From: Arenicella sp.
GTDB lineage: Bacteria > Pseudomonadota > Gammaproteobacteria > Arenicellales > Arenicellaceae
Assembly: GCA_023301745.1 (NCBI GenBank)
Contig: JALZVW010000057.1
Span: forward strand, 1-41,961
Direction of reading: 5' to 3'
DNA: 41,961 nucleotides
The notes beneath the pieces were generated by a model. It ran no database searches, was not told the DNA's origin, and saw only the letters and a list, made by a program, of their open reading frames with translations. Numbering within the stretch: position 1 is the stretch's first letter; each line of letters opens with the position of its first letter. Positions 1-41,961 of this stretch are shown piece by piece. Position numbers and translations under genes: made by a program.

Positions 1-1147
1 TCAGCAGCAAAGCAATAGGCAGCGTATTGGCTAATAATTGATCGCTTAGACCAATCTCGGAATAATTTTGATTGATGGCGAACCACAGCGCGTAGGCCGA
101 CAGAACGAGCAACATGCCTCGGTAAGCCCAGCGCAAAAGATAATGATCTCGATCGGCGATGTATTCGCTGTTGTGCGATACAGCGCGGCTCAACGACGAC
201 GCGATTAAATAGCTAAACCAGGCAACGGCGAACCATAAAATCTCAGCTTTGTGTGTAAAGAAAATAAATAGGCTAAGGGCCAATAACGTAATGAGCTTGC
301 TTGCTGATATCGATAAAAACGACGAAACACCTTTCCCAACACCGTCATTTTGATCGGGCAGCTCGTCTAAGAGCAAGGTAAACACATAAAACATCGCATA
401 CCATGCGGTATAGGCCACATGAGAAGGCCAAGCCGACACACGTAAGTAAGATACACCGACGCCAGGTAAAAGCACAAACAAAATTGCGGCGACCAGAGCT
501 AGCCGCTTATCTTTACTTAAACCATAGGCGAACAAGTAAAATGCCATCACTTTAAACATACCAACCCAAGCGGTTAGCGAGTTCCAATATACCGCAATAG
601 AAACGCCTGACAGCTCCTTGGCAAGCGCTAAATTTCCATGCCAAAGCGGCGGGTAATAACGTGTCGGCAGCCCAGTTAAATGCCCTATCGTTGGGCTATA
701 AGTATTGTCTAAGGAAATCTTGTTCGCTAATGACATATGCCACCAAGCATCGGTCATTTGCTCGATTAGCGCCCCGTTATAAAACAACACCACAAATACG
801 AAGAGGTATAACCCCAAACGTAAAAAACTTATTTCAAAACGAAAAGCTCGGCGTTTTTCTGGTGCCGAGATAAGTTTGCTTACTAAATAGACCAGTACGC
901 CGGCCAGCAGCATCAATGGCCACTTTGCCAATGAAAAGTCTAAGGATAAATAATCTAAGGCCAGCAAAAGCAAGCCGTTGACACTCAATGAAATGAAAAA
1001 TGAGCTCAGTAGCTGTGACTCTAAAGGCTGAGTTAACACTCTAAATGATTCGAACCATGACCGAAGCAGCCACGTCAGCATTAAACCATTGGCTAAAAAT
1101 AGACAGAAAATCCAAACATGAGATTCGACATTAAAAAAGATCGGCAT
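1..1147 (-). CDS. Polytopic membrane protein, GT-C glycosyltransferase-like (C-terminus cut by window edge)
   Basis: The minus-strand frame stays open from an ATG at 1147 to the window start, giving about 382 residues without a stop. The protein is very hydrophobic, with many likely membrane helices (roughly residues 10-30, 48-66, 77-93 and 109-126, then more). After the first helices comes a loop with DAWWH at residues 133-137, resembling the short acidic/aromatic motif in the first periplasmic loop of GT-C glycosyltransferases. A later loop has TRYYPPLWHG. These features suggest a lipid-linked sugar transferase or a related integral membrane glycan protein, but the family is not certain. 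The ATG overlaps the epimerase stop by one base (TGATG), so the two genes are probably translationally coupled and work in the same glycan pathway. Confidence 0.7.
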   Translation of the reverse strand, partial: MPIFFNVESHVWIFCLFLANGLMLTWLLRSWFESFRVLTQPLESQLLSSFFISLSVNGLLLLALDYLSLDFSLAKWPLMLLAGVLVYLVSKLISAPEKRRAFRFEISFLRLGLYLFVFVVLFYNGALIEQMTDAWWHMSLANKISLDNTYSPTIGHLTGLPTRYYPPLWHGNLALAKELSGVSIAVYWNSLTAWVGMFKVMAFYLFAYGLSKDKRLALVAAILFVLLPGVGVSYLRVSAWPSHVAYTAWYAMFYVFTLLLDELPDQNDGVGKGVSSFLSISASKLITLLALSLFIFFTHKAEILWFAVAWFSYLIASSLSRAVSHNSEYIADRDHYLLRWAYRGMLLVLSAYALWFAINQNYSEIGLSDQLLANTLPIALLL

Positions 1148-2118
1148 CACAGGCGGTAGAACTCCTTGTACCATCTGGCGAAGCGCTCAACACCTTGATT
1201 TACCGACACCGAAGGCTGATACCCAAAGTCGCGTTGTAAATCGTCGGTGTTGGCCATCGTTCTCGGCACGTCACCATCTTGCATCGGCATCATATTGATC
1301 TTAGCGGGGACCCCTAAGTGCTGACTCATGTACTCAATGAATTCCATCAGCTGAACTTGTTCTCCTCGGCCAATATTGTAAACCTTGTAACTGTTCGAGG
1401 CCTGTGGGCTTTCGACAATTTTAACCACGCCTTGTGTAATATCGTCGATATAAGTGAAGTCCCTAATCATATTACCGTTGTTGTAAACGGGAATTTCTTC
1501 ACCTTTAAGCATACGCGAGGCAAAACGAAAGGGCGCCATGTCCGGCCTGCCCCACGGGCCATAAACTGTGAAAAAGCGCAGGCCGGTACAGCGAATATTG
1601 TAGAGGTGCGCATAGCTATGCGCCATCAACTCATTGGCTTTTTTGGTCGCTGCGTATAAAGACACAGGATTGTCGACTCGATCGCTTTCAGAAAATGGGA
1701 AGTTTTCATTTGCGCCGTAAACCGAGCTTGACGATGCGTAGACCAAATGCGCGACCTTACTTTGGCGGCAACCCTCTAAAATATTTCCAAAACCGACGAG
1801 GTTAGAGTCAATATAAGACTGAGGGTTTTCAATTGAGTAACGTACGCCGGCCTGCGCGGCTAAATTAACCACAACATCGAATTTATAACGCTCAAATAGG
1901 CTCGACATCTGAGCCCGATTTTCAATATTGAGCTCATTCATCGAAAACTTCGATGCGTTCTTATGTTTATTTATTTGTTCAACGCGAGCTTGCTTGAGAG
2001 CGACGTCGTAATAATCGTTAAAATTATCAACGCCAATAATTTCATGGCCGTGGCTTAATAATCTTTGACTAAGGTCGGCTCCAATAAAGCCGGCGGCACC
2101 GGTAATAAGAATCTGCAT
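1147..2118 (-). CDS. NAD-dependent epimerase, UDP-glucuronate 4-epimerase-like
   Basis: This 323-residue protein is an extended short-chain dehydrogenase. The N-terminal NAD-binding motif TGAAGFIG is at residues 6-13, followed by GVDNFNDYYD, a signature of UDP-glucuronate/UDP-galacturonate epimerases of the CapI/LpsL/WbnF type. The active-site serine stretch YASSSSVYG and the YAATK (YxxxK) motif are both present, and the length is normal for the group. It probably interconverts UDP-hexuronic acids in the cytoplasm for capsule or O-antigen synthesis. The substrate is inferred from family resemblance; a UDP-glucose 4-epimerase or dTDP-glucose dehydratase is less likely. It is followed, with a one-base overlap, by the truncated membrane protein gene. 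Confidence 0.85.
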   Translation of the reverse strand: MQILITGAAGFIGADLSQRLLSHGHEIIGVDNFNDYYDVALKQARVEQINKHKNASKFSMNELNIENRAQMSSLFERYKFDVVVNLAAQAGVRYSIENPQSYIDSNLVGFGNILEGCRQSKVAHLVYASSSSVYGANENFPFSESDRVDNPVSLYAATKKANELMAHSYAHLYNIRCTGLRFFTVYGPWGRPDMAPFRFASRMLKGEEIPVYNNGNMIRDFTYIDDITQGVVKIVESPQASNSYKVYNIGRGEQVQLMEFIEYMSQHLGVPAKINMMPMQDGDVPRTMANTDDLQRDFGYQPSVSVNQGVERFARWYKEFYRL

Positions 2119-2157
2119 TATCGAATCAATTGGGCAGCAAGCGGCTGCGTCTATTTA

Positions 2158-2186
2158 TTTACAAAGTTGCGCCTAGTATATATTAC
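2158..2186 (+). promoter_or_regulatory. Possible sigma-70 promoter of the mtaD operon
   Basis: TTTACA (2158-2163), a 17-base spacer and TATTAC (2181-2186) match the -35 and -10 consensus at 5 of 6 and 4 of 6 positions. They lie about 90 bases upstream of the mtaD start, in the only sizeable gap before this operon. An overlapping TATATT is an alternative -10. This rests on consensus matching alone. Confidence 0.4.
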
Positions 2187-2275
2187 AATCTGCTTCATAA
2201 TGAGCCGCTAGCGGTCTATTCAATCTAACGTAGACTCAGATACGCTAATTAAGCGTCACTAACACTAAACACCAA

Positions 2276-3595
2276 ATGAACGCATCTATTAAAATCATAT
2301 CGGCTCGCTGGGTTGTTCCCGTGGTACCGCGAAATACCGTCTTGGAAAACCATGCCGTGGTCGTCGAAAACGGCATAATTATTGACCTGTTAGACACTCA
2401 ATCAGCGCTCGAGAAATATCAGAGTGCGGAGCATATCAACCGTGAATCGCACGCACTGATTCCAGGCTTAATCAACGCGCACACGCACGCGGCCATGAGT
2501 TTATTCAGAGGCATCGCCGACGATGTCCCACTAATGGAGTGGTTAGAGGGCCATATTTGGCCGGCGGAAGCGAAATGGGTAAACCCAGATTTTATGCGCG
2601 ATGGCGCTCAGCTGGCCATTGCTGAAATGTTAATGAGCGGAACAACGTGCTTTAACGACATGTATTTTCATTCGGACACAGTCGCACGAGTGGCACAAGA
2701 TATGGGTATCAGAGCCTTTGTCGGCATGATTGTATTGGACTTTCCGAGCACTTGGGCTGCCAACGCTGATGAGTACTTCGATAAAGGCATGCGGGTACAT
2801 GACGAGGTCCGAGCGCTGTCGCGGGTCAATACCACAATGGCACCTCACGCACCCTACACCGTATCCGATGCGTCATTAGCAACCGCTCGCACCTACGCCG
2901 ACGAACTCCAAATACCTATTCACATGCATGTGCACGAAACCGCCGATGAAGTGACTAGCGCATTGGAAACCAATGGCGTAAGACCATTGGCTCGATTACA
3001 CCAGCTAGGTCTTTTAAACCCCAGAATGATGGCGGTACACATGACACAGTTGACCGACGACGAGATCACCTTGTCAGCGGAACAAGGCATTCATGTGGTT
3101 CACTGCCCAGAGTCGAATTTAAAGCTTGCTAGCGGCCAATGCCCAGTGGCCGACCTACTCCGCGCGGGTACTAACGTTTGTTTAGGAACCGACAGTGCAT
3201 CGAGCAACAATGACTTGGACATGCTTGGCGAGATGCGCACAGCCTGCCTCATTGCAAAGACCACGGCCAATGATGCCCGTGCCCTACCGGCCTGGCAGGC
3301 GCTTGAGATGGCTACCATCAATGGTGCCACCGCGCTAAATGTTCAGAATGAAATTGGCTCGCTTGAAATAGGCAAATCTGCCGACATGGTGGCACTCGAT
3401 TTAAACCACTTGTCTACCCAGCCTGTTTATAATCCAATATCACAAATCGTGTATAGCGCGTCACGCGAACAAATAAGCGATGTCTGGATCGAAGGCAAAG
3501 CACGTGTAAGCAATAAGCAACTTCAAAACGTAGACGTACAGCAAATTTTAAGTAACGCCGCCCTCTGGGGCGAGAGACTCAGTAATCATGACTAA
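2276..3595 (+). CDS. mtaD: 5-methylthioadenosine/S-adenosylhomocysteine deaminase (TRZ/ATZ amidohydrolase)
   Basis: This 439-residue cytoplasmic metal-dependent amidohydrolase has the metal-binding HTH at residues 69-71 in [10 protein letters not shown], then [15 protein letters not shown], characteristic of the MtaD group. Further metal ligands sit in MHVHE and AVHMTQL, and the catalytic aspartate is in [11 protein letters not shown]. The family deaminates methylthioadenosine or S-adenosylhomocysteine to inosine derivatives, part of purine and methionine salvage. It is the first gene of a plus-strand operon, and its last codons overlap the ubiG start by 8 bases. An upstream mtaD is a familiar partner of ubiG in pseudomonads. 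Other TRZ/ATZ deaminases cannot be excluded from sequence alone. Confidence 0.88.
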
Positions 3596-4307
3596 CACTA
3601 TTGACGCGGCGGCCAATGTCGACCCGAACGAAATTAAGAAATTTGAAGATCTTGCGTCTCGCTGGTGGGATTCCGAAAGCGAATTCGCTCCGTTACACGC
3701 GATTAATCCGCTACGTACCGAATACATTAATCTGCACTCCCCCGTAAAAGGCTTAAAGCTGTTAGACGTTGGTTGCGGTGGCGGCTTAATTAGCGAAGCC
3801 ATGTCGGCGTTTGGCGCGCAAGTAACCGGCATAGATATGGGGGAAGCGCCTTTAAGTGTCGCCAAGCTGCATTTGCTTGAGAGCGGCGAAAAAGTCGAGT
3901 ATCTGAAAATTACCGCTGAAGAATTAGCCGAGCAACAGCCCGAGACATACGATGTTGTAACCTGCCTAGAAATGCTAGAACACGTTCCTGATCCAAGCTC
4001 AGTAATCGAAGCATGCGCAAACATGCTCAAACCCGGTGGCGATATTTACTTTTCAACGATTAATCGTAACCCTAAGGCCTGGCTAATGGCCATTGTCGGT
4101 GCAGAATACATATTAAACCTAATTCCACGTGGCACGCATGAATACGATAAATTGATTAAACCTTCGGAGTTAAGCCAGTACGCTCGGCACGCGGGCCTTG
4201 AAATGCAAGGCATGATTGGCTTGCACTACAACCCGCTGACCAAAGCCTACAAGCTCGCACCCGGTGTCGATGTGAACTATATGATTCACTGCACTAAAGC
4301 CATTTAA
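3588..4307 (+). CDS. ubiG: Bifunctional ubiquinone biosynthesis O-methyltransferase
   Basis: The 239-residue SAM-dependent methyltransferase performs both O-methylation steps of ubiquinone synthesis (2-polyprenyl-6-hydroxyphenol and 3-demethylubiquinol). The start has the UbiG hallmark [14 protein letters not shown]. The SAM-binding motif LLDVGCGGG is at about residues 58-66, with the acidic residue that contacts the ribose in [16 protein letters not shown] and [10 protein letters not shown] are further family signatures. The start ATG lies inside the end of mtaD (8-base overlap), implying translational coupling. The gene is followed after 14 bases by the HAD phosphatase gene. Confidence 0.96.
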
Positions 4308-4321
4308 GTTAGGAATCGTTA

Positions 4322-5002
4322 ATGCAATTAAAAGCAGTTTTATTAGACTTAGACGGTACGCTAGTTGATACAGCCCCGGATATGGTCGGCTCGTTAAATC
4401 GAGTACTCACCTCCCATAAACGGCCGACAGCCGACGTGGCTCTCGCCAGTAAACTAGTCTCCAATGGCGGTAAAGCACTTATCGAATTTGGCTTTGGTGA
4501 CCATATTGGCAAAGATGGCATTCCCGCCGTCGACCAACTGGTGCAAGAGTTTCTCGCTAACTACAAAGAATTCGTCGCCAATGACAGCGTCGTTTACGCA
4601 GGAATGGAACACGTTTTAGCCTATTGTGAAAGCAACGGTTTGAAATGGGGTGTCATCACCAACAAACCTCTGCATTTGGCCAAAGATCTATTAGAAGGAT
4701 TAGGCCTGCTTGAACGCTGCGCAATCTTACTTGGTGGCGACAGCCTGCCAGTCAAAAAACCAGACCCAGTGCCAATGCTGCATACTTGCATGGTACTCAG
4801 CCTGGCACCCAGCGAATGCTTGTATGTGGGTGACCATATACGCGACATCCAAGCAGGCAACGCGGCGGGCATGGATACCGCTACGGCCTTATGGGGTTAC
4901 ATTGGTGCCCAAGAACAACCGAACGATTGGGAGGCTAACTACATGCTAAACACGCCCGATGGCCTATTGAATTTAGTCAAAGAAAAGCATTCTGAGTCTT
5001 GA
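4322..5002 (+). CDS. mupP: HAD-IA phosphatase, probable N-acetylmuramic acid 6-phosphate phosphatase
   Basis: The 226-residue HAD hydrolase has the nucleophile motif LLDLDGTLVDTAPD (Asp9 and Asp11) and motif II in GVITNKP. The conserved lysine is in VKKPDP and the acidic motif IV in YVGDHIRDIQAGNAAG. By sequence alone it would be called phosphoglycolate phosphatase (Gph). Its place between ubiG and a yciK-like gene is the arrangement known for Pseudomonas MupP, which removes phosphate from MurNAc-6-phosphate in the murein recycling route that bypasses de novo UDP-MurNAc synthesis and contributes to fosfomycin tolerance. The specific role therefore comes from gene context; the HAD fold is clear. 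Confidence 0.82.
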   Translation: MQLKAVLLDLDGTLVDTAPDMVGSLNRVLTSHKRPTADVALASKLVSNGGKALIEFGFGDHIGKDGIPAVDQLVQEFLANYKEFVANDSVVYAGMEHVLAYCESNGLKWGVITNKPLHLAKDLLEGLGLLERCAILLGGDSLPVKKPDPVPMLHTCMVLSLAPSECLYVGDHIRDIQAGNAAGMDTATALWGYIGAQEQPNDWEANYMLNTPDGLLNLVKEKHSES

Positions 5003-5109
5003 ACTTTAGTTATCTTATCGACATCATAACGCCGCCGGCAGCTTGCAGGCTAAGGCTGAACTCGCGACGCTTCTAGAAACCATAAACACATTCAAATTAC
5101 GCTAGCACC

Positions 5110-5859
5110 ATGATTCAAATAGATTGGCAAGACTATCACCCTAAACCAGACGACTTTAAAGACAAGATCATCTTGGTGACTGGCGCGGCAGATGGCATTG
5201 GCAAAGCCGTTAGCATCGCGCTTGCTGAGCAAGGCGCGGTGGTTTTAATGCTCGACAGAAAGGCCCGTCACTTAGAAAAATTATTCGATGAGATCGTTGA
5301 ACGCGGCTATACCGAACCCATCATCTTACCGGTAGATTTGATGGATATCACACCAGAATCGGCCACCGAATTAGCCCAAGCTGTGTACGACGATATAGGC
5401 CGACTCGATGGCCTATTACATAATGCCGCCGACTTGGGTTCACCCAGCCCCCTCGATCAATATGACATGGATTATTGGAATTCAGTAATGCATACCAACC
5501 TTCAAGCACCTTACATCTTGACCCGTGCACTTTTACCACTGCTCAAACAAGAGCACACCACAAACTTGGTATTTACCTCCGCGGAAGTCGGGCGTGAGGC
5601 AGCCGCCTATTGGGGGGCATACAGCATTGCCTACGCCGGCTTAGAAGCACAAATGACAATATGGGCCCAAGAACTTGAAAACGTATCAAACATCAAGGTT
5701 AACTCGCTTGACCCTGGCCCGGTACGTACCAGTTTTAGACGACGCTCACACCCAGGCGAGAGCCAACAGTCATTGCCAACGCCGCAAAGTATTACTCGCG
5801 CATATTTAAAAGTTTTGTCGGGGCAACATCAATTTCATGCTGACAAATTGGTAGTCTAA
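5110..5859 (+). CDS. yciK: YciK-family short-chain dehydrogenase with a degenerate active site
   Basis: The 249-residue protein has the Rossmann motif TGAADGIG (residues 24-31) and the conserved Asn in HTNLQAPY (Asn130). VFTSAEVG and WGAYS align with the active-site region of YciK. It follows mupP by 107 bases, as in pseudomonads. The oddity is the catalytic set. Tyr171 is present, but the lysine expected four residues later is Tyr175, and the serine expected 13 residues before Tyr171 is Ala158 (Ser157 is one place off). Classical SDR hydride-transfer chemistry would be badly impaired, so this may be a pseudoenzyme or binding protein. Even intact YciK has no firmly known substrate. The ATG at 5110 gives the normal family length. 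Confidence 0.82.
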   Translation: MIQIDWQDYHPKPDDFKDKIILVTGAADGIGKAVSIALAEQGAVVLMLDRKARHLEKLFDEIVERGYTEPIILPVDLMDITPESATELAQAVYDDIGRLDGLLHNAADLGSPSPLDQYDMDYWNSVMHTNLQAPYILTRALLPLLKQEHTTNLVFTSAEVGREAAAYWGAYSIAYAGLEAQMTIWAQELENVSNIKVNSLDPGPVRTSFRRRSHPGESQQSLPTPQSITRAYLKVLSGQHQFHADKLVV

Positions 5860-5890
5860 TTGGCAACCGAAAAGACCCGCCCCCTACCCT

Positions 5891-5974
5891 AGGTGATTTC
5901 GATAGAATAGGTGCTTTCGATAGAATAGGTGCTTTCGATAGAATAGGTGCTTTCGATAGAATAGGTGCTTTCGA
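5891..5974. repeat. 18-bp tandem repeat, about 4.7 copies
   Basis: The unit AGGTGCTTTCGATAGAAT repeats head to tail from 5891. Copy 1 has one substitution (A for C in GGTGATTT), copies 2-4 are identical, and copy 5 breaks off after 12 bases. It lies between the convergent yciK and glycosyltransferase genes and runs directly into a 17-bp palindrome. Near-identity of the copies suggests recent slippage. No protein frame is evident, and the function is unknown. Confidence 0.9.
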
Positions 5975-5988
5975 ATAGAGTCTATTCG
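5972..5988. other. 17-bp perfect palindrome at the end of the tandem repeat
   Basis: CGAATAGA (5972-5979) and TCTATTCG (5981-5988) are exact inverted copies around a single G. The left arm is fused to the last 18-bp repeat copy. With no loop it suits a dimeric protein-binding site better than an RNA hairpin, and no T-run follows it. It sits between the stops of yciK and the glycosyltransferase gene, where a promoter operator is not expected. Confidence 0.6.
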
Positions 5989-6076
5989 CTACTAAAACAG
6001 ACCAGCGCCTCGAGACCCTTTGCTACGCTGAGTGTTGAGAATTTATCAATGCTCTCGCTCACTCCTCGATCGGGAT

Positions 6077-6832
6077 TCACGTTTTACTAAAAAAACTCGG
6101 TAACTTGGCCCCAAATTTAATCGCGAAATAGCTAAACGGGTCTCTTCGTAAACCCAGTTTTCGAAGCGCTAAATACGATTCCCAATTGCCCTTTATCATC
6201 GAGGCTAAACTATTGTTCGTCACGCCACCTAAGCGCATTCGCACCCATAGAGTTGGTATATATTTGCTAGTGATAGCGTGTATTTCAAACGCCCGAGCGC
6301 AAAACTCCAAGTCAGATTGATAGCGTAATTGAGTGTTAAATAAACCAACTTTTTTATAGACCCGGCGTTTCAAATAGAGCGTCGGGTGAGCCGGCATCCA
6401 GCCTTTAAAGCACAAGCCTTGTTGATGATCTCTGGAACGCCAATATCGAGTAACGTCTGATAGATCATGGGCTTTCACATACACTAAATCGGCATAACAT
6501 GCATCGAGATTCGGGTCTTGATGAGCTTGCGCAACTTGAGAAATCACCGTGTCATTTTGCAGAACATCGTCAGCATTGAGCAAGCCGATCACATCGCCCG
6601 TAGCCAGTTCAACGCCTTTATTCATAGCGTCATAAATACCACTATCAGGTTCACTGACTAGCCTAGTTACTCGATTAGAATTAGCCTCAATAACCTCTAA
6701 GGTTCGGTCGGTAGACGCGCCATCGATCACTATATGTTCGATATTAGGGTACGTTTGGCCTGCCACCGATCGCAATGCATCACCAATGGTTTGCTCAGCA
6801 TTGAACACCACGGTGATAATTGAAATTTTCAT
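6077..6832 (-). CDS. Family 2 glycosyltransferase
   Basis: This 251-residue GT-A fold glycosyltransferase opens with ISIITVVFNAEQTIGDALRS, followed by the nucleotide-sugar-binding HIVIDGASTDRT. The DxD-type motif is in LLNADDVL. The region SEPDSGIYDAMNKG is typical of WcaA-like enzymes of polysaccharide synthesis, and GWMPAHPTLYLKR is the usual acceptor-side stretch. It probably adds a sugar to a lipid-linked surface glycan on the cytoplasmic face. The donor and acceptor cannot be read from the sequence. It begins 10 bases after the rluB stop on the same strand, so it probably rides on the trpS-scpA-scpB-rluB transcript, an unrelated housekeeping unit. This suggests insertion at the end of that operon. 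Confidence 0.88.
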   Translation of the reverse strand: MKISIITVVFNAEQTIGDALRSVAGQTYPNIEHIVIDGASTDRTLEVIEANSNRVTRLVSEPDSGIYDAMNKGVELATGDVIGLLNADDVLQNDTVISQVAQAHQDPNLDACYADLVYVKAHDLSDVTRYWRSRDHQQGLCFKGWMPAHPTLYLKRRVYKKVGLFNTQLRYQSDLEFCARAFEIHAITSKYIPTLWVRMRLGGVTNNSLASMIKGNWESYLALRKLGLRRDPFSYFAIKFGAKLPSFFSKT

Positions 6833-6842
6833 ACGCTAGTAA

Positions 6843-7877
6843 CTAACGCTTACGTGACCGAGTTGGCACACCACTATTGGCTGGTTTTGAAGCACTTGGC
6901 TTAGAGCTTGAAGGCTTAGAGGTTTGGTTACCCTCGGATTGACGACTACGGCCTTTATTCGCTACTTTTTTTCGAGCAGGCTTTGCATACGGTTTCGAAT
7001 CACTTCTACGATCACGCCCCCCTCTGGTTTCTTGCCTTTCACTTGGCTGCGGCCGAGCTTGAGGCCGTCGTGCTTTCGATTTGGCCGCCGAGCTAGAGCC
7101 ATGCGACGAGTATAACTGGGTCGCGAATTCGTCTTGAATCCCAACTGATGCAACCAATTTCTCCAATTGCATCGGAGCGATCTTAGCATGATGCCCACGC
7201 TTAACTTCGCGGGTCAGCTTGATCGTTCCATAGCGAATACGCTTAAGACGCGATACCGTATGACCGACGGCATCCCACATTCGGCGCACTTCTCGGTAAC
7301 GCCCTTCTTTAATAACGACTTTATACCAATGATTAGTACCTTGGTCAGCCATATCAGAGGCTAGAACACGTTCGAATTTCGCCGGTTTTCCGTCAATATC
7401 GACGCCATCACCAGTCAGCAGAGTTAGCGTCTCTTGCGTTGCTGCACCACGAATACGAACCAAGTATTCACGCTCTATTCCGGTCGAGGGGTGCATCAAT
7501 TTGTTCGCTAGCTCACCGTTATTTGTGAGCAGAATCAAACCACTAGTATTGATATCTAAACGCCCCACAGAAACCCATCGACCACCAGGAATACCGGGTA
7601 AATTTTCGAAAATGGTCGGCCGGCCTTTGGGATCTTTACGAGTACAAATTTCGCCTTCTGGTTTATGATAAATCAAGGCCTTGATTTGCTCACCACCGAC
7701 CTCGCTCAAACTCATTAGTTTCCCATCAAGCAAAATTCGATCGGCCGCTTCGGCGCGATCACCGAGCTTGGCACGTTTGCCATTAACCGATATTCGGCCG
7801 TCGGTAATCCAAGTTTCTATTTCACGGCGAGAGCCTAAGCCTGCATGAGCAAGCAGCTTTTGTAATTTATCACTCAT
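6843..7877 (-). CDS. rluB: 23S rRNA pseudouridine(2605) synthase
   Basis: The 344-residue protein starts with an S4 RNA-binding domain (residues 1-60, EKLQKLLAHAGLGSRRE-like) followed by the RsuA/RluB catalytic domain. The catalytic Asp108 lies in VGRLDINTSGL. RluB converts U2605 of 23S rRNA to pseudouridine during large-subunit assembly. Residues from about 258 to the end form a Lys/Arg/Ser/Pro-rich low-complexity tail of nearly 90 residues, presumably disordered and RNA-binding. The start codon overlaps the end of scpB by 8 bases (ATGAGTGA), so the two are coupled, and the scpA-scpB-rluB order is conserved in many Gammaproteobacteria. RluE/RsuA paralogues are less likely given the context. 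Confidence 0.93.
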   Translation of the reverse strand: MSDKLQKLLAHAGLGSRREIETWITDGRISVNGKRAKLGDRAEAADRILLDGKLMSLSEVGGEQIKALIYHKPEGEICTRKDPKGRPTIFENLPGIPGGRWVSVGRLDINTSGLILLTNNGELANKLMHPSTGIEREYLVRIRGAATQETLTLLTGDGVDIDGKPAKFERVLASDMADQGTNHWYKVVIKEGRYREVRRMWDAVGHTVSRLKRIRYGTIKLTREVKRGHHAKIAPMQLEKLVASVGIQDEFATQLYSSHGSSSAAKSKARRPQARPQPSERQETRGGRDRRSDSKPYAKPARKKVANKGRSRQSEGNQTSKPSSSKPSASKPANSGVPTRSRKR

Positions 7878-8769
7878 TGGGAGTTATTGGTTCTTCCGCG
7901 TTTTCAGTACTATTAGGTTCTTGATTCAGCTCTTCGCCGGCTTCGAGAGGCTCGCTATCGGCGTTAGTCGCTTTATTGTCAGCGTCTTCAATCGCTTCTT
8001 CTAATTCGTCTAACTCATCTGACTCTGGATGGAGTTCTATCACGTCGGCTTTTTCAGACAACTCTTCTTTGCGCTTAGCGGCTTCATCGTCGTCTTGCAC
8101 GCCGTCCATCGGCAACGTTAAGTTCATGTCTTTCGCGATTTCTCCCAAAGCTCGCTTATCCATTAGCTCAGGCAGGTCCCGTAAGCTGCTCATATTGAAA
8201 TATTCCAGAAAACCTTGTGTGGTTCCAAATAAGGCGGGGCGGCCTGGCACATCTCGGTGACCAATTTGAGCCACCCAATCTCGTTCTTCTAAGGTACGAA
8301 TCGTGTCACTGCTCACCCCTACTCCGCGAATCTCTTCAATGTCGCCTCGGGTGACTGGTTGACGATAGGCAATAATCGATAAAGTTTCGAGCAAGGCACG
8401 TGAATATCTTGGTATTTTGTTACCACCTAACTTACGCAACCAAGGTGAGTACTTCTCTTTGGTTTGATAGCGCCAACCATTACCGATTCTACGTAGTTCG
8501 ATTCCCCTAAACTCACACCTTTCTTGAAGCCCAGTAATTACGTTCTGAATATCCACTTTACTGGGTTGGGCATCTTCAGGGAATAAGGCCATAATTTTCT
8601 TCAGGCCTAAGGGAGCCTTAGACGCATACAACGCGGCTTCGATTATATTTTCAAGCTCGCTATCAACCGTTTTGTCACCACCGCCTTGATCGTCACGGTC
8701 GCCACGCAGATCAACATTGAGCTGATCGGCTTGCGCATCTTCTTGCATGCTCAAATCTTTTTGTTTCAT
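7870..8769 (-). CDS. scpB: Segregation and condensation protein B
   Basis: ScpB is the winged-helix (kite) subunit of the SMC-ScpAB condensin that compacts and helps segregate the chromosome. The core of about residues 38-200 has IIEAALYASKAPL, RYSRALLETLSIIAYRQPVTRGDIE and VPGRPALFGTT, all family signatures. At 299 residues it is longer than most ScpB. The extra length is a strongly acidic tail (about 210-299, many Glu/Asp, PESDELDELEEAIED) plus a short acidic N-terminus. The second Met (8748) is an alternative start. It lies 35 bases after scpA and overlaps rluB by 8 bases. No smc gene is visible in the window. Confidence 0.93.
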   Translation of the reverse strand: MKQKDLSMQEDAQADQLNVDLRGDRDDQGGGDKTVDSELENIIEAALYASKAPLGLKKIMALFPEDAQPSKVDIQNVITGLQERCEFRGIELRRIGNGWRYQTKEKYSPWLRKLGGNKIPRYSRALLETLSIIAYRQPVTRGDIEEIRGVGVSSDTIRTLEERDWVAQIGHRDVPGRPALFGTTQGFLEYFNMSSLRDLPELMDKRALGEIAKDMNLTLPMDGVQDDDEAAKRKEELSEKADVIELHPESDELDELEEAIEDADNKATNADSEPLEAGEELNQEPNSTENAEEPITPNE

Positions 8770-8804
8770 GTTATTTAACTCAACCTAAATCATAAGAGCC
8801 GGCA

Positions 8805-9734
8805 TTAAGCGGCTCTTTTAATATGTATTGGCGCGAGTGGTTCGGTCTGAACAACGACCAACATATCATCGCGGAACAACTCCAAGAGGGCAAGAAACGA
8901 AACAACCACGCCCAGGCGCCCTTCTTCTTTACTGAATAACTCACCGAAGCTCAAATATTCTTTGTCTTGCAGTAACTGCAATATATTCGTCATTCGTTCA
9001 CGCAACGACAAGGTGTCGCGTGTCACAAACATATTTTTATTGGCATCGGCACGGTCAACAATAGACTGAAACGCCTTCACTAATTGGTCCAGCGTTACTT
9101 GAGCTTTCATCTCTGGCGGGCTTGGGTCATCGAACAGCACTTCAGACTTAAAAATATCTCGATCAAGTCTAGGGCGATCATCCATCTTGTTAGCGGCTTC
9201 GCTGAACCGCTCATACTCTTGTAGTCGACGAATAAGAGCCGCCATAGGGTCTTCTTCATCCTCTAGCTCGGACTTCGGCTTGGGTAGCAACATACGAGAC
9301 TTAATCTCACCCAAAAGCGCCGCCATCACCAAATACTCAGCCGCCAAATCCAAATTGGCCGCTCGCATCAGCTCGACATACCCCATATATTGACGCGTAA
9401 TGTCAGCCACCGGAATATTTAATATATCCAGATTTTGTTTACGAATTAGGTATAACAACAAATCCAGCGGGCCTTCAAAACTTTCAAGAACAACTTCTAA
9501 GGCATCAGGCGGTATGAATAAGTCTTGAGGCCATTCGTTCATGACCTCGCCCATCACCACAGCACGCATCGTCGCGCTGTATGCCGCTTCTTTAACGACT
9601 TCTTCGGGAGCGACTAACTCAGTGTCTTCGTCGACAATCTCAGCGAGCGCTTTATCGGGCACGCGATCAATTACCTGGCCCTGCGCAGGGGCTTCAAGTT
9701 TGTCACTTTGCTCGCTTAGTTTATCGTCGCTCAT
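8805..9734 (-). CDS. scpA: Segregation and condensation protein A
   Basis: ScpA is the kleisin bridging subunit of the SMC-ScpAB complex. The signature FEGPLDLLLYLIRKQNLDIL is at about residues 89-108, followed by VADITRQYMGYVELM and LAAEYLVMAALLGEIKSRMLLP. The C-terminal winged helix that clamps the SMC head ends in FLALLELFRDDMLVVVQ. The protein is 309 residues with an acidic N-terminal extension of about 80 residues before the kleisin domain. There is no clear Shine-Dalgarno directly upstream of the ATG at 9734. The leader between trpS and this gene consists almost entirely of a 19-bp tandem repeat. Confidence 0.93.
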   Translation of the reverse strand: MSDDKLSEQSDKLEAPAQGQVIDRVPDKALAEIVDEDTELVAPEEVVKEAAYSATMRAVVMGEVMNEWPQDLFIPPDALEVVLESFEGPLDLLLYLIRKQNLDILNIPVADITRQYMGYVELMRAANLDLAAEYLVMAALLGEIKSRMLLPKPKSELEDEEDPMAALIRRLQEYERFSEAANKMDDRPRLDRDIFKSEVLFDDPSPPEMKAQVTLDQLVKAFQSIVDRADANKNMFVTRDTLSLRERMTNILQLLQDKEYLSFGELFSKEEGRLGVVVSFLALLELFRDDMLVVVQTEPLAPIHIKRAA

Positions 9735-9750
9735 ATTTATCTGTTGTCGC

Positions 9751-9817
9751 TCAAGCTGTTAATTTCGGCTCAAGCTGTTAATTTCGGCTCAAGCTGTTGA
9801 TTTCGGCTCAAGCTGTT
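9751..9817 (-). repeat. 19-bp tandem repeat between trpS and scpA, about 3.5 copies
   Basis: Read on the transcribed minus strand the unit is AACAGCTTGAGCCGAAATT. The first copy starts on the last base of the trpS TAA stop and has one change (ATC for ATT). The last copy degenerates after AACAGCTTGAGC, and the array stops 17 bases before the scpA ATG. It fills almost the whole spacer, so it will be in the trpS-scpA mRNA and sits where ribosomes would load. It is unrelated in sequence to the 18-bp array at 5891. Confidence 0.9.
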
Positions 9818-11037
9818 TAATAGTAATCCAAGTTCATACTAGAACGAACTTGTTCCATTGTTTCGTCTGCCGTGTCGCGGGCCTTTTCACAGCCGTCAGC
9901 AATGATAGAACGAACTAATGTCGGGTCGTCGATATAAGGTTGTGCCCTCTCGGCAATCTCAGCCTGCTCTTTCAACAACGCCTCGATAAGAGGCTGCTTG
10001 CAATCGACACAACCAATACTGGCGCTGCGACAGCCCTCTTCGACCCACGATTTAGTGTCACTGCTTGAATAAATATGATGAAACTCCCACACCGGGCAGC
10101 GATTTGGGTCACCAGGGTCATTACGCCGAACCCGAGCTGGGTCAGTTGGCATGGCTCGAACCTCTTTTTCTATTCGAACGGGGTCATCGCGCAACGCAAT
10201 AGTATTGCGATATGATTTCGACATTTTCGCGCCGTCTAGCCCAGGCAACTTCGAAGCTTCAGTAAGCGTTGCTTCAGGCTCGGTCAAAATAGACCGCCCG
10301 CCGCCTTCTAAAAAGCCAAATAAACGCTCATTTTCAGCGTTAGTAAGATTTTGATTGCTCGCGAGTAAAGCATGAGCCTTTTCTAAGGCCTCATGGTCAC
10401 CGCGCTCGGTGTAAGCATTGCGAAGGTTACGATACAACTTTGCCCCCTTTTTGCCGAGTTTTCTAATCGCTTCTTCAGCCTTTTCTTCAAAACCTGGCTC
10501 ACGGCCATACAAATAATTAAAACGCCGAGCGATCTCGCGCGTCAACTCAATATGAGGAACTTGGTCTTCACCGACGGGCACCTGAGACGCGTGATACAAC
10601 AAGATATCGGCCGCTTGCAATACCGGGTATCCAAGAAAACCGTGAGTCGACAAATCTCGCTCACTTAGCTTCGCTTGCTGGTCTTTATAGGTCGGCACGC
10701 GCTCTAGCCAGCCAAGTGGTGTCATCATTGATAACAATAGGTTCAACTCAGCATGCTCAGGAACGCGCGACTGAATAAACAAGGTCGCTCTACTCGGATC
10801 AACCCCTACCGCTAGCCAGTCGATCACCATTTCCCAAACGTTATCGTTAATAGTTGATGAGTCTTCCTCATAATGTGTTGTCAGAGCGTGCCAATCGGCG
10901 ACAAAGAAATAGCAGTCGAACTCGTGTTGCAAGTTCAACCAGTTTTTCAAAACACCATGATAGTGACCGAGATGCAAACGACCGGTTGGGCGCATGCCCG
11001 AAACAACTCGATTAGGGTGACCAGACTTAGAAATCAT
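9817..11037 (-). CDS. trpS: Tryptophan-tRNA ligase
   Basis: The 406-residue class I aminoacyl-tRNA synthetase charges tRNA-Trp in the cytoplasm. The HIGH-type motif is HLGH in GRLHLGHYHGVL (residues 20-30) and the KMSKS motif is GAKMSKSYRNT. QAADILLYHASQVPVGEDQ is the conserved ATP/Trp-site segment. It is about 70 residues longer than the E. coli enzyme. The extra material, near EEKAEEAIRKLGKKGAK, looks like the charged insertion typical of the longer Pseudomonas-type TrpS. It heads the trpS-scpA-scpB-rluB transcription unit, with 95 bases to the upstream yciO-like gene. Confidence 0.96.
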   Translation of the reverse strand: MISKSGHPNRVVSGMRPTGRLHLGHYHGVLKNWLNLQHEFDCYFFVADWHALTTHYEEDSSTINDNVWEMVIDWLAVGVDPSRATLFIQSRVPEHAELNLLLSMMTPLGWLERVPTYKDQQAKLSERDLSTHGFLGYPVLQAADILLYHASQVPVGEDQVPHIELTREIARRFNYLYGREPGFEEKAEEAIRKLGKKGAKLYRNLRNAYTERGDHEALEKAHALLASNQNLTNAENERLFGFLEGGGRSILTEPEATLTEASKLPGLDGAKMSKSYRNTIALRDDPVRIEKEVRAMPTDPARVRRNDPGDPNRCPVWEFHHIYSSSDTKSWVEEGCRSASIGCVDCKQPLIEALLKEQAEIAERAQPYIDDPTLVRSIIADGCEKARDTADETMEQVRSSMNLDYY

Positions 11038-11073
11038 TAATTTAACGCATTATTTTTAAAGTTAAAGTGTACA

Positions 11074-11103
11074 TTTATGAACGCTTAAACACTAGCCTTC
11101 CAA
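11074..11103 (-). promoter_or_regulatory. Tentative promoter for trpS-scpAB-rluB
   Basis: On the minus strand TTGGAA (11103-11098) and CATAAA (11079-11074) are 18 bases apart, each matching the sigma-70 consensus at 4 of 6 positions. They lie 37 bases upstream of the trpS start, in the 95-base gap after the yciO-like gene. The match is modest, and read-through from the upstream genes is also possible. Confidence 0.3.
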
Positions 11104-11132
11104 GCCAGTGAACAGGCGGTTTATTCGATCTA

Positions 11133-11756
11133 CTACTTATTGAGAAAAGCGATATCGCCCGCACCTTCACGCAGAATTCTGAGCCGCGTATCGTGCCAGT
11201 CGATCACCGTTGACGGCTCCAGCGTACCCAGACCGCCATCAATGACTAAGTCTACATCGTGCTCTAGTTGTGCTCGAATATCATCTGGATCAGCCATTGC
11301 TAACTCCGCCTCAGGCAAAATCAAACTGGAACTCATGATCGGCTCACCCAACTCCGCCAACAGCGCTTGTACAATGGCGTTGTCAGGTATCCGAATGCCA
11401 ATGGTGCGCCGCTTGGGGTGTACTAAACGATTGGGCACTAGGCGTTTCGCCGCAAGAATGAAGGTATAGGGCCCAGGAGTTAACGCTTTAATCAAACGAA
11501 ACTGCTCGTTATCAATCTTAGCGAATTGGGAGATTTGCTTCAAATCATGCGCAACTAAGGTGAAATTATGGTCTCGATTGAGCTTACGAATTCGCCTAAT
11601 ACGGTCAACCGCGCGTTTATCGTCTAAGTGGCAGCCCAGGGCATAGCTCGAGTCGGTCGGGTATGCGACCAAACCGCCGCGACGAACGATCTCAACCGCT
11701 TGCTGAATCAATCGATGTTGTGGGTTTTGATGGTGAATATGAAAATACTGAGCCAT
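11133..11756 (-). CDS. yciO: YciO/Sua5/YrdC-family protein, L-threonylcarbamoyladenylate synthase-like
   Basis: The 207-residue protein belongs to the Sua5/YciO/YrdC fold that binds nucleotides and double-stranded RNA. Early residues QAVEIVRRGGLVAYPTDSSYALGC are the family signature. KLNRDHNFTLVAHDL, LTPGPYTFIL and IGIRIPDN follow in the standard order. The closest resemblance is to YciO, whose exact role is less certain than that of TsaC, the enzyme making threonylcarbamoyl-AMP for tRNA t6A modification. It sits 19 bases downstream of folK and ends 95 bases before trpS, in the same order as in many Gammaproteobacteria. Confidence 0.88.
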   Translation of the reverse strand: MAQYFHIHHQNPQHRLIQQAVEIVRRGGLVAYPTDSSYALGCHLDDKRAVDRIRRIRKLNRDHNFTLVAHDLKQISQFAKIDNEQFRLIKALTPGPYTFILAAKRLVPNRLVHPKRRTIGIRIPDNAIVQALLAELGEPIMSSSLILPEAELAMADPDDIRAQLEHDVDLVIDGGLGTLEPSTVIDWHDTRLRILREGAGDIAFLNK

Positions 11757-11775
11757 GACTAGGTAGTCGATCCCA

Positions 11776-12264
11776 TTAAATAGCCTTGGTCGTTAGTCTG
11801 CTAAGCACTTGATCATCAAAGTCATTACTTTCTAAAGCCGAGCGATAGTGCGCTAGCTCGACTAATTCCAGCAATGGTTCAATTACGAATAGGCGGTTTT
11901 CCATTCTAGGGTGCGGCACGGTTAAACGCTCACTATCACTAGTTTGGTCGCCATAGAGCAGCAGATCAATATCGATGAGCCTAGGTGCGTTTTGATTGCC
12001 AACAACTCGTTCGCGACCTAGCGTATTTTCAATCACTTGAATATCATCGAGTAATTCGATCGCGCTGAGATGAGTTTCGAGCTCGACAACACAGTTGATA
12101 AAGTCAGCTTGGTCATCGTACCCCACCGGCGATGAACGATAAAAGCTTGAGCACCGAAGAGACTCAGACGAGGGCAAATGTCTCAACGCGGTGATCGCAT
12201 CGAGCATTTGCTGAATCGGGTCTCCAAGATTAGCACCAAGCCCTAAGTAGGCCAAGGTTGGCAT
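11776..12264 (-). CDS. folK: 2-amino-4-hydroxy-6-hydroxymethyldihydropteridine pyrophosphokinase
   Basis: FolK (HPPK) transfers pyrophosphate from ATP to 6-hydroxymethyl-dihydropterin in folate synthesis. YLGLGANLGDP at the start, FINCVVELET in the middle and PRLIDIDLLLYGD, with the two magnesium-binding aspartates, are diagnostic, and PHPRMENRLFVIEPL completes the family pattern. Length is about 162 residues, normal for the family. Two starts are possible. A GTG at 12267 overlaps the pcnB stop by one base (TAGTG), and an ATG at 12264 lies immediately after it; I chose the ATG. Either way translation is coupled to pcnB, the usual pcnB-folK pair. The panB-panC genes that often follow are absent. 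Confidence 0.95.
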   Translation of the reverse strand: MPTLAYLGLGANLGDPIQQMLDAITALRHLPSSESLRCSSFYRSSPVGYDDQADFINCVVELETHLSAIELLDDIQVIENTLGRERVVGNQNAPRLIDIDLLLYGDQTSDSERLTVPHPRMENRLFVIEPLLELVELAHYRSALESNDFDDQVLSRLTTKAI

Positions 12265-12266
12265 CA

Positions 12267-14183
12267 CTAGCCTAAAATTGGCTTGTCATCACTGTCAGCC
12301 GCCGGGCCGACCACTCGGCGTTTATGCCTTACTTTGACCTTTTTATTACTGCCCGAGGACGTCACGCCAAACTCGTCGGCGGGGCGAGCTTCTTGAAAGC
12401 GTGGTTCCGAGTTTGTTCGCCCTCTCGAGTTTTGACGGTTAGTGCTTGGGCCGTTGCGACGTTGACCACCATTATTGGTGCGTTTTTTACTAGAACGCTT
12501 CTTTCCAGCCTTTGAACGGCGTGGGCTATTAGTTTGTTCGCCATTACCAGCGTTGGAGTTACCCACATTCGCGTTACCTGCATTGACATTACCGCCGTTG
12601 CCGTTATTCGCTTGATTCTGGTTGTTCGGCCTGCGGCCTCTTTGGCCACCTGTCTTCTTCTGGCCAGTGTTATTAGCTCTGCCGTTTGAATTACTTTGCT
12701 GGCCCCGTTGAGCGCCGCCTTGGGTTTGCTTTTTACGCCCGCCATTGTTCTGACTACGGTTTTGTTTTTGCTGATTATTGTTGCGTCCGTTGCCATTACC
12801 TAAACCACCGTCATAGCCGTCGCCAAATACTGTATTGCCGTAGTTATCAGCATAGTCTACAGAGTTAAAGTTGACATCATTGGTGTCTTCATCATTCGGG
12901 CTTTGGCGAGGTTGCCGGTCTTTTTTATAGGTCTTATTTAACTCAGAAATCATGGCCTCACGGTCGTTCGGCTCAACTTCTTGAATTTCGGTCCACCATT
13001 CACTTATTTCTTCATCGACTTCATGCACCATGGTGCGCAGCAATAGGAAATCGTACGCCGCTCGAAATCGACGGTTATTCAAACACGCCTTTACCATACG
13101 CGGATTGCGTTTAATAAGACGAAAGTGGATATTCCAGATATCCAAAATAATTTCAGCCAGACGACGCGGCACCGCCACGTATTGATTTTGATCGCGCAGC
13201 CCATCATTCATTGCAACGCGCCATGCATGCGACTCATTAGCGCCGTCGTCCATCAAGACTTGGGCATCGGCTTTAACAGGGTCCCACATCATGCAGGCGA
13301 ACAAAAACGCGGGTATAACCGGCTTACCCTGCTTGATACGCTTGTCAGTATTCTGCAATGCACGCTCTGGAAGACCTTCAACACCGTCGATCGCGACTTG
13401 ATCGGTAAATGGAAATAGGTATTTAAATAGACCATATTTGCGCAATAGCAAATACGTTTCGTAAGCCGCCCCGCCATGAAAAAGTTTAAGCACTTCTTCA
13501 AAAAGGCGCGCATTGGACACATGAGAAAGCAGTGCACCTTGCTCTTCTATCATTTTCAGCGCTTCGGATTCCATTTCAAACCCGAGCTTACCGGCAAAGC
13601 GAATCACTCGAAGCATTCGAACAGGGTCTTCCGTAAAGCGCTGTTCTGGCGCGCCGATGCTTTTCAGCTTGCCCGCTTTAACGTCGTCTATACCGTTCAT
13701 GAAATCAAGTATCTCGCCATTAACACTGTCGTAATACATGGCATTAACAGTGAAATCTCGACGCACTACATCTTCTTCGATGCTTCCGTAGACGTTATCT
13801 CGTAATAGCTGACCTTGGTCGCCTTCACTCATTTCATTTTGACCGACACGCTCGCGATCATTAGCATCGGCTCTAAACGTCGCAACTTCGATTACTTCAT
13901 AACCAAAACGAACATGAACTAACTTAAATCGACGGCCTATAATGCGTGCGTTGCGGCCGAACGTTTTCTTTATTTGCTCCGGTGTGGCATTGGTCGAGAC
14001 ATCGAAGTCTTTGGGTTTAGTGCCGATAATTAAATCGCGGACGCAACCACCGACCAGGTAGGCTTGGTAACCCGCCTCTTGTAAGCCTTCTACGACCTTT
14101 AAGGCCTTCGGACTGATATTGTCATTACTGATTCCCGCGTCTGAGGCGGAGATAATATTGGCTTGAATGTTTTTTTGGGTCAC
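12267..14183 (-). CDS. pcnB: Poly(A) polymerase I with a long N/G/R-rich tail
   Basis: PcnB adds poly(A) tails to RNA 3' ends and so promotes their decay by the degradosome. The nucleotidyltransferase core has YLVGGCVRDLIIG, the catalytic pair in KDFDVST (Asp59 and Asp61), RRDFTVNAMYYD and RMLRVIRFAGKLGF. These are the marks of bacterial poly(A) polymerases and CCA enzymes, and the context and length favour PcnB. At 638 residues it exceeds the usual 450-500. Residues from about 417 to the end are a low-complexity tail, first acidic (DEDTNDVNF), then Asn/Gly/Gln/Arg-rich, ending in a basic KKVKVRHKRRVV cluster. The tail composition closely resembles that of RNase E in this window. Confidence 0.95.
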   Translation of the reverse strand: MTQKNIQANIISASDAGISNDNISPKALKVVEGLQEAGYQAYLVGGCVRDLIIGTKPKDFDVSTNATPEQIKKTFGRNARIIGRRFKLVHVRFGYEVIEVATFRADANDRERVGQNEMSEGDQGQLLRDNVYGSIEEDVVRRDFTVNAMYYDSVNGEILDFMNGIDDVKAGKLKSIGAPEQRFTEDPVRMLRVIRFAGKLGFEMESEALKMIEEQGALLSHVSNARLFEEVLKLFHGGAAYETYLLLRKYGLFKYLFPFTDQVAIDGVEGLPERALQNTDKRIKQGKPVIPAFLFACMMWDPVKADAQVLMDDGANESHAWRVAMNDGLRDQNQYVAVPRRLAEIILDIWNIHFRLIKRNPRMVKACLNNRRFRAAYDFLLLRTMVHEVDEEISEWWTEIQEVEPNDREAMISELNKTYKKDRQPRQSPNDEDTNDVNFNSVDYADNYGNTVFGDGYDGGLGNGNGRNNNQQKQNRSQNNGGRKKQTQGGAQRGQQSNSNGRANNTGQKKTGGQRGRRPNNQNQANNGNGGNVNAGNANVGNSNAGNGEQTNSPRRSKAGKKRSSKKRTNNGGQRRNGPSTNRQNSRGRTNSEPRFQEARPADEFGVTSSGSNKKVKVRHKRRVVGPAADSDDKPILG

Positions 14184-14644
14184 AAAGAGTCTCTTCTTAT
14201 TTGGGAAACTAACGTGTTCGCACTTACCCAGCCCAATACGAGTTAACGTAAGGAATGGTTCCGGCGATCGTTTATCTATATAAAATTAAATTAGTTAAAT
14301 TGCGTAAGCAAATGGTTTAAAAAATCGAGAAATAATAAAGTACCCGCTAACAAAAACCCTTATGTCAGCTCGCCCATATTAGTTTACTTTTTTTGGTGTG
14401 TTTTCTTGGTCTAAACCGTTGAGTAGACTTTTGTTTTATCGGTTAGCGGCGACTTTATTAAACGCACTGTGCAGCAAATCAGCAATGATGCTACGGCGTT
14501 TAGACTTCTACAACGAGAAACGCGGCTAACTATTTATTCCTAGCGTCATTTTGCACAATAATGACGCCAGTTACCAGCCTTTTTATCGCTTTAAAACTTG
14601 GTTTCAAGCTTAAATGACTGATTTTAACATTGAGGGCCCTTCGC
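14184..14644. other. Gene-free interval between pcnB and xerD, with one hairpin
   Basis: The 461-base interval is AT-rich and has no credible ORF. It must hold the pcnB promoter on the minus strand. The only clear structure is an inverted repeat with 8-bp arms (GCGTCATT at 14543-14550 and AATGACGC at 14560-14567) and a 9-base loop, about 80 bases downstream of the xerD stop. It could end the xerD transcript, but no T-run follows on the minus strand, so a classical intrinsic terminator is not supported. Confidence 0.5.
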
Positions 14645-15568
14645 CTAGCCTCTTGGGTGATGTTGTGCGTGCATCGACTGCAATCGTTCTCGTGCAATAT
14701 GGGTGTATATTTGAGTAGTCGAAAGGTCGGCATGGCCTAATAACATTTGTACTGAACGTAAGTCAGCGCCGTGGTTAATAAGGTGTGTCGCGAACGCATG
14801 CCTTAAAGTGTGCGGCGAGAGAGCTTGCTCAATTCCAGCCTTTAGCGCGTATTTCTTAATGATGTGCCAGAACGCTTGACGAGTCATACCGGCGCCTCGC
14901 GCAGTAACAAACATAGCATCAGTTTGTCGCTGCTTTAGCAACGCTATTCGGGCACCTTGCTGATATTGCTCAATCCAATCCACAGCTTGCTCACCTAGAG
15001 GTACTAAGCGCTCTTTATTACCCTTGCCAACAATTCTAACAACACCGACCTGCAAGCTCACCTCCAACAGCGTTAGATCGACCAATTCACTAACGCGAAG
15101 CCCAGTCGCGTAGAGCGTCTCAAGCATCGCTCTGTCGCGAAGCCCGAGCGATGTTTGAGTATCCGGAGCATTAAGTAAATCATCAACCTGTTGTTCGCTC
15201 ATTGCCTTCGGCAGAGGGCGACCCTGCTTCGGCGAGAGAACCTGCGCGCAGGGGTCTTTGCTTACCCGATTCTCGCGGATTTGATATCGAAAGAAACGCC
15301 TCAGAGTCGAAAGAACACGCGCACTGCTGCTCGCTTTGGTGCCTTGCGCCATCATAAAGCCAAGAAACTTTTGAACATCCGATTGCTCGACGACGGTGAG
15401 TTCCTTATCGCCGATAAATTTGGCAAACCGATGCAAGTCTGAACGATAAGCACTAAGTGTATTTTTAGACAGGCCTGACTCAAGCCACATGGCATCAATG
15501 AACAAATCGGTATGATCTTGATTCAGCAAGCTTACCACCGGCTTCGGATTCGTTGGATCAGAGTTCAT
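14645..15568 (-). CDS. xerD: Site-specific tyrosine recombinase XerD
   Basis: XerD resolves chromosome dimers at dif together with XerC, under FtsK control. The N-terminal SAM-like DNA-binding domain contains GLSKNTLSAYRSDLHRFAKF. The catalytic domain has Arg in ATGLRVSELVDL, the Lys in VGKGNKERLVPLG, HTLRHAFATHL and the tyrosine nucleophile in STTQIYTH. The linker QGRPLPKAMSEQQVDDLL favours XerD over XerC. The ATG at 15568 gives 307 residues and is preferred; the frame also offers TTG at 15580 and GTG at 15577. The start lies inside the end of the upstream dehydrogenase gene (11-base overlap). The dsbC gene that commonly follows xerD is missing here. Confidence 0.93.
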   Translation of the reverse strand: MNSDPTNPKPVVSLLNQDHTDLFIDAMWLESGLSKNTLSAYRSDLHRFAKFIGDKELTVVEQSDVQKFLGFMMAQGTKASSSARVLSTLRRFFRYQIRENRVSKDPCAQVLSPKQGRPLPKAMSEQQVDDLLNAPDTQTSLGLRDRAMLETLYATGLRVSELVDLTLLEVSLQVGVVRIVGKGNKERLVPLGEQAVDWIEQYQQGARIALLKQRQTDAMFVTARGAGMTRQAFWHIIKKYALKAGIEQALSPHTLRHAFATHLINHGADLRSVQMLLGHADLSTTQIYTHIARERLQSMHAQHHPRG

Positions 15569-16499
15569 TAAAGGCACCAACCTCGTTACGATCAGCTATT
15601 AGAAAAGCGTCAGCAACCAACTTTAACGGCGCTAGGTCAACATCGCAGGTGCCACCGTCAATCAACTTAGCAAATCGCGCGTAAATGGTTTCGTATTCAC
15701 CATGCTCAGACCACACTGGCACGTCGACATGATCGCCATCGAGCAGCAAACTAGCGCCACCATCTTTAATCTGCAGTAAGCCATCGTTCGTTTGAAAGTC
15801 TATATTCCACGCTTCACCATGACTAACTCGCCAATCAAACTGGCCCGAGATCTCAACACCATCAGAGGTTTTAAAATCAATGTTAGCGGCAATCGGCGCC
15901 GCCTTGTTTGATGGAAAACTCAAACGGGCCTTACTCACATAGGCCGGTATTCTTAGGCAGTGAGTCAAAATAGATAGACCATTAATGCCTGGATCAAAAA
16001 CACCCAAGCCCCCGGCTTGCCAAATCCATTCTTGGCCAGGGTGCCATTTTCTCACGTCTTCTTTCCAACAAAGCGACGCTGAACGTAATGTGCGCTGTGA
16101 CAAGAGAGCTTTAGCCGTTTCAACAGCCGCACCATGCCTTGAGTGCCAGGTCGCATACAAAGTGACACCATTTCTTTCAGCAAGTTGTGCTAGGTGCTCG
16201 ACTTCTGAAACCGTTGCGCCAGGCGGCTTTTCTAATAATACATGTTTGCCTTTTTCTAATGCTAACTGCGCCGCGGCTTGCCGATATTGGGGTGGCATGC
16301 ATAAGGCCACTGCATCTAAATCAGTGGCATCAAGCATAGCCTTAATATCATTAAAAGATTGAACGCCATCGACACACGCATTGCGACTGGCGGTTGCGGT
16401 TAAACTAAACTGCGCATTGTTAGAAATGGCTGGCAGGTGCTGATCACGAACAATCTTACCGACGCCGACAACCCCTAGCTTAATAATTTTATTGGCCAT
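15558..16499 (-). CDS. Gfo/Idh/MocA sugar dehydrogenase, L-arabinose/D-galactose 1-dehydrogenase-like
   Basis: The 313-residue NAD(P)-dependent oxidoreductase starts with LGVVGVGKIVRDQHLPAI, a Rossmann glycine motif followed by the RDQHLPAI signature. HVLLEKPPGATVSEVEHL holds the catalytic-site EKP lysine. WKEDVRKWHPGQEWIWQ and GGLGVFDPGINGLSI closely resemble the aldose 1-dehydrogenases of non-phosphorylative arabinose/galactose oxidation, such as the Azospirillum L-arabinose 1-dehydrogenase as I remember it. It probably oxidises an aldose to its lactone in the cytoplasm, but no lactonase or dehydratase gene is nearby. Its 3' end overlaps the xerD start by 11 bases, so xerD translation may depend on it. 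Confidence 0.87.
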   Translation of the reverse strand: MANKIIKLGVVGVGKIVRDQHLPAISNNAQFSLTATASRNACVDGVQSFNDIKAMLDATDLDAVALCMPPQYRQAAAQLALEKGKHVLLEKPPGATVSEVEHLAQLAERNGVTLYATWHSRHGAAVETAKALLSQRTLRSASLCWKEDVRKWHPGQEWIWQAGGLGVFDPGINGLSILTHCLRIPAYVSKARLSFPSNKAAPIAANIDFKTSDGVEISGQFDWRVSHGEAWNIDFQTNDGLLQIKDGGASLLLDGDHVDVPVWSEHGEYETIYARFAKLIDGGTCDVDLAPLKLVADAFLIADRNEVGAFNEL

Positions 16500-16709
16500 A
16501 ATTAATTTTAGATTCGTTAACTAATCAATAACACTCTAACGCGTGATTCATGTCGGCTAACAACAACGCTCAACACAAGCGAGCTATGGCCTCAACGATA
16601 CCATTGCGCCAAGGTCTCTAGAACTCAGTCTATTAGTGCATCTACCTCTATATTGTCGCATAATTGGCGAGCTATCAATTTATTATCTTTGCAGACAGGG
16701 CGCACCATC

Positions 16710-17300
16710 ATGTCAAACCAACGCCTCATACTAGGCTCGTCGTCACCATTTCGAAAAATGCTACTGGAGCGTTTGATGATTCCGTTTGATACCGCTAATC
16801 CCGATATTGACGAATCGTCTCTCGATGCAGAAACCCCTGTCGAGTTAGTTGAGCGTCTAGCCATTGCCAAAGCGCAAGAAATTGCAATAACGCACCCCGA
16901 TTGCTTGATTATTGGTTCTGATCAGGTTGCCCTACATGGCACTGAAATTGTTGGTAAACCGCACACTCATGAAGTAGCCGTTGCACAATTACGAGCAGCA
17001 TCGGGTAAAAAAATAGAGCTCTTTACGGGCTTAGCATTGCTGAATTCTGCAACAGGTTCAATCCAATCCGAAGTCATTCCATTCACTGTGCACTTCAAAC
17101 AATTGAGCGACTCGACAATCGAGCGCTATCTACGCAAAGAAGAACCTTATAATTGCGCAGGCAGCGTCAAGTCAGAAGGCTTGGGCGTCGCCCTATTTGA
17201 GAAATTCGAAGGCGAAGACCCAAATGCTTTAATCGGCCTGCCTCTAATTCGCTTGGTCGCAATGCTTGAGAATCAAGGATTCGACGTGTTCGACGGCTAA
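16710..17300 (+). CDS. yceF: 7-methyl-GTP pyrophosphatase (Maf/YceF family)
   Basis: The 196-residue Maf-like nucleotide pyrophosphatase opens with LILGSSSPFRKMLLERL. DESSLDAETP, the catalytic-loop segment IIGSDQVALHG and KSEGLGVALFEKFEGEDPNALIGLPLIRL all match E. coli YceF closely. YceF hydrolyses m7GTP, a house-cleaning role against modified nucleotides. The ATG at 16710 is chosen because homology starts at MSNQRLILGSSS and an AGGG lies about 10 bases upstream. An in-frame ATG at 16653 would add 19 residues unlike the family. In Pseudomonas yceF lies near sppA, yceD, rpmF and plsX; here only the sppA neighbourhood remains. A glycosyltransferase gene begins four bases after its stop. Confidence 0.93.
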   Translation: MSNQRLILGSSSPFRKMLLERLMIPFDTANPDIDESSLDAETPVELVERLAIAKAQEIAITHPDCLIIGSDQVALHGTEIVGKPHTHEVAVAQLRAASGKKIELFTGLALLNSATGSIQSEVIPFTVHFKQLSDSTIERYLRKEEPYNCAGSVKSEGLGVALFEKFEGEDPNALIGLPLIRLVAMLENQGFDVFDG

Positions 17301-17304
17301 AGCA

Positions 17305-18084
17305 ATGCTTGACCAAATCACCCCCATCATTGCCACCTACAATGAAGCGCCTAACATTGAGCGTGTGCTAAGCGCTCTAAGCTGGGCCGACGAGGTATTA
17401 GTAATAGACAGCTTTAGCGACGATGCGACCCTCGAGCTATGCGCGAAATTTAACAACGTTCGCGTGATTCAAAACAAATATACCGGCCCAACAGACCAAA
17501 GCAACTTTGGTTTGGCGCAAGACATCCAAACCGAATGGGTGCTGTCAATGGATGCCGATTATGTGCTCACGCCAGCCTTACAAAACGAAATGGCAAAATT
17601 AGCGCCTATTAATAGCGCAGTACAAGGGTTTGAAATAGGCTTTGAATATCTAATCAATGGTCGAGCCCTTAGAGGCTCGTTATACCCACCGCGCACCTGC
17701 TTGTATCGTCGAAAATCGGCGTATTACCGGCAAGATGGACACACACAACGTGTTGTCATCGAAGGGCTCGTTCTGGCTTTAGAGAACAAAATACAGCACG
17801 ACGACCGTAAGCCTTACAGTCGCTGGTTAGCATCTCAACGAAAATACGCATCTCAAGAGGCTCAAAAATTGACTGGTGCCCGCTGGCAAACTCTATCTTG
17901 GCCTGATCGTCTGCGCTATTTGGGAATCGCGCCATTGGCCGTTATTCCTTACACACTACTCATTAAAGGCTTAGTATTTAGCGGCCTTGCTGGGCTTGAA
18001 TACACTTGGCAACGAGTCATTGCCGAAGTGTATTTACAACGAGCAAGAGTGAAACTCAAATTCAAACAACAAGATACTCAGTGA
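17305..18084 (+). CDS. Family 2 glycosyltransferase, LPS-core glucosyltransferase-like (WaaE/KdtX type)
   Basis: This 259-residue protein has ITPIIATYNEAPNIERVLSAL, the donor-site segment WADEVLVIDSFSDDATLE and the metal-binding motif SMDADYVL, a GT-A fold. RGSLYPPRTCLYRRKSAYY and the basic segment RWLASQRKYASQEAQ resemble beta-1,4-glucosyltransferases of LPS inner core (WaaE/KdtX). One hydrophobic stretch near the end (YLGIAPLAVIPYTLLIKGLVFSG, written in full only here as a region of about 23 residues) may bind the membrane. The ATG at 17305 is taken, four bases after the yceF stop; an in-frame ATG at 17266 would overlap yceF by 35 bases. The sugar added cannot be told from sequence. Confidence 0.85.
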   Translation: MLDQITPIIATYNEAPNIERVLSALSWADEVLVIDSFSDDATLELCAKFNNVRVIQNKYTGPTDQSNFGLAQDIQTEWVLSMDADYVLTPALQNEMAKLAPINSAVQGFEIGFEYLINGRALRGSLYPPRTCLYRRKSAYYRQDGHTQRVVIEGLVLALENKIQHDDRKPYSRWLASQRKYASQEAQKLTGARWQTLSWPDRLRYLGIAPLAVIPYTLLIKGLVFSGLAGLEYTWQRVIAEVYLQRARVKLKFKQQDTQ

Positions 18085-18094
18085 ATGCACTGAG
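18077..18094. terminator. Hairpin between convergent glycosyltransferase and sppA genes, possible terminator
   Basis: CTCAGTG (18077-18083) and CACTGAG (18088-18094) form a perfect 7-bp stem with a 4-base loop that includes the end of the glycosyltransferase stop codon. It lies between two convergent genes, where a two-way terminator is expected. T-runs are weak on both sides, so intrinsic termination is only a possibility. Confidence 0.35.
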
Positions 18095-18119
18095 CACAGA
18101 TAAAATCAATTTAGAACAA

Positions 18120-19124
18120 CTATTGTAGCGTCAGTTGCCCATTCAAAACATTGGTCACACTTGAACTAATCGACACGCCTAAGTCTTGTGCAAACTGCTG
18201 AAGAAAATCAGGCTTGAATGAATAATCAACAATCGCCTCGTGGCCAATCACTTCTCGCGCAACATAATCCAAACTACCAAATTCATCAATTAAACCAAGT
18301 TCTCTTGCTTGTTCGCCACTCCAAAACAAGCCGCTGAATAAATCAGGATTATCACTTAGACGATCGCCTCGGCCTGCTTTGACTCGATCAATAAACTGTT
18401 GATGCACAATCGCTAACATTTGCTTTGCATGAGCTTGCTGACTTTCTTTGACTGGCAAAAACGGATCTAAGATAGCCTTGTTGGTTCCAGCGGTTAATGA
18501 TCGACGCTCGACGCCTAACTTCTTTAACGCATCGACGAAGCCAAAGCTGTCCATTCGAACACCAATAGAACCGACAATAGATGACGGGTTAGCAAAAATT
18601 TGGTCGGCGGCCGCGGCGATATAATACCCACCAGAGGCGCACACATCAGACACCACTACATGCAGAGGCTTGTCTGGATACAATGATCGTAAACGTACAA
18701 TTTCAGCATTAATTTCATCCGACTGCACTGGCGATCCGCCAGGGCTATTAATGCGTAAAACAACGCCTTTTGACATCTTAGCTTGGAACGCGCGCCGTAG
18801 ACTGGCATTCAAACTATCGGCTGACACATCACCTTTACCAAGGCTGATCACGCCATTAAGCTCTACTAATCCGGTATGAGGTTGACTGGCGTTCACAGCG
18901 CTACTGCCACTGCCGCTGCCAGCAACTAACATTATGCTTAAAACATAAAGCACGAAGACAACCAGCAAAACGATTTTGAAAACTCGTCGCCACTTACGAT
19001 CTTTCATATAGTCAACGGCCAAGCGCTCCATCACCTCGCTTGAAGTCACCGGCGCACTATGACTGCCTGGTAGGGCCATGTTGTTTTTATTTCGTCCTAA
19101 CATTCTACTATTCCTCACGTTCAT
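18120..19124 (-). CDS. sppA: Signal peptide peptidase SppA (short 36-kDa type)
   Basis: The 334-residue inner-membrane serine protease degrades signal peptides released after secretion. One transmembrane helix (VFKIVLLVVFVLYVLSIML, about residues 48-66) follows a short cytoplasmic N-terminus. The ClpP-like domain has RINSPGGSPVQSDEI and the nucleophile Ser164 in VCASGGYYIAAAAD. Lys216 in GTNKAILDPF is a good candidate for the catalytic base. The single-domain length matches the short SppA of pseudomonads rather than the 67-kDa E. coli form. It is the last gene of rluC-HAD-Rieske-sppA, 58 bases after the Rieske gene. The first of three near-N-terminal Met codons was taken. Confidence 0.92.
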   Translation of the reverse strand: MNVRNSRMLGRNKNNMALPGSHSAPVTSSEVMERLAVDYMKDRKWRRVFKIVLLVVFVLYVLSIMLVAGSGSGSSAVNASQPHTGLVELNGVISLGKGDVSADSLNASLRRAFQAKMSKGVVLRINSPGGSPVQSDEINAEIVRLRSLYPDKPLHVVVSDVCASGGYYIAAAADQIFANPSSIVGSIGVRMDSFGFVDALKKLGVERRSLTAGTNKAILDPFLPVKESQQAHAKQMLAIVHQQFIDRVKAGRGDRLSDNPDLFSGLFWSGEQARELGLIDEFGSLDYVAREVIGHEAIVDYSFKPDFLQQFAQDLGVSISSSVTNVLNGQLTLQ

Positions 19125-19182
19125 CTAATTACTGCGTAAATTTTATCTTGTGCTAGAGCCATACTGGAGCCTCTAACTCAAA

Positions 19183-19575
19183 CTAGACCATTTCTTTTGC
19201 TGCGCCATTGTTGTTTTCGACGACCTTTAAGTCCTCGCTTTGAAGAAATAGCTGATCACCTGACTGAGTTATGGCTAAGGGCTCCAAGCCAACCCCATAA
19301 CACGGGCCACCTTGGCAAGCGCCGGTATCGGGCGCATATTCGGCACCGTGTGTTGCGCAAATAAGGCTTTGACCATCATCACTAAAAAATTCACCGGGCA
19401 TATAGTCTAATTGTACGGCGATATGACCGCACTTATTTAAATAGGCAAAATATTGATAGTCATAGTGAATCACAAATGCCGGCATCACTTCGCCTGCACT
19501 ATTTTCGACATCAAATCGTAAGCCAGCACCGCCCTCTTCCAGACCAGAGGTTGAACCAATTAATTTCTCAGTCAT
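19183..19575 (-). CDS. Small Rieske [2Fe-2S] domain protein
   Basis: The 130-residue protein has the two Rieske ligand pairs: Cys49-x-His51 in KCGHIA and Cys73-xx-His76 in CATHGAEY. It binds a 2Fe-2S cluster by two Cys and two His. GACQGGPCYGVGLEPL follows as in small cytoplasmic Rieske ferredoxins of the NirD/BphF/Rieske-2 type. No signal peptide or partner oxygenase is seen, so its redox partner is unknown. The ATG at 19575 is chosen because it overlaps the upstream HAD stop in the typical ATGACTGA arrangement. The frame also contains upstream Met codons inside that gene, which are less likely. It lies between the HAD gene and sppA. Confidence 0.87.
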   Translation of the reverse strand: MTEKLIGSTSGLEEGGAGLRFDVENSAGEVMPAFVIHYDYQYFAYLNKCGHIAVQLDYMPGEFFSDDGQSLICATHGAEYAPDTGACQGGPCYGVGLEPLAITQSGDQLFLQSEDLKVVENNNGAAKEMV

Positions 19576-20236
19576 ACGCTTTCTCCACTCGGCCATCCAA
19601 CAACCAGGCAATCACTTGTTTAAAGTTCGGTTGCACTGACAAGGCTTTTGAATCAATCAACATTTGCTCAGAATGCACTCCGTAACCAGCACCAAGGCCA
19701 GCGATATTTGCATTCGCGGCCATATCTAAATCAAAGGTCGTATCGCCAACCATAATAGCTTTCTTGGGTTCAATTGCAGTGAAATCAAGTATTTCGTGCA
19801 ACATTTGCGGGTGTGGTTTTGAGCGTGTTTCATCAGCGCAACGCGAGGTGACGAAGTGATGCTTTAAATCCAGAGCGTTGAACGCTCTATCTAATCCAGC
19901 ACGAGACTTACCCGTAGCGACAGCCAAAACAGCACCGGCATCATTGAGGGCTCGCAAACCCTCTTCCACACCGTCAAACAACTTTTGCTCAGTGCTATCA
20001 GCCGTCACAAAATGATGCTTATACGCATCAACCATCGCGCTGATTTCAGCCTCATTGATATTTGGAAAAAGGTGTCGCATCGCTTCGAATAGGCCCAAAC
20101 CAATAATACTCTTGGCTTGCTCTGTGGTGGGCACCGCCAGGCCCACATCCCTAGCCGATGCTTGAATGCAATTGGATATTTTCATCGCCGAATCCATTAT
20201 GGTTCCGTCCCAATCAAAAATAATGAGTTGATACAT
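19568..20236 (-). CDS. HAD-IA family hydrolase downstream of rluC
   Basis: The 222-residue HAD phosphatase-like protein has the nucleophile motif IFDWDGTIMDSA (Asp9 and Asp11), motif II in AVATGKSRAGL, the lysine in RSKPHPQML and the acidic motif in MVGDTTFDLDMA. It resembles phosphoglycolate-phosphatase-like proteins that sit between rluC and sppA in pseudomonads; the substrate is unknown. The tryptophan between the two catalytic aspartates (DWDGT) is typical of this subgroup. It starts three bases after the rluC stop and overlaps the Rieske gene by 8 bases, so translation of the three genes is probably coupled. Confidence 0.88.
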   Translation of the reverse strand: MYQLIIFDWDGTIMDSAMKISNCIQASARDVGLAVPTTEQAKSIIGLGLFEAMRHLFPNINEAEISAMVDAYKHHFVTADSTEQKLFDGVEEGLRALNDAGAVLAVATGKSRAGLDRAFNALDLKHHFVTSRCADETRSKPHPQMLHEILDFTAIEPKKAIMVGDTTFDLDMAANANIAGLGAGYGVHSEQMLIDSKALSVQPNFKQVIAWLLDGRVEKAYD

Positions 20237-20239
20237 TTC

Positions 20240-21601
20240 TTAACTAGCCTCTAAAGATAGCTTATTTAACACTGCTAGCAAGTCAGCTGGCAATGGTGCT
20301 TCTACGGTTGTTGATTTCTCTGTCAACGGATGAAAAAAAGTAAGTTTGGCGGCGTGTAAAAAGAGCCGCGACAACCCCATTGATTTCATACGTTTATTGA
20401 ATTCTTGTTCGCCATACTTCGGATCACCAGCAACCGGGTGATTCTCAGATTGCGCATGCACTCGCACTTGATGTGTGCGACCAGTCAGCAATTTCACCTC
20501 GATCAGCGAGGCGGCGTCAGATACCGACTTAGGCGTCATTATTGAACTCGCGTAGCGGCCATTCGGGTCAACCACAACGTAGCGCTCACCATGGCGCCTA
20601 GAATCGGTATTCAATGCCTTAGTCACACGCCTCTGGCCATGCTGCCAAGGCCCTTTAACCAGGGTCAAGTACCGTTTATCAAGGCGCGGATTCTTAAGAG
20701 AGTTGGTTTTAAAATCATTATGGAGAATCTTCAGCGCACTGGCTTTCTTAGCCAACACTAAGACGCCTGAAGTCTCTCTATCTAAGCGGTGAACCAATTC
20801 AATGTACTTTAAGTCCTGGCGATAGGCACGCAAAGCCTCAATCACTCCAACCGTAATACCGCTGCCTGCATGAACGGCCATGCCACATGGCTTATTGATG
20901 ATAAGCAGCGCATCATCTTCATACAAAACCGCCTTACCAAGAAAACTGTATTTCTGCCCATCGAGACTATCAAGGGTTCTTTCGCTCAGTCGAATCGGTG
21001 GAATTCTTAAAGAGTCACCTTCTTTAAGCCGCGTTGTTTGTTTGACTCGCCCTTTATTAACTCGAATCTCGCCTTTACGAATAATTCGGTATATATGCGT
21101 TTTAGGAACACCTTTAAGGTGGGTAATAAGGAAATTATCTAATCGCTGGCCATCATGGTTTACGTCGATCTCGACAAACGATACCTTAGTTGGAATATTA
21201 GTTGGGATATTTGCCGATGCCTCACTAATACTGCGGCTATCACGATCCTTAAAGATACGGCCACTCTCACTACTCGGAGCCTCTTTGCCTTTACCTAAGC
21301 TTGGCCGTGTTCTCTCGCGACTCGGCTTTGCTACGCCATCAACCTTTCGACGGCGACCCTCGGGCGTGGCACTCACGTCACTGGCGCGCCCTCGAACCAC
21401 GCCTTTTGCGCCTCGCTTAGGTTTCGAGCTCGGTTTTGTTCTTCGACCACCTTTAGGTATCGAACCCGGTCTAACATTTTTTTTGGGATTTATTTTTTTT
21501 GACACAGGAACGCTCTTGGCTGATTGCAGGCGATTATAAAGCAGTTTGATGGCGAACCCAATCGCTAGCAGAACCAATAATTCTGCGCGTTTTTGCTGCA
21601 T
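20240..21601 (-). CDS. rluC: 23S rRNA pseudouridine(955/2504/2580) synthase with long N-terminal extension
   Basis: RluC modifies three uridines of 23S rRNA. The normal protein starts near residue 140 (VSFVEIDVNHDGQRLDNFL), with the S4 domain to about 205 and the catalytic domain after it. The catalytic Asp274 is in VHRLDRETSGVLVLAKK. At 453 residues it exceeds the usual 310-330 by about 135. The extra part begins with a hydrophobic segment (about residues 6-25) and continues as a Lys/Arg/Ser/Gly/Pro-rich stretch. No ATG, GTG or TTG start is evident near the family's normal start, so the extension is probably translated. The gene is divergent from rne, a common pairing, and is followed by the HAD gene. 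Confidence 0.92.
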   Translation of the reverse strand: MQQKRAELLVLLAIGFAIKLLYNRLQSAKSVPVSKKINPKKNVRPGSIPKGGRRTKPSSKPKRGAKGVVRGRASDVSATPEGRRRKVDGVAKPSRERTRPSLGKGKEAPSSESGRIFKDRDSRSISEASANIPTNIPTKVSFVEIDVNHDGQRLDNFLITHLKGVPKTHIYRIIRKGEIRVNKGRVKQTTRLKEGDSLRIPPIRLSERTLDSLDGQKYSFLGKAVLYEDDALLIINKPCGMAVHAGSGITVGVIEALRAYRQDLKYIELVHRLDRETSGVLVLAKKASALKILHNDFKTNSLKNPRLDKRYLTLVKGPWQHGQRRVTKALNTDSRRHGERYVVVDPNGRYASSIMTPKSVSDAASLIEVKLLTGRTHQVRVHAQSENHPVAGDPKYGEQEFNKRMKSMGLSRLFLHAAKLTFFHPLTEKSTTVEAPLPADLLAVLNKLSLEAS

Positions 21602-22233
21602 TGCTAATGCGCTAACATACTGTTAGACTTCGCTATCTGTCCAATTTCAGGGCAGATTTTATTTTAGAATAAACAAAACAATTTCAATAAGTTACGAACT
21701 AAGTTCATCAGTGAGCTGTTTTCGATGACTTTAAGAATACTGCAGACGTTTTTTAGCGCATAAAATGGCAATAAAACGTAGTACCGAAACCGGTTTAAAA
21801 ACGCAGTTGGCTTTGTATGGAATTCTAGCGTTCTAATTTTCTTCTGAAAGGCTCATCTAGCCTAAAGCAGGTTTTAAAACGATAGAATGAAGTGGAAACG
21901 CCACATAAGTGTCTCGCGAGTGTGATTTAAATGTTTTTTTGCATTTAGTAAGCACTAATACCACGAGTTTTAGCAAACCGATAGGGCAACACACGGCCCA
22001 CTCGAGATAACTACGATTTCAACTATTTTATTTATAATTGACGAGCTGCATAACAGGGCAATGTACCTCACCCTGATTTATGAGGCACACCGCTAACGAT
22101 GATGCTGAGTCATTTAAACGTTAGAGCCATATTACGGTTTACACTAAACCAGCTCTGATTACGACCGCCAGCCATGGTTAGCAAACAGCGACTACTCTTA
22201 CATAATAGATTGGGTAGTGACAACGCGATTAAG

Positions 22234-22257
22234 CGCTAACACAAACGCTAACACAAA
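22234..22257. repeat. 12-bp direct repeat, two copies
   Basis: CGCTAACACAAA occurs twice head to tail at 22234-22245 and 22246-22257, in the long gene-free interval upstream of rne. It may be a paired binding site or simple slippage. Confidence 0.7.
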
Positions 22258-22410
22258 AACGATTAGCCTCTTTGAATTAGCCTTCGCAGAAAGAATTAGC
22301 GTGTGATGTGATACTACTGTTTTCAGCTATCGAGAGGTTGTTTTATGACACTCAAAAATTGTTGAAAACTTGTCATATCAGTTTTAAGCCGCAGAATCTG
22401 ATTTAGAACT

Positions 22411-22427
22411 TTGTGTGAAACACACAA
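22411..22427 (+). other. Hairpin in the rne upstream region
   Basis: TTGTGTG (22411-22417) and CACACAA (22421-22427) form a perfect 7-bp stem with an AAA loop. It lies 270 bases upstream of the rne start, within what is probably the rne leader. No U-run follows, so it is not a terminator. Confidence 0.5.
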
Positions 22428-22476
22428 TAAGGTCGATCGGATCTATGATTTTTTAATGACGTTTTAGACCAAGTTT

Positions 22477-22490
22477 ACTTAAGCTTAAGT
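22477..22490. promoter_or_regulatory. 14-bp perfect palindrome upstream of rne, operator candidate
   Basis: ACTTAAGCTTAAGT is identical to its reverse complement over 14 bases with no spacer, as expected for a dimeric regulator site. It lies 210 bases upstream of the rne start. The AT-rich surroundings make a chance palindrome possible. Confidence 0.4.
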
Positions 22491-22699
22491 CGATTGATTT
22501 TATTAATTATTAGACCTGTAGAGCGATTGAGCTCGATAAGTCGTAATAGCGCAATATAGGCCTATAGAGCTTTCTATAAGCTGTTTATTGATACCGCTAA
22601 AAATCGCAATCTTTCTGTACATCCGTTTTCACTCTCGCTTTATATAATTAAGCTAGAAGCTGTTTTTCTTAGAACTGCCAATTAGGCATAGGGGAAAAC

Positions 22700-24877
22700 A
22701 TGAAAAGAATGTTATTTAACGCCACGCACTCTGAAGAGTTACGCGTTGCTATTGTAGATGGTCAAAAATTAGTCGATTTAGACATTGAATCAGCCAGCAC
22801 AGCCTTAAAGAAAGGCAATATTTACAAAGGCAAGATCACTCGTGTCGAACCAAGCTTAGAAGCCGCGTTTGTCGAATACGGTGGTAATCGCCAAGGCTTT
22901 CTGCCGATGAAAGAAGTGTCACGCACTTACTTTCAAAATTACAAATCAGAAACCCCTATTTCACAAGTCAAGATCGCCGACGTTCTTAAAGCCGGGCAAG
23001 AATTATTGGTCCAAGTTGAGAAAGACGAGCGTGGAAATAAAGGCGCCGCCCTCACAACCTTCGTGAGCCTTGCAGGCCGTTACTTGGTATTTATGCCAAA
23101 CAACCCTAAAGGCGGTGGTATTTCACGTCGCATTGAAGGCCAAGAACGTCAAGAGCTTCGTGACGCAATGGCGGAGCTTGAAATTCCTCGAGAGCATGCC
23201 TTGATCGCACGTACCGCCGGCATTGGTAAAACGGCAGAAGAACTGCAGTGGGATTTAGACTACCTACAACGTTTATCGACTGCGATTCATGACGCTTCTG
23301 AAGCACAAGCCGCACCGTTCTTGGTCTACCAAGAAACTAACTTGGTTGTTCGCTCAATTCGCGATTACTTTCGTAGCGATATAGCTGAGATCATTATTGA
23401 TGATAAAGAAATATTTGAGCGTGCGACTCGTTTCATGAATCAAGTTATGCCGCACAATGTCATCAAGCTGAAAATGTATGAGGACACAGTTCCGCTATTC
23501 TCTCGCTATCAAGTAGAGCATCAAATTGAATCGGCTTATGCACGCGAAGTACGTCTAAATGCCGGTGGCGCACTGGTTATCGACCCAACCGAAGCATTGA
23601 CATCAATCGACGTGAACTCGGCGCGCGCAACAAAAGGCAGCGACATCGAAGAAACCGCCTTGCAAACCAATATGGAAGCGGCGGAAGAGATTGCTCGTCA
23701 ATTACGTATTCGAGATTTGGGTGGCTTAGTCGTTATCGACTTTATCGACATGCTTGCAAATAAAAACCAACGCGCGGTCGAACAGTGCTTACAAAAAGCA
23801 CTCAAAGCAGACCGTGCACGAGTACAAGTTGGCCGTATCTCGCGTTTTGGCTTACTAGAAATGTCTCGTCAGCGTTTACGCTCATCGATTAGCGATTCTA
23901 ATTATCATGTATGCCCACGCTGTGAAGGCAATGGCCATATTCGAAGTGTCGGCTCGTCGGCGTTAAGTGTATTACGCATCATCGAAGAAGAAGCTTTAAA
24001 AGAAAATACAGAAGCGATCAATGCGCACCTGCCGATTAAAACAGCGACTTATTTACTGAATGAAAAACGTCACGAAGTGAGTTTATTAGAAAACCGTTTA
24101 GGCACTAACATTACCATCGTACCGACGATTGAGTTGGAAACACCGCACTTTAAAATTCAACGTTTGCGCAGTGAAGATTTGGATGAAATGCCCAATCTCC
24201 CAAGCTATAAAACCGAGATTCAAGAGCCTAAAGAAGATCCTCGTAAGGCCAAGTATCAGAAGAAAAACCAAGCCAGCAATGTTGTCATCGCTCCTAATAC
24301 TGAGCCAGCAGTCGGTATTGAATCAGTGCAGATGGGGAACAAGCCTATTCCAGCACCCAAGCCAGAACCGGTAGCACCAATCAAGGCAGGTATTTTCGTA
24401 AGAATTTGGCGTGCCTTGTTTGGCACTGGTGAGGAAGAACAAAAACCGGTTAACGACAATAAAAAAGGCGGTCAAAAGCCGAATAATAATCGAGCTCGCA
24501 GCAATAACCCACGTGCGGGTAACCGCAATAACAATCGTGGTCGCAACAATAACAACCAACGTGGTGGCAATCGCAATAACAAGCCCAATAGTGCTAATAA
24601 AGATAGCCAACCTAGCGACAGCAGTAATAATCCTCAGAATAACCGAGGTGAGAAGAAAAGCGAAGGTGCTAGTAATGAAGGCGGCAGCAATAACAACCGC
24701 AATCGTAACCGCAATCGTAATCGCAACCGTAATCGCAACCGTTCAAACAACAAGCCTCAAGGTGAGAACGCTAGCGCTGATAGTAAAGGGCCGGAACAAA
24801 AGCAAGGCAACGCTAGCAATGCTCCTAGCGATAAGCCACAAAATGCAAAACCTGTCGAAGCCAATAAATCGGAATAG
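22700..24877 (+). CDS. rne: Ribonuclease E
   Basis: RNase E initiates mRNA decay and processes rRNA and tRNA. It opens with KRMLFNATHSEELRVAIVDG. The S1 RNA-binding domain is at about 36-120 (KGKITRVEPSLEAAFVEYGG). The catalytic magnesium ligands are Asp304 and Asp347 in SIDVNSARAT and VVIDFIDM, and the Zn-link cysteines Cys405 and Cys408 in CPRCEG; these positions fall one residue from E. coli. Residues 564-575 (GIFVRIWRALFG) form an amphipathic helix equal in place to the E. coli membrane-targeting segment. Beyond it the scaffold is only about 150 residues of Asn/Arg-rich low complexity, giving 725 residues against 1061 in E. coli. RNase G is excluded by this tail and by the divergent rluC. 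Confidence 0.97.
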   Translation: MKRMLFNATHSEELRVAIVDGQKLVDLDIESASTALKKGNIYKGKITRVEPSLEAAFVEYGGNRQGFLPMKEVSRTYFQNYKSETPISQVKIADVLKAGQELLVQVEKDERGNKGAALTTFVSLAGRYLVFMPNNPKGGGISRRIEGQERQELRDAMAELEIPREHALIARTAGIGKTAEELQWDLDYLQRLSTAIHDASEAQAAPFLVYQETNLVVRSIRDYFRSDIAEIIIDDKEIFERATRFMNQVMPHNVIKLKMYEDTVPLFSRYQVEHQIESAYAREVRLNAGGALVIDPTEALTSIDVNSARATKGSDIEETALQTNMEAAEEIARQLRIRDLGGLVVIDFIDMLANKNQRAVEQCLQKALKADRARVQVGRISRFGLLEMSRQRLRSSISDSNYHVCPRCEGNGHIRSVGSSALSVLRIIEEEALKENTEAINAHLPIKTATYLLNEKRHEVSLLENRLGTNITIVPTIELETPHFKIQRLRSEDLDEMPNLPSYKTEIQEPKEDPRKAKYQKKNQASNVVIAPNTEPAVGIESVQMGNKPIPAPKPEPVAPIKAGIFVRIWRALFGTGEEEQKPVNDNKKGGQKPNNNRARSNNPRAGNRNNNRGRNNNNQRGGNRNNKPNSANKDSQPSDSSNNPQNNRGEKKSEGASNEGGSNNNRNRNRNRNRNRNRNRSNNKPQGENASADSKGPEQKQGNASNAPSDKPQNAKPVEANKSE
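24695..24742 (+). repeat. In-frame hexanucleotide repeat coding (Asn-Arg)8 in RNase E
   Basis: Eight consecutive 6-base units of the form AAYCGY encode alternating Asn-Arg at residues 666-681 of RNase E. Third-base variation between copies (AACCGC, AATCGT, AATCGC, AACCGT) shows the array is not entirely recent. Slippage by whole units would keep the frame, so the tail length may vary between strains. Confidence 0.9.
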
Positions 24878-24930
24878 CATTAAATACGCTAGCTAAGTTG
24901 CTGTTTTTCTAGGGAGAAACTATAGTATAG

Positions 24931-24968
24931 GCAATGGTCGAGAAAAGTTTACTTGTCTCGACCATTGC
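24931..24968 (+). other. 13-bp-stem hairpin between rne and the asparagine synthetase gene
   Basis: GCAATGGTCGAGA (24931-24943) and TCTCGACCATTGC (24956-24968) are perfect inverted copies with a 12-base loop. It lies 54 bases after the rne stop and 35 bases before the asnB start. The stem is strong, but no T-run follows on either strand. It may act as an RNA stability element protecting the rne mRNA 3' end, a Rho-related or U-less terminator, or a regulator site for asnB. Confidence 0.7.
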
Positions 24969-25002
24969 AACCCTACAAAAATAACCAACCGAATTAGCAA
25001 CT

Positions 25003-26835
25003 ATGTGTGGCATTGCCGGAATACTTTCACCTAAAACACCAGACCCAACGTCGGCCAATAACCCAGAGTTAGAGGCCACCCTTGATCCCTCTGTCATCAA
25101 GGATAGAGCGTCTAAGCTTAAGGCAATGCAAGATGCCTTAGTTCACCGTGGCCCGGACGACAAGGGCGCGCTTTTCTCAAAGTCATATCAAGCCGCGTTA
25201 ACTCATACCCGACTTTCTATTATCGACTTGACCGATGGCGGTCATCAGCCGATGAGCGCACAAGACCAACGCTATATAATCACCTTCAATGGCGAAATTT
25301 ATAATTATAAAAAGCTTCGCACTCAATTAGAGCTAGAAGGTGAGAAGTTTGAAAGCAGTTCTGACACCGAAGTTATTCTCAAACTCTACATTAATAAAGG
25401 GCCTGCCTGTGTTCACTTATTGCGAGGCATGTTCGCATTTCTAATTTGGGATGAGCAAGAACAAAAAGCATTTGCCGCACGAGATGCGCTCGGCATCAAA
25501 CCATTTTATTATCTCAAGCAAGACGATTCATTTATTTTCGCCTCTGAAATACGCGCCATCTTAGCCTCAGGTTTTAGCTCAAGAAAAATTTCAAGCCGTG
25601 GCGTGCTGAGTTATCTACTCAAGGGCACTGTCGCCGAACCTGACACAGCAATTAAAAATATAAAAATGCTTCCCGCAGGTACCTATCTCACATGGAAGGC
25701 CGGAAAAACTAAACTGCATCGATATTGGAACTTAGATTTTACCGTACAGCACTTCAGCCACACGAAAGCCATCGAAATTACCAGAACAGCTCTAGAGCAC
25801 ACTATTAGAGCGCACCTAGTCAGTGATGTGCCAGTAGGCGTCTTCCTAAGTGGCGGCATTGATTCAACCGCGTTAGTCGCAATAGCAAGTAGGCTGAGTA
25901 AAAAGCAAATAAACACCTATTCAATCGCGTTCGAAAACCCGGAATGGAACGAAGGCGATATTGCGCGCCGCGTGGCCAAACACTTTGGCACTAAGCATAC
26001 TGAACTTTTAATCACACCAGAGATCGCTAAATCATTGTTCAAACAGTTTTTGAACGATATTGACCAACCAACAATAGACGGTTTTAACACTTACTGCGTT
26101 TCAAAACTGGCGAGTGAACATGGAGAAAAAGTTGTCCTCTCGGGCCTAGGTGGTGACGAACTATTTGCAGGCTATAAGTCCTTCAGTATGCTGCCAGAAA
26201 TGATGAGAAAAAGTCATACGCTTAGCAAGCTCGAGTTCATCATTAAGCCTCTAAGTAAGGTGCTTTACCGAGTGCTTTCACCTCGTGCTCGACGCATTAG
26301 TGATGCGATTAATAATTCGGCATCACTGACCGCTGCGCACCAGAGCCTACGAGGAATATTTTCAATTTCCGAAGCCTACGAGCTTACCAATATTATTTGT
26401 AAAAAAGCGCCTAAAGAAATCGTGATTTCCGAACCCAACCACCCTTCTGATGCCGACAACATCAGTCATTTAGAGTTAAGCACTTATTTGCGCAACCAGC
26501 TTCTTAGAGACAGTGATGTTGCCAGCATGGCGTGGGGGCTTGAGTTGCGCGTGCCCTTCATAGACCGTGTATTTATAGAGCAAATTAGCGCAATTCCGGC
26601 CGATCTTCGCTTGCAGCAAGGCAAAAAAATGTTGATCGACTGTGTGCCAGAGCTACCATCATGGGTGGTTGAGCGCCCAAAACAAGGGTTTAGGTTTCCG
26701 TTTGATGAATGGTTTGAATCAAGCTGGCAAGAGATGACGGCGCCTGCCACACCTAAATGGATTCCACTAAAGCCATGGTATAGGCGCTGGAGCTTGATCG
26801 TATTAAACGATTGGAAAGCTCGCCATGTCAGATAA
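25003..26835 (+). CDS. asnB: Asparagine synthase (glutamine-hydrolysing), glycan-cluster type
   Basis: The 610-residue protein begins MCGIAGIL; Cys2 is the N-terminal nucleophile of the class II glutaminase domain. VHRGPDDKGA, LSIIDL and FNGEIYNY follow as in AsnB. The synthetase domain has the ATP-binding PP-loop FLSGGIDSTALVA and LSGLGGDELFAGY. The reaction is the amidation of aspartate, or in glycan clusters of a carboxylated sugar or lipid, using glutamine and ATP. The 3' end overlaps a glycosyltransferase gene by 11 bases. Such AsnB homologues often occur in exopolysaccharide or capsule loci with glycosyltransferases, so a role in modifying a surface glycan is as likely as asparagine supply. 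Confidence 0.92.
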   Translation: MCGIAGILSPKTPDPTSANNPELEATLDPSVIKDRASKLKAMQDALVHRGPDDKGALFSKSYQAALTHTRLSIIDLTDGGHQPMSAQDQRYIITFNGEIYNYKKLRTQLELEGEKFESSSDTEVILKLYINKGPACVHLLRGMFAFLIWDEQEQKAFAARDALGIKPFYYLKQDDSFIFASEIRAILASGFSSRKISSRGVLSYLLKGTVAEPDTAIKNIKMLPAGTYLTWKAGKTKLHRYWNLDFTVQHFSHTKAIEITRTALEHTIRAHLVSDVPVGVFLSGGIDSTALVAIASRLSKKQINTYSIAFENPEWNEGDIARRVAKHFGTKHTELLITPEIAKSLFKQFLNDIDQPTIDGFNTYCVSKLASEHGEKVVLSGLGGDELFAGYKSFSMLPEMMRKSHTLSKLEFIIKPLSKVLYRVLSPRARRISDAINNSASLTAAHQSLRGIFSISEAYELTNIICKKAPKEIVISEPNHPSDADNISHLELSTYLRNQLLRDSDVASMAWGLELRVPFIDRVFIEQISAIPADLRLQQGKKMLIDCVPELPSWVVERPKQGFRFPFDEWFESSWQEMTAPATPKWIPLKPWYRRWSLIVLNDWKARHVR

Positions 26836-28015
26836 ACACAAGCGCTTAAAAGTACTTCACGTTATTCCATCAGTGGCCGCCTGCCGAGGTGGGCCAAGTA
26901 AGGCTGTGGTAGAAATGGTGTCTAGCCTAAGAGACATAGGCATTGACGCAGAAATAGCCACCACCAACGATAATGGGCAAGACCAACTCGATGCCCCCTT
27001 AAATGACTTGATCGATTACAAGGGTGTTCCAACTCGTTTTTTTAAACGCTTCTCTCCACCCATTAAGGCTATTCGAGAATTTGCTTATTCACCAAATTTT
27101 GGTCATTGGTTGTCAAACAATATTAATGAATACGATGTTATTCATGTGCATGCTATCTTTTCATACTGCTCAAGCTATGCAATGCGTTTAGCTCGTAAAA
27201 AAGGAGTGCCTTATGTAGTGAGGCCCATCGGCCAACTTCAACAGTGGTCGCTCGAGCAATCTAAATCTAAAAAGGCGCTGTATCTGAACGCGCTAGAAAA
27301 AGCCAATTTAGTCTCCGCGGCAGCGGTGCATTTCACCTCTGAGTCCGAACAACAAGAGGCTTTAGCGCGCTTTAGACTTCAAACAGTGGTGGTACCGCTT
27401 GGGATTAATGCAACCGATCGCGCCCCATTATCTAAAAGCCAGATGCTCGAATTATGGGGCGTTCCTGCGGCTGAGTTCACCATTCTATACTTATCTAGAT
27501 TGCATGAAAAAAAGGGCTTAGAGCTCTTGATTCAGGCGCTAGCGAAAATTAAAACAGTCGATTTCAGACTACTGATCGCCGGCGATGGAGCCTCAGATTA
27601 TCAAAGCCAACTGACCCACCTCAGCACACAGCTGAGCATCGAACAACGCTGTCATTTTCTAGGTCACATCGACGGCGATCAAAAGACCGCGGCCTTACAA
27701 CATTCAGATCTATACGCCTTAACATCGTATTCAGAAAATTTCGGTATTTCGGTTTTAGAAGCGATGGCATCCGGGTTAGCCCCGCTCATTTCTAATCAAG
27801 TAGCCCTATCAAAAGCAATTGAACGTCACGCCTTAGGATTAGTGAGCACCACCGATGTAAGCGATATTGAATCAAAGCTTCGTTTTGCATTCACTCACAT
27901 CAAAGAGTTAAAGTTGATGGGGCGTAACGCTCAGCGATATACCGCTGAGCATTATGCATGGCCAGGAATCGCCAAACAATTAAAAGAACTCTACCAAACG
28001 ATTGCAAAAAGTTAG
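26825..28015 (+). CDS. Family 4 (GT-B) glycosyltransferase
   Basis: The 396-residue GT-B enzyme has the N-terminal acceptor domain start VLHVIPSVAACRGGPSKAVVEM, typical of polysaccharide glycosyltransferases. DVIHVHAIFSYCS lies in the middle. The donor domain has LYLSRLHEKKGLELLIQAL and the nucleotide-sugar EX7E region EAMASGLAPLISNQVAL, family 4. It probably transfers a sugar during surface polysaccharide assembly at the cytoplasmic membrane face. The ATG at 26825 lies inside asnB (11-base overlap), so the pair is coupled. No further glycan genes follow; the next gene is convergent 20 bases away. Confidence 0.9.
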   Translation: MSDKHKRLKVLHVIPSVAACRGGPSKAVVEMVSSLRDIGIDAEIATTNDNGQDQLDAPLNDLIDYKGVPTRFFKRFSPPIKAIREFAYSPNFGHWLSNNINEYDVIHVHAIFSYCSSYAMRLARKKGVPYVVRPIGQLQQWSLEQSKSKKALYLNALEKANLVSAAAVHFTSESEQQEALARFRLQTVVVPLGINATDRAPLSKSQMLELWGVPAAEFTILYLSRLHEKKGLELLIQALAKIKTVDFRLLIAGDGASDYQSQLTHLSTQLSIEQRCHFLGHIDGDQKTAALQHSDLYALTSYSENFGISVLEAMASGLAPLISNQVALSKAIERHALGLVSTTDVSDIESKLRFAFTHIKELKLMGRNAQRYTAEHYAWPGIAKQLKELYQTIAKS

Positions 28016-28035
28016 GGGCTTAACGGTTAAGTAAG

Positions 28036-29475
28036 CTAGGAGCTGCGAGCCACCAACGACGGCGAAGTGCCAAATACAAAGCGGCTAACCGTTAGCGACA
28101 AAAGTACGCAACTGATCAATGTCACAAACATTGAATGAATATAGTGAATCGGTGCGTAGAAAAATAAGGCTCCATAAAACACAACACCAAATATTACAGC
28201 GATAATCGCGGCACGCGAATCAACATCGTTAAACAATAGGCAAACCAAAAACGCGGACAAGATCGGCATGCTCAACAGCCCATATAGCTGCTGAATGGTT
28301 TCGATAATACTTGATGATTTAGCGTAGAACGGCACCAAAGCAAGCGCGATTAACACGATGCTGATGGTGATAATCACATTTAGCTTTTTAACGTTTGGCT
28401 TACTTGTGGAGTATTTTTCATGAATATCGCATACATATAATGCGGTAGACGCGTTTAAGATACTATTGACACTGGTTAACACCGCTGCGGCAATCGCCGC
28501 CGCGAACGCGCCTGATAGCCAAACCGGTAAAACATCACCAACGATTCGTCCATACGCACCATCATTTTCAATACGCCCATAAAGCTTGTATGACACGATA
28601 CCGGGTATCACAATAATGGCAGGCACGATTAATAGACGAATAACCGCCGCGGCATACACACCTTTCTGACCTTCTTGTACCGTTGGTGAGGCCATTGCTC
28701 TCTGCGTTATGGTTTGGTTGGTACTCCAATAAAAAATTTGAATAAACAACATGCCCGTTAGCAATGTATGCCAGGGAATTGCCGATGCGTTATCGCCAAT
28801 CAGAGTTAAACGGTCAGCCGGAATCCCGGTGAAGTCGAAATTAATCGCTTTCAATGCTAAAAAGACCACCACCATACCCAGACCAAGCAATAGTACACCG
28901 CTGTATGCGTCAGATACGGCAACGGCCCGTAAGCCACCAAACACGGCATAAGCTGAACCAGCCGCAGCAAAGGCGATTGCCAGGGTCATAATTGAGGTAT
29001 CAAGACCAAACATGGTGATCATGAATTTCGAGCCACCGTATAACATCGCGGGAATGAAAATGCCGACATTACCCAGCAAAAACAACACGCTAATCACCGC
29101 ACGAATGTGTTTATCACCATAACGTTTTTCTAACAACTCAGTGGTGGTTGTACACTCATACTTGTAGTAAACCGGCAAGAAAACCTTGGCTAGCACGATC
29201 AAGCCAATCACCGCTGCAAACTCCCACCAAGCAACAAGCAACATCTGGTTGCCGTTCATTCCGACTAATTGATCGGTGCTCAAGTTAGTTAAGGTGATCG
29301 AGCCGGCTACGAAAAGCCATGAAAGCCCGCCACCGGCTAAAAATACTTCTTTATTATCAGCGTCAACCGACTGATCGCTTGAGCGAATCGCAGCGCGGCA
29401 TTTTATATAGGTCAAAAACGCTATTAGCGCGGTAATGAAGATAAAGATGCTAACTTGAATGGTCGTTGATGACAT
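28036..29475 (-). CDS. Sodium:solute symporter (SSS/SLC5 family)
   Basis: The 479-residue polytopic inner-membrane protein has about 13-14 predicted membrane helices. SLC5 features include the early NLSTDQLVGMNGNQM region, where sugar symporters place sodium- and substrate-binding residues. KYECTTTTELLEKRYGD follows, then GGLRAVAVSDAYSGVLLLG and the central SVNSILNASTALYVCDIHEKY, with the conserved sodium-site serine/threonine region. These patterns are closest to SglT-like sugar or inositol transporters, so sodium-driven sugar uptake is the best guess, but the substrate is not determined. The gene stands alone on the minus strand, with a 258-base AT-rich gap upstream and convergent with the glycosyltransferase. 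Confidence 0.88.
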   Translation of the reverse strand: MSSTTIQVSIFIFITALIAFLTYIKCRAAIRSSDQSVDADNKEVFLAGGGLSWLFVAGSITLTNLSTDQLVGMNGNQMLLVAWWEFAAVIGLIVLAKVFLPVYYKYECTTTTELLEKRYGDKHIRAVISVLFLLGNVGIFIPAMLYGGSKFMITMFGLDTSIMTLAIAFAAAGSAYAVFGGLRAVAVSDAYSGVLLLGLGMVVVFLALKAINFDFTGIPADRLTLIGDNASAIPWHTLLTGMLFIQIFYWSTNQTITQRAMASPTVQEGQKGVYAAAVIRLLIVPAIIVIPGIVSYKLYGRIENDGAYGRIVGDVLPVWLSGAFAAAIAAAVLTSVNSILNASTALYVCDIHEKYSTSKPNVKKLNVIITISIVLIALALVPFYAKSSSIIETIQQLYGLLSMPILSAFLVCLLFNDVDSRAAIIAVIFGVVFYGALFFYAPIHYIHSMFVTLISCVLLSLTVSRFVFGTSPSLVARSS

Positions 29476-29733
29476 AGCGTGCTCTCTTATTTATGCATTA
29501 TTGGATTTGCATGTCGATTAACACACAACTTGATTCCAAATTCATAGCAATCAAATCACATAGTAACGAGTCAGAAATATGATTTCATTTTTGTATTATT
29601 TCTAATAATCATATAAATAATACCAGTGAGAATGAGATCGCTCCAGCACTATTTAACATCTAAAACGCATTGATTAGCAGGCTGAAATAAACTCGAACCT
29701 GCCATCTCATCGCTGAATAGAAAAGCATTTAGC

Positions 29734-30444
29734 TTAAGTGATCTGGGCTTCTAAAGCCCCAACCAACTCATTACTGAGCCCTAATGCGGTCACTAAACTG
29801 TCTTTATAGAGCGTTTCAGTTAAGCTTGAATCGTCACCAATCAATAAGCGTGTCGCAATATAAACTTCGCTCGCCTCGACTTGGCTGCCCACTTTCTGAG
29901 CGAGTTCACCCGCGCTGAGTGGTGAATCAATGATGTTTTCTAAGATCATTGCCATCTCACCCGGCAAGTGCATCTCAAGAATTTCGTGCTTGATCGCTTG
30001 TTGCTCCTGGTTGTCGATCTTACCGTCGGCGTTGGCGGCCGCTACCATCGCTTCAATCAGCAATAGCCCTCTAGATTCAGACGCCTCAGAGTCAAGCTCA
30101 TGCAGAGCTTGATTAGCGGGGCTCATGACATCGCCGGTCTGCTTCCAATTTTGATAACCTTTGTAAGCCGCGGTGCCCAATGCCGCCAGGCCGCCTACCT
30201 TTATCGCGCTACCGGTAAGCTTTCGGCCACCGCTGGTGCCAAGCAGACCTAGCAGCAATGCTGATGCTAAGGCACCTTTTTTAAGCCCATCAAGCATGCG
30301 ATCTCGGGCTTCTCCTTGCTCGGGAATATCTAATTTCTCTTCAGCGAGTGCTTGGCCTTTCTCAGCGTATTGCTTGCCGACATTCAATATTTTTTCTAAT
30401 AACTCGCCCGCATCGAAGCGCGCACTTTCATGTTCATTACTCAT
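29734..30444 (-). CDS. yebE: YebE-like DUF533/TerB-fold membrane protein
   Basis: The 236-residue protein has a hydrophilic start and then a glycine/alanine-rich membrane stretch (GALASALLLGLLGTSGGRKL, about residues 57-76) with GGLAALGTAAYKGYQNW after it. The C-terminal half (about 125-230) is an acidic helical domain containing LIEAMVAAANADGKIDNQEQQ, the TerB-like signature with an EF-hand-like acidic loop. This combination defines the DUF533/YebE family, of poorly known function and envelope-stress linked in enterobacteria. It stands 53 bases downstream of rlmD on the same strand and may be cotranscribed with it. Confidence 0.88.
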   Translation of the reverse strand: MSNEHESARFDAGELLEKILNVGKQYAEKGQALAEEKLDIPEQGEARDRMLDGLKKGALASALLLGLLGTSGGRKLTGSAIKVGGLAALGTAAYKGYQNWKQTGDVMSPANQALHELDSEASESRGLLLIEAMVAAANADGKIDNQEQQAIKHEILEMHLPGEMAMILENIIDSPLSAGELAQKVGSQVEASEVYIATRLLIGDDSSLTETLYKDSLVTALGLSNELVGALEAQIT

Positions 30445-30497
30445 CTCAGAAGTCCCGTTTTTAGTCGCATAGAACTCCCTATTTAACCATAGTTTTG

Positions 30498-31847
30498 CTA
30501 TTTTTCGAAAACCGCGATTGATTCGACGTGCGCAGTATGAGGAAACATGTCGATAACGCCTGCATGCGTCATTCGATAACCGTGCTCGTTAACCATGACA
30601 CCCGCATCTCTGGCTAGCGTCGCAGGGCCGCAAGAAACGTAGACAACTTTAGACGCGCCAAACGCAGGTAAACGCTTAATCATCTCGGCCGCCCCAGAGC
30701 GCGGTGGATCAAGCAAAATTTTATCAAATTTCTGCTCAAGCCAGTCTCCGTGCGAGCCAGAGCTCATGTCTTCTTTGAATAAATCACCAAAATGAAAATC
30801 AACGCTATTTAAGCCATTAAGTTCCCGGTTATGGATAGCACGGTTCACCAATGCTTGATCACCTTCAACCCCAACAACATGATTTGAATGCCTGGCTAAA
30901 GGCAGGGTAAAATTACCCACGCCACAGAACAAATCTAAAACACGGTCATTTTTTTGAACATCGAGTAAGTCGACCGCTTTACTAACAAGCTGTTCATTAA
31001 TGCCGGCGTTTACTTGAATGAAATCGGTTGGCAAGAACTCAATTTTAATATCAAAATCTTTGAATTCATAAAATAGCGCATCAGGCTTTTCAGGGTATAG
31101 CGGGTGCACGCTCTTCAAATTACCAGGCTGAAGAAACAGTTGTACCGTATTACGCTTAGCAAACTCGGTTAGCAGTTCTAAATCACTTTGCACAAAAGCC
31201 TCAAGATGACGAACAATCATAACCACGGCATTATCAGCAACCGAGATTTCAATTTGAGGGATCTTGTCATTACACGAGGTCTTCTCTAAGGTTTCGCGCA
31301 AGTCTGGGAACATCGCTGATACTTCGGGGTACAGCACTTCACACTTGTCGGTCGGCTGAATATAGCTAGTATTGCGTTCTCGAAAGCCAACGATCATGCC
31401 GCCTTTCTTAGGTACAAACTTAGCACCTAAACGAGCACGACGCCGATAACCCCAATGTTTACCTGTCATGGGTTCAAGCAAAGCCTCGGGTTGCACATTG
31501 CCGATTTTCTTAAAATTCTCTAACAGCGCCTGCTGCTTATATTTAAGCTGCACGTTTTCGTCCAAATGCTGTAATACACAGCCACCGCAATCACCAAACA
31601 CCGCACACTTAGGCTCAATTCGATGTTCTGATGGCTCCAAAACCTCTATTGTGGTGCCAAATAAATAGCTTTTACGATTCATCACCGGAATGTAGAGAAC
31701 CTTTTCACCCGGCAGCGCAAAGTCGACGAAAACAACTTTGCCATCTTCTCCACGGCCTACCCCGCGGCCATCATGAGCCATCGATTCAATTTGAATCTCG
31801 CGCGGAGTTAAATCTAGCTGCTTACGATTACGGCGACGTCTGGACAT
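30498..31847 (-). CDS. rlmD: 23S rRNA (uracil(1939)-C5)-methyltransferase
   Basis: RlmD uses SAM to methylate U1939 of 23S rRNA. The N-terminal TRAM domain (about residues 12-72) is followed by the 4Fe-4S ligands Cys81, Cys87, Cys90 and Cys169 (CAVFGDCGGCVLQ and DKCEVLY). The Rossmann methyltransferase domain contains VLDLFCGVGNFTLPLA, LLDPPRSGA and the catalytic cysteine in VVYVSCGPATLARD. The 449-residue length is normal. In pseudomonads rlmD lies beside cysM and relA; here cysM is still near, but a MAPEG gene and an exonuclease gene separate them, and relA is absent. Confidence 0.95.
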   Translation of the reverse strand: MSRRRRNRKQLDLTPREIQIESMAHDGRGVGRGEDGKVVFVDFALPGEKVLYIPVMNRKSYLFGTTIEVLEPSEHRIEPKCAVFGDCGGCVLQHLDENVQLKYKQQALLENFKKIGNVQPEALLEPMTGKHWGYRRRARLGAKFVPKKGGMIVGFRERNTSYIQPTDKCEVLYPEVSAMFPDLRETLEKTSCNDKIPQIEISVADNAVVMIVRHLEAFVQSDLELLTEFAKRNTVQLFLQPGNLKSVHPLYPEKPDALFYEFKDFDIKIEFLPTDFIQVNAGINEQLVSKAVDLLDVQKNDRVLDLFCGVGNFTLPLARHSNHVVGVEGDQALVNRAIHNRELNGLNSVDFHFGDLFKEDMSSGSHGDWLEQKFDKILLDPPRSGAAEMIKRLPAFGASKVVYVSCGPATLARDAGVMVNEHGYRMTHAGVIDMFPHTAHVESIAVFEK

Positions 31848-32004
31848 GATTAGGTCTCAAAAAAATAGGAAGTTGTTCCGAAAAAATCGGAATTGGAGCG
31901 GGCGCCATTTTAGTGCAAGCGTGCCCTCTTGGGTATATCATTTGGTCACATAACGAAAACAAATTTTCAAAACCACAACTGTTAAACCCTTCACGGAACC
32001 AACC

Positions 32005-32391
32005 ATGGCTTATGTCGCTCTCGTCACTCTAATAATCTTAGTTCAGTACTTTTTCTTTGTCATGCAAGCTGGGCTGGCACGCGGTAAAGACACCGTCGTC
32101 GCTCCAGCCACCACTGGCGATGAAATGTACGAACGTAAATCTCGAGTGCAAATGAACACGCTCGAGCAGTTAATGATCACCTTGCCGGCACTGTGGATTT
32201 GTGCCCATTACTTTCGCCCAGATGTGGCGGCCTTATCAGGCCTAGCGTTCGTAATAGGTCGTTTTATGTACTCGTATCTTTACATCAAAAACCCGAAGTC
32301 TCGCGGCCCGGGTTTCGCAATTGGCTTACTTGCTAATGTAATCCTTATTGGCTGCGGCTTGTACGGTGTAATTGCCAGTACCATAGCCTAA
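32005..32391 (+). CDS. MAPEG family membrane protein
   Basis: The 128-residue protein has four likely membrane helices. The MAPEG (membrane-associated eicosanoid/glutathione metabolism) pattern is visible: a first helix, a loop with ERKSRVQMNTLEQLMITLPALWICA containing the conserved Arg-x-x-x-Asn-x-x-Glu (quoted here as a motif, RVQMNTLE), and FVIGRFMYSYLYIKNPKSRGPGF later. The family includes glutathione-dependent membrane transferases, but bacterial members like this are uncharacterised. It is divergent from rlmD and converges on the exonuclease gene with a 4-base overlap of their stop codons. Confidence 0.85.
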   Translation: MAYVALVTLIILVQYFFFVMQAGLARGKDTVVAPATTGDEMYERKSRVQMNTLEQLMITLPALWICAHYFRPDVAALSGLAFVIGRFMYSYLYIKNPKSRGPGFAIGLLANVILIGCGLYGVIASTIA

Positions 32392-33173
32392 TTATCAGGC
32401 TCTCCTTCCCACACTTGCAAAAACTCTTGCAAGTGTGGCTCGCCATTCTTAAGCGCCGTTTTGACTACCTCATGCTCGAGCGCCAGGCCGTCGTCGGTTA
32501 AGTTGCCGCGCACGTATTGCCAATGCAAATACACAAGATAGGTATTTAACGCGTCGGTTTCGCAATAGTCTCTAATCGCTTTAATTTCACCGGCCTGATA
32601 CTGCTCCCAGACTTTAGACCCACTCATGCCCATCTTGCCGGGAAGACCCAACAGTACCGCGATCTCATCGAGGGGCGCGAAAGCGCGATTGTTATAGCCC
32701 GCGATGACATCCATTAAGTCTGTGTGCCGCGAATGAAAGCGGCCAATATAATTATTCCATTTAAAATCGCGATCATCTTCGCCTAAATCCCAATAGCGCG
32801 GTGCTTGAACACCGTTAATAAGGCCTCGATAATGCAAAACAGGCAAATCGAAACCAGAGCCATTCCAAGTAACTAAAGTTGGGGTATGCTTATCAACCCC
32901 ATCAAAAAAATTCTGAACAATTTCTTTTTCAGAGCTGCCTTCGCTACCAAGCGTCCAAACTGAAAACTGGTCCTTTTGTACGTTTCGATACACCGCTGAA
33001 ATGGCCACTACTTTTTGCAAATGGGTGGCTATAAAATCGTGACCCACTTTTTCTCGACGCTTAGCAAACATGGCCTCGCCAACATCAGCATCGCTTAAGT
33101 CTTTAAGCTCGTGTAGTTTTCGCCCACCGTCAACATCCGGAATGGTTTCAATATCAAACGCGAGTATATTCAT
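32388..33173 (-). CDS. 3'-5' exonuclease, PolB-like DEDDy family
   Basis: The 261-residue protein belongs to the predicted PolB-like exonuclease family. The first acidic motif is LAFDIETIPD (Asp6 and Glu8), the second is in VTWNGSGFDLPVL, and the third lies near YCETDALNTYLVYLHW. It lacks a polymerase domain and is a stand-alone nuclease; its cellular substrate is unknown. It ends convergently with MAPEG, and its last codons contain a 12-bp inverted repeat. It precedes no same-strand gene closely: cysM lies 83 bases upstream on the same strand and could be cotranscribed. Confidence 0.9.
   Translation of the reverse strand: MNILAFDIETIPDVDGGRKLHELKDLSDADVGEAMFAKRREKVGHDFIATHLQKVVAISAVYRNVQKDQFSVWTLGSEGSSEKEIVQNFFDGVDKHTPTLVTWNGSGFDLPVLHYRGLINGVQAPRYWDLGEDDRDFKWNNYIGRFHSRHTDLMDVIAGYNNRAFAPLDEIAVLLGLPGKMGMSGSKVWEQYQAGEIKAIRDYCETDALNTYLVYLHWQYVRGNLTDDGLALEHEVVKTALKNGEPHLQEFLQVWEGEPDN
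32409..32438 (+). terminator. 12-bp inverted repeat inside the exonuclease 3' end, possible MAPEG terminator
   Basis: CCACACTTGCAA (32409-32420) and TTGCAAGTGTGG (32427-32438) pair perfectly with a 6-base loop, starting 18 bases after the MAPEG stop. It is also within the last codons of the convergent exonuclease, encoding part of HLQEFLQVW. On the plus strand the hairpin is followed by CTCGCCATTCTT, a weak pyrimidine stretch, so intrinsic termination is plausible but not certain. Confidence 0.5.
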
Positions 33174-33256
33174 TTAAAGCCCTTAGTTTTCTATACGTCT
33201 TTGAGTTTAAATCGTGGTTTCATTATCGCCAGCGGCCACGGGGTAGCTAAATTGAA

Positions 33257-34156
33257 CTAATAAACCCCGGTCGACAAATATCGGTCGCCGCGGTCACAGA
33301 CTATCGAGACGATTACTGATTTTTCACCCGCCGCTTCTTGCTCAGCCGCCACTTGCAAGGCAATAGCCATTGCACCACCGGACGAGACACCGGCAAAAAT
33401 ACCCTCTTGAGTGGCCATTGCTCGCATAGTTTCTTCAGCTAATGTCTGATGTACATCAACAGTGCGATCGACTCGCTCAGCATCGAATATTTTAGGCAAA
33501 TACTCTTGTGGCCATCGACGAATGCCTGGAATTTCAGACGCCCCTTCAGGTTGAACACCAATGATTTCGATGCTGGGGTTTTGCTCCTTTAAATATGCCG
33601 AGACCCCCATGATGGTGCCAGTAGTTCCCATCGAACTCACAAAGTGAGTCACCTCACCGCCGGTATCTCGCCAGATTTCAGGGCCAGTAGAAACGTAATG
33701 AGCGTTCCAGTTGTCGGCATTGGAAAATTGATCTAATACCACACCTTCGCCGTTTGCATGCATGTCGCTGGCCATATCTCGAGCCAACTCCATACCACCG
33801 GCTTGCTTCGAAACCGAGATAATATTTGCGCCAAAAGCACGCATAGAAGCTCGTCGCTCTTCACTCATATTATCGGGCATCAATAAGGTCATTTTGTAAC
33901 CTTTCATCGCGGCGGCCATGGCTAATGCAATACCGGTATTGCCGCTGGTTGCCTCAATTAAGGTATCGCCTGGCTTGATATCACCACGCGCTTCAGCTTG
34001 GGCAATCATATTTAACGCTGGCCGATCTTTCACAGAACCCGCTGGGTTATTGCCTTCGAGCTTACCCAATACTGTTACATGTTCACCTTGCCAAAGGCGC
34101 TTCAATTTAACTAAGGGAGTATTGCCGACTAGGTCTTCGAGATGTTTGTATTGCAC
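33257..34156 (-). CDS. cysM: Cysteine synthase B
   Basis: The 299-residue PLP-dependent O-acetylserine sulfhydrylase makes cysteine from O-acetylserine and sulfide or thiosulfate. The PLP lysine is Lys43 in NPAGSVKDRPALNMI, next to KLEGNNPAGSVKD. TSGNTGIALAMAAAMKGY contains the Asn-binding loop, and SSMGTTGTIMG is the phosphate-binding loop. The 299-residue length and RWPQEYLPKIFD favour CysM over CysK. The start is GTG at 34156; an in-frame TAA lies four codons upstream, and the next Met is internal, so this start is forced. The Shine-Dalgarno is weak. A terminator for the upstream gene sits 30 bases before it. Confidence 0.94.
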   Translation of the reverse strand: MQYKHLEDLVGNTPLVKLKRLWQGEHVTVLGKLEGNNPAGSVKDRPALNMIAQAEARGDIKPGDTLIEATSGNTGIALAMAAAMKGYKMTLLMPDNMSEERRASMRAFGANIISVSKQAGGMELARDMASDMHANGEGVVLDQFSNADNWNAHYVSTGPEIWRDTGGEVTHFVSSMGTTGTIMGVSAYLKEQNPSIEIIGVQPEGASEIPGIRRWPQEYLPKIFDAERVDRTVDVHQTLAEETMRAMATQEGIFAGVSSGGAMAIALQVAAEQEAAGEKSVIVSIVCDRGDRYLSTGVY

Positions 34157-34186
34157 TGTGTAAATTTACTCGTTTGTTTATATTAC

Positions 34187-34216
34187 AAAAATAGATCGCC
34201 GGCCTCGGCGATCTAT
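34187..34216 (-). terminator. Rho-independent terminator of the BI-1 family gene
   Basis: Arms ATAGATCGCCG (34191-34201) and CGGCGATCTAT (34206-34216) pair perfectly over 11 bp with a 4-base loop. On the minus strand the stem is followed directly by a run of T (complement of AAAA at 34187-34190). It lies 16 bases after the BI-1 gene stop and just upstream of cysM, separating the two transcripts. Confidence 0.9.
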
Positions 34217-34232
34217 TGGGTATTGAAAATAA

Positions 34233-34940
34233 CTAATCGTCGCCAAATGCCATTAAAAATTGCACTACGTACCAAAACATAAGCGCTACCGAAGCAAACA
34301 GCGCGAGCGACGCCGCAACATGCTGATCTTCGTTATACGTATGCAGCACGTTAGACGTTGTATAAAGAACGCAACCGCCAGCGAATAAAATCATCACGCC
34401 AGAGAAAAACATACCCAATTGAAAGCCAAAAGCGATGCCGGCAACAATACAACCTATGGCCACTAAACCGCCTATCGACAGTGCCGGCCCGATGAACGAA
34501 AAATCTTTACGTGTTGTAAACACGGTAAGGGTAATACCGGCCACTAAGGCAATTGTAATTAGACCGGCGTTTTGAATAACGCCAGGCGCGAATCGCTGAG
34601 CCATATAGATAAGCGGCAAGAAAATAAGCGCTTCGGCAACAACATACAGACCTAAGCCCGCGTACTGCATTTCACGCGAGGCGCCACTATGTGCCCATTT
34701 ATTAGCCAGCATACCGACCCCCATAAAGGCCGCCAAAACAATTAGCCAGCTCCAAGTACTGGTGGACAACAGCGCCATCGCTTTCTCACCCCAGCCCATA
34801 GAAATTAATTGCGCTTCGAGCAATGCAAATACCGCAATCGCCCCCGCTAAATGGCTATAAGTTCGGCGAATAAAGCCGGCTCTCGCTTCGCCCGGAAGCT
34901 CACTCACTACCGTGCCAGATGATACGTTCAAATAACTCAT
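34233..34940 (-). CDS. Bax inhibitor-1/YccA family membrane protein
   Basis: The 235-residue protein has seven likely membrane helices and no long soluble domains. Features of the BI-1/YbhL/YccA family include FIRRTYSHLAGAIAVFALLEA near the start and GLYVVAEALIFLPLIYMA in the middle. Late segments FFSGVMILFAGGCVLY and the acidic end FGDD match the bacterial transmembrane BAX inhibitor motif. E. coli YccA modulates FtsH proteolysis, and other members may leak ions; the role here is unknown. The ATG at 34940 has a strong ribosome site (AAGGAG, 8-9 bases upstream). The in-frame upstream ATG at 34967 lacks one. Confidence 0.9.
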   Translation of the reverse strand: MSYLNVSSGTVVSELPGEARAGFIRRTYSHLAGAIAVFALLEAQLISMGWGEKAMALLSTSTWSWLIVLAAFMGVGMLANKWAHSGASREMQYAGLGLYVVAEALIFLPLIYMAQRFAPGVIQNAGLITIALVAGITLTVFTTRKDFSFIGPALSIGGLVAIGCIVAGIAFGFQLGMFFSGVMILFAGGCVLYTTSNVLHTYNEDQHVAASLALFASVALMFWYVVQFLMAFGDD

Positions 34941-35029
34941 TTCACTGCTCCTTTTAAATAAAAACATTAATATAACTATGGTCTAAATATAACACGCTCA
35001 ATAGATTTGGGCGTTAAAAGACTTTCCAG

Positions 35030-36751
35030 CTACTCAATATGCTGGATCATCAATTGCAAGCTTAGCCGCTCGCGAAATTCGTTCACATCTAAACGGTAAG
35101 CGACGCGAACGATACCTTCAGGCAAGGCATCATGTGTGTCGAGATAGCCAAAACAAATGCCATCGATCACCTGATTACCATCAACCGGTTTAAGGCGGAG
35201 TTTAGCGTGAGTGTCACCAACAACGCGTGATTCTACAATTTCAAATTGACCATCGAATAACGGCTCAGGAAACCCTTGGCCCCAAGGAGTCGATTGCCGA
35301 AGCTGCTCGGCCGTCTCCATGCTTAATTCATCAGCCTGCAGGGCGCCATCGGTCCAAAGCACGTGGCGCCAGTCTTTTCCTTTAGTCATCTCGTCCATGA
35401 CTTGCTCAATAGCGGTCTTAAATCGAGGTAAATTCTTTGCCTTAAGCGATAAGCCGGCCGCCATCGCATGCCCGCCAAACTTAGTCATCAGGCCGGGGTG
35501 CAAAGCGTCTAACCGAGCCAATACGTCGCGAATATGAACCCCGTCGACACTGCGGCACGAGCCTTTCCATTCATCTTCTCCATCACCTGGTGCCAAGGCA
35601 ACAACGGGCCGATGCATTCGCTCTTTAATTCTCGATGCCACTAAACCAACCACCCCTTGATGCCAGGTTTCGTCAGACAAGCAATAAACCGTCGGTGAGC
35701 TATCATCATCGATGGCAATTTTCTCAACAATCGCCAAGGCATCTTGCTGCATTGATTGTTCGACCTGGCGACGCTCGCGATTCAATTCATCGAGTTCGCT
35801 TGCAAGGCCCATGGCCTGCTCGAAGCTGTCACTCAATAGGCACTCAATACCCACCGACATGTCATCCATACGACCTGCGGCGTTCAACCTAGGGCCCACC
35901 GTGAAGCCCAAGTCACTAGAGGCCAATCGTAGTGGGTTGCGCTTTCCGACAGTCAACAAAGCTTGAATGCCGGCACATGCTTTGCCTTGGCGAATGCGTT
36001 GCATGCCTTGTTGTACCAAAATTCGATTATTCTGATCTAACGGCACAACATCGGCAACCGTACCAAGCGCAACTAGGTCTAGGTATTGAGACATATTCGG
36101 CTCGGCAATGCCGGTTTGATCAAACCAACCCATTTGCCGTAATTGAGCGCGTACCGCCAGCATCACATAAAAAATCACCCCTACTCCGGCCAGGTTCTTA
36201 CTGGCAAAGCGATCACCGACCAAATTAGGGTTGACGATCACATCGGCGGTTGGTAATTCATCGCCAGGCAAATGATGGTCAGTCACCAATACCGACATTC
36301 CGAGGGCTTGAGCCGCATGCACACCGGCAACACTACTAATACCGTTATCAACCGTCACAATAATATCAGGTTGGCGCATTGCCGCCATGCCGACGATTTC
36401 AGGTGATAGACCATAACCGTATTCAAATCGATTGGGCACCAAATAGCTGACCTCATCTAATCCGAATGCCTTTAAACAACGAACCGCCAAGGCACAGCTG
36501 GTGGCACCGTCAGCATCAAAGTCGCCAACAATCACAATACTCGCGTTGGCGGTCACGGCTTCGGCCAACATATCAGCCGCCGCACCGATATGGTTCAGCC
36601 CTTGGGGCGGCAATAATTGCTTTAGACTGTATTGCAGCGTATTTGCGTTAGTAACGCCGCGGCTACTCAATACATGTGACATAACTCGGCTTAAACCGGG
36701 GATAGCGGTATTCGCCAGAGAATCGCGAGGTTTGATTTGCAGGTCAGTCAC
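35030..36751 (-). CDS. recJ: Single-stranded-DNA-specific 5'-3' exonuclease RecJ
   Basis: RecJ degrades single-stranded DNA from 5' ends in RecF-pathway recombination and mismatch repair. The DHH-family domain has the metal-binding motifs VGDFDADGATSCAL (Asp77, Asp79 and Asp81), TVDNGISS and VTDHHLPGDELP (Asp158, His159 and His160). The later SCRSVDGVHIRDVLARL and FGGHAMAAGLSL are DHHA1-domain signatures, followed by an OB-fold-like C-terminus. Length 573 is normal. The start is GTG at 36751; the first internal ATG is at codon 24, inside the conserved region. It is divergent from the VanZ-like gene with only 38 bases between them. Confidence 0.95.
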   Translation of the reverse strand: MTDLQIKPRDSLANTAIPGLSRVMSHVLSSRGVTNANTLQYSLKQLLPPQGLNHIGAAADMLAEAVTANASIVIVGDFDADGATSCALAVRCLKAFGLDEVSYLVPNRFEYGYGLSPEIVGMAAMRQPDIIVTVDNGISSVAGVHAAQALGMSVLVTDHHLPGDELPTADVIVNPNLVGDRFASKNLAGVGVIFYVMLAVRAQLRQMGWFDQTGIAEPNMSQYLDLVALGTVADVVPLDQNNRILVQQGMQRIRQGKACAGIQALLTVGKRNPLRLASSDLGFTVGPRLNAAGRMDDMSVGIECLLSDSFEQAMGLASELDELNRERRQVEQSMQQDALAIVEKIAIDDDSSPTVYCLSDETWHQGVVGLVASRIKERMHRPVVALAPGDGEDEWKGSCRSVDGVHIRDVLARLDALHPGLMTKFGGHAMAAGLSLKAKNLPRFKTAIEQVMDEMTKGKDWRHVLWTDGALQADELSMETAEQLRQSTPWGQGFPEPLFDGQFEIVESRVVGDTHAKLRLKPVDGNQVIDGICFGYLDTHDALPEGIVRVAYRLDVNEFRERLSLQLMIQHIE

Positions 36752-36789
36752 TTTTATAGTCGGCTCTTAGAATGATTTAGTCGAGAATT

Positions 36790-37224
36790 ATGAACCAATC
36801 AAACGACGAGTTGAATAAGTTTTACCCACAAGCCTTAAAATGGGGGTGTCGAGGCCTATTTTTGCTGCTCGCAAGCATAATGACCTACGTTGTAACCCGC
36901 GAAAGTTACAATTTCTCTCACTGGGTTCCCCACAGCTTATTACGTGGCCTCGAAATACCTTACCAAGCGATACTCTGGGGTGAACGTAATGCCGATGTTT
37001 TCCTGCACTTTACCGGTGGGCTAGTACTTACACTGTTAATTTATGGTTCGCGTTTAGCGCTTATAGATAACCGTCCAGCCCGAAGTTTTATCCTTGTTAT
37101 GATTGTCTGTATTTCGGCCGAGATTTTTCAATTCGCTATAGGCCGTGGAATGCAATGGGGTGATTTACTACTCGGAATATTAGGCAGTTTCATGGCATAC
37201 TTGGCAATTAACAAGAAAAATTAA
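36790..37224 (+). CDS. Small VanZ-like membrane protein
   Basis: The 144-residue protein has about four membrane helices. The arrangement NADVFLHFTGGLVLTLLI, then SAEIFQFAIGRGMQWGDLLLG and LGSFMAYL, follows the VanZ-like pattern (Asp-x-x-x-His in one helix start, Glu-x-x-Gln with a following Asp before a glycine-rich helix). Function is not established for this type; members are often linked to cell-envelope or glycopeptide phenotypes. It starts at ATG 36790, 38 bases from the divergent recJ start, and ends 152 bases before the carboxylase gene. Possible but unsupported relation to that gene. Confidence 0.7.
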   Translation: MNQSNDELNKFYPQALKWGCRGLFLLLASIMTYVVTRESYNFSHWVPHSLLRGLEIPYQAILWGERNADVFLHFTGGLVLTLLIYGSRLALIDNRPARSFILVMIVCISAEIFQFAIGRGMQWGDLLLGILGSFMAYLAINKKN

Positions 37225-37376
37225 AATCTCACTTTGTAGATCCACACATATTAGTCAAAATGGCTAATTTGTGGCATTAAACTGGTTACTCACATTATTT
37301 AGTGTCGAGTAGAGGTTAATTGTGCAAGATTACAAGGTGAAGACGTACTAGTGATTAACTTTAAGGGTAAGCGCCG

Positions 37377-40300
37377 TTGAATACCAAAAAGCAAGTAAGT
37401 TTATTTAAAGACATTGAACGCCGAGCAAAGAATCTATCTCTGAACGGCAACAAGCATCCGTTTAAATGGCATCAAGACGTGTCAGGCCTACTCAGCCCTC
37501 AAGAAGTCGAGAGCACTCGACAATCATTGAAGAAGCTAGCCGTAGACGACTATGTTGCAAAAGTATTAGACCCTGCCGAGTCGACCAGTAGGCCCAGCGC
37601 TCGAGAGGCCGTTAGCAAACTACGCGGCAAGATACATAGCGAATTTGAACTTGGCCCACTGTATTCGGTCGAAATCTCGTTAGAACACGGCGACGGCGCT
37701 CGCCGCATGGCATTCATTGCTCAAGACCGCAGTATCGCCAATGGCGTTTGGAAACCAGAACATCACCTAGAGGCCTGCCGTTTAGTCGACGAGTACGCTA
37801 GCCGGGCAATTCCAATTGTTACCTTTATGGACACGCCGGGTGCCGACGCTGGCACCGAAGCAAACGAAGCCAACCAAGCACACTCGATTTCTCGATTGAT
37901 TGCCGTAATGGCCGCAGCCAAAGTGCCGAGCATTGGTGTCATTTATGGTCTTGGTTATTCTGGTGGCGCTATTCCACTGGCAACGACAAATCTTTTATTG
38001 GCCGTTCGGTGTGGCGCGTTCAATACGATTCAACCGAAAGGTTTAGCCAACATTGCTCGCCAATACAACCTATCGTGGCAAGAAAGCGCTCGTTATGTCG
38101 GTGTTTCTCCATCAGAGCTGTATCGCAGTGGCGCGATCGACGGAGTTATCGATTGGGACCCAAGCGATAGCAAAGAGGCGATCACCGAGAATGAAAGTTT
38201 GACCGCAGCGATATTCACCGGCATTCATCAGATAGAAGCCGATGCTAAACGTGAAGTACTAGAAAACCCCAAAGTCGCTGCCGATTATGTGAATAACGTA
38301 CGCTCAGAAAAATTGCATAAGCGCTCTTTCGACGCATTGCAAAAGGCCGCCAATTTTGAGCTTTATAAAGAATTAAGTGAATACCCTAGTGTCTATTCGC
38401 ACGCGATGATGTACTTGCGCTCTCTGTCGATGCGTTGCCGTATTCATTCAACAACGATTGAAGCCTATGGCCGGTTAGCTGAAGAAGAAATCCCGAAAGG
38501 CGACTTAAGCACTCGCACCCAACAATTAAGAGAAGTCGCATTTCAACGATGGTTGTCTGACCCTGAAAAACTGGTCTATAACGAACAACTGGCGAAAACA
38601 TGGGCCACGGTAAAACAACGCCATGATGAATTAGACACCGACCGAAATAAGCTCACTGCGTTTATCTTAGGCGACCCTCAGAGCAACTACACTAGTGCAC
38701 AAAAGAGTTTTTGCTTTGTCTTGTGTCTGTATTTGTACAATCGCTGGAAGTCAGATGCGGCCTTTAATTTTGTCGAAATGAGTCGACGCATAGCCGCCCT
38801 TCCAGAAGCCGAAGAAGGCAGCGAAAGCGCACTCGACAAAGACGAAGCTGATTTAACTTTATTAGACACACTGTTTGAACCTGCAATTCGCGAAGTCCTA
38901 CAAGACCAGTTTCGGAACATTTTGGTGTTTGATGCCTTGTATAACAACATTGTTAGCAACTTTGGCGAAATCGCTGAAGAATCAAAGGCATTTCAATCTA
39001 TCTCTGAGAAAACTCTGAGAGGCATCTTAGATACGTCTCTAGAAAAAGTAACCTCTAGCATTAGCGCCACTATATCTGAAGATGAAGGCGCCATTGATAG
39101 TGATACTAAAGCCGAATTTGCTAAATGGTTATCGCACTTTGTTAAATATGATCAACGCGGTGACTTCTTAGCCGATGTTGAAGAGTGGCAACGGGTTAAC
39201 TTTCCTCGTATGTCAGACTCACTGCTAGTGCTAATCACTTACTTCTTTGAAACCTTGGTTCCGCGCTTCATCGACTCACAAATGACTGGCAAAGCGTACA
39301 ACGGCCAGATCAACCCTGGGCGTATCGGTAAACGTAAAGATTTCTGGAATCAACTCAACATTGCCTATCAAGATCTAATGATACAGCGTGTGTTGACCTC
39401 TTATAAACGACAAAAATTAAGTACCGTTGATGCCTTCAAATCAACCTTGTTTACTGAGTTTGAAGAAACCAATGCAAACCGCATGACCGCTAACCCTGTA
39501 TCGTTTCCGGGTTTTCGTCAATCAATTGAAAAATCATTGAACAATGACATAACGCCTTGCGGTGTTGTCACCGGCACAGGCCAACTAATGTTGGACGACA
39601 GTGGCGAAACAGCCAAAGTTGGCGCCTTAATTTCAAATGTCGCCTTTCAAGCAGGCGCGTTCGATATGGCCGGTGCTGAAAAACTCTGTGCGCTGCTGAT
39701 TGATTGTGCTGACCAAGGTTTACCCGTGGTATGTTTTGTATCCTCGGGTGGCATGCAAACCAAAGAAGGCCCGAGTTCATTGTTTTCAATGGCCATCGTT
39801 AACGACCGCATTACGGCGTTCATCTCCGAAACAGGCTTACCCGTTGTAATTTTCGGTTTTGGCGATTGCACTGGTGGCTCACAAGCGAGTTTTGTAACAC
39901 ACCCATTAGTTCACACTTACTACTTTAGTGGCACCGATATGCCATTTGCTGGCCGTGTTGTTGTGCCGTCGTTCTTGCCATCAATGGCAACAACCTCGAA
40001 CTACTTGGCAAACAACCCAGGCGCAATGCAAGGCTTAGTTAAGCATCCATTTGCAGAGGGCTTGGACGACAAACTGGTTGCCGTTGATTCAAACATCACG
40101 CTGCCCACACAAACCATTGGCGACGTCGTAGGCAAGGTTATTTCAGGCGCGGTTGGTGTTGATAACAAAGAAAAAAACGCTGAAGTTTTCCGCGCAGTTG
40201 ACCAAATGGGTAAGATCGAGACCGTCTTGATTCACGCTCGTGGTTGTACCGCGATTAAATTGATTCGTGTCGCCCAAGAGCAAGGCCACAAAGTGCTGTT

Positions 40301-41945
40301 GGTGCAATCCGACCCAGATATGGATTCAGCCGCCTGCGATATGCTGACCGAGCAAGACGAAGTGGTTTGCCTTGGTGGCCAAACGCCAGGCGAGAGTTAC
40401 CTGAACGCTCTATCAGTGGTTACCATTGCTAGAAACCGTGGCGCTGACGCGCTCCACCCGGGTATCGGCTTCTTGTCAGAAAATGCTGGCTTCGCACGGC
40501 TCTGTCGTGCCAACGGCTTGAATTTTATTGGCCCGAAAGCAAGCAGCATGGACACCATGGGCAACAAATCGAATGCCATTAATACGGCCATGGCCAACAA
40601 TGTGCCAGTCGTTCCAGGCTCGCACGGCATTCTTACCAGCGCAGAAGCAACCGCTAAAGTAGCCGATGAAATTGGCTACCCTGTATTGCTTAAAGCCGTG
40701 CATGGCGGCGGCGGCAAAGGCATTAAAATTGTGCGCAGCGCCTCTGAAGTTAAAGATGCGTTTAACACGGTTTACGCCGAGGCTCGCTCGGCGTTTGGCA
40801 ATGGCGACCTATACTTAGAAAAATTTGTGGTATCGATGCGTCATATCGAAGTACAGATTTTACGTGACACCCACGGCGTCACCAAAGTACTTGGGCTTCG
40901 CGATTGCACGGTACAGCGAAACAACCAGAAAGTGCTTGAAGAATCAGGCTCGACCATGTTGCCTAAGCGCTTAGAGAATATGGCCTATGAATGTGCCGAA
41001 AATTTAGCCAACGCCGTAGATTACTTCGGCGCGGGTACGGTTGAATTCATTTACGACCTGCATGCCGACACCATCTACTTTATGGAGATGAATACGCGCC
41101 TACAAGTAGAGCACCCTGTCACCGAATGGACATCGGGCGTTAGAATTGTGGGCACTCAGTTTGAAATCGCCGAAGGCGCGACTATAAAAGATATGAAGAT
41201 CGGCAACAGCGGCTTCTCTATCGAAGCTCGTATTACCGCCGAGAAGGCTCGCTTAGACACTGACGGGGCGATCGATTTCTTACCAACGCCAGGTTTAGTA
41301 ACCGAATGTAAGTTCCCTGAAGGCAAGCATATTGAGGTAATTGCATCGGTCTCTGAAGGCAAAACGATCTCGCCGTTCTATGACAGCATGATTGCCCAGC
41401 TAGTGGTTCACGGTAAGCACCGTAAAGACGCGATCAAGAAGTTACTTGCCGCGCTTGAAGAAACCTCTATCAAAGGCGTGTGCACCAACATCTCATTATT
41501 AAAACGCATCTTAACCGACACCACCTTTGTTAAAGGCGACTACGATACCGGCTACTTACCGGCATTCTTAGACACCCTAGATAAGGACCAAATCGTTGAA
41601 GAGATGGCGTATACCGGGGTCGCCGATACCGGAGCTGACTTAAGTAATTTACAAATAGCTGGCACCGATGAAATCAAAGTTATTTCGCCGATGACCGGAA
41701 TTTATTATTCTACGCCATCTCCTAACGAGCCAGATTTCGTCAAAGTGGGCGATAAAATCAACTTAAGCAATACACTTTGCCAAGTCGAAGCGATGAAGTT
41801 ATTTACGCATATTTCGCTGTCTAGCGTACCGGGCTCCGGCGTAGCATTTACCGCTGAGAACGAATACGAAGTTGTGCGTGTAAACCAAGCCAACAATGCT
41901 CAGGTTAATTCGGGTGATTTGTTGTTTGTGGTGAAGCCAGTTTAA
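37377..41945 (+). CDS. Single-chain biotin-dependent acyl-CoA carboxylase with AccA-D-C-B-like module order
   Basis: The 1522-residue protein probably carboxylates an acyl-CoA. Its first module (about residues 20-300) is AccA-like, with FMDTPGADAG at 150-159 and GLGYSGGA at 191-198. Residues 300-700 are helical and unassigned. Residues 700-930 are AccD-like, with CFVSSGGMQ at 786-794 and GFGDCTGG at 827-834. No Cys4 zinc ribbon is seen. The biotin carboxylase runs from 946 to about 1400, with the ATP-grasp loop HGGGGKG at 1109-1115 and MEMNTRLQVEHP from 1236. The biotinyl domain ends the chain, with biotin Lys1474 in EAMKL. The start is TTG at 37377, with AAGGG nine bases upstream; no earlier in-frame alternative is convincing. 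Substrate unknown: acetyl-CoA, propionyl-CoA or longer acyl-CoA. Confidence 0.88.
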   Translation: MNTKKQVSLFKDIERRAKNLSLNGNKHPFKWHQDVSGLLSPQEVESTRQSLKKLAVDDYVAKVLDPAESTSRPSAREAVSKLRGKIHSEFELGPLYSVEISLEHGDGARRMAFIAQDRSIANGVWKPEHHLEACRLVDEYASRAIPIVTFMDTPGADAGTEANEANQAHSISRLIAVMAAAKVPSIGVIYGLGYSGGAIPLATTNLLLAVRCGAFNTIQPKGLANIARQYNLSWQESARYVGVSPSELYRSGAIDGVIDWDPSDSKEAITENESLTAAIFTGIHQIEADAKREVLENPKVAADYVNNVRSEKLHKRSFDALQKAANFELYKELSEYPSVYSHAMMYLRSLSMRCRIHSTTIEAYGRLAEEEIPKGDLSTRTQQLREVAFQRWLSDPEKLVYNEQLAKTWATVKQRHDELDTDRNKLTAFILGDPQSNYTSAQKSFCFVLCLYLYNRWKSDAAFNFVEMSRRIAALPEAEEGSESALDKDEADLTLLDTLFEPAIREVLQDQFRNILVFDALYNNIVSNFGEIAEESKAFQSISEKTLRGILDTSLEKVTSSISATISEDEGAIDSDTKAEFAKWLSHFVKYDQRGDFLADVEEWQRVNFPRMSDSLLVLITYFFETLVPRFIDSQMTGKAYNGQINPGRIGKRKDFWNQLNIAYQDLMIQRVLTSYKRQKLSTVDAFKSTLFTEFEETNANRMTANPVSFPGFRQSIEKSLNNDITPCGVVTGTGQLMLDDSGETAKVGALISNVAFQAGAFDMAGAEKLCALLIDCADQGLPVVCFVSSGGMQTKEGPSSLFSMAIVNDRITAFISETGLPVVIFGFGDCTGGSQASFVTHPLVHTYYFSGTDMPFAGRVVVPSFLPSMATTSNYLANNPGAMQGLVKHPFAEGLDDKLVAVDSNITLPTQTIGDVVGKVISGAVGVDNKEKNAEVFRAVDQMGKIETVLIHARGCTAIKLIRVAQEQGHKVLLVQSDPDMDSAACDMLTEQDEVVCLGGQTPGESYLNALSVVTIARNRGADALHPGIGFLSENAGFARLCRANGLNFIGPKASSMDTMGNKSNAINTAMANNVPVVPGSHGILTSAEATAKVADEIGYPVLLKAVHGGGGKGIKIVRSASEVKDAFNTVYAEARSAFGNGDLYLEKFVVSMRHIEVQILRDTHGVTKVLGLRDCTVQRNNQKVLEESGSTMLPKRLENMAYECAENLANAVDYFGAGTVEFIYDLHADTIYFMEMNTRLQVEHPVTEWTSGVRIVGTQFEIAEGATIKDMKIGNSGFSIEARITAEKARLDTDGAIDFLPTPGLVTECKFPEGKHIEVIASVSEGKTISPFYDSMIAQLVVHGKHRKDAIKKLLAALEETSIKGVCTNISLLKRILTDTTFVKGDYDTGYLPAFLDTLDKDQIVEEMAYTGVADTGADLSNLQIAGTDEIKVISPMTGIYYSTPSPNEPDFVKVGDKINLSNTLCQVEAMKLFTHISLSSVPGSGVAFTAENEYEVVRVNQANNAQVNSGDLLFVVKPV

Positions 41946-41961
41946 TCAGATCAATTGAGAG

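Follow-up and report, generated by a model that had tools for sequence, protein, structure and literature searches.

In long-chain acyl-CoA carboxylases (LCC), the biotin carboxylase (BC) comes first and the AccD-like half of the carboxyltransferase (CT) precedes the AccA-like half. Fused CT subunits likewise place the AccD-like half before the AccA-like half, and eukaryotic acetyl-CoA carboxylase (ACC) is ordered BC-BCCP-central-CT. An extract of PMC4833862 describes the eukaryotic single-chain ACC with a noncatalytic central region. The multidomain ACC of Saccharopolyspora erythraea is presented, in an extract of PMC6491548, as the first in prokaryotes. The closest described system is AccS of Shewanella oneidensis (SO_0840), a protein of 1517 aa named acetyl-CoA carboxylase multifunctional enzyme in the available portion of PMC4793157 (2016), where a separate AccB (SO_0511) is also given for this species. 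Extracts of a regulation study (PMC11602165, 2024) call AccS a multiple-domain ACCase with a domain order unlike the eukaryotic one and show it as a biotinylated band near 170 kDa. In the same extracts, the activator gene accR is divergent from accS, and an accR mutant with reduced AccS expression grows again when supplied with accA, accD, and accBC of E. coli. AccADCB is named in a pathway list in an extract of PMC9803151, and PMC10470608 mentions SO0840. PDB entries 9KKM and 9W4A carry the name Acetyl-CoA carboxylase multifunctional enzyme AccADCB, and the title of 9KKM specifies a cryo-EM holoenzyme dimer from S. oneidensis with mutant E1238A. We found no paper on either structure in the literature searched, although one may exist elsewhere.

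The window, which is the whole 41,961-nucleotide stretch of Arenicella sp. DNA analyzed here, encodes a 1522-aa relative of this protein. Its features are as follows.

37363..37367, + strand: putative ribosome-binding site AAGGG, 9 bases 5' of the TTG start, as read from the sequence
37377..41945, + strand: accADCB (accS-like) coding sequence of 1522 aa, from a TTG start through the stop codon, without internal stop; whole-length match to PDB 9KKM AccADCB
37626..38255, + strand: AccA-like CT alpha module, about residues 84 to 293, with GYSGGA at 193 to 198 and Pfam ACCA at 123 to 293
38256..39455, + strand: helical middle domain between the CT halves, about residues 294 to 693, from structure prediction and a match to 9KKM residues 238 to 675
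39456..40211, + strand: AccD-like CT beta module, about residues 694 to 945, with SSGGM and TGG motifs and without zinc ribbon
40212..41576, + strand: BC (AccC-like) module, about residues 946 to 1400, from Pfam and NF006367
41664..41942, + strand: biotinyl carrier (AccB-like) domain, about residues 1430 to 1522, with Biotin_lipoyl at 1435 to 1480
41796..41798, + strand: predicted biotin-attachment lysine K1474 in EAMKL, aligned to EAMKM of E. coli AccB

Each of the canonical E. coli subunits AccA, AccB, AccC, and AccD was matched by its module in the window protein. Pfam ACCA was found over its cut-off (87.7 bits), as were Biotin_carb_N (residues 947 to 1058), CPSase_L_D2 (1064 to 1271), Biotin_carb_C (1283 to 1394), and Biotin_lipoyl. 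PF01039, the fused CT model, aligned to residues 109 to 239 through its C-terminal part only (positions 294 to 428 of 493), which implies that the first module is the alpha, or AccA-like, half. The AccD part had no Pfam match and was matched weakly by NCBIfam accD (TIGR00515; residues 694 to 863, 36.3 bits, with the cut-off at 317). A 23-sequence profile of this module returned E. coli AccD at 6.1e-8 and E. coli AccA at 0.27, with 200 shuffled controls at 1.9 or above. NF006367 scored 485 bits on the BC module, under its cut-off of 597, and the NCBIfam accC, accA, and BCCP models were all under cut-off on the window protein. Over 45 residues, the biotinyl domain shared 53% identity with E. coli AccB. 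The order on this chain of about 1500 aa is thus AccA, helical domain, AccD, BC, and BCCP, the order of AccADCB, and the preliminary description had read the single frame the same way, with a middle of about 400 residues and EAMKL in the biotinyl domain.

Compared with LCC, fused CT subunits, and eukaryotic ACC, this order is permuted, as had been proposed, with the C-terminal part of PF01039 lying at residues 109 to 239. Eukaryotic ACC is a single chain as well, and LCC (PDB 4RCN, 5FIF) shares with the window protein the presence of BC, BCCP, and CT on one chain. However, the window protein reverses the LCC order, with the CT alpha match first, the accD match at 694 to 863, and BC at 947 to 1394. 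An order unlike that of eukaryotic ACC and LCC could point to a categorically new carboxylase architecture, as could the finding that no single Pfam or NCBIfam model spans the chain, with 25 of 42 NCBIfam matches listed. Yet in S. oneidensis the same build already has a name, publications, and a solved structure (9KKM; extracts of PMC4793157 and PMC11602165), which leaves that reading a vanishingly small chance.

A phmmer search of PDB sequences aligned residues 8 to 1522 of the window protein with 9KKM/9W4A AccADCB (1517 aa) at 1612.7 bits; the next PDB entry reached 350 bits and covered BC only. Residue 1238 of the 9KKM chain is A, and it aligns with E1245 of the window protein and E296 of E. 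coli AccC. The two proteins are colinear over 8 to 1522 and agree in domain order, length, helical middle, and conserved catalytic residues. Differences from Shewanella were also evident. The S. abyssi homologue (1517 aa, 3023 bits to 9KKM) was 49.1% identical to the window protein. A divergent LysR gene adjoins accS in Shewanella (L040, 6913-7824; AccR in the extracts of PMC11602165), whereas the nearest two upstream genes in the window are VanZ-like (+ strand; Pfam below cut-off) and recJ (− strand), and downstream lies the contig end. S. oneidensis keeps a separate AccB (extract of PMC4793157), but none was found over cut-off in eight members of the window's genus. The TTG start was a further difference from Shewanella AccS: taking the first start following a stop, the 13 members of the genus whose frame is complete, counting the window, use TTG (10), GTG (2), or ATG (1). 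Taken together, the architecture is already named, published since at least 2016, and solved, and the window protein is a divergent new member of it. The suggestion of a rarely described ACC architecture was correct, and the order proved to be that of a known family, AccS/AccADCB of S. oneidensis.

We then considered the reading frame itself, which is preceded by an in-frame TAA at 37368-37370, upstream of the TTG start. Little speaks for an assembly artefact or a frameshift fusing separate genes: the gene is two adjacent frames at one locus (L047), and shorter open frames of 753 to 1467 aa occur in five more genomes of the window's family. On the other hand, frames of 1515 to 1658 aa are kept at no fewer than 22 other loci (15 from 15 genomes, at least 3 from Shewanella, and at least 4 from MAGs), and the solved relative is single-chain. 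The full-length frames rule out frameshift or misassembly as the source of the fusion, for which we retain next to no probability, and the frame stands as first described. The named relatives came from the best 80 of 586 matches, from which the full-length entries L040 to L046 were used; the split L047, the partial L048, L049, L050, and L082, and eight frames of 986 to 1446 aa among L051 to L119 were left out. Their matched ranges and frame lengths suggest that most of the lower entries among the matches listed are single modules or adjoining separate genes.

Two loci differ in form. The L047 gene (7734-12318, on a Desulfuromonadales-labelled contig) consists of frames of 792 and 732 aa, the second starting just 5' of the AccD-module SSGGM motif, and this is either a natural split or a sequencing error. 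L028 (5688-10514) encodes a 1608-aa version with much of the added length in the middle domain; its genome (G006) is 1.7 Mb, and no further BC or AccA was found there.

Structure prediction extended the comparison with 9KKM. The models were of moderate confidence (pLDDT 73 and 75) and built on 23-sequence alignments. The AlphaFold2 model of residues 1 to 945 (pLDDT 73.4, pTM 0.66) superimposed on 9KKM with Z 42.5 and an rmsd of 2.9 over 862 aligned residues, compared with Z 19.8 to 20.3 for LCC CT. The AccA part of the model matched AccA of S. aureus (2f9i, Z 26.6) and of E. coli (2f9y, Z 26.5). Together with Pfam ACCA at 123 to 293, this upholds the earlier view that residues 1 to 300 are AccA-like.

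Modelled alone (residues 294 to 705, pLDDT 75.1), the middle was almost entirely helical and matched 9KKM residues 238 to 675 (Foldseek E 3.1e-18; VIA Z 26.8, rmsd 2.7, 280 aligned). This implies that the previously unassigned middle corresponds to a helical domain that the solved structure already contains. Known regulatory, BT, or central domains were rejected as its identity: 9KKM was the sole Foldseek match at E <= 0.001, and VIA fell to Z 4.3 in the following row, although the fold may well occur in other proteins. A piece of an ACC subunit was rejected as well, with E. coli AccA, AccB, AccC, and AccD all no better than shuffled controls.

Sequence and fold together show a single chain bearing CT-alpha, the helical domain, CT-beta, BC, and BCCP, with active-site residues conserved. 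Comparison with E. coli AccC covered 17 positions, 14 of which are identical in the window protein, including K116, K159, H209, E211, K238, E276, E288, N290, R292, Q294, E296, and R338; the three that differ are H236, L278, and I287. Those 12 residues from K116 to R338 are identical in all 23 family proteins, and so is the lysine at the K1474 position. GG 196-197 of CT-alpha is also kept in 23 of 23, and the CT Gly-Gly pairs of both halves in 22 or 23. We take these 12 AccC positions, the biotin lysine, and the CT glycines to be catalytic residues. Since they are kept, the window protein most likely functions as an acetyl-CoA carboxylase. CxxC occurs in none of the 23 proteins, and the alignment with E. 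coli AccD has a gap at that place; thus, the AccD zinc ribbon is absent from all sampled family members. Compared with canonical ACC, the protein differs in being one chain, in its divergent AccA and AccD modules, in its missing AccD zinc ribbon, and in its added helical domain. One family member (L045, 7902-12764) has EAFK at the biotin site in place of EAMK and SSSGM in CT beta in place of SSGGM.

The window protein is in all likelihood an acetyl-CoA carboxylase of the single-chain AccADCB (AccS) type, and its product would very probably be malonyl-CoA, the fatty acid building block. The BC module would carboxylate biotin on K1474 using ATP and bicarbonate, and the carrier would then swing over to the CT site. 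The alpha and beta modules, linked through the helical middle, would form that site, which would move the carboxyl group onto acetyl-CoA to give malonyl-CoA. The enzyme probably works as a homodimer, in keeping with the title of 9KKM. Making malonyl-CoA is an essential function, and ACC is a target for drugs and for engineering.

We asked which other ACC components are present in the window's genome (3.05 Mb in 191 contigs, 95% complete, so that a gene of the organism may have escaped this one assembly). PF02785 found a single BC, in AccADCB. PF03255, PF01039, and TIGR00515 found AccADCB and a 589-aa CT on contig C166. No AccA of canonical strength was found, and TIGR00515 gave no AccD match beyond AccADCB and the C166 CT, AccD having been searched for in this genome alone. 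Five proteins matched TIGR00531, namely, AccADCB, the C166 protein, and three others (597 aa on C149, 193 aa on C28, and 446 aa on C30). None was over cut-off, the 193-aa biotinyl frame scoring 30.1 bits, and hence no BCCP was found over a cut-off that is strict (passed by 7 of 14 control genomes).

These results bear on whether an enzyme built this way might favor another acyl-CoA, as the preliminary description had allowed, whether propionyl-CoA or a longer one. Its AccA and AccD modules lie well away from the canonical ones, the AccA modules of AccADCB scoring 88 to 100 bits versus 474 to 503 bits for canonical AccA. However, AccADCB was the only candidate ACC found in the genome, its AccA half is nearer to AccA (Z about 26) than to PCC or LCC CT (Z about 20), and E. 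coli acc genes restore the growth that Shewanella loses when AccS is scarce (extract of PMC11602165). Because the genome's only BC lies in AccADCB, canonical AccA was not found, and the E. coli genes rescue, another acyl-CoA substrate is less likely than acetyl-CoA, and we consider it very improbable.

The acetyl-CoA carboxylase reading was extended to related genomes. Homologues of matching architecture had been proposed for such a check, and canonical AccA (PF03255) was present in only 1 of 16 AccADCB-bearing genomes (G167); G372, G374, G376, G377, G380, G530, G583, G656, G696, and G728 were left out of this test. All six tested genomes without AccADCB had canonical AccA at 474 to 503 bits, including G383 of the same family. 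A separate BCCP over cut-off was found in 1 of 11 AccADCB-bearing genomes (again G167) and also in G383. Among six AccADCB-bearing genomes, G167 alone had a separate AccC-sized BC; a second BC of 681 to 716 aa, the size of MCC alpha, was present in G143, G256, and G352. G167 is more distant, and its locus (L027) is accompanied by canonical accA, accB, and an accC-sized BC, which implies that AccADCB and the canonical set can coexist.

Based on AccA tests of 12 members of the window's genus and two of g273, AccADCB appears to be the only ACC in the window's genus, where it probably takes the place of separate AccA, AccB, AccC, and AccD. We infer that the fused enzyme has replaced the canonical set in this genus and g273. 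A genus in which ACC seems to come only in the fused form, beside a genus of the same family with canonical AccA and AccB, makes a well-defined natural example for studying how and why one chain comes to replace an essential enzyme encoded by four genes.

To follow the architecture more widely, we used the middle domain as its marker, with counts that include the window's own genome. It was found in 6 of 369 genomes of a class sample (single-protein query) and 6 of 398 of a phylum sample (alignment query). The window's family had it in 19 of 21 genomes, and these were also the only 19 among 109 genomes of the order, all from two genera. The two family members without it were G375, which is 78% complete, and G383, with canonical AccA and AccB. 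Among the matches listed, named relatives included Shewanella abyssi and S. algicola, and MAG relatives carried the labels Pseudomonadales, Gammaproteobacteria, Verrucomicrobia, and Desulfuromonadales, which may be wrong. The window's genus, G385 (L038), and G167 (L027) grouped at 100/100, apart from Shewanella, in a midpoint-rooted tree with long branches for L028, L042, L045, L038, and L027, from which only this grouping was used. In G385, from another genus of the family, accADCB adjoins a gene for a BirA-like biotin ligase (HTH_11 and BPL; L038, 3520-9280), and a regulatory or functional link between the two is possible.

The CT on C166 is itself unusual. The protein (L039, 1823-3592, − strand) and its relatives at L140 (5894-7660), L141 (5418-7184), and L142 (5727-7496) are 588 to 589 aa long and have an N-terminal biotinyl domain with ESMK followed by a fused CT. 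The C166 copy matched residues 491 to 1069 of LCC 4RCN with 514 bits, and because the match is limited to this range, the C166 protein is without the BC half. Beside the C166-type gene, we found no neighboring ORF that was BC-like by size and N terminus in the four genomes. The BCs in these genomes are AccADCB alone in the window's genome and AccADCB plus one of 681 to 716 aa in G143, G256, and G352. It is conceivable, if rather doubtful, that AccADCB displaced the four-gene ACC and that its BC also serves the LCC-like C166 protein in trans, thereby charging two carboxylases.

Elsewhere in the window, a PcnB-like gene (12267-14183, − strand) and an RNase E/G-like gene (22700-24877, + strand), both named by eye, encode long Asn/Gly/Arg-rich tails.
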